From positions 1 to 47,145 of the forward strand of contig JANYKQ010000048.1 of NCBI GenBank assembly GCA_025358115.1: 47,145 nt of DNA. Reading direction: 5' to 3'. The notes under the pieces were generated by a model, which saw only the letters and a list, made by a program, of their open reading frames with translations, was not told the origin of the DNA and did not search any database. This stretch comes from Methanomicrobiales archaeon (GTDB lineage: Archaea; Halobacteriota; Methanomicrobia; Methanomicrobiales; Methanospirillaceae). Every line of letters starts with the position of its first letter. The first letter of the stretch is position 1. Both the position numbers and the translations under genes were made by a program. This document shows, piece by piece, positions 1 to 47,145 of the stretch.

Positions 1-10
1 TGTGAAGTAC

Positions 11-18
11 ATATAAGT
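11..18 (+). promoter_or_regulatory. TATA box of the HAD / MCR-activation operon
   Basis: An ATATAAGT box lies 26 nt before the ATG at 37. Archaeal transcription usually starts about 25 nt after the TATA box, so the message probably begins at or next to the start codon (leaderless). No Shine-Dalgarno sequence is visible here, which agrees. The window begins at base 1, so any upstream BRE or operator cannot be fully judged. Confidence 0.55.
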
Positions 19-36
19 TTATTACCGGGTGCTCAA

Positions 37-876
37 ATGTCCGTTGCCGTAGTCTTTGACAGTGCAGGAACGCTCCTGAATACCTACCGGGTGGCAAAGG
101 ATATCTGCCACAAAAAACTGCTGCCGGGTATCGAGACCACCACGCTCACCTTCAGCTCCCCGGACAGGGTCCTTGTAGTATTGCCGGTACAGTCCAAGGA
201 GATGATCAACACACCGTCTGATACGCTCCTTTCGGAATATCTTGTTGAACACAATATGGGCTTTGGCGTAAGCTGCACCCGCAAGATTACCACGGCAGAA
301 GAGATCGGGGACATCCTGTACGCGGACAGGAGGGCGCAGGTGGGTGACTTACAGGAATGCATCCGCAACGTCTGGACGGTCTGCAAAGCAGAATCGATCG
401 TGACGCTGAACAGCGGGGCGATCATCAACATGGCGTTAGGCGCAGTCGAATTCACCATCACAGCAGGAGGGTGGCCGTTTGACGGGGCAAAAGAGACCAT
501 CTCCGCCCTCCACCGGATGGGGGTCCCGACCTTCATAGCATCCGGCGACCGGGTGACTAAACTGGAGAAGATGGCCGACCATCTCGGCATCCCCCGCGAC
601 CGGGTGTACGGAGTGGCCACGCCAACGGTCAAGGCACAGATCGTCAGCGACCTGCAGCAGGAATATGACCGGGTGCTGATGGTGGGCGACGGGATCAATG
701 ATCTCGGTGCCATGCGGACGGCCGATATCGCGATTCTCACCATCCAGCAGGTCGGAGACCGGCCCGAGGAACTCTATGCAGCAGCCAATTATGTTGTAAA
801 AGATGTCAGCGCTGTACTACCGATTGTGCAGGAACTGCTCACATCGCAGAAACAGTCAGGCAATTTGCGATCGTGA
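37..876 (+). CDS. HAD-superfamily protein, soluble P-type-ATPase-like
   Basis: A 279-residue cytoplasmic protein of the haloacid dehalogenase fold. Motif I is DSAGT (Asp8 the expected nucleophile), motif II is ASGD near 168-171, motif III Lys is K199, and motif IV is VGDGIND at 216-222. The last motif is typical of P-type ATPase catalytic domains, but no membrane segment is present. The usual +2 general acid Asp of HAD phosphatases is Ala10; P-type ATPases have Thr there, so phosphatase activity may be weak or absent. It starts the block of MCR-activation genes, separated from atwA by 62 bp that hold a second promoter. A link to MCR maturation is inferred from position only. The substrate is unknown. 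Confidence 0.75.
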   Translation: MSVAVVFDSAGTLLNTYRVAKDICHKKLLPGIETTTLTFSSPDRVLVVLPVQSKEMINTPSDTLLSEYLVEHNMGFGVSCTRKITTAEEIGDILYADRRAQVGDLQECIRNVWTVCKAESIVTLNSGAIINMALGAVEFTITAGGWPFDGAKETISALHRMGVPTFIASGDRVTKLEKMADHLGIPRDRVYGVATPTVKAQIVSDLQQEYDRVLMVGDGINDLGAMRTADIAILTIQQVGDRPEELYAAANYVVKDVSAVLPIVQELLTSQKQSGNLRS

Positions 877-890
877 CGGCAGAGTGCAGC

Positions 891-900
891 ATATAAAAGG
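891..900 (+). promoter_or_regulatory. TATA box upstream of atwA
   Basis: ATATAAAAGG lies 39 nt before the atwA ATG at 939. Transcription would start near 920-925 and leave a short leader that contains the AGGGAA ribosome-binding site at 931-936. This suggests that atwA and the marker genes can be transcribed independently of the HAD gene. Confidence 0.6.
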
Positions 901-938
901 TAATATGACACCAGTATCACATTAGATACAAGGGAATT

Positions 939-2552
939 ATGAAGGCTCCATTGATCACGGTCGACAACCTCTGCATGGATTTCGATGGCCAGAGGATACT
1001 CAAGAATATTTCTTTTGAGATCGCAGAAGGGGAGATCCTCGGAATTATCGGCAGGAGCGGGGCCGGTAAGACCGTGCTGATGCACCTGATGCGCGGCGTG
1101 GAACAGCCCCCTACGAGCGGCACTATTGTCTATCACGTGGCGGTCTGTGGCACGTGTGACTACATGGATGTGGGGAGTTGCGCAGGCAAACCCTGTCCCC
1201 GCTGTGGCGCCATTCTCACGGCGCTCAACGTGGATCTCTGGAACGAGAAAAACGAGGAGCTGCGGCGCAGGCTCATGCGCCGCACCGCGATCATGTTCCA
1301 GCGCACTTTCGCCCTGTACGGCGATGACCGCGTTATTGAAAATGTCCTTCATGCACTCGACGATATCAATTACCCGCAGGAACAGGCTATCAACCGTGCA
1401 GCGGACTTAATCGACCAGGTCCGGCTTTCGCACCGGATGATGCATATCGCCCGGGACCTTTCCGGGGGAGAGAAGCAGCGGGTGGTACTTGCCCGCCAGC
1501 TGGCAAAAGATCCGTTTATGCTTTTTGCTGATGAACCGACCGGCACGCTCGACCCCGGGACGGCCAAGATTGTCCACGCTATGCTCATAGAGGCGGCCAA
1601 AGCCAATAACATGGGTATCGTCGTCACCTCCCACTTCTCGCAGGTGATCGAGGATGTGGCCAACCGCGCCATCCTTCTTATCGATGGAAATATCGCAAAA
1701 CTCGGCTCACCCAAAGAAGTGATCGCCGAGTTCATGAAAGGGTGTGACGATACCGAGCAGTTCGAAGCAGCTGAGATGGGCGAACATGTCATGGTTGCCC
1801 GGGATCTCGTAAAGCGATATATCTCGGTTGACCGGGGAGTAGTCAAGGCAGTCAATGGCGTCACCTTTGATGTCTCGACCAAGGAGATCTTCGGCATTAT
1901 CGGGAAGAGCGGGGCAGGAAAGACCACGCTCTCCGGCATCATCGCCGGCCTTATCGAACCCACAAGCGGGGAGATAAACATCCGCATCGGCGAAGAGTGG
2001 ATCGACATGACCAAGCCGGGTATCGATCAGCGGGGACGGGCAACCCCCTACATCGGTCTCCTGCACCAGGAGTACGATCTCTTCCCGCACCGGACCGTGC
2101 TCGACAACCTTACCGATGCGATCGGTCTCGAATTCCCCAAGGAGCTGGCCATGCGAAAGGCATTAGTCACGCTCAAGATGGCCGGGTTCACGGATGAAAA
2201 GAGCAAGGAGATCCTCAACCGGATGCCTGCCCAGCTCTCAGAGGGAGAGCGGCACCGCGTGGCACTGGCACAGGTGCTGATCCGGGAACCGCGCATCGTA
2301 ATCCTCGACGAGCCGACCGGTACCATGGACCCGATCACCAAGATCGATGTGAAACATTCGATCCTCCATGCCCGCGAAGAGATGGATGAGACATTCATCG
2401 TGGTCTCCCATGACATGGAGTTCGTGCGGGACATCTGCGACCGGCTCGCCCTGATGCGGGGTGGCAAGATCGTCCAGATCGGAAAGACCGCGGATGTGCT
2501 TGCGATCCTGACCGAAGAGGAACGCAAGATCATGACCCAGCCAGCCGCGTGA
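939..2552 (+). CDS. atwA: MCR activation component A2, tandem ABC ATPase
   Basis: AtwA (component A2) is the ATP carrier and ATPase needed for reductive activation of the F430 nickel of methyl-coenzyme M reductase. The 537-residue protein has two soluble ABC domains. Domain 1 has Walker A GRSGAGKT at 38-45, signature LSGGE at 174-178 and Walker B LFADEP at 195-200. Domain 2 has Walker A GKSGAGKT at 322-329, signature LSEGE at 433-437 and Walker B ending DEPT near 457-460. An insert in domain 1 carries five cysteines (C70, C73, C81, C86, C89), a metal or Fe-S ligand pattern seen in this family. There is no transmembrane partner. Its stop overlaps the start region of mmp3, which supports co-expression with the other activation-complex genes. 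Confidence 0.93.
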   Translation: MKAPLITVDNLCMDFDGQRILKNISFEIAEGEILGIIGRSGAGKTVLMHLMRGVEQPPTSGTIVYHVAVCGTCDYMDVGSCAGKPCPRCGAILTALNVDLWNEKNEELRRRLMRRTAIMFQRTFALYGDDRVIENVLHALDDINYPQEQAINRAADLIDQVRLSHRMMHIARDLSGGEKQRVVLARQLAKDPFMLFADEPTGTLDPGTAKIVHAMLIEAAKANNMGIVVTSHFSQVIEDVANRAILLIDGNIAKLGSPKEVIAEFMKGCDDTEQFEAAEMGEHVMVARDLVKRYISVDRGVVKAVNGVTFDVSTKEIFGIIGKSGAGKTTLSGIIAGLIEPTSGEINIRIGEEWIDMTKPGIDQRGRATPYIGLLHQEYDLFPHRTVLDNLTDAIGLEFPKELAMRKALVTLKMAGFTDEKSKEILNRMPAQLSEGERHRVALAQVLIREPRIVILDEPTGTMDPITKIDVKHSILHAREEMDETFIVVSHDMEFVRDICDRLALMRGGKIVQIGKTADVLAILTEEERKIMTQPAA

Positions 2553-2560
2553 GGCGTGTG

Positions 2561-4090
2561 ATGACCATCATCCACCTCGATGGAAAGAGGATGGAGATTG
2601 GCGAGGGCAGTACGCTTAAGTCGATCCTGTCCGGTCACGAGCCGGGCTGCTGCGTGGCGATCATCCGCCCGGCCATCAAGGAGCAGGCAAAGACCAGCAG
2701 CCTTGCCATCACCACGACCGCAGGTGAAGTCACGATCGAAGTGCAGGGACAGGCAGCAGCTTTCCTGGAATCCCCCGCAATCATAGAGCAGCTCAGGCTT
2801 CACTGGACAGACCGGTACGCAACCGCGTTCGGGCCATTTCCTTCCGGTATCCGCCCCGAGCGCAAACCCCATCTCTATGATCGCGGGGATGTTATCCTCG
2901 GGTGCGGAGGGTATGAATCAGCCCGCTCCTACCTCATCTTCTCCCGGGTCCGGCATTCAGCAGACCACGGGGCAGATGAGAGCGGCGGCATCGTGGGAAC
3001 GATCGTGAGTGGCAGGGCGGTGCTCGACCGTTTTTCCTCCGGTGACCGGATCACAAAAATAGAGCCGGTCGTCAGCTGGGCAGATACGAGCAGCTCGTTC
3101 ACCACCACTGACATGAACCTTGTGCTGGAGGACGGGATGCAGATCGTCACCCGCATGAAGATCATGGCACAGGGGTATACTCCCGGGAAAATCACCACCG
3201 AAGCTGCCGGCAGCGTGGAACATATGCTGCTCGCACTCCAGTCAGGAAAGTATACGGTCGGCCGGGCAACGAGCACCCATATCCTCGACCCGCGGCTGGC
3301 AGGTACCGAGGACGTGCCCAAGGAGTTCCGCCGCCCCCGTCGTGAAGGCACGGTTACGGTTCGGGCAACCGGAAAGACCGCGGGAGGGGTTTATATCTAC
3401 CGGGCAGATGTCCCCTCAAGTCTGGTGCACAGCGTCACCGGCCAGGTTGTTCAGGGCATTGAACTCGCAAAACTGGCCAGGGAGCACGATGTCTTTGCCG
3501 TCAGCGTGGAACCGGCACGTATCGACCTGCTGGGCCTTCCCTTTGGTAAAGCACAGGAGATCTGCACTGCCCGGGGAGTTACCCTGACATCCGACAAGCA
3601 GGATGCCGGGCGAATCGTGGTGTCGCAGGAACCGGGCACCACCCTCGACGTGCTCGCTGAAGGGGCGGTGAAAGTGACAACGGCCCCGTTAGAGAAGGTG
3701 ATCGATATCACGCTCGATGATGCTGCTGCTCCTCTCAGCTGCGATGTCTTCCGCCGGGTTACCGGTCTCCACCAGCATGATGCCGGCATGATGCCGGTCT
3801 TTTTCAAGTTCGATGACGTGATCCTCTTCAAACCGGAGATACCTGCCGGCCTGAAGCTCAACCCGGAAAATACACCAAAGGATGAGGCACCGGCAGCTGC
3901 GCTGGCCATCACCAACGATTCCCGAAAAGGTACGGGGCTTGTGGGGGTGCGTCTCTCATCCAGTAAGGAGTTTGGCCCTACATCGGAGCCGTTCGAGGGG
4001 ACAAATATTATCGGGCGTGTGATCGATACGGACAAGCTCAAAAAAGTGCGGGAGAAAGAGACCGTGTATATCCATGAGGTGAAATCGTGA
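2561..4090 (+). CDS. Methanogenesis marker protein 3 (MCR activation complex)
   Basis: A 509-residue protein recognised as methanogenesis marker 3 (UPF0288/COG4070). The family has been annotated as having a cyclophilin-like (PPIase) region. Mmp3 has been found biochemically in the MCR-activating complex with Mmp7, Mmp17, McrC and A2. The N-terminus resembles a small beta-grasp domain (GKRMEIGEGSTL near residues 8-19). Cysteines occur in GCC near residue 30, in LGCGG and in LSCD near the C-terminus, and could serve as cluster ligands. I chose the ATG at 2561 because GTGAGG at 2549-2554 fits a ribosome-binding site. A GTG at 2549 overlapping the atwA stop is the alternative and would add four residues. 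The end overlaps mmp6 by 4 nt. Confidence 0.88.
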   Translation: MTIIHLDGKRMEIGEGSTLKSILSGHEPGCCVAIIRPAIKEQAKTSSLAITTTAGEVTIEVQGQAAAFLESPAIIEQLRLHWTDRYATAFGPFPSGIRPERKPHLYDRGDVILGCGGYESARSYLIFSRVRHSADHGADESGGIVGTIVSGRAVLDRFSSGDRITKIEPVVSWADTSSSFTTTDMNLVLEDGMQIVTRMKIMAQGYTPGKITTEAAGSVEHMLLALQSGKYTVGRATSTHILDPRLAGTEDVPKEFRRPRREGTVTVRATGKTAGGVYIYRADVPSSLVHSVTGQVVQGIELAKLAREHDVFAVSVEPARIDLLGLPFGKAQEICTARGVTLTSDKQDAGRIVVSQEPGTTLDVLAEGAVKVTTAPLEKVIDITLDDAAAPLSCDVFRRVTGLHQHDAGMMPVFFKFDDVILFKPEIPAGLKLNPENTPKDEAPAAALAITNDSRKGTGLVGVRLSSSKEFGPTSEPFEGTNIIGRVIDTDKLKKVREKETVYIHEVKS

Positions 4091-4545
4091 CTGATTATAC
4101 GCCCGTGCATGTTGGCAGTGTCACGAAATACGTGATGGTGGAGTCATTCGAGATTACACCGGCTGACCTTGCGGCCCGGGGCTATGAGATATCGAAAGGA
4201 GTAATGATCAAGGAGACCTGTTTTGGCCTCGTCATCAATGGTAAAGAAGAGGAGGTCGACCGGATCGTTGCCGAACTGCGGAAGATCGATCCCGACCATA
4301 TCTTTGTCAAGGACCGGGGCTTTCCTCCCGGCGATGCCCGACGCTGCCGCGCAAACCTTGGCGGGGCCCGGCCCGGGTATAACGGCCTGGAGTTCGAGAT
4401 GTCGATCCTCCCCTATGTCTCGCACGGGCTTGAAGTCCTTGACAAAAAGGATGCAAAAGACGTTCCTCCGCCGGAAGATCCTCTGGAGCACCCGTTACTC
4501 GATATCTATAAACTCAAAAAACTGATCGATGCACAGGAGTCCTGA
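4087..4545 (+). CDS. Methanogenesis marker protein 6
   Basis: A 152-residue soluble protein matching methanogenesis marker 6, a family restricted to methanogens and relatives, of unknown biochemical role. It starts at a GTG whose G-T-G-A overlaps the mmp3 stop. A strong AGGTGA ribosome-binding site at 4078-4083 sits 3 nt upstream, so translation is probably coupled. It contains two cysteines (in KETCFG and ARRCRAN) and a Pro-rich stretch near residue 122. Its fixed place between mmp3 and mmp5 argues for a role in MCR maturation or activation, which is inference. No membrane segment or signal peptide is present. Confidence 0.85.
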   Translation: MTDYTPVHVGSVTKYVMVESFEITPADLAARGYEISKGVMIKETCFGLVINGKEEEVDRIVAELRKIDPDHIFVKDRGFPPGDARRCRANLGGARPGYNGLEFEMSILPYVSHGLEVLDKKDAKDVPPPEDPLEHPLLDIYKLKKLIDAQES

Positions 4546-4546
4546 A

Positions 4547-4993
4547 ATGGTAAAAGTATTCATCTACCCGGCAACGAGCCTGATCCTCTCTGACATGGTG
4601 GCACGCTTCGGGCATACACCGCTTTCATCTGCTACCGCAATCCGCGAACGCATCCAGACCGCAGGACTCGAATCCCCGCCCCTCCAGATAACTCCTGAAG
4701 AGCCCAAGAAGGGTCTGAAGTGGGCAGCAGTCGAAGTGCCTGCCGGGGTCCGGGGCCGGATGTCCCTCTACGGGCCGATGATCGAGGCGTGCGAGGCGGC
4801 GATCATCATCAACGATGCCGATCTCGCGTTCGGGTGCATGGGGTGCGCCCGGACCAACGAGCTGATCAAGTTCCTCGTGCACCAGAAAGATATCCCCCGG
4901 CTCGAGCTCAATTACCCCAAAAATGAGGAAGACGGCGTGAAGTTCGTGGCAGCGATCAAGCGGTTCTTAACCGGGCTGGGAGGTGCGAAATGA
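4547..4993 (+). CDS. Methanogenesis marker protein 5
   Basis: A 148-residue cytoplasmic protein recognised as methanogenesis marker 5. The start is the ATG at 4547, which follows GGAG at 4536-4539 with good spacing and lies one base after the mmp6 stop. A longer in-frame ATG at 4529 would put the start inside mmp6, before that GGAG. A CMGC motif (FGCMGCART, near residues 86-94) gives a CxxC pair that could bind a metal or act as a redox thiol. The biochemical function is not established. The end overlaps the mmp15 start by 4 nt. Confidence 0.85.
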
Positions 4994-6228
4994 CGCAACC
5001 GGTACGGATTGCCCAGCTCTCCTGCGGGCCGGAGTATTCCGGTATCCAGCACGAGATCGATGAGGCTGCCCGGGAAGTGGGCGGCGAGATCTTCTTCCCG
5101 GATGTTGCCCTCAAGGACATACGGCGGGACTTCGCCAAGTTCGGGCTGGATGTCAAGAGCCCTGACCTGAAACTCGCGATTGCCCGGGCCATGGCACTCG
5201 TTGAGGGGCGGGTGGAAGCCGACGCGGTCTTTATCGCCACCTGCTTCCGGTGCGCCGAGGCAGCCATTGTCCGGAACGAACTCCGGCGCTACATCAACGA
5301 ACATTCACGCCTGCCGGTGGTCAGCTACTCGTTCACCGAACGCACGACTTCGGGAACCCTCCTCACCCGGATGGAAGCCCTCACGACCATCGCAAAGCGC
5401 CGGGCCCTGCTTGCCCGGGAGACACAAAAAGGTCTCACCCTCGGTCTGGACTCGGGATCAGCCACAACAAAAGCGGTCGTGATGCGGGACAACAAGATCA
5501 TCGGCACGGGCTGGCAGCCAACAACCGAGGTCCTGAAGAGCGCTAATGAAGTGATCGCCCATGCCCTTGCCGAGGCCGGGGTCAGCCGCGATGAGATACA
5601 GGCCGTAGGAACAACGGGGTATGGCCGTTTCCTGGTAGGAAAAGAGATAAACGCGGATCTTATCCAGGAAGAATTGACGGTCAACTCGAAAGGAGCAGTC
5701 TATCTCGCGAACCGCCAGCATGGCCCGGCCACCGTGATCGATATCGGGGGTATGGACAACAAGGCGATCTCGGTGATGGACGGGATCCCGGGGGTCTTTA
5801 CTATGGGCGGTATCTGTGCCGGGGCCAGCGGGAGATTCCTGGAGATGACTGCCAAGCGTCTCGGTGTCGAAATCACCGAGCTCGGCCCGCTCTCCATGAA
5901 GGGCTTTGGCGGCCGCGTGCCTATGAACAGCTACTGTATCGTCTTTGGCACCCAGAGCCTGGTCAATGCCCTCGCCGCCGGCAGCACCCGGGAAGACGTG
6001 GCCGCGGCTGCCTGTCACAGTGTCGCCGAGCAGGTGTACGAGCAGCAGTTGCAGGAAGTCGATATCAAGGAGCCGGTGATCATGGTCGGGGGCACATCAC
6101 TCATCGAGGGTCTGGTCTTTGCCATGGGAGAACTGCTCCAGACAAAGATCGTCGTGCCGCCATACTCGCAGTATATCGGTGCCGTGGGATCTGCACTCCT
6201 TGCATCAGGATTCATAAAGGACGATTAG
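4990..6228 (+). CDS. Methanogenesis marker 15, BadF/BcrA-type ATPase
   Basis: A 412-residue protein with a methanogen-specific N-terminal part (C12, C85 and C88 in TCFRC) and a C-terminal ASKHA ATPase of the 2-hydroxyacyl-CoA dehydratase activator family. The phosphate-1 loop [10 protein letters not shown] is at 152-161, the second phosphate motif DIGG at 251-254, and a VGGTS adenosine motif lies near the C-terminus. C276 (in CAGASGRF) and C316 (in SYCIVFG) match the two cysteines that hold a dimer-bridging [4Fe-4S] cluster in HgdC-type activators. This implies an ATP-gated low-potential electron donor. Involvement in F430 nickel reduction is inferred from this chemistry and the operon. GGAGGTG lies just before the ATG, which overlaps the mmp5 stop. 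Confidence 0.88.
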
Positions 6229-6810
6229 ATGCTCGCCGTTGAGTACTTTGAAGTGGAATGCCCCGAGCCGGTGGGTGCGGAGTACTACAAGCAGATCACC
6301 AACGATGTCCTGCTCGACCACAATCTCCTCAAGGTGATCGAGAAACTCCATGTCTATATCGACCCGAAAGTGCCGGTCTTTATCGCAGTCGGTATACTCA
6401 AACCGATCACCAACGTTGTCCGCGTAGGAGATATCGCGAATGTCAACCCGCAGGAAGGCAAGATGACGCTCGTCATCACCGAAGAGACCTACCTGGCCTC
6501 GATGCTCAAAATATTCTGGGAGCGCTTCGGGAAGGACAAGGTCGAGCAACCGGACCGGTTCACGGTAGTGCTCTATGATGTCCCGGTGGCGGCAAAAGAG
6601 ATCGAAGAGATCGTGATCGGCCATCCCAGCGAGTCCTTAAACAAAGACCTGATCTACGCGTTCCGGTGCGTTGCGCCGGAAGGCTTCCGGCTCCGCAGCG
6701 AGCGTTTCGACAAGGGGAAGTTCTCGTTTGTTGCCAGTGAGAACACGCTTGTGGAGAATATTGACGAACTGGTGAAGGCAAAGTTTGCCCTGATGGGAGA
6801 GACGCCATGA
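6229..6810 (+). CDS. Methanogenesis marker protein 17 (MCR activation complex)
   Basis: A 193-residue soluble protein matching methanogenesis marker 17, a reported subunit of the MCR activation complex with Mmp3, Mmp7 and A2. It begins immediately after the mmp15 stop (0 bp), with AAGGA in the preceding codons. C11 (in VECPEP) and one cysteine in FRCVAP are candidate cluster ligands. The end overlaps mmp7 by 4 nt (ATGA). No catalytic motif is recognisable; its role is most likely structural or electron transfer within the complex. Confidence 0.86.
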   Translation: MLAVEYFEVECPEPVGAEYYKQITNDVLLDHNLLKVIEKLHVYIDPKVPVFIAVGILKPITNVVRVGDIANVNPQEGKMTLVITEETYLASMLKIFWERFGKDKVEQPDRFTVVLYDVPVAAKEIEEIVIGHPSESLNKDLIYAFRCVAPEGFRLRSERFDKGKFSFVASENTLVENIDELVKAKFALMGETP

Positions 6811-7745
6811 CGCTGGTCCCGGTCACCTACAAGGGCGGCATCTACCAGCACGATATCGTGACCGATCTCATCGAGGACCTCGGGGGCTACGTGGTCCAGA
6901 AACACGTGCTGGCGCAGGAAGTGGTGCTCCAGTGCTTTGTGCCCCGGGATGATATCGAGCTGATCCGGGAGATATCGCGGCCCCTCTTCGGAGAAGTGAC
7001 CGATTCCCCGCTCGTTGGCACCGAGATCGCGGTGGTCAGCATGAGCCTGGAGATCCACCACCTCCCCCACCCATCCTGTGACATCGCGGAGTATGTCCGC
7101 CGCATAGGGGCCAAGAGCAACATGGTAAGCCTGGCCCGCGGACCCGGGAAGCGCATCACCGGGCTCAATGATGAGGAACGGGACGTGATCAATGAGCACG
7201 ACATCGCCGTGTACCTCATGGGCAACTTCGAGACCTGCATTGAGCACAAGATGCCGATTCTCCTGCGGGGGATCGAGGTGCCGGTTGTAGTCTGTGGCGG
7301 CCCGGATAAAGAGACGCTGATCCGGATCGTAGACCCACCGGTCGAGGGATACGTGGGCGGGGTCGGGCGGTTCATGCGGCGGACCAAGGAGGCAGACCAG
7401 CTCGACAAGCTCGATGAGATCATCGCCGAGATCACCCGGGTGCTGGAGAAGAAACGCGAAGATCTTGCAAAAGATCCGCTCTCGGTCTCCCCGGCCCGGC
7501 TCATGAACCTGATCCGGGAGCGGGTGCCGGCAATCCTTGAGGTGACCTCCCCCACCCCGCTCACGGTCCAGCTGGCCGGGCTCCGGGTGAAGCTGCCCTA
7601 CGATACCTTCGCCCCGGCCCTCCGGGCAATGGAGATAGAAGACGGGATCACGCTCGGGGACGTGGCAGCGATCGAGCCCTCCCGGATGCGGGACTATATC
7701 CTTGTCAAGGTCCTGCCCTTTTCAGAGACAAATACGGTGATATAA
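6807..7745 (+). CDS. Methanogenesis marker protein 7 (MCR activation complex)
   Basis: A 312-residue protein recognised as methanogenesis marker 7. Family knowledge places it in the MCR activation complex, which recent structural work described as holding nitrogenase-cofactor-like Fe-S clusters. Cysteines visible here are C43, C91 (HPSCD), C144 (FETCIEH) and C163 (VVCGGP), spread through the first half. A Lys/Glu-rich helical stretch near 195-225 may be a coiled coil. The ATG overlaps the mmp17 stop. CDS end and the next gene are separated by only 9 bp, so the AhpD-like gene is probably in the same transcript. Confidence 0.87.
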   Translation: MTLVPVTYKGGIYQHDIVTDLIEDLGGYVVQKHVLAQEVVLQCFVPRDDIELIREISRPLFGEVTDSPLVGTEIAVVSMSLEIHHLPHPSCDIAEYVRRIGAKSNMVSLARGPGKRITGLNDEERDVINEHDIAVYLMGNFETCIEHKMPILLRGIEVPVVVCGGPDKETLIRIVDPPVEGYVGGVGRFMRRTKEADQLDKLDEIIAEITRVLEKKREDLAKDPLSVSPARLMNLIRERVPAILEVTSPTPLTVQLAGLRVKLPYDTFAPALRAMEIEDGITLGDVAAIEPSRMRDYILVKVLPFSETNTVI

Positions 7746-7754
7746 CACGGTGAA

Positions 7755-8294
7755 ATGATGGCAAAAAAAGTATCAGCACAATCCACAAAGGACCAGTTCG
7801 AGGACAAACTTGCCCAGATCGTAGAGCGGGGCGCCGATGTGACTGCCGAAGAATGGCTGAAGGCGATCGAGGTGGAATACGGGAAAGTGCCGCTGGTCTT
7901 CCGGCGGATGGGCGAGCGGCCCGAAGTGCTCATCTCCCACCTGCTGTACAAGGGAACCGTGGCCCAGACCAGCCCGCTCGATCCCAAGTACGTGGAACTG
8001 ATCAGCATGGCGGTGGGGGCGGCCCTCAAGTGCCCGCACTGTACCGGCTACCACATGCAGGCAGCCATCAAGATGGGTGCCACCCGCGAGGAAGTGCTCG
8101 AAGTGATTTTGCTGTCGGGTATGATCTCGAACTCGTCAGTGCTCGCCAATGCGTACCGGATCATTGACGACAAGCTGGAGAAGTGCATCCCGTGCGAAAC
8201 GAAAGGAGTTGAACGGGGGAATGCGAAGAAAGCAGCGGCCGGAAATGTCCCTGCGAAGAAGCCTGTCAGGAAAGCGGCAGCGGCAAAGAAATAA
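7755..8294 (+). CDS. AhpD/carboxymuconolactone-decarboxylase-like protein with basic tail
   Basis: A 179-residue protein with one CMD/AhpD helical domain. The active-site pattern E-x11-C-x2-C-x3-H is complete: E81, C93, C96 and H100 in CPHCTGYH. AhpD proteins use this pair as a redox-active disulfide and proton relay, so a thiol-disulfide or peroxidase role is likely. The last ~30 residues are Lys/Ala/Pro-rich (AKKAAAG..KKPVRKAAAAKK), resembling a histone-H1-like tail that could bind nucleic acid or acidic partners. GGTGA precedes the double ATG (7755/7758). Being 9 bp after mmp7, it may protect or supply thiols to the oxygen-sensitive activation machinery; that is inference. Confidence 0.82.
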   Translation: MMAKKVSAQSTKDQFEDKLAQIVERGADVTAEEWLKAIEVEYGKVPLVFRRMGERPEVLISHLLYKGTVAQTSPLDPKYVELISMAVGAALKCPHCTGYHMQAAIKMGATREEVLEVILLSGMISNSSVLANAYRIIDDKLEKCIPCETKGVERGNAKKAAAGNVPAKKPVRKAAAAKK

Positions 8295-8308
8295 TCATTA
8301 AAAAATAC

Positions 8309-8315
8309 TTTTTTT
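8309..8315 (+). terminator. Oligo-T terminator of the MCR-activation operon
   Basis: A run of seven T lies 15 nt after the last stop codon of the operon, preceded by an A-rich stretch. Archaeal RNA polymerase terminates on such T-runs without needing a hairpin. Confidence 0.5.
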
Positions 8316-8390
8316 CATCCAATTTCACTACAGCAGGACAGCCAGAAGTGAGTCGTCCGCCCATCACTGCCATATTTTTCGCAGTCAAAG

Positions 8391-8401
8391 GTATGTATAA
8401 A
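8391..8401 (+). promoter_or_regulatory. TATA box of the chagasin-like gene
   Basis: GTATGTATAAA is centred about 28 nt before the ATG at 8426 and about 22 nt before the GTG at 8420. The distance favours a leaderless message starting at the ATG, which decides the start codon chosen for the next gene. Confidence 0.5.
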
Positions 8402-8425
8402 CCCATCTGCTAACCATCAGTGATC

Positions 8426-8941
8426 ATGACATCATCACCACGTTATTCCGGGCGTAACATGCCCCTGATCATCGGCCTTACGATTATGCTCTCACTGGTG
8501 CTGCTCATAAGCGGATGCACCCAGCCGGCAGCTGCACCCGCGACACCAGTCCAGGTATCTGTTGCAACACCGGCACCAGCGGACATGACAACTACCCTGG
8601 CAACAGGAGGAAAGAAGATGGTAACCTTCACTGAAGCAGATAACGGCACCACCGGAACAATAGCACAGAGTACACGGTTTGCAGTCCAGCTCAAAGAAAA
8701 CCCCACCACCGGATACCAGTGGAATGCAACCCTGTCGCCCGGCCTTGAACTCCAGTCATCGGACTACCGCATGAATGACGCGGCCCCGGGTATGGTCGGC
8801 GTGGGCGGGACCCGCACCTGGATCATCACCGCAAAGGATACCGGCCTCCAGAAATTCTCCGCAGTGTACGGTCGTTCATGGGAGCCGGTGACCGGCAATG
8901 AGACGGCCTATAGCGTGAACATTAATGTTGTGAAGATCTAA
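8426..8941 (+). CDS. Lipoprotein with chagasin-type (I42) protease-inhibitor domain
   Basis: A 171-residue exported lipoprotein. A hydrophobic segment (residues 13-29) ends in the lipobox LISGC, with Cys31 as the lipidation site. An Ala/Pro/Thr-rich spacer follows. The C-terminal ~100 residues carry the three chagasin loop signatures: NPTTGYQW (loop BC), GVGGTRTW (loop DE) and RSWEP (loop FG, in place of RPW). Chagasins inhibit papain-type cysteine proteases by inserting these loops into the active site. The target here would be outside the cell and is unknown. The gene is monocistronic and convergent with the 8967-11983 unit. Confidence 0.85.
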   Translation: MTSSPRYSGRNMPLIIGLTIMLSLVLLISGCTQPAAAPATPVQVSVATPAPADMTTTLATGGKKMVTFTEADNGTTGTIAQSTRFAVQLKENPTTGYQWNATLSPGLELQSSDYRMNDAAPGMVGVGGTRTWIITAKDTGLQKFSAVYGRSWEPVTGNETAYSVNINVVKI

Positions 8942-8966
8942 AGGATCGGCATTAACAAAAGCCGGC

Positions 8967-9179
8967 TCAACTCTTTTTACTCTCGCGCGTTTTTCCAGAT
9001 CCCATTAACAACCTCAATTTACGGATGACCGATCCAAGGTACTGTTCTTCCCGCATATGGTTCGTTTTAATCTGAAACTGGATCTCATGGATCCGTTGTA
9101 CCGGAACTCCATCACTGAGAGCGACTTCATCTGCCTGTGCGTGATGCCTGTCATCCTCCGGGGGTCCAGGGTACATCAT
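8967..9179 (-). CDS. Small ORF after gtrA, unknown
   Basis: A 70-codon ORF beginning one base after the gtrA stop, with AAGGGAAATGAG upstream as a possible ribosome-binding site. It ends 25 bp from the convergent chagasin gene. The predicted peptide is charged, with Pro/Asp/His near the start and Arg/Lys near the end, and has no membrane segment. I recognise no family. Tight spacing supports it being translated; lack of any recognised motif is the reason for low confidence. Confidence 0.35.
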   Translation of the reverse strand: MMYPGPPEDDRHHAQADEVALSDGVPVQRIHEIQFQIKTNHMREEQYLGSVIRKLRLLMGSGKTRESKKS

Positions 9180-9180
9180 C

Positions 9181-9618
9181 TCATTTCCCTTCCCGGAATG
9201 TGTAATGTTTCTGCCCGTGATAATTCCAGAAAAAAGCACAGAGGGTAGCAATGATCTTTCCTGCCAGGTAATTGAGAGAGAAGATCTCAACGGCCAGCCA
9301 GATCACGCTGAGATTGACCAGGAGACAACTGAAAGCAATAGCGGCAAACGTTGAAAATTGTGCGAGATAGTGCCGATCCGTATCGTGGAAATTGAGGTAT
9401 TTGTTCAGGAGATAACTGGCCACGATTCCGCAGCAGTATGACACGGTGGCCGCCAGAAGGTACCAGATGCCAAGGTATGCACAAAAAACATACAACAGGC
9501 CAAGATCAATGAGGGAGGCAACAACCCCGATTAAAAAGAACCCGACCAGTTTCTCGTTGCGAATCCGGTCCAGGACCTGGTAACGGGCCGATATCTGGCC
9601 GGAAAAATCAGGAGTCAT
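9181..9618 (-). CDS. GtrA-family membrane protein
   Basis: A 145-residue protein with four predicted membrane helices and the typical GtrA N-terminal motif (KLVGFFLIGVVASLID). GtrA-like proteins are small polytopic proteins linked to polyprenyl-phosphate-linked sugar translocation. Its ATG overlaps the stop of the GT39 gene by 4 nt, so the two are translationally coupled and probably cooperate in moving or transferring a lipid-linked sugar. The basic C-terminus (GQKHYTFREGK) is likely cytoplasmic. Confidence 0.88.
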   Translation of the reverse strand: MTPDFSGQISARYQVLDRIRNEKLVGFFLIGVVASLIDLGLLYVFCAYLGIWYLLAATVSYCCGIVASYLLNKYLNFHDTDRHYLAQFSTFAAIAFSCLLVNLSVIWLAVEIFSLNYLAGKIIATLCAFFWNYHGQKHYTFREGK

Positions 9619-11828
9619 GCACCGGTCTGCCTGCGGTACCCGGCACAGTCATACAGGGTGTCCTGGCCCCCGGGACCGGCCATGCCGCGTCCCGGCAGGT
9701 TGTATGCCGGGAATGCGGGTGCTGTTCCATTGCCAAAGCCAGGTATACTGTCCTGGAGAGCGGTCGCCCCTCCCCAGTCGGCAGCAGGAACGGCAGCACA
9801 ACTCTCATTGATCCAGGTAAAGAGACCGCCATTTCCTGAACCCATTCCTCCCCCGACTCCTGTAGAGGATCCAAGGAAGTACCGGATCCTGCCGGCATCA
9901 ATGAGGCCCCGTAATGAGGAGACCGTGAGGATCTCGTCGCTGCCGGAGAATCCACCCAGCGACATGACCGGCTCCCCGGTGGAGATCATAAGGCCTGCCC
10001 CCTCGCTGTTGGCAGAAGGCACACCGACAAGCCAGGTCTCGGTCGTCTTGTGGGAGACCAGGTACGTGGAGAGCGGAGTGGCACTATCCCCGATCCGGTT
10101 AAACCCGCCTCCCATACCGGCGCCGCCCCGGTCGAGGTGAGGACCGGCAACCGGCAGGATCCCGCTGTTCCCGTACACCAGCGGCGTGCAGGCCCAGACC
10201 GCCGGTCCGATGAAGAGGATCGCAATAGCAGCACATGTCACGATTTTTGGCAGGTTCCCGGTTGCGGTCCCCTGACGTATTCTGAGGGTCGCCAACAGGA
10301 TGATACTCACGATCACTCCCGCCAGGAAAACCGGGATCAGGTGACCGGACCAGGCCGCATCATAGTTCAGGAACAGTGTCCCGGTGAGACCGGTCACTGC
10401 CACCGCAGCGATGAGGATCCAGCCCCTGGTTCCCCCGGACCGGTAGGCGTCGTACATCCCGACCGCCGCGATCCCCACGAGGGCTGCAAGCGGGGGTGCG
10501 ATGGTGGCCAGATAGTACGTATGCCAGAACCCGGTCGTGAAACTGAAATACGCGAGTCCCGGGAGCAGCCAGAGACCCATCGCCAGCAGGGTAAGCCCCC
10601 GGTCACTGAAGAGACCTGCCTCTTCGAGACCTTTGAGAGTGAGGGTTGCCGGGCGTCGCCACCAGGCGAGTAACCCGATAAGCGCAAAGGGGAGGAGCCA
10701 GCTGATCTGGCCGCCAAGCCCTTCACCGAAGAGCCGGAAGAGGCCGGGCGCACCACTGTTATCCATCCCGCCGCCACCCCGTGCATCACCCGCCAGGGAC
10801 ATACCGGGAGGTGTCCCGGGGGATCCGGCTCCCGGGAATTGTCCCCGTTCCTGGCCAGGCGGTGCCATACCATACCCGGGAGCATCCCCGTTCATACGGC
10901 GATCAGCGGTCCGGTTCAGCTGCTCATCCGGAAATCCAGCTCCCTGCGGACCGCCGGGCCGGATTCCATTCCCGGGCCGGATTCCATTCCCGGGCGGGAA
11001 TCCTCCCGGGCCACCGGGACCCATCTGCCCGTTTTCAAGCCGGTGCAGACCATTGTAGTTGACGATGAGGCCCAGCACCGTGTTATCTCCGCTTCCCCCG
11101 ATGTAGGGGCGCTCGCTGGCCGGGACCAGGTCAACAGCGACCGCCCACGAGAGCGAGACGACTGCCAGCACCAGCAGGGCAAGACCGAGATGAAGGACCT
11201 GCTTTTTTCTCGGAGTGTCCCGTATGCCGAGCAGGTATATGACCAGAACCGCAGGCACGATGATGAAGGCCTGGATCATCTTGATATTGAACCCGATGCC
11301 GATGAGAAAGACCGAGAGGAGGAGGAGCGGGAGGGACTGCTCCCGGGAGGCTTTCAGTGCCACCCAGAGAGCGAGAAGCAGGACAAAGATCAACTGCCCG
11401 TCCATGGTACCGTTGCGGGAGACGGCAACAAAGATCGGGGTGACGGCGAGGGCAAACGCTGATACCAGCCCGGCGGGTTTCCCGAACGGCCGGGAGACGA
11501 TCGCGTACACGAGCGCAACCGACCCGACACCCGCAAGCGCCTGGGGCAGTTCAAGGGACCACCCGGAGAACCCCAGCAGGGCGGCACTGAGGCTCTGGAC
11601 CCAGAGACCGACCGGGGGTTTGTCGATGGTCACGAAACCGGCAGCATCGAACGAATTGAAGAGGGCCATGCCGGGATTCTCGAGCATGCTCCTGACCGCG
11701 GCGGCATAGCACGTATTGGAAAAACCTGTATTCCAGAGATTCCAGAAGTTCAGGAACCCGGATAAGAGAAGGATCGCCCCGAGCAGGATCTCCATCCGGT
11801 ATTTCACCACAATCTCGTTAAGGGTCAT
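9615..11828 (-). CDS. GT39-family membrane glycosyltransferase with Gly/Pro-rich loop
   Basis: A 737-residue polytopic protein of the PMT/ArnT-like glycosyltransferase 39 family, which transfers sugars from polyprenyl phosphates outside the membrane. The first extracytoplasmic loop contains conserved acidic/aromatic residues and TIDKPPVGLW. About ten hydrophobic segments follow. Between residues ~265 and 365 sits a low-complexity Gly/Pro/Met-rich insert, with a perfect GNGIRP duplication coded by an 18-bp tandem repeat. A Gly-rich soluble C-terminal part (from ~560) follows the last helices. I chose the ATG at 11828, whose ATGA overlaps the stop of the 52-aa ORF, rather than the GTG at 11834. 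It is coupled to gtrA downstream. The acceptor is unknown. Confidence 0.85.
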   Translation of the reverse strand: MTLNEIVVKYRMEILLGAILLLSGFLNFWNLWNTGFSNTCYAAAVRSMLENPGMALFNSFDAAGFVTIDKPPVGLWVQSLSAALLGFSGWSLELPQALAGVGSVALVYAIVSRPFGKPAGLVSAFALAVTPIFVAVSRNGTMDGQLIFVLLLALWVALKASREQSLPLLLLSVFLIGIGFNIKMIQAFIIVPAVLVIYLLGIRDTPRKKQVLHLGLALLVLAVVSLSWAVAVDLVPASERPYIGGSGDNTVLGLIVNYNGLHRLENGQMGPGGPGGFPPGNGIRPGNGIRPGGPQGAGFPDEQLNRTADRRMNGDAPGYGMAPPGQERGQFPGAGSPGTPPGMSLAGDARGGGGMDNSGAPGLFRLFGEGLGGQISWLLPFALIGLLAWWRRPATLTLKGLEEAGLFSDRGLTLLAMGLWLLPGLAYFSFTTGFWHTYYLATIAPPLAALVGIAAVGMYDAYRSGGTRGWILIAAVAVTGLTGTLFLNYDAAWSGHLIPVFLAGVIVSIILLATLRIRQGTATGNLPKIVTCAAIAILFIGPAVWACTPLVYGNSGILPVAGPHLDRGGAGMGGGFNRIGDSATPLSTYLVSHKTTETWLVGVPSANSEGAGLMISTGEPVMSLGGFSGSDEILTVSSLRGLIDAGRIRYFLGSSTGVGGGMGSGNGGLFTWINESCAAVPAADWGGATALQDSIPGFGNGTAPAFPAYNLPGRGMAGPGGQDTLYDCAGYRRQTGA
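10961..10996. repeat. 18-bp tandem duplication inside GT39 gene
   Basis: Two adjacent 18-bp copies (GGATTCCATTCCCGGGCC, then the same with the last base changed) encode a doubled GNGIRP hexapeptide in the low-complexity loop. The near-identity indicates recent slippage. Confidence 0.8.
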
Positions 11829-11983
11829 GGCCACCGGTCCCGCACAACTTTAAGAATGGCGATAATTTCCCGGGCCTGGCGCAGGCCTGTGCAGGGTAAT
11901 TCCCCTTCAAGGCAGTGCACCCGTCCCTGGATCTCGTCTATTTCGTGCTCCGTGATAAGGAACCACGGGTTTTCAGACACCAT
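11825..11983 (-). CDS. 52-aa protein, first gene of the GT39 operon
   Basis: A short ORF on the minus strand from ATG 11983 to a TGA that overlaps the GT39 ATG by 4 nt. A good GGAGGT ribosome-binding site lies 9 nt upstream (revcomp of 11993-11998). The peptide begins MVSENPWFLITEHEID and has two cysteines (VHCLEG, LPCTGL) and an amphipathic, charged C-terminal half (LRQAREIIAILKVVRDRW). There is no membrane helix. The ATGA coupling and ribosome-binding site make it a likely real small protein. The family is unknown to me. Confidence 0.6.
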   Translation of the reverse strand: MVSENPWFLITEHEIDEIQGRVHCLEGELPCTGLRQAREIIAILKVVRDRWP

Positions 11984-12154
11984 ACCGGTACAACCTCCGG
12001 GCAGCCGGTGATGCCCCTCTGCCGATCAGCATTCCATAATTCCTGAACTTCATTTTCCCTGTAGCTCCCGCTGAATAGTGGATGGCCCGTTGGCAACCCG
12101 GGCAGATATATTGATGATACGGTGCCGGTGAAAGGAAGATACCGGGAGGATGAA

Positions 12155-12289
12155 ATGGTGAACCCGCAGGGATCATATATCGTAAAAAATCCCCGGGGTA
12201 ACCCGGGGGAACGACCGTGGCCCGGTGAGAGGAAAGGTCCAATTACTGAAAAATACCAACCATTTTTATCAGGGAGGGTGACATTATGA
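12155..12289 (+). CDS. Candidate 44-aa leader ORF upstream of the FHA regulator
   Basis: A 44-codon ORF with an excellent GGAGG ribosome-binding site at 12145-12149, five bases before the ATG. The peptide is rich in Pro, Gly and Arg (MVNPQGSYIVKNPRGNPGER at the start). It spans a GC-rich hairpin (CCCCGGG 12191-12197, CCCGGGG 12202-12208). Its stop overlaps the ATG of the next short ORF (ATGA). A TATA-like AGATATATTG lies at about 12105-12114. It may be a leader peptide or a small protein; conservation cannot be judged here. Confidence 0.35.
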   Translation: MVNPQGSYIVKNPRGNPGERPWPGERKGPITEKYQPFLSGRVTL

Positions 12290-12336
12290 TTAAGCGAAAC
12301 GTTCACGATCCTGATCGCTTTATGAGGAGTTTTTGA
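12286..12336 (+). CDS. Candidate 16-aa leader ORF
   Basis: The ATG at 12286 overlaps the preceding stop and has GGGAGGGTGA at 12272-12281 as a strong ribosome-binding site, 4 nt upstream. The ORF ends 4 nt before the regulator's ATG at 12341. The peptide starts MIKRNVHDPDRF. The arrangement suggests translational coupling into the regulator rather than a functional peptide. Confidence 0.3.
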   Translation: MIKRNVHDPDRFMRSF

Positions 12337-12340
12337 AAAG

Positions 12341-13108
12341 ATGACAGAGAAAGAAACGATTTCTATCTCATCGGATCCTGCTTTTCTGCAGGAACTTTCA
12401 GAATACTTAGAGGTGCTCTCGAACCCGACACGCCTGAAAATTCTCAAAGTGATCGAGAAAGAGCCAAAAGAGATCAGTGAGATCGCATCCCGCATCGATA
12501 CCAGTTATGCCAATACCAAAAAACACATCGACCAGCTCGTTCATATCGGCCTGGTGAAGAAAGAGGCGGGTTTTGGCCGGGAGACCATAAAAGGGATTCA
12601 CCCGGTCTGGAAGTTCTCCCTTGCTGCAGGCAGCATGGGGATGCTCATCAAGAACCTTGGCGTCTTTTCGCGGATCAACATCCCCCTGGGGTACGGCGAG
12701 ATCCAGGGAACCCTCGAATCCGTGAGACAGGCGGTAATCAAGGAATCCGGGACAGACTATCCGGCACTCCATCTGATGGGAGGGAAAGAGGCGGGTCGCA
12801 CGTACCTTCTCAAAAAAGAACGGACACTGATCGGCAGGATTGATCCGGACAACCCGTCAAAACTCAGTGAAGGGGATATCGCACTTCCCGTTGAGTACGT
12901 ATCCGTGACGCGGATCACAAAACCCCATGCCATCGTAACGAAGACTTCCACCGGCTGGCAGATCGAGGACCGGGGCAGCTCGGGGGGAACCTACCTGAAC
13001 GCAGAACTCATTGCACCGATGCACAAAACAACGGTAAAAAACGGGGACGTCATCGATCTTGCCATGGGGGAAGATGCGGCCCGGTTCCTGTTCATTGCAA
13101 ACGAGTGA
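12341..13108 (+). CDS. ArsR-type winged-helix regulator fused to an FHA domain
   Basis: A 255-residue cytoplasmic protein. Residues ~15-90 form an ArsR-like winged helix (LEVLSNPTRLKILKVIEKEP, then a recognition-helix region SYANTKKHIDQL). Residues ~142-252 form a forkhead-associated domain that binds phospho-threonine peptides. FHA landmarks are GR at 165-166, VSVTR..KPH at 187-196 (a variant of S-R-x-H) and GGTYLN at 215-220. It lacks ArsR metal-binding cysteines, so phosphorylation is the likely input. The kinase gene starts 6 bp downstream. The most natural reading is a transcription factor controlled by, or docked to, that kinase. GAGGAG at 12324-12329 is its ribosome-binding site. Confidence 0.85.
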   Translation: MTEKETISISSDPAFLQELSEYLEVLSNPTRLKILKVIEKEPKEISEIASRIDTSYANTKKHIDQLVHIGLVKKEAGFGRETIKGIHPVWKFSLAAGSMGMLIKNLGVFSRINIPLGYGEIQGTLESVRQAVIKESGTDYPALHLMGGKEAGRTYLLKKERTLIGRIDPDNPSKLSEGDIALPVEYVSVTRITKPHAIVTKTSTGWQIEDRGSSGGTYLNAELIAPMHKTTVKNGDVIDLAMGEDAARFLFIANE

Positions 13109-13114
13109 GGGTTG

Positions 13115-15085
13115 ATGGCAGATAGGGCAGGTCATGATCTCCGTATGAGTGGATCGCCGGTGGCCGGGGGTATCCGGGATTTTGTAGTGTTTGCGCTCCT
13201 GCTCCTCTTCATCTCCCCGGCAGCTGCCAATGTTTTTACGTACGATGGCAGAGGAAATGCCAGTTCGATCCAGGATCTGATCAACACCACAAGCACAGGG
13301 GACAGTATCTACCTGGCCGGCGGCACCTATTACGAAAATCTCCTGATCAACCGGCCTATCGTGTTCGGAGCCCTGGACACGAACAATCCGCCCGAGATAG
13401 TCTCTTCCACGGCATCCGGTGCCGGGATCACCCTTGCAGCGGACGGGACAACGATAAACGGGGTGAATATTTCCGGCACCGCCCCGGCCGGGCTCCTTGT
13501 GCAGTCGAACAATAACCGTATCAGTGCTATTACGGTCAGGGGACTTGGCACGGGTATCAGCCTGAAATCGGCAACAGGAAACATTTTTTCCGGCAACACC
13601 GTAGTAAATAATTTAGTCGGGATCGAGACCGACCGCAACTCGCGGGCCAACATTTTTTATCTCAATTATCTCGACAATCCCAAACAGGTCAGCACTCAGT
13701 TCTCTGACAACATCTGGTCATCAGGCCGGCAGGTCTACCGCTATGCGGGAAGCGATTTTTCCGGGTCCGTAGGAAACTTCTGGAAAGGTTTTGAGGGGGC
13801 GGACAGCAACAGCGACGGGATATGGGACACTCCGTATGTTATTCAAAGCTCCATTCCCGGCCCGAATACCGCAACAGAGATCACTGATCGCGCTCCCCTG
13901 GTCAGCACACCGCTGTCGTATACTTTGGTCAGCGGGGTAAGCCAGCTCAATACATCCCCACTGGACAGGAGGTTACAAATACCTGAACTCTCCCCGTTCC
14001 CGCAACAGCAGGGATACCTGGGGATTTCGTCGGGTCCGGTTCTGCCGGGGAATGGAAATCCCACGGGGCCGCTAAACCCGTTTCTTCCCTTCCTGGTACA
14101 GTTCTGGTGGGTGATCCCCATTGCCATTATCATCTCAGTGGTAGCCGGGATCTGGTTTGAGAGGAAATGGAAACGGAGAGGAACGACCGGAGATGATGCC
14201 AGCGGGACCGGGAGCTCCTCGCGTAACGTAACCATTGTCAAAAAGACTCTCTCTCCTGAGGGATCGGCTGAACAGGAACAGCTCCATTATGGTGCCCATC
14301 TTCCCCCAGCTCTGGAGAGAAAATATCCATCGGCGGAGTACGTTGCCGAGGGGGGAGTCTCCCGGGTGTTCAGGGTATGGGACGAGAAGGAGAGCCGTGA
14401 TGTTGCGGTGAAGATCCCAATCCGCTTCGATGAAGTGACCGGGGCGCAGTTCACCAAAGAGCTCCACGTATGGGAAGGACTCCATCACAAAAATATTGTC
14501 GAGATCTATGCGGCCAATATCTTCCCGGTACCATATATCGAGATGGAGTATATTGCATCGTCCCTGGCTGCCCTTACATTCCCGCTCGAGACAAAAAAGG
14601 CCCTGGCGATTGTCAGGGGAGTTGCAGAAGGCCTCCGGTACGCTCACGAACAGGGCATTGTCCACCGGGATATCAAACCGGATAATATCATGATTGCGCC
14701 GGATGGTACACCAAAGATCTCAGACTGGGGGCTCTCCAAGGCAGAGGGAACCAAACAGTCCGGCCTGATCGGATTTTCCCTGGAGTATGCAGCCCCCGAA
14801 CAGCTGGCCCCGAACCTCTACGGAGAACCGGGCCCCTGGACAGATATCTACCAGGTGGGGGTCCTGTTCTACGAGATGCTGGCAGGAGAAGTCCCCTTCC
14901 GGGGCGGGGGCATGGGAGAGGTGACCCATGCGATCCTGCATGACGACCCGCTGCCACTGGCCCCTGGGGGGCCGGATGCCGGGTTGATCGGGGAAATCAT
15001 CCTGAAATGCATGGCAAAGAAGCCGCAGGACCGGTATAGTTCTGTGGTACAATTACTGGGGGATCTGAAAAAAGTCCGGGTTTGA
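13115..15085 (+). CDS. Membrane Ser/Thr protein kinase with extracellular NosD-type beta-helix
   Basis: A 656-residue single-pass receptor-like kinase. An N-terminal signal/anchor lies at ~22-39 (ending PAAAN). A right-handed beta-helix of the NosD/CASH type covers ~43-245 and ends in the typical GNFWKGFEGAD..SDGIWDTPY signature. One transmembrane helix at ~327-347 is followed by basic residues (RKWKRR). The cytoplasmic PknB-like kinase spans ~405-655: degenerate glycine loop AEGGVSRVF, K433 in VAVKIP, catalytic HRDIKPDN at 518-525, DWG (for DFG) at 537-539 and APE at 560-562. All catalytic residues except the DFG Phe are kept, so it should be active. Start is ATG 13115 after GTGAGG; a TTG at 13112 is possible. 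It is co-transcribed with the FHA regulator. Confidence 0.9.
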   Translation: MADRAGHDLRMSGSPVAGGIRDFVVFALLLLFISPAAANVFTYDGRGNASSIQDLINTTSTGDSIYLAGGTYYENLLINRPIVFGALDTNNPPEIVSSTASGAGITLAADGTTINGVNISGTAPAGLLVQSNNNRISAITVRGLGTGISLKSATGNIFSGNTVVNNLVGIETDRNSRANIFYLNYLDNPKQVSTQFSDNIWSSGRQVYRYAGSDFSGSVGNFWKGFEGADSNSDGIWDTPYVIQSSIPGPNTATEITDRAPLVSTPLSYTLVSGVSQLNTSPLDRRLQIPELSPFPQQQGYLGISSGPVLPGNGNPTGPLNPFLPFLVQFWWVIPIAIIISVVAGIWFERKWKRRGTTGDDASGTGSSSRNVTIVKKTLSPEGSAEQEQLHYGAHLPPALERKYPSAEYVAEGGVSRVFRVWDEKESRDVAVKIPIRFDEVTGAQFTKELHVWEGLHHKNIVEIYAANIFPVPYIEMEYIASSLAALTFPLETKKALAIVRGVAEGLRYAHEQGIVHRDIKPDNIMIAPDGTPKISDWGLSKAEGTKQSGLIGFSLEYAAPEQLAPNLYGEPGPWTDIYQVGVLFYEMLAGEVPFRGGGMGEVTHAILHDDPLPLAPGGPDAGLIGEIILKCMAKKPQDRYSSVVQLLGDLKKVRV

Positions 15086-15089
15086 GAGG

Positions 15090-15111
15090 GGATGGATTAA
15101 ACAATCCATCC
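15090..15111 (+). terminator. Hairpin terminator after the kinase gene
   Basis: A perfect 9-bp stem (GGATGGATT / AATCCATCC) with an AAAC loop begins 5 bases after the kinase stop, followed at 15118-15121 by TTTT. Its position and symmetry support transcription termination of the regulator-kinase unit. Confidence 0.6.
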
Positions 15112-15205
15112 TGGTACTTTTCTAAAAAAAATGATCGCCACAGGGAAGGTGCCCTGCATCCTGGCGTGCACTTTTGATTTATTCCAGGAACTCTGCCGAA
15201 AGGCA

Positions 15206-15616
15206 CTAGGATCCGGTCGGCGGTGTGCCTGACGGACGTGTCCCATCCATCTGGAATCCATCGGGGGGTGTGCCCGATGGACGTGTCCCGTTCATCTGGA
15301 ATCCAGCAGGGGGGGTTCCTGAGGGGTGGGTACCGTTTCCCAGCATACCTTCGGGACGAACTCCCTTTGCACCGACGGATTCGTTGAACTGCGGCTTGTC
15401 ACCACTGCCAGCCGGGTCGGGTGTTGCTGACGAGGCAACAATGCCGGAGCTCGCTCCGGATGTTTTATCAACGGTCTGTTCCTGTCCTGTGGAAGCGGGC
15501 TGGGTTGTTGTGGATTGTCCGGAACTGCTCGCGGTCTCCTGGGTACATCCTGCAACCAGGATTCCTCCAACGAGGACTGCTGATACAATCAGCATCATGA
15601 TACTGCTTCTTTTCAT
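15206..15616 (-). CDS. Repeat-bearing secreted lipoprotein
   Basis: A 136-residue lipoprotein. The signal region ends in the lipobox VAGC (GGILVAGCTQE). A Ser/Thr/Gln-rich spacer follows. The C-terminus is three copies of a 15-residue repeat (consensus GFQMNGTRPSGTPPD). Two copies contain NGT, an N-glycosylation sequon, and a further NES lies upstream, so it may be a glycosylated surface stalk. I chose the ATG at 15616 because GGAG lies about 8 nt upstream; longer in-frame starts precede the signal region. The promoter may be the TATA at ~15841-15849, giving a ~200-nt leader. Function unknown. Confidence 0.75.
   Translation of the reverse strand: MKRSSIMMLIVSAVLVGGILVAGCTQETASSSGQSTTTQPASTGQEQTVDKTSGASSGIVASSATPDPAGSGDKPQFNESVGAKGVRPEGMLGNGTHPSGTPPAGFQMNGTRPSGTPPDGFQMDGTRPSGTPPTGS
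15209..15340. repeat. Three 45-bp tandem repeats in the lipoprotein gene
   Basis: Three in-frame 45-bp units encode the GxxxNGTxPSGTPPx repeats. The two distal copies are nearly identical at the DNA level (shared GGACGTGTCCC..CATCTGGAATCCA blocks), whereas the proximal copy has diverged. Copy number may vary between strains. Confidence 0.75.
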
Positions 15617-16075
15617 CTGATTCATCTCCTGGGATTCCCGGCACCTCACCATAAAATGCGCCCGTGCCGGGGTTTGCATGAAGTCTTACATTCCTGATAC
15701 CGGTGAACGAATCCGGGAATCGCGCGAATACGTTATGGTGCGCAACACCTGGCCACGAAAACCGACCCGATCGCTTCATCAATAGTTTTTAATGATCTTC
15801 TGGGAGGTGATCGTCCCGCATCCCAATAATCACCGGCTATTATATATTCGCACCATGGGATCAGTGAAATACTTCAATGCAACCTGCCATTCATTGAACT
15901 CCCGGGGGTACAATATCCCGAAACGATTATGATAAGGACGATGCTACCAAAACATTCTGTAAGATTTTATAGAATAAAAAAAGAATTTGGATACAGGTGA
16001 ACCAAAACCCGTTCACCATTTTTGTTCCCTGTCCGACCGGGTGATCCCGGAAGGAGGTTTCAAGGGTGTTCTTCT
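15617..16075. other. Non-coding stretch with minus-strand promoter
   Basis: About 460 bp lie between the lipoprotein start and the end of the PKD gene. It holds the lipoprotein leader, a minus-strand AATATATAATAG TATA element (about 15837-15848) and the sequence shared with the promoter at 22037-22053. A GGGAGGTGATCGTCCC block at 15801-15816 is the only other notable sequence. I see no convincing ORF. Confidence 0.5.
15843..15859 (-). promoter_or_regulatory. Shared promoter-proximal motif, copy 1
   Basis: On the minus strand it reads CCCATGGTGCGAATATA and runs into the TATA box of the lipoprotein transcript. The same 17-mer with one change occurs at 22037-22053, also in front of a minus-strand TATA box. 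Confidence 0.4.
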
Positions 16076-17709
16076 TCACAACTGCCTGTCCCATGACTTG
16101 TGTCTCCCTCCAGGCGGCCTCCGGAAAAAGAACAGAACATCAATACCTATTCCGACAATGACGAGAACACCCACGATGATGTAAAAGATCGAGGAGGAGT
16201 CTGAAATGGGATCCCCTTTCGTAGTTACATCGGCTGCCAAAGTTGCTGCAGGAGTTGCTGAGGTCGTGATGGTGACTGCGGGTGTACTGATGGTTTCCAC
16301 TGTGGTTGACACCGTTGTCACGGGCGATGCACTAATGTAATTGCTCGCAGTTGTGGTGCGGCTGCCCCCGGCATTCGTTGCCGTAAGCGTGACCGAATAG
16401 CTGCCCGCGGTAGTGTAGGTATGGAGAGGGTTTTCTTCCGTACTGGAAGATCCGTCACCAAAGGACCATTCCCAGGCAGCGGGAGAATAGGACGAGGTAT
16501 CCGTGAACTGGACCGTAAAGGGGACAGTTCCCGATTTAATATCGGCCGAAAACGATACCACCGGAGAGATGATGGAATCCACGGTGATATAACCGGTTGA
16601 ACTTGTCGTGTTGCTGCCGGCACTGTTCGTAGCGGTCAGCGTGACGGTATAGGTGCCCTCGCCCGTGTATTCATAGAGAGGGCTTTGCGTGGTCGCTGTC
16701 CCGCCATCGCCAAAGGACCAGCTCCATGAGGCAGGGTTGTTGGTCGAGAGATCGGTGAATTGCACATCCAGGGGACGTGTCCCGGAAGTCACGTTCGATG
16801 TAAAGGCAGCCACCGGAACCGCGTAGGTGACAGTGATATAGCCCGTCTGGGTGACCGTATTGCTGCCGGCAGCGTTCGTCGCGGTAAGGGTGACGTGTAG
16901 GTGCCCGGGATCGTGTAGGTGTGTGACGGGTTTTCAAGGGAGGAGGTGTTCCCGTCACCAAAGGACCAGACCCACGATGTCGGAGAATTCGTCGAATAGT
17001 CCAGGAACTGGACGGTACAGGGAACCGTCCCCGATAGAACCGTTGAGACAAACGCAGCTACCGGGAGCGTGGCAACAGGGCTGACGACAATATAACCGGC
17101 CTGCGTGACGGTGTTGCTGCCCGCGGCGTTCGTTGCAGTGAGGGTAACCGTGTAGGTACCGGCAGTCGTGTAGGTGTGCGATGGGTTCTGGAGCGTTGAT
17201 GTGCCTCCATCCCCAAACGACCAGGCCCAGGTGACGGGCAAATTTGTTGATGAATCAACAAACTGGACCACGAGCGGTGTTGTTCCCGATGTAACCGATG
17301 AGACGAACGATGCTACCGGCCCGGTTGCAGCGGAGCTTACAGTTACATACCCGGCCTGGGTTACCGTATTACTACCCGCAGTATTCGACGCGGTAAGGGT
17401 GACGGTGTAGGTACCAGCAACAGAATAGGTATGCGACGGGTTCTGGAGCGCGGAGGTACTTCCATCGCCGAATGACCAGGACCAGGATGTAGGAGAATTC
17501 GTTGATGAGTCCAGGAACTGGACAGAGAGCGGACTTGTTCCGGTCGCTACAGTGGAGACGAATGATGCAACCGGTACGGACGCTGCGGCGCAGGATGGAA
17601 TGACCAGGGCACCAAGAACAAGGAGAAGTAATACTGCGATCACCGGTTTCACCAGAATTTTCCGGTCAGTCTGCCAAAAGTTACGGTTTTTATTCAAGGG
17701 AGTCTGCAA
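16076..17709 (-). pseudogene. Five-PKD-domain surface protein, frameshifted
   Basis: Together the two reading frames encode a ~545-residue surface protein. It has a signal peptide (residues ~20-44), five ~85-residue PKD domains, each with a WSFGDG motif, a Thr/Ser-rich stalk and a C-terminal membrane anchor ([17 protein letters not shown]) followed by Arg/Lys. PKD domains mediate protein-protein or surface contacts. The upstream frame (17709 down to 16789) and downstream frame (16813 down to 16076) join within PKD domain 3-4. On the coding strand the sequence is TACACGTCACC where the sibling repeats have TACACCGTCACC. One C is thus missing near 16894. The start is a TTG at 17709 with AAAGGTG upstream, so it is uncertain. 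Either a real one-base deletion or a sequencing error. Confidence 0.8.
16330..17580. repeat. PKD-domain-coding tandem repeats
   Basis: Five units of about 250-260 bp, each encoding one PKD domain, lie in tandem. The units closest to the start codon are most alike at the DNA level, which makes the array prone to recombination or slippage. Confidence 0.65.
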
Positions 17710-17736
17710 TTTTGCACCTTTTAGTGCGACCCTTTC

Positions 17737-17755
17737 TTTATATCTTTATTTATGA
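17737..17755 (-). promoter_or_regulatory. TATA region of the PKD gene
   Basis: The minus strand reads CATAAATAAAGATATAAAG here, two overlapping TATA-like boxes 28-46 nt before the TTG start at 17709. Transcription would start close to the start codon. Confidence 0.45.
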
Positions 17756-17759
17756 TCCG

Positions 17760-18593
17760 AGCATGAGGGAAGTGAAATACACACCAAAAACGGGTGATAA
17801 TTGAACTTTGGCGGATCTAGTATCCCTAACCGAAAGTTCGACTGTTTGTCGCCATCTTAACGGGTAACCCCGGTACTCAGTAAAAATGAGAGGGGACAGG
17901 ATCAGGGTTATATCCTGCCCGATACAGGGGACGATTCCTGCGTTGCGGGTCCCACAAAATCGCCCTCCTGGCCTGGATTTCACGCGAATTGAACCTGCTG
18001 CTTCTCTCATGTAATTTGCCGGTTTCCGGGAGTTCCTTATCCCTGGCAGATACCCGGTTCAATCGCGCTTTTATTGATTTTATGGGATTTTGTGATTCTC
18101 CTTACCTGCGTACTCATCGTGACTTTTTTAACGGTAGCTTTGTTCATTCCCGCAATGGAATGCCGGAACCATCGTGGACGGTCGCGATAATGACGCATGA
18201 ACAGCAACTGCAACACGTGTTAACCGGCATATTTTTTGTCGATTCACAACTTCCCGCCCCTTGGGGCAATCACCTCCTTTACCGATGGCTGCCGGACAGG
18301 GCAGTCACCCTGCATCACCATGAACCCCGACCCTGTTATATTCAGAACATGACACAAGTGATATAATGCCGGTAGTCCGTGATAATTTGAACCACGGAGG
18401 GTACATAATCCAACACAGGTCAGTGATGGAAAAATGTTCCTTTCCAGGTTCGATGGGAGTTTGAGAAATCCGAAGAACCCATAAGTGGGACTAAAAAGGG
18501 GAAATTTTCTGGAACGCCAGGCCACAACCGCAAAAAGTGTTGATGGTGCATACCCGCCAAAAAGGCAGGGATGGGGATCCATATCGGTACCCG
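17760..18593. other. About 0.8 kb with no recognisable gene
   Basis: ORFs in this stretch are short, lack ribosome-binding sites at plausible starts and match nothing I recognise. It contains an imperfect inverted repeat (CGCGAATTGAACC 17983-17995 and GGTTCAATCGCG 18056-18067) that could fold an ~85-nt RNA. On the minus strand it also has a near-perfect Shine-Dalgarno (AAAGGAGGTGATT, about 18268-18280) with no convincing ORF behind it. It may hold a non-coding RNA or decayed genes. Confidence 0.4.
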
Positions 18594-18707
18594 CTACTCA
18601 CTACCTCCCCGATACTTCCGGAGTGGTGCAGTCTTCTCCTTTGCCTTCTTCGGGGTTTTCATTTTCGAGACAACTTTCTGAATATAATATTTTAACAGAA
18701 CGGACAT
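18594..18707 (-). CDS. Candidate 37-aa basic protein after the ABC permease
   Basis: A 37-codon ORF, ATG at 18707, with GAGGAG 9 nt upstream on the minus strand and 35 bp after the permease stop. The peptide begins MSVLLKYYIQKVVSKMKTPK and is strongly basic. An in-frame ATG at 18716 directly abuts the GGAG and is less likely. It could be a small accessory subunit of the ABC system, but no family is recognised. Confidence 0.4.
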   Translation of the reverse strand: MSVLLKYYIQKVVSKMKTPKKAKEKTAPLRKYRGGSE

Positions 18708-18742
18708 CTCATTCATCTCCTCTAATCTCGGGTGTTCGTCGT

Positions 18743-19954
18743 TCATTCACTCCTCAGTGCATCAATCGGATCCATGTTCGAAGCCCGCCATGCCGGGTAG
18801 ACCCCGGAGAGGATGCAGACCATAAGACCGAATACCATACCTATGGGGATATACAGGATACTCTCGGGGAGGAAGAAGTACTTCGTTGTGCCGATCATGT
18901 AGCTCACCACCGAATACCCGATGACAAGACTTCCTATCCCACCTATGCCCGCTCCCAGTATTCCCAAGATAACCGCTTCGTACAGGAACATTCTTCGCAC
19001 CTCGCCTTTCTCGGTCCCTATGGAGAGAAGGATACCAATCTCCTGGATCCGCTCATTCACCGACATCATCATCACATTGAAGATGCTCGTTGCCGCGACC
19101 AGGAGCGAGATGCCACCGATCGCAAGGATGAACGTGGTTATCGAAGACAGGGATGATGTGATGCTGGAAATCCGTGAACTTGCATCCGAGATCCTCACTG
19201 CGGGTTTCTTTTCATCGGTGTTCAGTTTGGTGTCAATCGCAGTTTCCACATCCGTGATCGTGCTGATATCCTTGACAATCACGTTTACCTGGCTGTAGAC
19301 ATCCTTCCCGCCATACTGGTTCGTATACCAGTCATTGGAGACAACGATTGCATTATCGGTATTCACGTTGTCCGATGACATTCCCCGCGCAGCGAGGATC
19401 CCGACGACCTTGACCACCGGGCGGGACTCATCGGTATCTTTCCCGATCTTGATCCTGCTGCCAATCTTCAGATTGAAAGTGGTAGCGATGGTGGATCCCA
19501 CCAGGGCATCATTTACGCCTTCAATATTTGTCCCGTTCGATATCGTGAGGAACTTTGTGATGTCATCCGGATCGATCCCGTAGACCGAGCTCCTGCCCGG
19601 GGTCGATAGAAGGGTGAATTCGGTATTGGTTGAATATATCGGCACTATCTTACTCGTTGTTCCCGCAGCCAGTTTGATCTTGGAGAGCTGTGTTTTTGTT
19701 ATCCCTGTTGATGATGACGATGATGACGAAGAACTGGATCCCGGCGGACCCATCCGGACGGCATCATTTGTGATAACGATGGTATCTGCACCCGAAGAGA
19801 GCTGATCTTTTACCTGAAGCTGCATATTGGTCCCTAGCATTCCCATCGAAGAGATTGCAACGACACCGATCACGATACCAATCGAGGCCAGGAGAGAGCG
19901 CAGGAAATTCAGGCGGACACTCCTGACGGAGAGATCAAAAAATATGTCTTTCAT
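18743..19954 (-). CDS. MacB/FtsX-type ABC permease
   Basis: A 403-residue permease with the MacB layout. One N-terminal helix (~17-40) is followed by a ~230-residue extracytoplasmic MacB_PCD-like domain and three C-terminal FtsX helices (~275-300, ~330-355, ~365-390). The protein ends PAWRASNMDPIDALRSE, the typical FtsX terminus. A run of ten serines sits in the extracytoplasmic domain (near residues 73-82). Its ATG overlaps the ATPase stop by 4 nt. MacB-type transporters do mechanotransmission rather than classical substrate passage. The partner outside the membrane is probably the CARDB-like protein encoded two genes upstream. Confidence 0.88.
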   Translation of the reverse strand: MKDIFFDLSVRSVRLNFLRSLLASIGIVIGVVAISSMGMLGTNMQLQVKDQLSSGADTIVITNDAVRMGPPGSSSSSSSSSSTGITKTQLSKIKLAAGTTSKIVPIYSTNTEFTLLSTPGRSSVYGIDPDDITKFLTISNGTNIEGVNDALVGSTIATTFNLKIGSRIKIGKDTDESRPVVKVVGILAARGMSSDNVNTDNAIVVSNDWYTNQYGGKDVYSQVNVIVKDISTITDVETAIDTKLNTDEKKPAVRISDASSRISSITSSLSSITTFILAIGGISLLVAATSIFNVMMMSVNERIQEIGILLSIGTEKGEVRRMFLYEAVILGILGAGIGGIGSLVIGYSVVSYMIGTTKYFFLPESILYIPIGMVFGLMVCILSGVYPAWRASNMDPIDALRSE

Positions 19955-20628
19955 GCTGCTATACTCCCGTCTTCAAGGATGATTGTCCGGTTTGCGTACT
20001 CCGCGATCTTCGGATCATGGGTCACGATGATGACCGTCTTTCCTTTGTCGTGAAGTCCGCAGAGAATGTCCATAATCTGGTGCCCGGTCTTCCGGTCGAG
20101 ATTACCGGTCGGTTCATCGCAAAGCAGGATCTTCGGGTCATTGACCAGCGCCCGGGCAATTGCCACGCGCTGCTGCTGACCACCGGAGAGCTGGGTGGGA
20201 CGGTGGGCACTCATGGCCTCATCGAATCCCACGGCACTAAGCATGGCAGTGGCTTTTCCCGACTCGTCCCGTTTCTTATACTTCAGGATGAGCGGGTATT
20301 CCACGTTCTCATAGGCCGAGAGCAGCGGGATCAGGTAGAATTTCTGGAAGATGTACCCGATGGTGTCCCTGCGCATGTGCGTCCGCTCCAGTGCTGTCAG
20401 GCTCGCCACGTTCCTCCCGGAGATAAACAACTCTCCCGATGTCGGGACGTCAAGGATTCCGAGCTGGTTCATCATCGTCGATTTGCCGGAACCCGAGGGT
20501 CCCATGATCGCGACGAACTCGTTATCATCGATTTCGAGGGAGATCTGATTGAGCGCTGTAAAATCGCCACTTTCCAGGTGGTACACCTTGCTGACATCCG
20601 CAAACCGGATAAGTGGGGTATTGCTCAT
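19951..20628 (-). CDS. LolD/MacB-type ABC ATPase
   Basis: A 225-residue ATP-binding subunit. Walker A GPSGSGKST lies near residues 39-47, the Q-loop region GYIFQKFYLIP near 90-100, signature LSGGQQQR near 143-150, Walker B LLCDEPTGNLD near 162-172 and H-loop THD near 200. These match the LolD/MacB/FtsE class that pairs with FtsX permeases. A GGGGGATC ribosome-binding site precedes the ATG. It is 12 bp after the upstream CARDB-like gene and coupled to the permease. Confidence 0.92.
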   Translation of the reverse strand: MSNTPLIRFADVSKVYHLESGDFTALNQISLEIDDNEFVAIMGPSGSGKSTMMNQLGILDVPTSGELFISGRNVASLTALERTHMRRDTIGYIFQKFYLIPLLSAYENVEYPLILKYKKRDESGKATAMLSAVGFDEAMSAHRPTQLSGGQQQRVAIARALVNDPKILLCDEPTGNLDRKTGHQIMDILCGLHDKGKTVIIVTHDPKIAEYANRTIILEDGSIAA

Positions 20629-20640
20629 TGTTGATCCCCC

Positions 20641-21906
20641 TTACTGTTTCCTGAATTTTGCAGTGAGCCATTTGCGTTTTGTATAGAGTACAATACCGAT
20701 GACTACGAGGATTCCTGCCGCAATGACCGGGTAGAACGAACTGATGCCACTGCTTCCACTGCTGGAAAAGAGGCTGGTGCTACCCATTCCCGGAGGAGCG
20801 CCGCCCATGCCCTGGGGGCCACCGGCTCCCATGCTGGTACTTGCTGAAGTTTTCGATGCCGAGCTGTTGCCCGATGCAGATCCAAGATTGAGATTCTTGG
20901 TGACACGGTAATCATTTCCTTCCGCATCTTTCCAGAGTATGACAAGGGGAACAGATGTGAGATCCTGGCTGGTAAATGTCACCTCAAAACTCCCGGCATC
21001 ATCAGAAGCAAGGCTGCCGATCGCGTATTCGGCATACGTTCCGGTTGGCTGTGCAGGGGATCCGACCGTGACCGTGAGACCTTTTGCCGCGGTGATTCCG
21101 GTGTTGGTGATATCCCCGGTCACATCATAGTACGAACTTTTGGTGGTCAGGGCAACATTGTTGACAACCGGTACTGCTGCAGTCTTGTCGTTCCCTATGT
21201 TAACAGGTAAGATTACATCAGCGGAATGATCGATGTCACCACTCTGGTAGCTGATATGAAAGCTCAGGTTTGTAGTCTGGCTGGGTGTCACCGTAAAGGG
21301 GACAATAACAGATCTTTGTGCATCAAGCGAACTGACATATTTTTCTGACGGGCTGATTTTAATCCCGTTTCCGTAGGCTGTAACAAAGAGATTATCGATC
21401 TTTCCCGCACGGGGATTGATGATACTCAGGTTGACCGTTTTCTCTATAGCAAGGGGAAATACACTGGGTGCATCCGACACACTCGCAATGATATCCGTTG
21501 AATCCACGGTGACAAGGATCGGATAATGGAAAACATCACCATCTTTTGTTTCTATGGAGAACAACGAGAAGTGACTGCTGTCGGGTGGATTTGCAGAAAC
21601 AAGGAACGAATAGGTTATCGTAGAACCTGATGCAATATAGCTCAGCGTATTCCAGGAATCCTTTTTCTGAATATCGACAGTATCGCTGATGAGATTCGGA
21701 TTCGAAAGCCCGACTGACTGATTGCCGGTGTTTCCCAGCGTTACTGAAATTGTCCCCTGCTCATAAGGATAGAGTACTGCGGGATCGATGGTGACCGAGG
21801 ATACATACAACATCGAGGATGTAGTAGAGGCGGCACTTATGACGGGTATTACTGATACCATCAGCAACAACAGAATTGTGCTGACTATAGCGGAATTTTT
21901 CTTCAT
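20641..21906 (-). CDS. Secreted CARDB/NEW3-like membrane-anchored protein of the ABC system
   Basis: A 421-residue protein with a signal peptide (residues ~5-25, ending SAAS). Three or four Ig-like beta-sandwich repeats follow, of the CARDB/COG1361 type (for example VTIDPAVLYPYEQGTISVTL and VNNVALTTKSSYYDVTGDIT). A Gly/Met/Pro-Ser low-complexity linker is at ~350-385 and a C-terminal transmembrane helix at ~392-412 with a basic tail. GGGAG lies 6 nt before the ATG. It is the first gene of the three-gene operon and probably the extracellular partner that the MacB-type permease moves or senses with. The ligand is unknown. Confidence 0.82.
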   Translation of the reverse strand: MKKNSAIVSTILLLLMVSVIPVISAASTTSSMLYVSSVTIDPAVLYPYEQGTISVTLGNTGNQSVGLSNPNLISDTVDIQKKDSWNTLSYIASGSTITYSFLVSANPPDSSHFSLFSIETKDGDVFHYPILVTVDSTDIIASVSDAPSVFPLAIEKTVNLSIINPRAGKIDNLFVTAYGNGIKISPSEKYVSSLDAQRSVIVPFTVTPSQTTNLSFHISYQSGDIDHSADVILPVNIGNDKTAAVPVVNNVALTTKSSYYDVTGDITNTGITAAKGLTVTVGSPAQPTGTYAEYAIGSLASDDAGSFEVTFTSQDLTSVPLVILWKDAEGNDYRVTKNLNLGSASGNSSASKTSASTSMGAGGPQGMGGAPPGMGSTSLFSSSGSSGISSFYPVIAAGILVVIGIVLYTKRKWLTAKFRKQ

Positions 21907-22036
21907 AATTTCTCCCTTGTTCCCTGGCAGGGACTCAACGTGGCCTTCTGCACTTTTTTGTTACAGTTCCCTTCGATTCTCAGCCGAATTTTCCCCTACC
22001 GGGTGTAATCTTAATGTCGATGCTTCCGGGGCCACT

Positions 22037-22053
22037 TATATTCGCATCATGGG
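22037..22053 (-). promoter_or_regulatory. Shared promoter-proximal motif, copy 2
   Basis: On the minus strand it reads CCCATGATGCGAATATA and flows into the TATA box (GAATATAAG) of the CARDB-ABC operon, about 130 nt before its first ATG. It differs from the copy at 15843-15859 by one base. Confidence 0.45.
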
Positions 22054-22121
22054 GGTGGGGGTATTATTAACGAAAAACAGGATTCATTTCACCGGGGAGT
22101 TCACGATATGGCCAAAATACA

Positions 22122-22140
22122 GATCCTATAAAAGAGGATC
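22122..22140 (+). promoter_or_regulatory. asnB TATA box inside an inverted repeat
   Basis: The sequence GATCCTATAAAAGAGGATC contains a strong TATA box flanked by perfect 6-bp inverted arms (22122-22127 and 22135-22140). It lies 60-78 nt before the asnB ATG. A dimeric repressor bound here would block TBP. A second weaker T-rich box (CTTTTTATC) at about 22167-22175 could give a leaderless transcript. Confidence 0.45.
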
Positions 22141-22199
22141 CGGTATCGCATTCCGGAACCCTCACATCTTTTTATCCCGCACCACCCACATTTACCATA

Positions 22200-24023
22200 A
22201 TGTGCGGTATCGCAGGACTGTACTGTCTCGAAGGGAAAGAGCCGGACCTCAAGCTTCTCTCGGTGATGGCCGAACGGCTCGCCCACCGGGGGCCGGACGG
22301 GGAAGGTACTCATATCGGGGGTCCGGTAGCCCTCGCCCACCGCAGGCTCGCGATCATTGATCTCTCTGACGAGGGGCTCCAGCCTATGACTAGCGAGGAG
22401 GGGACACACTGGCTGGTGTTCAATGGCGAAATCTACAATTTCGTCGAGCTCCGACAGGAGTTAATCAATAAGGGCCATACGTTCCATTCAAAATCTGACA
22501 CTGAAGTGATCCTCCATTCCTACGAGGAATGGGGGCATGACTGCCTCAACCGGTTCAACGGTATGTGGGCTTTCGCCCTCTGGGATGGACAGCGGCAGGA
22601 ACTGTTCTGTGCCCGGGACCGCTTCGGCATCAAACCGTTCTATTACGCCATAACTAAAGATTCATTCCTGTTTGCCTCAGAGATCAAAGCATTGCTCGCT
22701 CACCCGGCGGTCGGTACAAAACCGGACGATGCCACGCTGGGCACATACCTCGCGTGGGGCGTACAGGACCATTCCGAACGGACAATGTTTGACGGGATTT
22801 TCCAGCTGAGGCCGGCCTATGCGATGGTGGTTACAAAAAATGGAGCACAACCGCCGTTCCGGTACTGGGAGGTAAAGGTCAATGCAGAGATTCATACAGA
22901 CATACCCGACACGGATGTGGCATCGAAGCTCAGGTCTCTCCTCCATGATGCAACCTGCATACATCTCAGGAGCGATGTTGCTGTCGGCACCTGCCTGTCC
23001 GGGGGCATTGATTCGTCTGCCCTGACCGCGATCATCAACGGTATTATCCGGGAAGAGGCGCCGGTGAGTGTCGGTACACGACAGAAGACGTTCTCGGTAA
23101 TTTTTTCCGATATAAGATTCGATGAGAGCCGGTTTATCGATGAGATCGCCACCACAACGGGGGTGGATGCCCACCGTACGGAACCTTCTCCTGAAAAACT
23201 GTGGGATGATATCGACCGGTTAGTCTACATGCAGGACGAACCATTTGGTTCGCTCTCGATCTATGCCCAGTACTGCGTGATGCGGCTTGCCCATGAGCAG
23301 GTCAAAGTTGTACTCGACGGGCAGGGGGCTGACGAACTGATGGCGGGATACCTCGCGTACCAGGGCAGTTATATCGGGGGACTTCTCCGTTCGTTCCATC
23401 TTTGGACCGGATTACGGGAGATAATCGGGAGCCTCAGGCACCACCATGGATTTTTCCGTTCAGCAGCAGAGCAACTCTTCGTTCGCAAAGGACGCAGGGG
23501 GCTCCTGAAATGCACAGCACCACCCGTTAACCGGTACGGGGGCCGCCTTGACGAGGTACTGCTGGGCGAACTGACCAGTACTAACCTGCCGGCACTCCTC
23601 CACTACGAGGACCGGAACTCCATGGCCTTCTCTATTGAATCGAGGGTCCCCTACCTCGATGTGAGATTCGTGGAGTATGTAGCATCACTTCCCCTTAACC
23701 AGAAAATCCGCAATGGTATAACAAAGATCGCTCTCCGTAGGGCGATCCGGGGGATTGTTCCCGATTCGATCCGTTGCAGGATGGACAAGATGGGATTTGT
23801 CACGCCGGAGGAGGTCTGGATGAAAGAGGCTCTCCGCCCGTTCGTGCTCGAATTGCTCAGTTCCTCCGAGTTCCAGGCACGCCCGTACTGGAATGCTGAG
23901 GAGGTTATCCGGAATTATCTTTTGTTTCTCGAGGGGAAATCAGCCTATTCCCCGGAGATCTGGAGAATCATCTGTACTGAACTCTGGCTCAGAAAATTTT
24001 TTACTACACCTGTCGCTGCATGA
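22200..24023 (+). CDS. asnB: Asparagine synthase (glutamine-hydrolysing)
   Basis: A 607-residue enzyme making Asn from Asp, ATP and glutamine. The N-terminal class II glutaminase begins MCGIAGLY with Cys2 as nucleophile, so the ATG at 22200 is fixed. Other glutaminase landmarks are LAHRGPDGEG, HRRLAIIDLS and FNGEIYNF. The synthetase domain has the PP-loop SGGIDSSALTA near 265-275 and a conserved LDGQGADELMAGY near 373-385. The length is typical. It sits directly before manC, and such asnB paralogues often lie in surface-polysaccharide clusters, where they may amidate sugars; which applies here is open. Confidence 0.93.
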   Translation: MCGIAGLYCLEGKEPDLKLLSVMAERLAHRGPDGEGTHIGGPVALAHRRLAIIDLSDEGLQPMTSEEGTHWLVFNGEIYNFVELRQELINKGHTFHSKSDTEVILHSYEEWGHDCLNRFNGMWAFALWDGQRQELFCARDRFGIKPFYYAITKDSFLFASEIKALLAHPAVGTKPDDATLGTYLAWGVQDHSERTMFDGIFQLRPAYAMVVTKNGAQPPFRYWEVKVNAEIHTDIPDTDVASKLRSLLHDATCIHLRSDVAVGTCLSGGIDSSALTAIINGIIREEAPVSVGTRQKTFSVIFSDIRFDESRFIDEIATTTGVDAHRTEPSPEKLWDDIDRLVYMQDEPFGSLSIYAQYCVMRLAHEQVKVVLDGQGADELMAGYLAYQGSYIGGLLRSFHLWTGLREIIGSLRHHHGFFRSAAEQLFVRKGRRGLLKCTAPPVNRYGGRLDEVLLGELTSTNLPALLHYEDRNSMAFSIESRVPYLDVRFVEYVASLPLNQKIRNGITKIALRRAIRGIVPDSIRCRMDKMGFVTPEEVWMKEALRPFVLELLSSSEFQARPYWNAEEVIRNYLLFLEGKSAYSPEIWRIICTELWLRKFFTTPVAA

Positions 24024-24058
24024 TCCCATTCCTTGTATCAGACCCGGCGGGATCGAAT

Positions 24059-24069
24059 CCTATAAATGG
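24059..24069 (+). promoter_or_regulatory. TATA box of manC
   Basis: CCTATAAATGG lies 77-87 nt before the manC ATG at 24146. It shows that manC has its own promoter and that the in-frame extension upstream of 24146 is probably untranslated. Confidence 0.5.
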
Positions 24070-24145
24070 TGACTCCGGACAGATCTATGTGATACAACCC
24101 CGTCCGGAGGGATATCTGCCTCTTCGTCCGGGATCAGGAATACGC

Positions 24146-25495
24146 ATGAAATCTGTCATTCTTGCCGGGGGAGTCGGAACACGACTCTGGCCGCTCTCCC
24201 GTGAACACTATCCCAAGCAGTTCATCCAGCTGAATGGTCGTTCGCTCTTCCAGAGAACCTGTGAGCGGGCAGCCCTGCTTTCAGGATTTGATGGAATTTA
24301 CATTGTAACAAATGAGATCTATCATTATCTGGTGCGGAACCAGATCGAAGAACTCGGTTATTCCCTCCCCGACGATCACCTTCTGGCAGAACCCGCAGGA
24401 AAAAATACTCTCCCGGCCATTGCGTGGGCAATGCAACGGATACGGGCAGACGACCCCTCGGCATCAGCGGTCGTCTTCCCCAGCGATCACCTTCTGGGCG
24501 ATGCTGCCCTCGACCAGATCCGTACTGCAGAACCACTCTCCAGCGAGTATCTCGTGACATTCGGTGTCAGGCCCACATCGCCCCAGACCAGTTATGGATA
24601 CATCAAACCTGGGAAACCCCTCTCGGTTGGGAGTGTTGTCGATGCATTCAAGGAAAAACCCGATGAGAAGACCGCAGAAGAATACGTCAGGAGCGGGTAC
24701 CTCTGGAACAGCGGGATATTCCTGCTCTCAGTGGAATGTTTTTTTGCAGAACTGAAGATGTACAGCCCTTCACTCTTTACGGCCTTTGCCAGCAGTAACA
24801 CTCCCGATTATAAGAGCCTGGAATCCATCTCGATCGATTACGGGCTGCTCGAACATTCGCACCATGTTGCGGTAGTGCCTCTGGATGCAGAATGGAGCGA
24901 TCTTGGTACATTCAAGGCGCTCTATGATGTCGGACAGCGCGATGCGCAGGGCAATGTAGGAGAGGCAGAATACCTCTCGGCAAACAACAATTATGTATAT
25001 GCTTCAGGAAAACACGTCGGGCTCATTGGTGTGCACGATCTGGTGGTTGTCGATACCACCGATGCTCTCCTCATCTGCGATAAGAAACATACAGAACAGG
25101 TAAAAAAACTTGTCAGCCTGTATAACAAGGCAGATGATCCAATAACGCGTTATCACCGGCAGGTGCACCGCCCGTGGGGTTCCTACACGGTACTCGAGGA
25201 TTCCGGAGTATATAAAATCAAACGGGTGACGGTAAGACCCGGCCAGAAACTCTCCCTCCAGCTCCACCATCACCGGAGCGAGCACTGGGTGGTAGTGAGT
25301 GGTACTGCAGAAGTTGAACTCGACGGCGAAACCCGGTTGCTCCGTAAAGGAGAGAGCACCTTTGTCCGCAGCGGAATGAAGCACCGCCTGAGAAATCCCG
25401 GGGTGATCCCGCTTGAGGTGATCGAGGTGCAGCTCGGGGAATATCTTGAAGAGGATGATATCGTCCGGTTCGAGGACGATTATGGACGAAATTAA
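24146..25495 (+). CDS. manC: Mannose-1-phosphate guanylyltransferase / mannose-6-phosphate isomerase
   Basis: A 449-residue bifunctional type II PMI/GMP. It makes GDP-mannose from mannose-1-phosphate and GTP. The N-terminal nucleotidyltransferase has the GGVGTRLWPLSREHYPKQF signature at its start, FPSDH near 110, FKEKP near 170 and NSGIF near 190. The C-terminal cupin is the isomerase (RPWGSYTVLEDSG, LQLHHHRSEHWVVVSGTA, with metal-binding His). The start at 24146 matches the family N-terminus; an upstream in-frame ATG at 24020 would add 42 unrelated residues across the promoter. It supplies GDP-mannose to the gmd pathway at 31-41 kb. Confidence 0.93.
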   Translation: MKSVILAGGVGTRLWPLSREHYPKQFIQLNGRSLFQRTCERAALLSGFDGIYIVTNEIYHYLVRNQIEELGYSLPDDHLLAEPAGKNTLPAIAWAMQRIRADDPSASAVVFPSDHLLGDAALDQIRTAEPLSSEYLVTFGVRPTSPQTSYGYIKPGKPLSVGSVVDAFKEKPDEKTAEEYVRSGYLWNSGIFLLSVECFFAELKMYSPSLFTAFASSNTPDYKSLESISIDYGLLEHSHHVAVVPLDAEWSDLGTFKALYDVGQRDAQGNVGEAEYLSANNNYVYASGKHVGLIGVHDLVVVDTTDALLICDKKHTEQVKKLVSLYNKADDPITRYHRQVHRPWGSYTVLEDSGVYKIKRVTVRPGQKLSLQLHHHRSEHWVVVSGTAEVELDGETRLLRKGESTFVRSGMKHRLRNPGVIPLEVIEVQLGEYLEEDDIVRFEDDYGRN

Positions 25496-25578
25496 ATTTT
25501 GATCTCAGTTGATCAACCTTTTATCAGTTTATATCCAATAACCTATCAGAGATTTCTGGGGATACTATTCCCCAAGAT

Positions 25579-25625
25579 TACGGGTTCTGGCCATACCCTG
25601 ATGGAAATGCGCCCTAAAACCCGTA
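25579..25625. repeat. Intergenic inverted repeat TACGGGTT / AACCCGTA
   Basis: Perfect 8-bp arms (25579-25586 and 25618-25625) separated by 31 nt lie between the convergent manC and YgiQ genes. A related element with 7-bp arms occurs at 43622-43650. The stretch 25496-25700 otherwise holds no ORF. A GTTGATCAAC palindrome followed by TTTT at 25508-25521 may terminate manC. Confidence 0.45.
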
Positions 25626-25700
25626 TTTTGAGTTATAAACCATATAATGCTATACGTAATAGTGGGTTTTTGTGAGAATCCAATAAACGAAAAAACAGGG

Positions 25701-27539
25701 TTATTTTTTCGTTCCCTGATATTTTGTCAGGAATTGACGATTGGCACGATCTTCTGCAGCAATCAGGCATTCGGTTCCGGTACCGATGAGATCCATTCTT
25801 CCTGCAGCCCTGAGTCCTTCGGTTATCAATCCCTTGTTGCGGGGATCGCGGTATTGCATCAGTGCCCGCTGGATCTTCTTCTCCTGTCCTTTGGGTACAT
25901 GCAATGGTTCAAGCGTGAACGGATTGAGCCCGGTATAATACATGCAGGTAGAGACACTCATGGGTGTGGGAGTGAAGTCCTGCACCTGTTCCGTGTAAAG
26001 CCGGTTATCACGGATGTAGAGAGCGAGCTCTATCATATCGGATATCGTGCAGCCGGGATGTCCTGACATGAAATAGGGCACGAGATATTGCCGGCTCTTC
26101 TTTCCTTTCTGGAGCGCCTCAAACTGCTCGTGGAACCGATCAAAAACTGCCCGCCCCGGTTTGTTCATGATGCCGGTCACCTTCTTTGCGATATGTTCCG
26201 GTGCAACCTTGAGATGGCCGGAAACATGATGATCACAGATCATACTGAGATAACCCGAATCATCGGCAAGTGCGAGATCATAGCGGATACCCGATCCGAT
26301 AAACACCCGCTTCACCCCGGGAATTTCCCGGATTTTTTCCAGAAGCACGCATTGTTCCCGGTGGCTTGTCTTTAAGGATTTACACGAGGGATTACAGTGT
26401 TTGTTCCGGCAGGCACCATGCGTTTCCCACTGCTCGCATGAGAGGCCATACATGTTCGCCGTAGGACCTCCGATATCCTGGACAATACCTTTGAACTCCG
26501 GCATATTCGTCATCCGGGTCACTTCGCGGATGATCGATGGGATACTCCGGCTCTGGACTATCCGGCCCTGGTGATGGGTAAGAGCGCAGAATGAGCAGGC
26601 GCCGAAACAGCCCCGGTGGCTGGTTACCGAGAACTGCACGGGTTCCAGTGCAGGAACGGGTTGTTTGTATGACGGGTGTGATCTCCGGCAGAACGGGAGT
26701 TCGTAGATTCTGTCGAGTTCTTCCATCGTTAGCGGGAGAGCCGGGGCGTTCTGGATGACGACCGTCTTTGGGTGAGGTTGCGCAACGGGTTTGCCTCTCA
26801 CCGGATCCTGCTCGTAATAGTGCAGGGCAAAGGCCCGTGCATAGGAAGTTTTGTCCTGTGAGACTTCAGTAAATCCCGGGAGTTCAATAATTCCTTCCGG
26901 GCGTTTATTGCGCCATTCGGCAATCTCCATTGCATACGCGGTTCCCCGGATATCCCGGAGGGACGTAACGGGTTCTCCCGCGGCAAGCCTCCGGGCGATC
27001 CCGGTAACCTGACGCTCGCCCATGCCAAAGACAAGGAGATCGGCCGGGGCATCGGCAAGGAGCGCCTGCCGTACGCGATCCTGCCAGTAATCATAATGAG
27101 CAAATCGCCTGAGACTCGCCTCGATCCCCCCGATGATAATAGGGGAATCCGGAAAAAGACCGTGGATTTTATTGGTATAGACGATCGTGGCACGATCCGG
27201 GCGTCGGGGGATCCCACCAGGAGAATAGACATCATCACTCCTCCGTTTCAGATTGGGAGTGAAGTTGTTCACCATCGAATCCACATTGCCCGATGAGATG
27301 CCGAAGAACAGGCGGGGTTTTCCCAGCGCAGTAAAATCGGTATCAGTCTTCCAGTCCGGCTGGGCAATGACTCCTACCGAATATCCGGCACTCCAGAGGA
27401 CCCTTCCGAGGAGAGCTGTCCCGAACGATGGGTGATCCACATATGCATCACCGGTGATAAGGATGATATCGAACTGCCGAATTCCCTGTTTTTCTCCCTC
27501 TTTAAGGGACATAGGAAGGAACACTGGCTGACAGGTCAT
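25701..27539 (-). CDS. YgiQ-family radical SAM protein (UPF0313)
   Basis: A 612-residue radical SAM enzyme of the YgiQ family. The SAM [4Fe-4S] motif CFGACSFC fits C-x3-C-x2-C (near residue 315). The N-terminus carries the family hallmark FLPM..REFDIILITGDAYVDHPSFG pattern, and GGIEASLRR follows near 150. A second Cys-rich patch (CRNKHCNPSCKSLK) lies around 380-395. The substrate of the family is unknown. The long start at 27539 is kept because the FLP motif before the next Met is family-typical. The 43-bp gap to the upstream PPC gene suggests co-transcription. Confidence 0.9.
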   Translation of the reverse strand: MTCQPVFLPMSLKEGEKQGIRQFDIILITGDAYVDHPSFGTALLGRVLWSAGYSVGVIAQPDWKTDTDFTALGKPRLFFGISSGNVDSMVNNFTPNLKRRSDDVYSPGGIPRRPDRATIVYTNKIHGLFPDSPIIIGGIEASLRRFAHYDYWQDRVRQALLADAPADLLVFGMGERQVTGIARRLAAGEPVTSLRDIRGTAYAMEIAEWRNKRPEGIIELPGFTEVSQDKTSYARAFALHYYEQDPVRGKPVAQPHPKTVVIQNAPALPLTMEELDRIYELPFCRRSHPSYKQPVPALEPVQFSVTSHRGCFGACSFCALTHHQGRIVQSRSIPSIIREVTRMTNMPEFKGIVQDIGGPTANMYGLSCEQWETHGACRNKHCNPSCKSLKTSHREQCVLLEKIREIPGVKRVFIGSGIRYDLALADDSGYLSMICDHHVSGHLKVAPEHIAKKVTGIMNKPGRAVFDRFHEQFEALQKGKKSRQYLVPYFMSGHPGCTISDMIELALYIRDNRLYTEQVQDFTPTPMSVSTCMYYTGLNPFTLEPLHVPKGQEKKIQRALMQYRDPRNKGLITEGLRAAGRMDLIGTGTECLIAAEDRANRQFLTKYQGTKK

Positions 27540-27582
27540 GGCAAAAGGGACTGGAAAGGGGATTTCATGATGGTGATGGTTG

Positions 27583-28176
27583 TTATGATTTCGATGGCGG
27601 GCGCCGGGTCAGGTCCCGGATAATCTCATCAAGACCTCCCGGAAGATCAGCGGGATCAGCCTTTTTCTGAACAGGGTGGGCTTCCTCTTTTTTCTCAACG
27701 GGTTTCTCAAAATCCGTGAGTTTGACAGCATCCCCACGATCTCCGAGGATGGGAAGATGGAGCTGGGTCTTCTGATCGAATTCCCTTCGGGCTTTAAGGC
27801 CGGTAAACTCCATGATAACCGCTTCGATGATAAGATAGGTTGTAGCCTTTTCCCTGAGACAACCGGTGAGTGCGTGTCCTGAACGACCGACTGAAGCATG
27901 GTAATGGATATGGGGGCCACCTTCGCCCGGGTAGATGGTACCAACACCAAATACCTCCCAGCCGCCATCAAACATCACAAAGTGCGGAACCGGAGGGATC
28001 ACCGGCTCTTCCGGACCAGTTACCATTCTCCCGTTCATTAAAGCACCAAGGAAGGTGATCGAGCCAGACTGAATACCTTTGTCGAGGACAAACTGGCGCA
28101 GCGAGATGAGCATATCTTCGCCATCATCGATCCTCACGACAAAGATCCTGCCGATCTCACCTTCCGTATATTGCAT
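27583..28176 (-). CDS. PPC/DUF296-domain protein
   Basis: A 197-residue protein whose first ~135 residues form a PPC (DUF296) domain, an alpha/beta trimer found in plant AT-hook proteins and in prokaryotes. The hallmark is GGPHIHYHASVGRSGHALTGC, with three His likely to bind a metal (residues ~90-105). The C-terminal ~50 residues are charged and Lys/Glu-rich, ending in RRPPSKS. I chose the ATG at 28176, 15 nt after AAGGA; the TTG at 28203 is the alternative. The TATA box is at 28217-28227. It lies upstream of the YgiQ gene. Function in archaea is unknown. Confidence 0.85.
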   Translation of the reverse strand: MQYTEGEIGRIFVVRIDDGEDMLISLRQFVLDKGIQSGSITFLGALMNGRMVTGPEEPVIPPVPHFVMFDGGWEVFGVGTIYPGEGGPHIHYHASVGRSGHALTGCLREKATTYLIIEAVIMEFTGLKARREFDQKTQLHLPILGDRGDAVKLTDFEKPVEKKEEAHPVQKKADPADLPGGLDEIIRDLTRRPPSKS

Positions 28177-28216
28177 GATATCAGATTCCTTTTTGGTATT
28201 CAAATGGTTTGTGCGG

Positions 28217-28227
28217 GTTTATATCTT
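28217..28227 (-). promoter_or_regulatory. TATA box of the PPC-YgiQ unit
   Basis: AGATATAAACC on the minus strand lies about 46 nt before the ATG at 28176. The core GATATAAACC is identical to the box before the SelB-like gene at 31817-31826. Confidence 0.5.
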
Positions 28228-28298
28228 ATACGACCGTCATCGGATTTTGATAATCTGCCCGGTAACGTCCGAACGGCTCATTAAAGAGAGATGTATCG

Positions 28299-30125
28299 TT
28301 ATCTTCCTCCGGCTCCACCACCGCCAAAACCCCCGCCACCCCCAAATCCACCACCGCCAAAGCCGCCTCCACCGGAACTGCCATGACTCGGGGGAGTGAA
28401 GTGCATGAGAGGGACAAATGCAGCGTTCATACCCATGACACCAATGGGAACTCCGGTTTCGGGGATATTTATCCGGAGAGTCTTCATGGCACGCTCTACT
28501 TTGTCACCGACACCGAGCGCTGTACCATAGACCAGCCACTCTCCCCACATCGAGATATCGGCCGGGGCATACTTCTGGATCATAGCCATGTCCGAAAGGA
28601 AGTGGGTGAATGCATCCCACTCGAGTTTCTCTTTATACCGGTCATCTTTCCAGTGCCCGAACAATGTTGACGGTGCAGCATAAGCAATCGCTGTCTGAAT
28701 AACCACAATTACCCACAATGCGACTGCAGGGTACAGGATATACGACTGCATGGGCATTACAAGTGCAAGAATGAGGGTGACCGCAAACAGGACAACAGCA
28801 ACAAGTCCAAAGGGTACGATATGTTCTCTCCCGTCAACGATATACTGATTTGAGAGTGATGTGTCCACCCTGCTGGTAACATCGGTAAGTGATCGTTGGT
28901 ACTGCAGTGCTTTCTCTTCAGCACTGCTGATCGTTCTGGCACGTTTCGCGAGCGCTGCAATCGATTCAGTGTCCAGCACTCCATTCTCAGAAACAAGCGC
29001 GACAAAACCAAGCACACGGAGTTCATACGGATCATTCGTCGCCATTGAGATCACCCGGATCTCAATACCTTTTCCTTCACCTTTCTCAGTAATGGAGATG
29101 ATCTTTCTCCGGTGAAGATCAAGGAGCGTGGCGTAATACCCGTCTTCATCAAAATCCAGCGCATCACCTTTAAAGAGCAGATTCACCTGCCAGGGTTTGA
29201 GCGCCTTTGATGGCAGGGTGCTCAGGTACGCAGGAACCGTGAATTCTTTCTCCCTGCCGTACCGGTTGTAGATCACAATAAAAAGAAGCGGTACCAGAAT
29301 GACGGCAACCTTTGCAATAAGGCTCAGCAGGAGCGACAGGAAATAAGGAGCATTATACCAGAAACTCGCAGAAGCTGCTTTGCTCTGGATATCTTTAGTT
29401 TCTGTCCTGAACCCCTTTATCTGCGAAAAACCCTGTGGATTTCCCACCATCTCAACGGCGATGATCTCATCGGCTGCCGCACTGCCGGTGATGATGTACC
29501 GGTCTCCGGATTTTTGTGTTGTCAGCGTCAGAGGGTATGCATATACCTGTTCGATATTTTTTGCAGGCACAATGATCCTGATCGACCGGTATGGGATGTG
29601 GCTATCCCCCGCTAGTTTGAGGTTCAGGTGCGTTGAAACCGCGTCATATTCGATGGGCGGATGCATGATATAGGTATCATCAACAGAGTATTTTCCATCA
29701 GAGTAGTAATCAGGATTGAAAATACCCACTTCATTGGATAACGCAAGATTTTCAATAATTGACTTCGATCCACCGGCCCCGGCACTACCGGTGAGCTGGA
29801 CGACCCCTGAGTCACCCTTTGCGTACCCGATTGTATCCCCGGGGGGAACCATAGAAATGAACTGGACCGAGGGTTGGGTTGGGTTGCTGTCAAATACAAG
29901 CGGGGCTTCCCATATGCGATAAAGCATACGGTACTGGCCGGAGGATGAGACATCGTATGTATAATGTTCCTGGAAGCCCCCGTCTTCTGCAAGGGTCGCC
30001 TCATACGAATCGACCGTGAGACTCCCGGAAAAAAGGGGAGGCAGCACGGTGACTGCAAGCAGCCCGATAATCCCGAGGATCAGTGCCCCGGTGATGAGTA
30101 GGATCAGCTGTTTTTTTTCACTCAC
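28299..30125 (-). CDS. DUF2207 membrane protein with Gly-rich C-terminus
   Basis: A 608-residue protein of the DUF2207 (YciQ-like) family. An N-terminal helix (~7-30) is followed by a ~230-residue extracytoplasmic beta-rich DUF2207 domain. A helix near 262-285 leads to a cytoplasmic region, a helix pair follows at ~435-480, and the protein ends in a low-complexity Gly/Phe tail (about 25 residues of GGGGF type). It lies 18 bp after the lemA gene, a widespread pairing. Function is not established; the pair is usually linked to cell-envelope stress or surface remodelling. Confidence 0.85.
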   Translation of the reverse strand: MSEKKQLILLITGALILGIIGLLAVTVLPPLFSGSLTVDSYEATLAEDGGFQEHYTYDVSSSGQYRMLYRIWEAPLVFDSNPTQPSVQFISMVPPGDTIGYAKGDSGVVQLTGSAGAGGSKSIIENLALSNEVGIFNPDYYSDGKYSVDDTYIMHPPIEYDAVSTHLNLKLAGDSHIPYRSIRIIVPAKNIEQVYAYPLTLTTQKSGDRYIITGSAAADEIIAVEMVGNPQGFSQIKGFRTETKDIQSKAASASFWYNAPYFLSLLLSLIAKVAVILVPLLFIVIYNRYGREKEFTVPAYLSTLPSKALKPWQVNLLFKGDALDFDEDGYYATLLDLHRRKIISITEKGEGKGIEIRVISMATNDPYELRVLGFVALVSENGVLDTESIAALAKRARTISSAEEKALQYQRSLTDVTSRVDTSLSNQYIVDGREHIVPFGLVAVVLFAVTLILALVMPMQSYILYPAVALWVIVVIQTAIAYAAPSTLFGHWKDDRYKEKLEWDAFTHFLSDMAMIQKYAPADISMWGEWLVYGTALGVGDKVERAMKTLRINIPETGVPIGVMGMNAAFVPLMHFTPPSHGSSGGGGFGGGGFGGGGGFGGGGAGGR

Positions 30126-30143
30126 GAAAATTTCCCTTCTGCC

Positions 30144-30713
30144 TCAGAACTCAATTTTCGGGGGGGTTTTTATTGCTTCTTCGAATTGCAGGTACTCGAG
30201 TTTGATGAGCCCCATCAGCTTGGCTACGAAGTTTGAGGGGATGGTATCTACCATGGTATTGAATTCCTGCGAGATGTTGTTGAACGTATACCGCTGCCGT
30301 GCGATCTCATCCTCAAGTCCTTTGATCGAATCCATCATGCTCATAACTGTGCCGGAGGTCTTGAGATCGGGGTAGTTTTCTGCTACAGCAAGAAGCCTGC
30401 CGAATATGGAACGGGATTCTGCCTCGACTTTGTTCAGGTCACCTGGTCCCGCTGTGGCAACGCTTGCCCGCATTGCAGTAACCTTTTCGAGAGTCTCTTT
30501 CTCGAATTTGGCATAGCTCTTTACAGAGCCGAGCAGCTGTTCAATCATGTCAAGCCGCTTCTTCATGGCAACCCGGATCTGGCCAAGAGTTGCTTCCGAG
30601 GAATTTCTCAGGCTGACAAAGCGGTTGTAAATGCTGATCACCCAGAGAACCAGTACAATAATTACAAGGGCAATAACGCCCAGTACAATCCATCCAATGA
30701 TATCCTCAAACAT
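30144..30713 (-). CDS. lemA: LemA family protein
   Basis: A 189-residue protein with one N-terminal transmembrane helix (~8-28), then a long helical coiled-coil-like domain with the family motif IYNRFVSLRNSSEATLGQI near 30-50. The end carries LMGLIKLEYLQFEE. It probably exposes its helical bundle in the cytoplasm or outside, depending on orientation. It is the first gene of the lemA-DUF2207 pair. The biochemical role of LemA is unknown. Confidence 0.9.
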   Translation of the reverse strand: MFEDIIGWIVLGVIALVIIVLVLWVISIYNRFVSLRNSSEATLGQIRVAMKKRLDMIEQLLGSVKSYAKFEKETLEKVTAMRASVATAGPGDLNKVEAESRSIFGRLLAVAENYPDLKTSGTVMSMMDSIKGLEDEIARQRYTFNNISQEFNTMVDTIPSNFVAKLMGLIKLEYLQFEEAIKTPPKIEF

Positions 30714-30779
30714 TGTTACTCAGAATAATGATGATCGTTCCTGAAGATAAGATCATGGGAGGAAGGGGAAAATGATCAT

Positions 30780-30787
30780 AAAAAAAA
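30780..30787 (-). terminator. Oligo-T terminator after the SelB-like gene
   Basis: Eight consecutive A on the plus strand give a T8 run on the minus strand, 24 nt after the SelB-like stop. It separates that gene from lemA. Confidence 0.45.
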
Positions 30788-30810
30788 GAGGGAAATCGAT
30801 ATTATTTACA

Positions 30811-31782
30811 TTATTCGATTATAAGTGAGCCAACCACGCGGAGTTTGCCTCCTTCAAGGTAATGCAGTACGACACGTGCACCGGGCGGATACACCAGTGC
30901 TTTTTCCAGGGTTAAGGTGATGGCCGGTGTTCTCCAGTCACCCTCAACAGAAATTTTTTCCAGACGGGTGGGGAGAAACTGCATCCAGTGACCGGCGTAT
31001 AACACCATACCTTCCTTGAGCGGGGCGGGCCAGTATTTAACCAGTTGAGCTTTTCCGGAAATAGTGGTGGCGAATTTTATTGCGGGATCATTGGTCAGGA
31101 CAAAACCCCGGTCAAGATCTTCGGATTCGATATTTTTCAGGGCAAGTCCAACCCGTTCACCGGTAATCGCACTGTCGGAATCATCGTCATGTTTCTGGAT
31201 AGAACGAATCTGGGTTGTCTTTTCCGTGGGGAGGGCTTTTAATGTATCGTGTTTTCTGATAATTCCCTGGGCCACAAAGCCGAGCACAACTACCCCTACC
31301 CCTTTCACATTGAAATGGGAATCAACCGGTACAACACCCTTTCCTGAGGTTTCGTGTGTTTTCTGGTGAGCAGACTGTTTTACCGATATCTCGAGCATCC
31401 TCTCTCGCAGCCCTACAATATCTTCCTCAATAACTTCATAGTGCTCGAGGACGGTTCCCTTGATGAGTGGTGCGATCTGATCCGGGGTGATATAATTTTT
31501 CAGAATGAGGTATCCCCTGGATTTACCGGCAGACTCAAGCATCAGGACACATTCCCCGAAGGAAGCGCTGATCTCATCAACAACAAGTACTATCCGGTCT
31601 GATATGGATACCGTGTAAAACAGCGAGGATAACTTCTCCGGGTATCGTGTTGGTTCAATGAAGGTAACGGTGGCATCACCTTTTTTCAGATTATAAAAGG
31701 TGATATCGCTTACGGTGCCCTTTTTTCCCAGATCTTTGGCATAATCGGGAGGGGCGAGGATTGCGACTGTGAGGTTGGACAT
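30811..31782 (-). CDS. SelB/EF-Tu-like factor lacking GTP-binding motifs
   Basis: A 323-residue protein with the domain order of a translational GTPase but a degenerate G domain. Residues 1-150 show no G-x4-GKS P-loop, no DxxG and no NKxD. Residues ~160-240 look like EF-Tu/SelB domain II (GVGVVVLGFVAQGIIRKHDT, ITGERVGLALKNIESEDLDRG). Residues ~240-320 resemble domain III. This matches the archaeal SelB-like family (aSelBL), known in archaea without selenocysteine and of unknown function. I chose the ATG at 31782; the TTG at 31806 would add eight residues. TATA box at 31817-31826. It likely binds RNA or ribosomes without GTP hydrolysis, which is inference. Confidence 0.78.
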   Translation of the reverse strand: MSNLTVAILAPPDYAKDLGKKGTVSDITFYNLKKGDATVTFIEPTRYPEKLSSLFYTVSISDRIVLVVDEISASFGECVLMLESAGKSRGYLILKNYITPDQIAPLIKGTVLEHYEVIEEDIVGLRERMLEISVKQSAHQKTHETSGKGVVPVDSHFNVKGVGVVVLGFVAQGIIRKHDTLKALPTEKTTQIRSIQKHDDDSDSAITGERVGLALKNIESEDLDRGFVLTNDPAIKFATTISGKAQLVKYWPAPLKEGMVLYAGHWMQFLPTRLEKISVEGDWRTPAITLTLEKALVYPPGARVVLHYLEGGKLRVVGSLIIE

Positions 31783-31816
31783 AGTAGAATATGATTTGGT
31801 GTGCAAGGGTTATGAG

Positions 31817-31826
31817 GGTTTATATC
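31817..31826 (-). promoter_or_regulatory. TATA box of the SelB-like gene
   Basis: GATATAAACC on the minus strand lies about 40 nt upstream of the ATG at 31782. About 25 nt further upstream (31852-31869) is AATATACGGGCAATTATT, closely matching a sequence at 43618-43635. Confidence 0.5.
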
Positions 31827-31980
31827 ATAAATTTTTGTACGAATTTATTAGAATATACGGGCAATTATTAAAAAAGGGGTGGGGATAGATGGGAAGATTT
31901 ATAGATTTGCCTTTTTTTAATTACGTTTTTTTTATTCGGGCAGGTATCAATTTACAACCGGATTCTCAGGCAAACCAGAC

Positions 31981-33297
31981 TCATTTCTGCCAGGTACGGA
32001 TCTTTGAATAAAGATTCTTTGGATTGACAACAACCCAAACACAAACGAACAATGCGAGATATTCCAAAGTGAACATCAATAGCGTAAGCATCCATCCTGA
32101 TGATAACGCAGGTTCAGTATATTGAAGCGCGGTATAGAATGCCCCGAACATCAGAGGAAACTCGATATAGGCCAATACCTGAACAATATACAATAGTACT
32201 ATTTTTTTGATGTCATCCGCAGCGAGGATACAGATTAGCGGAGTAAACCAAACGATATACTGGGGGCTGCGGACTTTGGCACAGACAACGACGAGGATTG
32301 TCGCACAAAGGATCAGCTTTATTAACAATTTCGGGTCGATTTCAGGGATGACATACGCTGTATAAAGAAGTACGAGGATCCCAATTCCCATCACGATATA
32401 CATGATGGCCGATACTGTATCGAGGGATATCCCAATCTTAAAAACATCATGTATCCAAGAATAGATCGTGAACGTAAGGGTATTGGAATAATAACCAAGT
32501 TCCGACCGTATGGGAACATATATACGAAATGTATCCTGACTTATAAGGAACAAGGGCAGGAACAGTACTGCAAAGATCGGAATAATGACTTTTGCCGCGG
32601 AGATGATCTCCTGTTTCAGGGAAGTTCTTTTTGCATTGTACAGGATAAAGAAGGGAAGTGTCAGTACAGGAAATACCTTGGTGAAAAACCCCAGCATCGA
32701 AGTCGAGTATCCTTTTACTTCCTGCCGGTATACAGTAAAAAGGATCGCGAGCATTAAAAGGCTTGTAGGAAAGGCATCGTACTTTGTAATGACGAAATAG
32801 ACCGCGGCGAATGCAGTGGTGTAGAAAATACCGGCAAAAAACGCAGTCCGTTCGTTCCAGAGCCGGAGTGCGATAAGGTAGACGCAGAGGACAGTGATTA
32901 TGTCGCAGATCACCATGAGGATCTGGAACGTATACACAAATGCCATCGCATTCTGGAACATGAATGCCGGGACGAGGGCGATTGCCAGCGGTATGAATAT
33001 CAAGATGGGATACTGGAACTCGGGTGAAAATGGGGACTGACCCTGAAGGAGCATCTCGGAATGTTCGAGATAGACGCCGATATCAAAATAGTCAATGAAA
33101 GACCTGAACACAACCACGGTGACAAACACGACCGCAAGTTTTACCAGGATCGACGCAAGAACCAAGATCGCCATATGGCGTTTTGCATCTTTTTCATCAA
33201 TATCATCGAACTGTTTGTTAAGAAAGGTAAAGGGAACCATACCCTTTTTCCCCTTTTTTTTGGGTAATACATTTTCATACAGGTTTTTCTTTTCCAT
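31981..33297 (-). CDS. Polytopic GT-C glycosyltransferase (GT87/DUF2029-like)
   Basis: A 438-residue membrane protein with ~10 hydrophobic segments after a basic, cytoplasmic N-terminus (Lys-rich, ~25 residues). The first loop has FRSFIDYFDIGVYLEHSEML, fitting the catalytic-Asp loop of GT-C enzymes that use polyprenyl-phosphate sugars. TKYDAFPTSLLML and KVRSPQYIVWF match the mannosyltransferase GT87/DUF2029 type. I chose the ATG at 33297 after AGAGGA; an upstream start would add 18 residues. It ends the minus-strand glycan cluster. Donor and acceptor are unknown. Confidence 0.72.
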   Translation of the reverse strand: MEKKNLYENVLPKKKGKKGMVPFTFLNKQFDDIDEKDAKRHMAILVLASILVKLAVVFVTVVVFRSFIDYFDIGVYLEHSEMLLQGQSPFSPEFQYPILIFIPLAIALVPAFMFQNAMAFVYTFQILMVICDIITVLCVYLIALRLWNERTAFFAGIFYTTAFAAVYFVITKYDAFPTSLLMLAILFTVYRQEVKGYSTSMLGFFTKVFPVLTLPFFILYNAKRTSLKQEIISAAKVIIPIFAVLFLPLFLISQDTFRIYVPIRSELGYYSNTLTFTIYSWIHDVFKIGISLDTVSAIMYIVMGIGILVLLYTAYVIPEIDPKLLIKLILCATILVVVCAKVRSPQYIVWFTPLICILAADDIKKIVLLYIVQVLAYIEFPLMFGAFYTALQYTEPALSSGWMLTLLMFTLEYLALFVCVWVVVNPKNLYSKIRTWQK

Positions 33298-33424
33298 GCT
33301 TGATCCCAGTTCCTCTTTGATAATTATTGCATGTTTGCATTTATTCCACAAATACTCATGGAAAACTTATCCGGGAAATCCGCTCGAGAACGATAAGAGT
33401 TTCCCCAGGATGTCGTGATCAGAA

Positions 33425-33772
33425 TCACAGGGAGAACAATAAAACACCAACGGTGATGACAATTACTCCGATGACCTTGTTGCGGGTGAATGACTCTTTC
33501 AGCACGAGATATGCCAGCACGGGGATGCAGACGTAGGTCAAAGAGTAAAGGGCAAAAAAAACCTTCAGGTCGAGACCTTTCATCGCATAAATGGACAGGA
33601 AGGCTACACCTGCAAAGATACTATATCCGATAATAGACAGGGGGTGGGTATAGATCCTGCTACCGGATTCCGTAGCGCGAGTAGCAGCGATTTTCAACAG
33701 CGTGTGTCCGATACTGGTGAGGATTACAACCGCTAAGGTCAGCAGATAATTTATCACGAGCGTATCGGTCAT
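33425..33772 (-). CDS. SMR/EamA-type small membrane protein, ArnF-like subunit
   Basis: A 115-residue protein with four transmembrane helices in the small multidrug resistance fold (HTLLKIAATRA in helix 1, YSLTYVCIPVLAYLVLKES, then GVIVITVGVLLFSL). Its ATG overlaps the stop of a second, non-identical SMR-like gene. Paired unequal SMR genes next to a polyprenyl-phosphate glycosyltransferase are the pattern of ArnE/ArnF, which flips lipid-linked aminosugar. A flippase role for the sugar-lipid made by the adjacent GT2 enzyme is inferred. Confidence 0.78.
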   Translation of the reverse strand: MTDTLVINYLLTLAVVILTSIGHTLLKIAATRATESGSRIYTHPLSIIGYSIFAGVAFLSIYAMKGLDLKVFFALYSLTYVCIPVLAYLVLKESFTRNKVIGVIVITVGVLLFSL

Positions 33773-34170
33773 GAGAAGAACTCCTTATCGCGGGCAAGGA
33801 AGAAAACCCCGACGGTGATAACCGTGAGTCCCCCAATATTCAGCACAGATACAGATTCGTGGAACAGGAGAACCGCGGCGACTAGGACAATAAAACTGAC
33901 AAGGCTTCGGAATGGGTACGCAAACGAGAGCGGGTAGAATTTCAGGGCGTACTGCCACACTATCACTTGGAGGCCCATCCCACCCAGAATAATGACATAG
34001 ATGATGAGATAGGAAGGAATGCCGATGGGCGTTGCTGACGATGATGATTCTGCAGCATATTTCGTGCAGATTGCACCAAATGCCTGAATGAGGATGGACA
34101 GGACGAGAAAATGCAAGTGGATCTTCGAATGAGTATAATCTTTGAGGGGGAACCTGATGGGGGCCTGCAT
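33769..34170 (-). CDS. SMR/EamA-type small membrane protein, ArnE-like subunit
   Basis: A 133-residue protein with four predicted helices and an extra N-terminal basic stretch of ~17 residues. The helix 1 motif is ILIQAFGAICTKYAAE; a later motif is FYPLSFAYPFRSLVSF, similar to SMR/EamA repeats. It overlaps its partner by 4 nt (ATGA), suggesting an obligate heterodimer. There is no clear ribosome-binding site; an ACCATAAAATGG box about 40 nt upstream on the minus strand may serve as a promoter. It lies 89 bp after the GT2 synthase. Confidence 0.75.
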   Translation of the reverse strand: MQAPIRFPLKDYTHSKIHLHFLVLSILIQAFGAICTKYAAESSSSATPIGIPSYLIIYVIILGGMGLQVIVWQYALKFYPLSFAYPFRSLVSFIVLVAAVLLFHESVSVLNIGGLTVITVGVFFLARDKEFFS

Positions 34171-34259
34171 AATAACCAGAGCGTTCGGTTTAGAGTATTC
34201 CCATTTTATGGTATTTCAATATACATCAAAGATCTGTCCGTCTTCTCTCGTAACCGGAG

Positions 34260-35015
34260 TCAACAGGGTTGGTCCTTTGCCAAAGAAACAAGGTACCTCT
34301 GCCGGTTGAACCGGATATTCCACGCCATGCCTAGCATGAATATCAGCCACTTGACCATGTCGCAAAATCGAAGCTTTGAATGTCCACAGGTTCTCGGGGG
34401 TAGAGCAATTGGTATTTCCTTGATCCTGAACCGGTTCTGGTCCATAATGGTGAGACTTTCAAAAAAGAAGGAGTAGTCCCTACTGGTGATTCGCCCGAAA
34501 ATCTCGGGAGGAATGCGATCCAACCGGTAGAGCCTGAACGCACCAGTTGCATCGTAGGGTATTTGTAATAGAACTGACGTTAAAAGATGTCCGGTCATTG
34601 TTATGCATTTCCGCCAAAGGTTCCATCCGTTCAAGCTATCTTTAAGCATATGCCGTGATCCGATAACTACATCATATTCACATGCAACTTCTAGAAAATC
34701 TTTGATCTTTCCGGGGTCGTGTGTAAAATCACAGTCCATTGTGACAAGATGTGAATACCCCAAGGAATAGGCCCAGGCAATGCCATCCTGATGGGCACTT
34801 CCGATACCCAGTTTTCCCGGCCGGTGGATTACATGGATTCGGGGTGTATTTCTTGCTAGCTCATCTAATATATCACCGGTACCATCGGGTGAATTATCAT
34901 CCACAAACAGTACTTCCGCCACTATTCCGGTCATGAAAATTTCATGACACATTTTTTTAACATTATCTTTCTCATTATACGTTGGTATCATGACCAGAAT
35001 TTTTTTATCGTTCAT
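34260..35015 (-). CDS. Polyprenyl-phosphate mannose/sugar synthase (DPM1-like GT2)
   Basis: A 251-residue soluble GT2 enzyme that transfers a sugar from an NDP-sugar to dolichyl phosphate. Motifs are VMIPTYNEKDNV at the N-terminus, VDDNSPDGTGDIL near 38-50, the DxD-like DCDFTHDP near 95-102 and IGSRH near 120. No C-terminal membrane helices are present. The AGGAG ribosome-binding site favours the second ATG (35015) over the one at 35018. It overlaps the epimerase gene's end and precedes the SMR pair, consistent with making the flippase substrate. Confidence 0.88.
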   Translation of the reverse strand: MNDKKILVMIPTYNEKDNVKKMCHEIFMTGIVAEVLFVDDNSPDGTGDILDELARNTPRIHVIHRPGKLGIGSAHQDGIAWAYSLGYSHLVTMDCDFTHDPGKIKDFLEVACEYDVVIGSRHMLKDSLNGWNLWRKCITMTGHLLTSVLLQIPYDATGAFRLYRLDRIPPEIFGRITSRDYSFFFESLTIMDQNRFRIKEIPIALPPRTCGHSKLRFCDMVKWLIFMLGMAWNIRFNRQRYLVSLAKDQPC

Positions 35016-35958
35016 CATGTTCTCCTGACTTCCTAACCAGTAATATAACCATATCAGAAAAAGTAACAGATCTCTTCCAACCGGTTTTTGTTATTAATTT
35101 TGCCGGATTCCCTACAAGTGCAACTGTTTCCCGGGTGATAATTTCCTTTCGTTCTTCAACAAAATCCCGCCAGTCCAAGCCAAGGGTATCGAAAGCAATC
35201 CTCACAAAGTCCTCGACCGTGTGCTTTTCCCCGGTTGCAATTATAAAATCATCCGCTTCTGTATGGTGTAGGATCCTGTGTATTGCGTCAACATAATCCG
35301 GTGCAAACCCCCAGTCAACCACTACGGCCAGATCGCCCAGAATTACCCGTTTTTGTGGGTTTTTTTTGCAATTAATTGCTCCATTAACAATTTTTTGTGA
35401 AACAAATTGTTCCCCCCGCAACCAGGATTCGTGATTATAGAGAATTCCCACAGATGCAAAAACATGGTGAACGGAACGATACATCCTGCAGAGATACACT
35501 CCGGTGGCCTTGGTTACACCATAGATAGCCAGAGGATTAATTACCGTATTCTCATCCTGGGGTTCATCGATCGGCTTTCCAAAAATATGCGATGATGCAG
35601 CATAGAAGAGTTTTGTGCTGGGAGAAAATTGCCGTATCGCCTCTAAAAAATTAAATAAGGATAAGACATTCACGTCATAACTTTGATGGAACAGATTTAC
35701 CGGTTCTGCCACAGGATCCTGGGATGAATTATGTACTGCCGCGAAATGGTAAATTTCATCCGGTTGTAACTTCTGAACAATTTGTGTGACGTCTTCAAAA
35801 TTACAAATATCAACTGTTTTTTTCCCATCCCAATCTTTAATATTGGTAATTACCCGTTGTTTTCCAATTCCCAGAAGTGAATATTTTTTTCCTTCAAGAA
35901 GATGGTAGAGAAAGGTTCCATCCTGTCCGGTTGCTCCCACAATAATTGCGCTTGGCAT
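35005..35958 (-). CDS. NAD(P)-dependent sugar epimerase/dehydratase (Gmd/Rmd-like)
   Basis: A 317-residue short-chain dehydrogenase/reductase of the extended sugar-nucleotide type. A GATGQDGTF Rossmann motif lies at residues ~6-14, AASSHIFG near 125-135 (Ser/Thr of the triad) and YGVTK (YxxxK) near 150. It is most similar in pattern to GDP-mannose 4,6-dehydratase and GDP-4-keto-6-deoxymannose reductases. Because a full Gmd is encoded nearby, a ketoreductase or epimerase role is more likely. I chose the ATG at 35958, after AGGAT and just before the Rossmann core; an ATG at 35979 is the alternative. Confidence 0.82.
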   Translation of the reverse strand: MPSAIIVGATGQDGTFLYHLLEGKKYSLLGIGKQRVITNIKDWDGKKTVDICNFEDVTQIVQKLQPDEIYHFAAVHNSSQDPVAEPVNLFHQSYDVNVLSLFNFLEAIRQFSPSTKLFYAASSHIFGKPIDEPQDENTVINPLAIYGVTKATGVYLCRMYRSVHHVFASVGILYNHESWLRGEQFVSQKIVNGAINCKKNPQKRVILGDLAVVVDWGFAPDYVDAIHRILHHTEADDFIIATGEKHTVEDFVRIAFDTLGLDWRDFVEERKEIITRETVALVGNPAKLITKTGWKRSVTFSDMVILLVRKSGEHDER

Positions 35959-35985
35959 GTTATCTGGATCCTGTCTCATGGAGAA

Positions 35986-37239
35986 TTATACAATCTCAAC
36001 TTCCGGCAATGGAAAAATAAACTTACCACCGTCTTTCAAAAATTCAGATTCCCTTTTTATAAATTCTGCTTTGAAATGCCAGGGAAGTACTAAAAAGAAA
36101 TCTGGTTTTAGTTCCCTTGCCTCTTTCTCAGAAATGATCGGAATATTGTTACCCGGGGTCCGGCTTCCCCATTTTTCCGGATTCCGTTCTGCAGCTGCGG
36201 TGATTACCGAAGTATCTATACCGAAATACTGGAGAAGCACATTTCCTTTTGTCGAGGCCCCATAGATAATTATTTTTTTCCCCCTAGCCTTTTCTGTTTT
36301 TAATATTGTATTGAGCTTTATTTTGATTTTTTCAACCCTGTTACAGAAATCTATATAGGGTTTTTCAGTATCCAATTTCAGAGATTTTTCTTCAGAAATG
36401 ACCTTATTCAGCATAGTTGCATTCGGTATATAGTCTGAATCTGCATGGGCGACATATAATTTGAAACTTCCACCATTTATCAGATTAAATTCGACATCTA
36501 TAACCTTGAGATTATTTCTTGTGAGCATCCATTCGATCTGGCGAAACGCATAATATTCCAGATGCTCATGACAGATAGTATCGAATGAATTCATTTCGAG
36601 CATTGTAGGTAAATAACTCTGTTCAAGAATCCATATCCCATCCTTATGTAAAATCTTATGAATATTTTCAACAAATTCCATGGGTTTTTCAAGGTCGTAG
36701 AACATTGCAATGGATGTGATAATTTTTGCTTTCTTATTGGGAAATACCGAGTGGAAATTAGACGCAGTAAAAAAATCGCTTACAAGATGGATAGCCTCAG
36801 GATAATATTTTTTGTATTGTTCCCCGCCTGGATCAATCCCAATTCTCTGGAGATCTTTTTGGGTATAACTCTTCAAGAGAGTTCCATCGTTACATCCGAT
36901 ATCCAGCACGATAGCATTTTTTTCCAGATGTACAATTTTCTGGGCCTTATCGACGATATCACAAAGATGATCACTCATTGTCTTGTTAATCCCGGAGCGA
37001 TAACCATAGTCACATCTGTACATCTGATCCGGAGGTACGGAATGTTTTAACTGGACAAGTCCACATGCATCAGTTTTTTTTGAGTTATCGCACTTGATTA
37101 AAAATAGTGGGGCGGATGGAGGATCGGGATCATCCATTTTTGGGAATCTCCCGGATAATGCCTGATTCCCCAGATCAATAACAGTAATGAATTGATCGTT
37201 TCCGCAAATTCGACATTTTTTTATTTCACGGGTCTGCAT
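35986..37239 (-). CDS. Sugar-nucleotide C-methyltransferase (TylCIII/NovU type)
   Basis: A 417-residue enzyme with the three-part layout of NDP-4-ketosugar C-methyltransferases. The N-terminal zinc-binding region has CRICG and CDN..CGL (residues ~9-60). The SAM domain carries LDIGCNDGTLL near 112-122. A His-Glu-His motif (CHEHLEYY) near 222-230 is the conserved catalytic patch, and the C-terminal domain has IYGASTKGN near 328-336. These enzymes add a methyl group to carbon 3 of a 4-keto sugar to make branched sugars. It precedes the epimerase gene and lies divergent to gmd, suggesting a GDP-6-deoxy-4-keto substrate. Confidence 0.85.
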   Translation of the reverse strand: MQTREIKKCRICGNDQFITVIDLGNQALSGRFPKMDDPDPPSAPLFLIKCDNSKKTDACGLVQLKHSVPPDQMYRCDYGYRSGINKTMSDHLCDIVDKAQKIVHLEKNAIVLDIGCNDGTLLKSYTQKDLQRIGIDPGGEQYKKYYPEAIHLVSDFFTASNFHSVFPNKKAKIITSIAMFYDLEKPMEFVENIHKILHKDGIWILEQSYLPTMLEMNSFDTICHEHLEYYAFRQIEWMLTRNNLKVIDVEFNLINGGSFKLYVAHADSDYIPNATMLNKVISEEKSLKLDTEKPYIDFCNRVEKIKIKLNTILKTEKARGKKIIIYGASTKGNVLLQYFGIDTSVITAAAERNPEKWGSRTPGNNIPIISEKEARELKPDFFLVLPWHFKAEFIKRESEFLKDGGKFIFPLPEVEIV

Positions 37240-37522
37240 TATTTCACCAAATTTTTTTCAATTGTTTAACATTATTCAATGTTGGACGTAATAAACCAAA
37301 GCCAGATCGATTAATGATAGCCGGTAAAAGAGAATTATCACGAGGAGAGAAGAACATAAAACAGAAACAATCTGCAAAACCATTACCAAAATTATATCTT
37401 TTTTTAAAAGAATCATTTTTAGGTATTTTTTAAAGGAAATTTGCTTATGCTCAGTAAGAATACTCTCAACTTGTCTGGAAGAAAATCTGATTACATACTA
37501 TCGTATAATAAGAGGGGCAGTT
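37240..37522. other. AT-rich divergent intergenic region
   Basis: About 280 bp separate the divergent C-methyltransferase and gmd genes. It is very AT-rich, with several poly-T/poly-A tracts, and holds TATA-like CGTATAATAAG just before gmd (37502-37512). No ORF is apparent. It probably contains both promoters; boxes are too numerous to assign. Confidence 0.4.
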
Positions 37523-38572
37523 GTGTCAAATAAAAAAGCATTGATAACAGGTATTACTGGTCAGGATGGTTCATATCTTGCCGATTTTTTATTAAGTAAA
37601 GGTTATGAAGTGCACGGGATCATAAGGAGAGCCTCATCGTTTAATCGGCAGAGACTTGAGCACTTATACGTAGATCCAAGGGATCCCCATGCACGTTTAT
37701 TCCTTCATTATGGTGATCTTTCCGATTCTGAAGCGATGTCACATATATTATACAACATTAAGCCTGACGAGGTGTATAATCTGGGTGCCCAGAGCCATGT
37801 CAGAGTCAGTTTTGATATGCCTGAGTATACCGCAAACACAACTGCACTGGGGACGACCCGACTTTTAGAGATTGCACGAAGAAGCAACCCGGATATAAGG
37901 ATTTACCAGGCATCCTCAAGTGAAATGTTTGGGTCAACACCACCACCCCAGGACGAGAACACAACATTCAGTCCGAGGAGCCCTTATGCCTGCGCCAAAC
38001 TTTACGCATACTGGATGGTAAAGAATTACCGGGAGGGCTATAACCTGTTTGCTTCCAATGGAATTTTATTCAATCATGAGTCTCCAAGAAGAGGGGAAAC
38101 CTTTGTCACCCGGAAAATAACGTATAGTATATCAAGAATTCTCACCAAAAAAGACCAGTTTTTGTATCTGGGAAATCTTGATGCGAAACGAGACTGGGGA
38201 TATGCACCGGAATATGTTGAGGCGATGTGGCGGATACTCCAGCAGGACTGTGCTGACGATTATGTCATTGGGACCGGCGAATCGCATTCGGTAAGGGAAT
38301 TTCTCGAACAGGCGTTTGCCTACACTGATCTCAATGTCGAAGAATATGTGAAAATTGATCCAGCATATTTCCGACCAACAGAAGTTGAAGTCCTCATCGC
38401 AGACCCTAAAAAAGCCGAGAAAAAACTAAAGTGGAAACCGAAAATCAAATTCAATGACCTGGTAAAGATCATGGTGGATGCAGATATGCGAGCTGCAGGA
38501 CTGGAACCTTTTGGAGAGGGAGATCAATTATTACATAAAAAATTCCCCAACAGGTATTGGGCTGCAGATTAA
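37523..38572 (+). CDS. gmd: GDP-mannose 4,6-dehydratase
   Basis: A 349-residue enzyme converting GDP-mannose to GDP-4-keto-6-deoxymannose. The N-terminus has [16 protein letters not shown] (Rossmann), then [23 protein letters not shown] (active-site Ser/Thr and Glu region), YACAKLYA (YxxxK) and [17 protein letters not shown], all diagnostic of Gmd. The C-terminus [16 protein letters not shown] is also typical. The start is a GTG at 37523 with weak GGGGCA upstream. Substrate would come from ManC at 24-25 kb. Confidence 0.95.
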
Positions 38573-38746
38573 TTTTTTTGGTTTTCGCCCAATAATTTTA
38601 ACTACCGTCTTTTTGCATTTTTATTCACGCTATATCGAACGAGGATGGAGAGCAGAAAAAAAAACTCTCAAACGGTCGGAACTCTTTTCTTTACTAAAAA
38701 TTCCGGGGATTCCTTTCACGGGAAAATGATAGGATCGGGTTATGGC

Positions 38747-39856
38747 CTATTTCCTTGTCCAGGTCATACGCCGGTTCAGAAGAAAATTCCAGGTAAATCC
38801 AACCACAATTCCAAGAATATTTGCAATTCTGTAGTCAATTCCCATTATATATGCTAAGTAATTAAGGATTGCAAAATTTATGACTGCCCCCCCGGCAGAC
38901 ACTACCTGGAAGGAGATAAGCCTGTGCCACCTGCTGGATATTTTCTGCTGTTGCCCATCTGTTTTGAAAGTCCAGAGATCATTCCAAAGAAAATTATTCA
39001 GAATTGCAATCTCGATTGCAAACACACTGGCAACGGGAAGGGGAAACCCTGCAAATTCCTTGAGAAAGATGAGTATACCCTGGTTAACAAGGATTCCAGA
39101 AATCCCCACCAGACCGAACTTGAACACTTTCTTCCATTCCCTCCAGGCTGCACTCTGATGATGCAAAAATGAAAAAAGTGTGATATCGATAACCTGCTCC
39201 GCGTACTCAATAATGGTTTTAAGTTTTAGTTTGCTCGAACCTATTTCCCTGTCAACGAATTCGAAGGGGATCTCCTTATCCTTTTCCCAGGTTCCCTTAC
39301 CAAGCACCTCAAGGAGGATTTTATAACCCCGGGGTTTTAATGGTGCATTTGCCACAACACCTTTCCTGATCGCAAAAAAACCGCTTACCGGATCCGAGAC
39401 ATCGGGAAAGAGCAGGCGACCTAAAAAGGTAGCTCCGAGTGAGATTACCCTGCGCTTGAGGGGCCATTTTTTTATCCCGCCCCCATCCATATACCGGCTT
39501 CCTATAACAACATCGTATCCTCCCATGATCTCATGATACATGGCGGGAATTAGCGCCGGGGGATGGGAGAGATCGGCGTCAATTACCACAAGAATGTTTG
39601 AGGATGAATGAACGAATCCTTCAGCTACAGATTGTGAAAGTCCGTGATCCACCAGACGAACGATAATATTTACATTTGATTTTGTTTTTTTAATTTCATT
39701 AACAATTGAAATCGTTCCATCGGGGGAGTTATCGTCAACAACAAGGATCTCCCCGTTGAGATTATTCCTCTTAAAAACCGCATCCACCTCGGTGATAATA
39801 TTCCGGATATTTGCCTCTTCATTATAGGTAGGGATGATCACCGTAAGGTCATGCAT
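38747..39856 (-). CDS. Polyprenyl-phosphate sugar synthase fused to GtrA domain
   Basis: A 369-residue two-part protein. Residues 1-235 are a GT2 synthase like DPM1 (VIIPTYNEEANI, VDDNSPDGT, DADLSHPP, GSRYMDGG). Residues ~240-369 are a GtrA-like four-helix membrane domain (FKFGLVGISGILVNQGI, WNDLWTFK, FTWNFLLNRRMTW). The fusion joins making and anchoring or translocating a polyprenyl-linked sugar. It lies 20 bp after the GT39 gene, so the two form a donor-transferase pair. Confidence 0.9.
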   Translation of the reverse strand: MHDLTVIIPTYNEEANIRNIITEVDAVFKRNNLNGEILVVDDNSPDGTISIVNEIKKTKSNVNIIVRLVDHGLSQSVAEGFVHSSSNILVVIDADLSHPPALIPAMYHEIMGGYDVVIGSRYMDGGGIKKWPLKRRVISLGATFLGRLLFPDVSDPVSGFFAIRKGVVANAPLKPRGYKILLEVLGKGTWEKDKEIPFEFVDREIGSSKLKLKTIIEYAEQVIDITLFSFLHHQSAAWREWKKVFKFGLVGISGILVNQGILIFLKEFAGFPLPVASVFAIEIAILNNFLWNDLWTFKTDGQQQKISSRWHRLISFQVVSAGGAVINFAILNYLAYIMGIDYRIANILGIVVGFTWNFLLNRRMTWTRK

Positions 39857-39876
39857 GGGGGTTCACAAGGGGGTAA

Positions 39877-41412
39877 CTATGCTAAGACAAAGAGATAGAT
39901 TCCGGCATTTTGTCCGAGAGATTTTGTATGTTCGGTTAACCATGCGATCGCATCTCCGTCAGGATTTGCTGCACTTATATCCCCGGTAACGACAAAATAC
40001 GCAGAATTATTTCCTTTACCTGCATTGATCACTTCAAGTTCTTTTCCAGTACTTGCACCAAACTCAAGCGTCTGATCTGATGCATTCGAATAATAATAAT
40101 TGAGCGGCTGGGAAACATAGCCCGGTACTACTACTACAAGATCCCCGGGTTTGGTCATCTGCTGGATCTGGCCGGAAAAACCTCTCCAGTCCTCCTTTGA
40201 GTACCCTGAGTAGTAATTCACAAGCATGGAGGCACTGAGGATAACAAGGAGTGCAATAAAACAATAGACAACCCACCGTTTGTTGATGAACCCGTAGAAC
40301 ATCCTGTACGAGATCGCGACACTGAGGAAAAAAACCGTGTTGAAAAAGATCAGGTAGCGGGGAACCATCGGCATCTTAAAGGAAAGAATGAAGCTGATGA
40401 CAAACGTAAGAACAGTGAGTGTCACTAAAAAGATACCTTTGTTTTTCTCGATGAGAAACGCTTGAATGATACCAATTACAAAAAGAATGAGAAAGAGGAA
40501 CATCGCGATATCAGAAAAACCTGATAGCTGTCTGATTGTTTCACTGACAATTCCGAATCCCTGGATGCCAAAAGCGGGTGCTGATGAGGTCCGTGTTGCG
40601 AAGAGCTGAACTGCAAGGAGGATAAGGGGGAAACAGAGGGCAACAAACAAAATAATTGATACTGCGATCATTTTGAGATTGTGGATATTTTTCTGGATGT
40701 TTGTGATCTGTATCAGAATTGCATAGATGACAAGTGCAGCAATTATGACAAACGAATAGAAATGAGACCAGAACGCAAGTGCGGACAGGATGCCAAACAG
40801 GGCCCAGTCTTTCAGCTCGTTTGTTTTTAAGGCTTTGAAATAGAAGACCATTGAAAATGCCACAAAAAAGAGCATCATAGAGTATGCCCTGGCTTCCTGT
40901 GAATAGAAGATCAGGAACGGGGAGAATGAAAACGCTGCTGCCGCGATGATCCCGACATTGCGATCCATGAATTCCTTTCCTGCAAAATAGATCAAGGGAA
41001 TAGTAAGAACTCCGAGAATTGCTGGAACAAACCTCAGGACCACTTCATTGTTTCCCATCATGAGCATGAGATGCTCGATCCAGTAGAACAGGGGAGGGTT
41101 GAACTCTCCCCCTGCAGTTGCCTGCCAGATACCGGAGAGGGACATGACCGCAAATGTATTCGTAGAAGCTTCATCAAGCCAGAGTGAATTGAATCCAAGA
41201 TTATAGAACCGCAGAAAAAAACCAATAATGGTTAAGACAATGAGGGACTGTACGTAACGGCTGTGCATTATCACAGACTTGATAGTTTCAATAGTGATAT
41301 CCTGAAACGATTGGATCGGGGAGGTGTAATCGCCATCAAGATTACACTCAATATCTCCTCCCGATTTTTTTTCTTTTCCCCGCTCCTCGCGTTTTTTCAC
41401 CATTGTTATCAT
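39877..41412 (-). CDS. GT39-family membrane glycosyltransferase (PMT-like)
   Basis: A 511-residue polytopic enzyme. A cytoplasmic basic and acidic N-terminus of ~55 residues precedes the first helix. The first extracellular loop holds FNSLWLDEASTN, the conserved acidic motif of PMT_2 transferases, and NPPLFYWIEHL follows. About 11 helices are followed by a ~110-residue C-terminal extracytoplasmic domain ending in YLFVLA. It probably uses the polyprenyl sugar made by the downstream GT2-GtrA protein to modify a glycan or surface protein. An ATG at 41403 would shorten it by three residues. Confidence 0.86.
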   Translation of the reverse strand: MITMVKKREERGKEKKSGGDIECNLDGDYTSPIQSFQDITIETIKSVIMHSRYVQSLIVLTIIGFFLRFYNLGFNSLWLDEASTNTFAVMSLSGIWQATAGGEFNPPLFYWIEHLMLMMGNNEVVLRFVPAILGVLTIPLIYFAGKEFMDRNVGIIAAAAFSFSPFLIFYSQEARAYSMMLFFVAFSMVFYFKALKTNELKDWALFGILSALAFWSHFYSFVIIAALVIYAILIQITNIQKNIHNLKMIAVSIILFVALCFPLILLAVQLFATRTSSAPAFGIQGFGIVSETIRQLSGFSDIAMFLFLILFVIGIIQAFLIEKNKGIFLVTLTVLTFVISFILSFKMPMVPRYLIFFNTVFFLSVAISYRMFYGFINKRWVVYCFIALLVILSASMLVNYYSGYSKEDWRGFSGQIQQMTKPGDLVVVVPGYVSQPLNYYYSNASDQTLEFGASTGKELEVINAGKGNNSAYFVVTGDISAANPDGDAIAWLTEHTKSLGQNAGIYLFVLA

Positions 41413-41522
41413 CTACTATTTCGTAAATATTCGAATATAGATTGTTGCATTTCGGTTCTTTTCAGAGAGACACACTGATCTGGTTAATAAGAGACAACAG
41501 TATGATTTCGAATCCGGAGAAC

Positions 41523-42401
41523 TCATAGATCCTTTTTACCATTTCGTGCGGATTTCAGTGATTCAAACAACTCTGAATTACTGGAAACAACCACAGATGA
41601 TTCTTCGAGCATCAGGTTCACCAGTTCATGCATACCTACCCGGCGAAAATCCGTGCGAATCGCAATAACCGGTTTCCTGTGCGCATATGCATACCCAATC
41701 TCCCACGCAGTACCTGAATCGGCATCTGCACCATCGATAACTGCAACAACGATATCGGTCTGGTCAAGATCGCTGATATTTTTAAAAAAGATCTCTGCCT
41801 GCTCTTTTTTCATCCTTGTATCTGTATCATCACCCGCTTCCTGGGGAAGAATAACTTCAAACAGGTGCTGATTCAGCAGACCCGCTAATGTTGCATTATA
41901 TGTACGCTCGGCTTGGGAAAAAAGAGGTGCGGCCAGATATATTCGGTACTTTGAAAACGTGCCGACATCTATTGCGCAAATGTCGGGAAACCGCGCAAGA
42001 AACACACCCCGTCCCGCCCGTTTTGGCGGGTTCTGGTCATCACTTCCATAATAAGTGGCGGTCACACCACAGGTAGGAGAGGAGTTAACACCCAGAATGC
42101 AGAGCGGGGGGCCCCTTTCATCAATAATATCCTGAACGTTCTGCTGAAGTGTGTCCAGAAGGCTCGCAAATGCCGGTGTGTTGAGCCGCTCAAGAAAAGT
42201 CCCGGGTTTCCTGTCAGGACCGAGGTGCAATGTCTCCGGGCAGGGAAGTGGCACCATTTCAATACCAAATCGTTTGCAGCGTGCGGTCGCCCGTTCAAAC
42301 AATGCAAGATCTGATGGTTTCGTAATACCCGAAGCCCGGAGTTCCGGGTGGAGAATGCAGGGGCTGCAGAGCACGTACATTGATACAGTGTCTGCACGCA
42401 T
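41523..42401 (-). CDS. DUF523-like / nucleoside 2-deoxyribosyltransferase-like fusion
   Basis: A 292-residue two-domain protein. Residues ~8-150 carry CSPCILHPE and GVNSSPTCGV, a Cys-rich pattern like DUF523-type proteins. Residues ~150-285 resemble nucleoside 2-deoxyribosyltransferases: KYRIYLAAPLFSQAER at the nucleotide-binding start and DADSGTAWEIGYA with the catalytic-Glu region. Such enzymes hydrolyse or exchange the base of deoxynucleosides. The combination suggests nucleotide salvage or repair chemistry. The start is ATG 42401, nine bases from the divergent tsr3 ATG; an ATG at 42380 directly before the conserved core is a good alternative. Confidence 0.75.
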   Translation of the reverse strand: MRADTVSMYVLCSPCILHPELRASGITKPSDLALFERATARCKRFGIEMVPLPCPETLHLGPDRKPGTFLERLNTPAFASLLDTLQQNVQDIIDERGPPLCILGVNSSPTCGVTATYYGSDDQNPPKRAGRGVFLARFPDICAIDVGTFSKYRIYLAAPLFSQAERTYNATLAGLLNQHLFEVILPQEAGDDTDTRMKKEQAEIFFKNISDLDQTDIVVAVIDGADADSGTAWEIGYAYAHRKPVIAIRTDFRRVGMHELVNLMLEESSVVVSSNSELFESLKSARNGKKDL

Positions 42402-42410
42402 GGATGATCA

Positions 42411-42905
42411 ATGATACCCCTGTATGCCTACCGGGACAACAGCTGTGACCCCCGGAAGTGCACGGTCAAAAAACTTGAGAAAGCGGGTTTTTTAAAAATT
42501 TTTACAAAGATATCGCAGATCCCGCGAAACACCCTCCTGCTCGATCCGACAGCGGAACAAGCACTCTCTCCTGCCGACAGGTTCGTGAGATCGATAACCG
42601 CGCTCGACTGTTCTTGGGTTGTACTGGACACAGGTTCAGTCCAGTCATGGCGCATCCGCAGGGCACTCCCTTTCCTGATGGCGGCAAATCCAGTCAACTT
42701 CGGCAAACCCTGCAAGCTCTCTTCGATTGAGGCCATCGCGGCAACATTGTACATCCTGGGAGAAAAAGATCGGGCTGCTTCCATTCTTTCAAAAGTCAAC
42801 TGGGGGATCCGTTTTTTGGAAGTAAACCAGGAACCGCTTGATCTCTATGCAAATGCAAAGAACAGCACAGAAATTATTGCAATCCAGTCACTCTACATAG
42901 ACTAG
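42411..42905 (+). CDS. tsr3: 16S/18S rRNA aminocarboxypropyltransferase Tsr3 (DUF367)
   Basis: A 164-residue SPOUT-like enzyme that transfers the 3-amino-3-carboxypropyl group of SAM to a small-subunit rRNA pseudouridine. Family landmarks are NSCDPRKCT near 10-18, LLLDPTAEQALSPAD near 40-55, ALDCSWVVLD near 64-73 and NPVNFGKPCKLSSIEAIAAT near 92-111. Length is typical for archaeal Tsr3. The ATG is almost back-to-back with the deoxyribosyltransferase-like gene. No Shine-Dalgarno is seen, so the message may be leaderless. Confidence 0.93.
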   Translation: MIPLYAYRDNSCDPRKCTVKKLEKAGFLKIFTKISQIPRNTLLLDPTAEQALSPADRFVRSITALDCSWVVLDTGSVQSWRIRRALPFLMAANPVNFGKPCKLSSIEAIAATLYILGEKDRAASILSKVNWGIRFLEVNQEPLDLYANAKNSTEIIAIQSLYID

Positions 42906-42947
42906 ATCGCCTGATCTGTTTAAAAGAGAAGTATTTGGGATTTAGTT

Positions 42948-43538
42948 TTAAGTGTTGCCTGAAGGTGGCTGGGGTCCCGCCACACCGGTTTTATTGGTCT
43001 GCATTGACACACCCGCTACCATGAAAAGGGCCCCGACAATCCAAGCGTAAATACCCCAGATTTTTACCAGCATTACATCAGTGAGATCCGGGAAGAGCGC
43101 TATTAAGATACTTAAAAAAAGGGTGATCATACCCAGAAGCACGATAACGAGCCGTATCTTCCACTCATCTGAAAGAGAGCACCCGACAAGAATGAGGAGA
43201 ATACTATTGATGATAGCAATAAAAGCCATGATAATAATGAATGTCGGCGCAATGAGCCCGGGAATCAAAATGGCAAGAACTGCTACAATAAACGATATGA
43301 TGCCGGCAAGAAAGATGGGAAACTTGTAGATGATATCTTCTTTGAACGAGTAAGAAAAGGCTACCATAACCAGACCGACTGCCAGGGCAAGGATACCAAA
43401 GAGCACCACGAGTGTGTCAAGGAACATCGAAGTCCAGAAAAAAGCGCCTATTCCCGATAAAAAGACGATCCCCCCAATAAGTGCGATCTGCCACCAGTGC
43501 ACCGGCGTTTCAGAAAACACAATGGTTGAAGTGTTCAT
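42948..43538 (-). CDS. HdeD/DUF308-family membrane protein
   Basis: A 196-residue protein with six predicted membrane helices and short loops, ending in a polar, Gly/Pro-rich tail. The repeated pattern of helix pairs (IGGIVFLSGIGAFFW, IYAWIVGALFMVAG) is that of HdeD/DUF308 proteins, linked to acid stress in bacteria. The function in archaea is unknown. It is convergent with tsr3 (42 bp) and divergent from gap. Confidence 0.82.
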   Translation of the reverse strand: MNTSTIVFSETPVHWWQIALIGGIVFLSGIGAFFWTSMFLDTLVVLFGILALAVGLVMVAFSYSFKEDIIYKFPIFLAGIISFIVAVLAILIPGLIAPTFIIIMAFIAIINSILLILVGCSLSDEWKIRLVIVLLGMITLFLSILIALFPDLTDVMLVKIWGIYAWIVGALFMVAGVSMQTNKTGVAGPQPPSGNT

Positions 43539-43827
43539 ATACTGGTTCTTCGTTTTTTGACAAATTATAATTAATTCCTGAAATTTTTAATAATGGTCGT
43601 TTCCTGTTGTTTGTTTTAATATACGGGTAATTACTGCCATAAAACCCGTAATTAGTAGCAAAAAAACAGAATACCATCGTACTTTTCCAAAAGACCTTAT
43701 ATTACACAAAGAGCCTTGAAAACGCCAGGAATTATTGGAAACTGCCCATTGTTTGATACATTCATGTATTTTGATAGTTGCGAGACGTTCCGCATAGTTT
43801 TTCTACACCTGCGTCAAGTAGGATTGT
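43539..43827. promoter_or_regulatory. Divergent regulatory region of the HdeD-like gene and gap
   Basis: About 290 AT-rich bases hold two likely promoters. For gap, TTATATTAC lies at 43698-43706, about 120-130 nt before the ATG. For the HdeD-like gene, AATTATAATTTG on the minus strand lies around 43563-43574. Between them is the perfect 7-bp inverted repeat TACGGGT/ACCCGTA (43622-43628, 43644-43650), a candidate operator. No convincing ORF is present. Confidence 0.45.
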
Positions 43828-44859
43828 ATGATCAAGGTTGCCATCAACGGGTATGGTACAATCGGCAAGCGCGTTGCCGATGCGGTCGCTGCTCAGAAGG
43901 ATATGAAAGTAATCGGTGTCTCAAAGACCCGCCCTAATGCCGAGGCCTTTGTAGCAAAACAGCGGGGTTATCCACTCTATATCGCCGATCTTTCCAAGAA
44001 AGCCGCTTTTGAAAAAGTCGGCCTTTCCGTTGCAGGGTCTGTCGAAGATATGTGTAAAGCTGCTGACATTATTGTCGATGCAACACCGGGGGATGTCGGG
44101 GCTACGAATAAACCACTGTACGAAAAACTCGGGAAAAAAGCGCTCTGGCAAGGGGGAGAGGATCATGAGATTGCCGGATTCTCCTTCAATTCATCCTGCA
44201 ACTATAAGGATGCAATCGGCAGGCAGTTCGTCAGGGTAGTCTCCTGTAATACAACGGGGCTCTGCCGGATTATCCACGCTATCGATAACGAATATGGCGT
44301 TGCCCATGTACATGCGATCATGGTACGCCGGGGTTCCGATCCTGGTGAGATTAAAAAAGGACCAATAGATGCGATTGTGCTGGATCCCGTAAGCGTTCCC
44401 AGCCATCACGGCCCGGATGTCCTCTCAGTGCTCCCCCATATTTCGATCGTTACCATGGCAATGATCGTACCAACCACCATGATGCACATGCATGCGATCC
44501 GTATCACTACAAAAAAAGAAGTATCGAAGGAACGAGTCATAGACCTGGTAAAAAATCATCCCAGAATGGGCCTGATCAAAAAGAGTGCAGGGATCAGGAG
44601 CACGGCAGAGCTCAAAGAGTTCGCTATGGATCTAGGAAGGCCGCGATCGGATCTGTATGAGAACTGTATTTTTGAAGATTCGATCTATGCCAACAAAACC
44701 GATCTCTGCTTCTTCCAGGCAATCCACCAGGAAGCAGACGTAGTGGTTGAGAATATCGATGCAATCCGCGCGATGATGGGGGGACAGAAGGATGGGGCAG
44801 CATCCATAAAAACCACCAATGATGCACTCGGATTTACACCGATCCAGAACAACCATTAA
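43828..44859 (+). CDS. gap: Type II glyceraldehyde-3-phosphate dehydrogenase
   Basis: A 343-residue archaeal-type GAPDH, interconverting glyceraldehyde-3-phosphate and 1,3-bisphosphoglycerate with NAD(P). The N-terminal Rossmann motif is INGYGTIGKRV, and the catalytic Cys lies in SCNTTGLCR near residues 139-147. The class-specific SSCNYKDAIGRQFVRVVSCN context and KHDPGE-equivalent RRGSDPGEIKKGP are present. Length is normal. AGGATTGT before the ATG is its ribosome-binding site. In methanogens it mainly serves gluconeogenesis. Confidence 0.95.
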   Translation: MIKVAINGYGTIGKRVADAVAAQKDMKVIGVSKTRPNAEAFVAKQRGYPLYIADLSKKAAFEKVGLSVAGSVEDMCKAADIIVDATPGDVGATNKPLYEKLGKKALWQGGEDHEIAGFSFNSSCNYKDAIGRQFVRVVSCNTTGLCRIIHAIDNEYGVAHVHAIMVRRGSDPGEIKKGPIDAIVLDPVSVPSHHGPDVLSVLPHISIVTMAMIVPTTMMHMHAIRITTKKEVSKERVIDLVKNHPRMGLIKKSAGIRSTAELKEFAMDLGRPRSDLYENCIFEDSIYANKTDLCFFQAIHQEADVVVENIDAIRAMMGGQKDGAASIKTTNDALGFTPIQNNH

Positions 44860-44884
44860 CACCCATCATCACCTATTATTTTCA

Positions 44885-45826
44885 ATGGATGCGTACGAAC
44901 GGGTTACCCGCAACACAGTCGAGATTGTAACAGAAGACGATCTCCGTTCGCTACTTAATAAACCTGTAAAAAAGGTCTATGCAGGATACGAACCCAGTGG
45001 CGAGATCCATCTTGGCCATCTTGTCACGGTCAACAAACTGGTGGACATGCAGGCTGCCGGGTTTGAAGTCGTCGTGTTGCTGGCTGATGTGCATGCTTTC
45101 CTGAACCGCAAAGGGACCATGGAAAAAGTGCGTGAACTTGCCGACTACAACCGCCGCTGTTTCGAAGGGCTCGGGTTAAAAAACGTCCAGTACGTGCTGG
45201 GTTCCGATCTGCAGCTCAACCGGGATTACGAGCTGCTCGTACTCCAGCTCTCGCAGGAGATAACCCTCAACCGGGCAACGCGCAGTATGGATGAGGTGGG
45301 AAGGCAGATGGATCATCCCACCGTCTCCCAGATGATCTACCCGATCATGCAGATGGCCGATATTGCCATGCTTGGTGCGGATGCAGCCGTTGGAGGCATT
45401 GATCAGCGCAAGATCCACATGCTTGCGAGAGAACACCTGGTCAACTTCGGTTACACAGCACCTGTCTGCATTCACACACCTATCCTGAACGGAATTGACG
45501 GGAAGAAGATGTCCTCTTCACAGGGGAATTATATCTCGGTTGCAGATACAGAAGAGGAGATAAAAAAGAAATGCCAGAAGGCATTCTGCCCACCGGAGAT
45601 TCCGGAGAACCCGATACTCCAGATCTTCCAGTACCACATCTTCCCGCGCCTTCCTGAGATCACCATAAAGCGGCCGGAGAAATTTGGCGGTGACAGGGTG
45701 TTTTCAAGTTACATTGATTTGGAAACCGCCTACGGAAAGAGCGAAGTACATCCCATGGATCTCAAGAAATCATGTGGAGAATCGCTCGCTGATATTCTTG
45801 CACCGGTGCGAGACTACATCAAGTAA
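44885..45826 (+). CDS. tyrS: Tyrosine-tRNA ligase
   Basis: A 313-residue archaeal/eukaryotic-type class Ic synthetase. The HIGH-like motif is HLGH in YEPSGEIHLGHLV (near residues 33-45) and the KMSKS loop is KKMSSS near 204-209. The tyrosine-binding QISQ-type region is the MQMADI.LGADAAVGGIDQRK segment. Archaeal TyrRS of ~310 residues lacks the bacterial C-terminal S4 domain, as here. The ATG at 44885 matches the family start; an upstream ATG at 44819 would lie inside gap. It is 25 bp after gap. Confidence 0.95.
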   Translation: MDAYERVTRNTVEIVTEDDLRSLLNKPVKKVYAGYEPSGEIHLGHLVTVNKLVDMQAAGFEVVVLLADVHAFLNRKGTMEKVRELADYNRRCFEGLGLKNVQYVLGSDLQLNRDYELLVLQLSQEITLNRATRSMDEVGRQMDHPTVSQMIYPIMQMADIAMLGADAAVGGIDQRKIHMLAREHLVNFGYTAPVCIHTPILNGIDGKKMSSSQGNYISVADTEEEIKKKCQKAFCPPEIPENPILQIFQYHIFPRLPEITIKRPEKFGGDRVFSSYIDLETAYGKSEVHPMDLKKSCGESLADILAPVRDYIK

Positions 45827-45857
45827 CTATCCAATAACGTTAGGATTGTGACCCCCC

Positions 45858-46634
45858 GTGAGTCTTGAAAAAAAAGAGGATAGATTCGATCAACTTATAG
45901 AAGAGATGGGCATCCGTATCAAGGATGCTGACCAGTTCAAGGTACGGGAGGATGTCTTCGATGAGGTCACCCTTCTTGCGCTCTATAAACTGGTGCATAA
46001 AAAATGGTTATCGCTCATCGGTGGCTCGATCAGCACCGGGAAAGAGGCAAATGTATTTTACGGTGAGCGGGACGGGGCAGCAATTGCCATCAAGATTTAT
46101 CGCATCCGTACAGCAAATTTTACCACAATGAGTTCCTATGTCACGGGTGACCGCAGATTTTCTCATGTAAAAAAGGCCAAAAAAGATCTCATCTTTGCCT
46201 GGACCAGAAAGGAGTTCTCCAATCTGGTTCGGGCGCGGGATGCGGGTATTGCCGTTCCTGAACCGATCGTCTGGGACCGGAACATCCTGATCATGTCATT
46301 TATCGGAGAGGGTGAGATCGCCTACCCGCAACTCCGGAATGTCATTATGGAAGATCCTGCAGAGATCTATGAAACAATCACGAGCACCATTGATATACTG
46401 TACAACAAAGCCGAACTGGTACACGCCGACTTGAGCGAGTTCAATATATTATACGGGGACAAGCCCTATTTCATTGATATGGGGCAGTCTGTCACCCGCG
46501 ATCACCCCCGGGCACTCCAGTTCCTGATGCGGGACATCCGTAACATCAACCGGTATTTTAAAAACCGATGTGAAATCCGCAAGGATTTTGATCTGTTCAA
46601 TGCAGTAACCGGACTGAATGTTGCCGAACCATGA
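45858..46634 (+). CDS. rio1: Rio1-type atypical serine kinase
   Basis: A 258-residue archaeal Rio1 kinase. The signature STGKEANVFYG (nucleotide loop) is near 59-69, catalytic Lys is in IAIKIYRI, HADLSEFNIL is the catalytic loop near 194-203 and IDMGQSV the metal-binding loop near 211-217. These are diagnostic of RIO1 rather than RIO2. Rio1 acts as an ATPase/kinase in small-subunit maturation. The start is a GTG at 45858. The KH-domain gene that follows matches the usual archaeal rio1-KH pair. Confidence 0.94.
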   Translation: MSLEKKEDRFDQLIEEMGIRIKDADQFKVREDVFDEVTLLALYKLVHKKWLSLIGGSISTGKEANVFYGERDGAAIAIKIYRIRTANFTTMSSYVTGDRRFSHVKKAKKDLIFAWTRKEFSNLVRARDAGIAVPEPIVWDRNILIMSFIGEGEIAYPQLRNVIMEDPAEIYETITSTIDILYNKAELVHADLSEFNILYGDKPYFIDMGQSVTRDHPRALQFLMRDIRNINRYFKNRCEIRKDFDLFNAVTGLNVAEP

Positions 46635-46715
46635 TAACCGTTGACTGCCAATGGATGAGTGCCACAGCGTTATGCCATTAAAGAATAATCATATCAGAAC
46701 CCAGGTGAAAAAAAC

Positions 46716-47145
46716 ATGATTCAAGAAGTCAAGATTGCCGGTAGCAGGGTGGGTGTCCTTATTGGAAAAGGCGGCGCTACCAAGAGAGAACTCGAGGCCA
46801 AAACCCACGCCACCATCACCATCGACAGCAAAGAGGGAATTGTAAAAGTTGAAGGAACTGAAGAGCACACCATATCCATTCTCAGGGCTGTCGAAATTAT
46901 CAACGCCATCAACTGCGGGTTTTCCCCTGAACGTGCATTTGAGATGATCGAGGATGAAGATCTGTTGCTTGAAGTCATCGATCTTTCCGGAATGGCAGAT
47001 GGTCCACGCCAGTTGGACAGGCTGAGGGGCCGGATCATTGGCAAGGATGGCAGGGCACGCGAACAGATAGAGGATATGACCGATGTCGAGATTTCGGTAT
47101 TTGGAAAGACCGTCTCAATTATCGGGTATCCCGAGCAGCTCAAAA
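46716..47145 (+). CDS. KH-domain RNA-binding protein, Pno1/Dim2-like (partial)
   Basis: The first 143 codons of a gene that runs off the window. Two KH motifs are visible: GVLIGKGGATKREL near residues 12-25 (GxxG loop GKGG) and RIIGKDGRAREQ near 107-118 (GKDG). The protein starts MIQEVKIAGSRVGVLIGKGG. A strong AGGTGA ribosome-binding site lies 9 nt upstream. Archaeal KH proteins of this kind (Pno1/Dim2-like) bind the 3' end of 16S rRNA and work with Rio1, whose gene is 81 bp upstream. Confidence 0.9.
   Translation, partial: MIQEVKIAGSRVGVLIGKGGATKRELEAKTHATITIDSKEGIVKVEGTEEHTISILRAVEIINAINCGFSPERAFEMIEDEDLLLEVIDLSGMADGPRQLDRLRGRIIGKDGRAREQIEDMTDVEISVFGKTVSIIGYPEQLK

Follow-up and report, generated by a model that had tools for sequence, protein, structure and literature searches.

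Background

In Mycobacterium tuberculosis, the genes pknH and embR are neighbours. As described in the excerpted parts of one report, one encodes a Ser/Thr kinase that sits in the membrane and has an outer sensor domain, the other a DNA-binding regulator ending in an FHA domain, which is required for the interaction of the two proteins, and the system controls envelope arabinosyltransferase genes (PMC4601284). A link between Ser/Thr kinases and promoters is also known in Sulfolobus, where, according to excerpts of two sources, the FHA protein ArnA is under the control of the kinases ArnC and ArnD and binds promoters (PMC10470591, PMC13286277). An FHA domain may also bind a tail of its own protein, and the excerpted account of DgcB describes such a switch, formed by an N-terminal tail and the FHA domain, with a hydrophobic residue at position +3 after the tail Thr (PMC6733907).

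A preliminary description of the 47,145-nucleotide stretch of Methanomicrobiales DNA analysed here (the window) proposed that two adjacent genes may form an outside-to-DNA signalling line that bypasses His-Asp phosphorelay, in a layout for which it knew of no archaeal description. A search of open-licence papers likewise found no archaeal description of an FHA-winged-helix (FHA-wH) regulator encoded with a receptor kinase, but the preliminary description had missed the precedents PknH-EmbR and Sulfolobus ArnA.

Architecture of the two proteins and comparison with known systems

Table 1. Features of the FHA-wH regulator-kinase locus (positions in the window)
Feature	Position	Strand	Basis
FHA-wH regulator, 255 aa, ATG start	12341-13108	+	ORF, Pfam, AlphaFold2, 102-ORF family
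Thr6, putative phospho-acceptor for the FHA domain, in predicted disordered tail	12356..12358	+	alignment, pLDDT
ArsR/HTH_20-type winged-helix domain, residues 13-94	12377..12622	+	Pfam, AlphaFold2
FHA domain, residues 142-252	12764..13096	+	Pfam, AlphaFold2, Foldseek, 102-row alignment
Ser/Thr receptor kinase, 657 aa when started at TTG	13112..15085	+	ORF, Pfam, AlphaFold2
Predicted extracellular beta-helix, residues 41-275, NosD match 102-229	13232..13936	+	Pfam, AlphaFold2
Single transmembrane helix, residues 334-356	14111..14179	+	prediction, AlphaFold2
Thr374 (N-V-T-I-V), juxtamembrane linker, candidate FHA docking site	14231..14233	+	motif enrichment, pLDDT
Ser/Thr kinase domain, residues 401-655	14312..15076	+	Pfam, motifs, Foldseek, alignment
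Upstream element AAAATACCAACCATTTTTATC, conserved, 70-90 bp before the regulator gene; core promoter or site of autoregulation	12250..12270	+	
Second block of intergenic conservation; may be the promoter for the divergently oriented glycosyltransferase operon	12104..12190	.	
Divergent PMT_2/YkcB-like glycosyltransferase, 737 aa, candidate target	9615..11828	-	
GtrA-family membrane protein, after the glycosyltransferase	9181..9618	-	

The earlier reading of the upstream gene as a DNA-binding domain coupled to an FHA domain was borne out by Pfam, in which HTH_20 (residues 26-74, E 3.8e-10) and FHA (residues 164-240, E 6.2e-9) scored above the curated cut-offs, and by the AlphaFold2 model, which consists of a winged helix-turn-helix (wHTH) and an FHA fold with a mean pLDDT of 83.7. 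The first two Foldseek matches, the FHA domain of DgcB and EmbR, both align to the FHA part. FHA domains that bind phospho-Thr are characterized by Gly-Arg, Ser-x-x-His and Asn-Gly-Thr motifs. Among 102 regulators, Gly165, Arg166, His196 and Ser213 are invariant, and position 193 is Ser or Thr in all but one. The Asn of the Asn-Gly-Thr motif, which touches the bound peptide in well-studied FHA domains, is replaced by Gly in 91 regulators, by Ser in eight and by Ala in one and is retained in two, which counts against the mechanism proposed below.

The kinase gene is the second of the pair, separated from the regulator gene by 3 bp, and its TTG codon at 13112 is directly followed by an ATG at 13115, the likely start, after GAGGG. 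Its product contains a signal peptide, a NosD-type beta-helix, one membrane helix and a complete Ser/Thr kinase, in this order, the last three as previously described. Pfam matched the sensor and the kinase (NosD at 102-229, E 2.3e-14; Pkinase at 411-610, E 3e-35; both above the curated cut-offs). The AlphaFold2 model has a helix at 16-33, a series of beta-strands at 41-275, a helix at 334-356 and a kinase-like fold (mean pLDDT 77.3, pTM 0.44). The active-site motifs are those of Hanks-type Ser/Thr kinases (VAVK with Lys434, HRDIKPDN and APE), with DWG instead of DFG. Residues K434, D520, K522, N525 and D538-W539-G540 are identical, and Pro562-Glu563 of the APE motif is conserved, in all 97 kinases of the sampled loci, so that the active site is intact and the kinase looks active, as first noted. 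The sensor part varies among the relatives while the catalytic residues are constant, and the NosD sensor is one of several on a common kinase. This variety of sensors was absent from the preliminary description, as were the PP2C genes of some relatives and the invariant Thr6.

The pair has its closest analogue in PknH-EmbR, although it does not belong to the same family. Both systems combine a membrane receptor kinase with a DNA-binding FHA regulator, and of the FHA-mediated phosphorylation by the receptor kinase that marks EmbR the present pair shows sequence features. The wHTH of EmbR, however, is OmpR-type and is accompanied by a BTA domain, whereas the present regulator has an ArsR/HTH_20 wHTH before its FHA domain and a tail with an invariant Thr; Pfam found no BTA match in the regulator, which places it outside the EmbR/SARP family. 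Furthermore, the pair is archaeal and order-wide, and its sensors are different and variable. The tail Thr lies N-terminal to the FHA domain as in GarA, OdhI and DgcB, in which, by excerpted accounts, the FHA domain binds the tail. None of these three proteins is known to bind DNA, whereas the regulator has a winged-helix domain, and the phosphorylation of its Thr6 is a prediction.

The closest solved kinase fold is that of PknB/Stk1, with PknB as the top Foldseek match (31% identity to 3oro), from which the present family differs by DWG in 97 of 97 kinases. No PASTA repeats were matched in the kinase by Pfam, the NosD beta-helix being present instead, and NCBIfam PknB_PASTA_kin scored 178.5 bits, far below its cut-off of 450 bits, which sets the protein apart from the PASTA kinases. 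As in His-Asp two-component systems, a sensor kinase of the membrane and a responder that binds DNA are encoded by adjacent genes, and sensors are swapped on a fixed core, but the components here are a Ser/Thr kinase and an FHA reader, and neither protein has a Pfam match to a HisKA/HATPase kinase or a receiver domain, which excludes them from that family. ArnA is likewise an archaeal FHA protein linked to Ser/Thr kinases; it has a Zn-ribbon rather than a wHTH before the FHA domain, so that the regulator does not belong with it, and its partner is a vWA protein, while a fixed neighbouring receptor kinase such as that found here is not described for ArnA/ArnB in the excerpted parts of the sources (PMC10470591, PMC13286277).

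Conservation and genomic context

Of 232 Methanomicrobiales genomes, 154 contain FHA-wH relatives, including 102 of the 135 that are at least 90% complete, with up to four copies per genome (G226); in a sample of the phylum, they were found in 65 of 392 genomes, every one Methanomicrobiales. The window and 100 regions chosen before their neighbours were known, a sample of the match lists that includes near relatives, gave 101 loci with 102 FHA-wH ORFs. Conservation of the two genes as neighbours, named beforehand as a point on which the proposal could fail, held across the order: 94 of the 102 FHA-wH genes are followed on the same strand by a kinase of the same family. The gap is at most 100 bp in 82 of these pairs, 29 of which overlap, although gaps and overlaps are approximate because ORF starts were called mechanically as the first ATG, GTG or TTG. 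The eight exceptions are a locus with a split kinase and a gap of 597 (L058), two convergent pairs (L101 and L102), four loci without a kinase before the contig end (L062, L067, L072 and L168) and the first FHA-wH gene of L092, which is next to a PP2C gene. With 94 of 102 genes so paired and only six Pkinase matches in the window's own genome, chance adjacency is not credible.

In the reverse test, the kinase domain of the window matched 116 times (E ≤ 1e-20) in 60 Methanoregulaceae genomes, and 76 of these matches adjoin an FHA-wH gene, including 64 of the top 70, a cut chosen after the list was known; one kinase of G063, which has no FHA protein, lies just 0.2 bits under that cut. FHA-wH is nearly the sole FHA protein of the Methanoregulaceae genomes, with 81 of 88 FHA matches (these three counts were made by hand). 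Regulator and kinase distances correlated at 0.70 over 96 pairs (L058, the four contig-end loci and the first FHA-wH of L092 omitted), a value reached by none of 1000 within-genome partner shuffles; simple transmission of the two genes as a single cassette would likewise produce such a correlation.

The FHA-wH loci have clade-specific recurring neighbours, and the glycosyltransferase gene is present in 10 of 13 ortholog loci. PP2C phosphatase genes, all Pfam-confirmed, occur in 10 of the 101 loci; most cassettes, including that of the window, have no adjacent PP2C gene. A PP2C_2 search of 31 genomes gave no match in five, including G062, G065 and G036, which are more than 90% complete and contain the pair; the scarcity of PP2C genes counts against the mechanism proposed below. 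A regulon search of 20 genomes with the upstream element yielded 10 exact matches, of which nine precede an FHA-wH gene, and 20 more sites at one mismatch, with the window's copy too divergent to be found; the element is nearly unique per genome, and therefore no regulon is visible. The second intergenic block was initially taken as the glycosyltransferase promoter because it was not seen in L052 and L053, a reading that is weak since L045 keeps the block with no glycosyltransferase found within its 12 kb stretch. Rfam gave no match in the window.

Threonines of the regulator tail and the kinase linker

In the otherwise variable tail of the regulator, only position 6 is invariant: it is Thr, and never Ser, in all 99 filled rows of the 102-row alignment, the three gaps being due to late starts (L057 and L058) and to misalignment of the second FHA-wH of L092, in which a tail Thr is present. 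In the set below 60% identity, it is kept in 29 of 31 regulators, with gaps in the other two. Residues 1-8 have pLDDT values below 50, and 72 of 99 regulators have I, L, V or M at the +3 position, so that the tail has the features of the GarA/OdhI type, in which the N-terminal tail is unstructured and carries a conserved Thr and a hydrophobic +3 residue. On this pattern, we propose that Thr6 is a phospho-acceptor captured by the FHA domain. A search for HTH-only relatives, in which the presence of Thr6 could be judged apart from that of the FHA domain, found none, as all HTH matches above 100 bits were in ORFs of FHA-wH length and the others were weak (at most 31 bits).

A similar motif is present in the kinase linker (residues 356-394, pLDDT below 50). 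The pattern T[IVL][IVLFM] occurs in 50 of 96 linkers compared with 12.1 ± 2.9 in shuffles, and in 14 of 30 linkers below 60% identity compared with 3.6, a count reached by none of 1000 shuffles; it was picked after viewing the sequences, and its enrichment is therefore exploratory. A stricter first pattern, T[IVL].[IVLM], showed no enrichment (11 of 96 linkers, shuffle mean 15.9), nor did a control with Ser for Thr (17 of 96 against 12.4; 4 of 30 against 4.1), while a control with Ala/Gly for Thr was mildly enriched (29 of 96 against 22.9; 11 of 30 against 7.8) and a charged/amide control was depleted in reduced sets. When the tail motif was compared with the linker motif, the true partner matched better than paralogues in 33 cases and worse in 31, with five ties, which indicates no pair specificity. 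The 46 of 96 kinases without the linker motif count against the proposal. The activation-loop Thr is present in only 78 of the 97 kinases and was ranked low as a universal FHA docking site because the other 19 have no Thr there.

Proposed mechanism and alternative explanations

The pair is probably a Ser/Thr counterpart of a two-component system, in which the FHA domain would be handed from a linker phospho-Thr to phospho-Thr6. A ligand, which in the present case might be a glycan of the cell surface, would bind the outer beta-helix and activate the kinase via the single membrane helix, and the kinase would phosphorylate its own juxtamembrane Thr, on which the FHA domain of the regulator would dock. 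Thr6 of the docked regulator would then be phosphorylated and would fill an FHA pocket, either that of its own subunit or that of a partner, releasing the regulator and changing the winged-helix dimer and its DNA binding, which might be switched either on or off. The targets would be the regulator's own promoter first and perhaps that of the divergent glycosyltransferase, and a PP2C phosphatase would reset the system. Its extension to the order, a dedicated Ser/Thr "two-component" family of the Methanomicrobiales with interchangeable sensors, each with its own FHA-wH and the same hand-off from juxtamembrane phospho-Thr to phospho-Thr6, is put forward tentatively.

Alternatively, the linker phospho-Thr of the autophosphorylated kinase might merely tether the regulator to the membrane until PP2C dephosphorylation frees it for DNA, Thr6 being accessory or competing. 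The Thr motif enriched beside the membrane, the invariant FHA pocket Arg and the nearby PP2C genes would fit, but the invariance of Thr6 alone in the tail would be left unexplained and nearly half of the kinases lack the linker motif; we consider this explanation unlikely. It is less probable still that the genes are only co-expressed, with the FHA domain reading another phosphoprotein and the kinase having other substrates, as the PP2C neighbour in L092 and the two convergent pairs might suggest: a single kinase family and a single FHA family are partnered in 94 of 102 cases, FHA-wH is almost the sole FHA protein of the genomes searched, and regulator and kinase are inherited jointly. The prevailing Gly in place of the motif Asn would agree with an FHA domain that serves as a phospho-independent dimerisation or scaffold module of a one-component switch, but Arg166, His196 and Ser213 are invariant, position 6 is never Ser and a kinase gene is the neighbour, which makes this very improbable. 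A phage-defence or conflict module using the kinase can practically be dismissed, since the matches to PADLOC kinase models such as PD-T4-6 are restricted to the generic kinase domain, and the regulator family is order-wide with clade-specific recurring neighbours.

Conclusions

An outside-to-DNA line is still the best reading of this conserved pair; it would be a simple one, in which threonine phosphorylation carries the signal from outside the cell to the genes. Membrane-to-DNA signalling in methanogens is poorly known, and a census, as excerpted, counted 697 response regulators in 39 Methanomicrobia genomes, only 20 of them with HTH output (PMC5847659). If the proposed mechanism is true, the pair would provide a direct membrane-to-DNA route in archaea that have few response regulators with a DNA-binding domain of their own. 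A conserved pair with a named candidate phospho-acceptor makes the question directly testable, with material that includes single-contig genomes. The comparison with PknH-EmbR suggests that bacteria and archaea reached a common receptor-kinase-to-FHA-regulator layout with different DNA-binding domains.

Identification and conservation of the gene pair

A gene for an FHA-winged-helix regulator, encoded with one for a beta-helix receptor kinase, had been proposed in the preliminary description, and both genes are present, 3 bp apart on the same strand. The regulator (FHA-wH) has an ArsR/HTH_20-type winged helix and a C-terminal FHA domain. In the kinase protein, a signal peptide and a NosD-type beta-helix are followed by a single membrane helix and then by the Ser/Thr kinase domain. 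Predicted structures are consistent with these domain assignments; no NCBIfam model reached the cut-off for either protein. Contig C30, which makes up the window, belongs to a genome of 2.26 Mb (70% complete), and its nearest named relatives were Methanoregula in six of seven cases and Methanoregulaceae in the seventh.

Features of the window and of other loci
Feature	Location	Strand	Description
Regulator gene	12341-13108	+	255 residues; winged helix 26-74, FHA 164-240
Kinase gene	13112-15085	+	657 residues
Intergenic block 1	12250-12270		conserved; 70-90 bp before regulator
Intergenic block 2	12104-12190		conserved
Small ORF	11826-11983	-	52 residues; ends at PMT_2 glycosyltransferase start
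Lipoprotein-like gene	15206-15679	-	small protein, NGTRPSGTPP-type repeats
Peptidase inhibitor gene	8420-8941	+	Chagasin family (I42), lipoprotein-like start
Second cluster, own genome	G000:C78:20691-21446, 29820-30572, 34308-35063		three kinases, each within a long open frame (1939, 1265, 679 residues)
PP2C match	G000:C78:35479-36096		beside these kinases
Kinase remnant	G067:C1:51305-51691		95% identity to C-terminal half of window's kinase domain
Locus L092	5116-5916, 9051-11600		features of two FHA-wH genes in one genome

Neighbourhoods were compared in 100 fetched regions and the window, which together contained 102 FHA-wH open reading frames (ORFs). Conservation of the two genes as neighbours, on which the preliminary description had made its reading depend, was confirmed, with a kinase of one family as the same-strand downstream gene for 94 of the 102. 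Spacing was ≤ 100 bp in 82 of these 94 pairs, 29 of which overlapped, 13 by four bases. Of the other eight regulators, four meet a contig end before any kinase, one precedes a split kinase, two converge with their kinase and one adjoins a PP2C gene. At L092, the first FHA-wH gene is followed by a PP2C gene and the second, with 27% identity to that of the window, by a kinase.

In the reverse search, the kinase domain of the window was compared with 60 Methanoregulaceae genomes (E ≤ 1e-20) and the matches were compared by hand with FHA-wH positions. An FHA-wH gene adjoined 76 of the 116 matches, and 64 of the top 70. The six exceptions were a kinase in a genome whose second FHA-wH was truncated by a contig end, a 129-residue kinase remnant (G067), three kinases of one genus on contigs different from the FHA-wH gene, and one kinase with no FHA-wH match nearby (G031). 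The only FHA-wH match of G067 is a more distant paralogue, on another contig (C14). Matches below the top 70 belonged mostly to other kinase groups, such as the three on C78 of the window's own genome; the only FHA match of this genome is not at that cluster, and three kinases of the same type are also present on C20 of genome G037. Six of the eight genomes lacking FHA-wH had no kinase match at this threshold, and the other two had matches of 210.6 bits (G063), just below the top 70, and 187.2 bits (G010).

Distribution and joint inheritance

Regulator relatives were present in 83 of 108 Methanoregulaceae genomes, and with a profile built from 33 of them (A1) the regulator family was detected across the order Methanomicrobiales, in 154 of 232 genomes and 33 of 40 genera. 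In a spread sample of the phylum Halobacteriota (E ≤ 1e-10), 65 of 392 genomes contained it, all within the same order. The FHA domain in Methanoregulaceae is essentially that of the FHA-wH regulator: 81 of 88 Pfam FHA matches in the 60 genomes were in FHA-wH by hand count, the remaining seven were short ORFs (174-198 residues) of a single genus, and the eight genomes without FHA-wH had none. FHA matches were found in 30 of 196 genomes of a phylum sample, 27 of them in the order.

The tree-distance matrices of regulators and kinases were correlated at 0.70 (96 pairs), a value reached in none of 1000 within-genome partner shuffles in the 22 genomes with more than one pair (mean 0.48, maximum 0.67), and at 0.61 across 35 within-genome paralogue comparisons. 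This correlation shows a stable partnership of regulator and kinase, not physical contact.

Kinase core, sensors and phosphatases

The catalytic Lys, Asp and Asn and a DWG motif were identical in 97/97 kinases; the active kinase CK2 also has DWG where DFG is usual. Among the window's kinase and ten others chosen for variety from 96, Pfam identified NosD sensors in four, PEGA in two and none over the cut-off in five. Simple hydropathy counting indicated two segments ahead of the kinase domain in 42/97 and four to eight in 47/97. A fixed core is thus combined with variable sensors, giving the same kinase different inputs in the manner of two-component systems.

A PP2C-type phosphatase gene, in every case above the Pfam cut-off, was found at 10 of 101 loci: seven immediately precede the regulator, two immediately follow the kinase and one follows a regulator. 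No PP2C gene lies beside the window's pair, although two PP2C_2 matches are located elsewhere in its genome; 5 of 31 genomes searched had none.

Candidate phosphorylation sites

FHA domains prefer pThr over pSer. Across the 102 aligned regulators, position 6 was Thr in every one of the 99 filled rows, never Ser, with zero entropy versus 1.8 to 3.7 bits at variable residues 1-5 and 7-11; in a low-redundancy set it was Thr in 29/31, the other two being gaps. The tail that contains Thr6 is predicted to be disordered and precedes helix 1 of the winged-helix domain; Thr6 is followed by I, V or L at +1 (96/99) and I, L, V or M at +3 (72/99), a position often read by FHA domains (PMC6733907). The FHA domains of DgcB, GarA and OdhI are reported to recognise Thr in their own N-terminal tails (PMC6733907), and in a fold search with the regulator DgcB FHA ranked first and EmbR second, both matching the FHA portion of the query (TM-score 0.33-0.35 by query length).

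The linker between membrane helix and kinase domain was also predicted to be disordered. T[IVL][IVLFM] occurred in 50 of 96 linkers versus 12.1 ± 2.9 in shuffles, and after redundancy removal in 14/30 versus 3.6 (0/1000 shuffles); a Ser version was not enriched and an Ala/Gly version mildly so. Since an earlier, stricter linker pattern was not enriched, and tail and linker motifs matched no better with the own kinase than with that of a paralogue, the linker Thr is a plausible candidate site and Thr6 a likely candidate for a switch residue.

Upstream region and neighbouring genes

A PMT_2-type glycosyltransferase gene was divergent to the regulator at 10 of 13 ortholog loci. Block 2 was not seen at L052 and L053, neither of which has the glycosyltransferase in its stretch (the L052 contig is cut there), and was kept at L045 without that gene. 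Block 1 is nearly unique to the FHA-wH promoter: a search of 20 genomes gave 10 exact matches, 9 of which were upstream of FHA-wH. As first guesses, the regulator may control its own gene and surface glycosylation. A stretch resembling the small ORF was visible by eye in an alignment of L048, L049 and L051, and the lipoprotein-like gene was convergent to the kinase at 10 of 13 ortholog loci.

Comparison with known systems

The bacterial PknH and EmbR genes adjoin, and this pair follows the same logic as the archaeal one. EmbR is described as an FHA-bearing regulator of arabinosyltransferase genes whose phosphorylation by the PknH receptor kinase depends on the FHA domain (PMC4601284). The present regulator lacks the OmpR-type and BTA domains of EmbR and therefore falls outside the EmbR family. 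The Arn network of archaea, in which an FHA protein is reported to be connected with both kinases and promoters (PMC10470591, PMC13286277, PMC7226565), has a different architecture. A search of open-licence papers found no description in archaea of a receptor kinase with an FHA-winged-helix regulator as its partner, and the preliminary description likewise knew of no archaeal system of this layout; the logic itself has these precedents.

The pair is real and conserved and, judged from sequence comparisons, is best read as a Ser/Thr receptor kinase and its own FHA-winged-helix regulator. Because HTH outputs are few among the two-component systems of Methanomicrobia (20/697) in an archaeal census (PMC5847659), a Ser/Thr route to DNA is of interest in this group.
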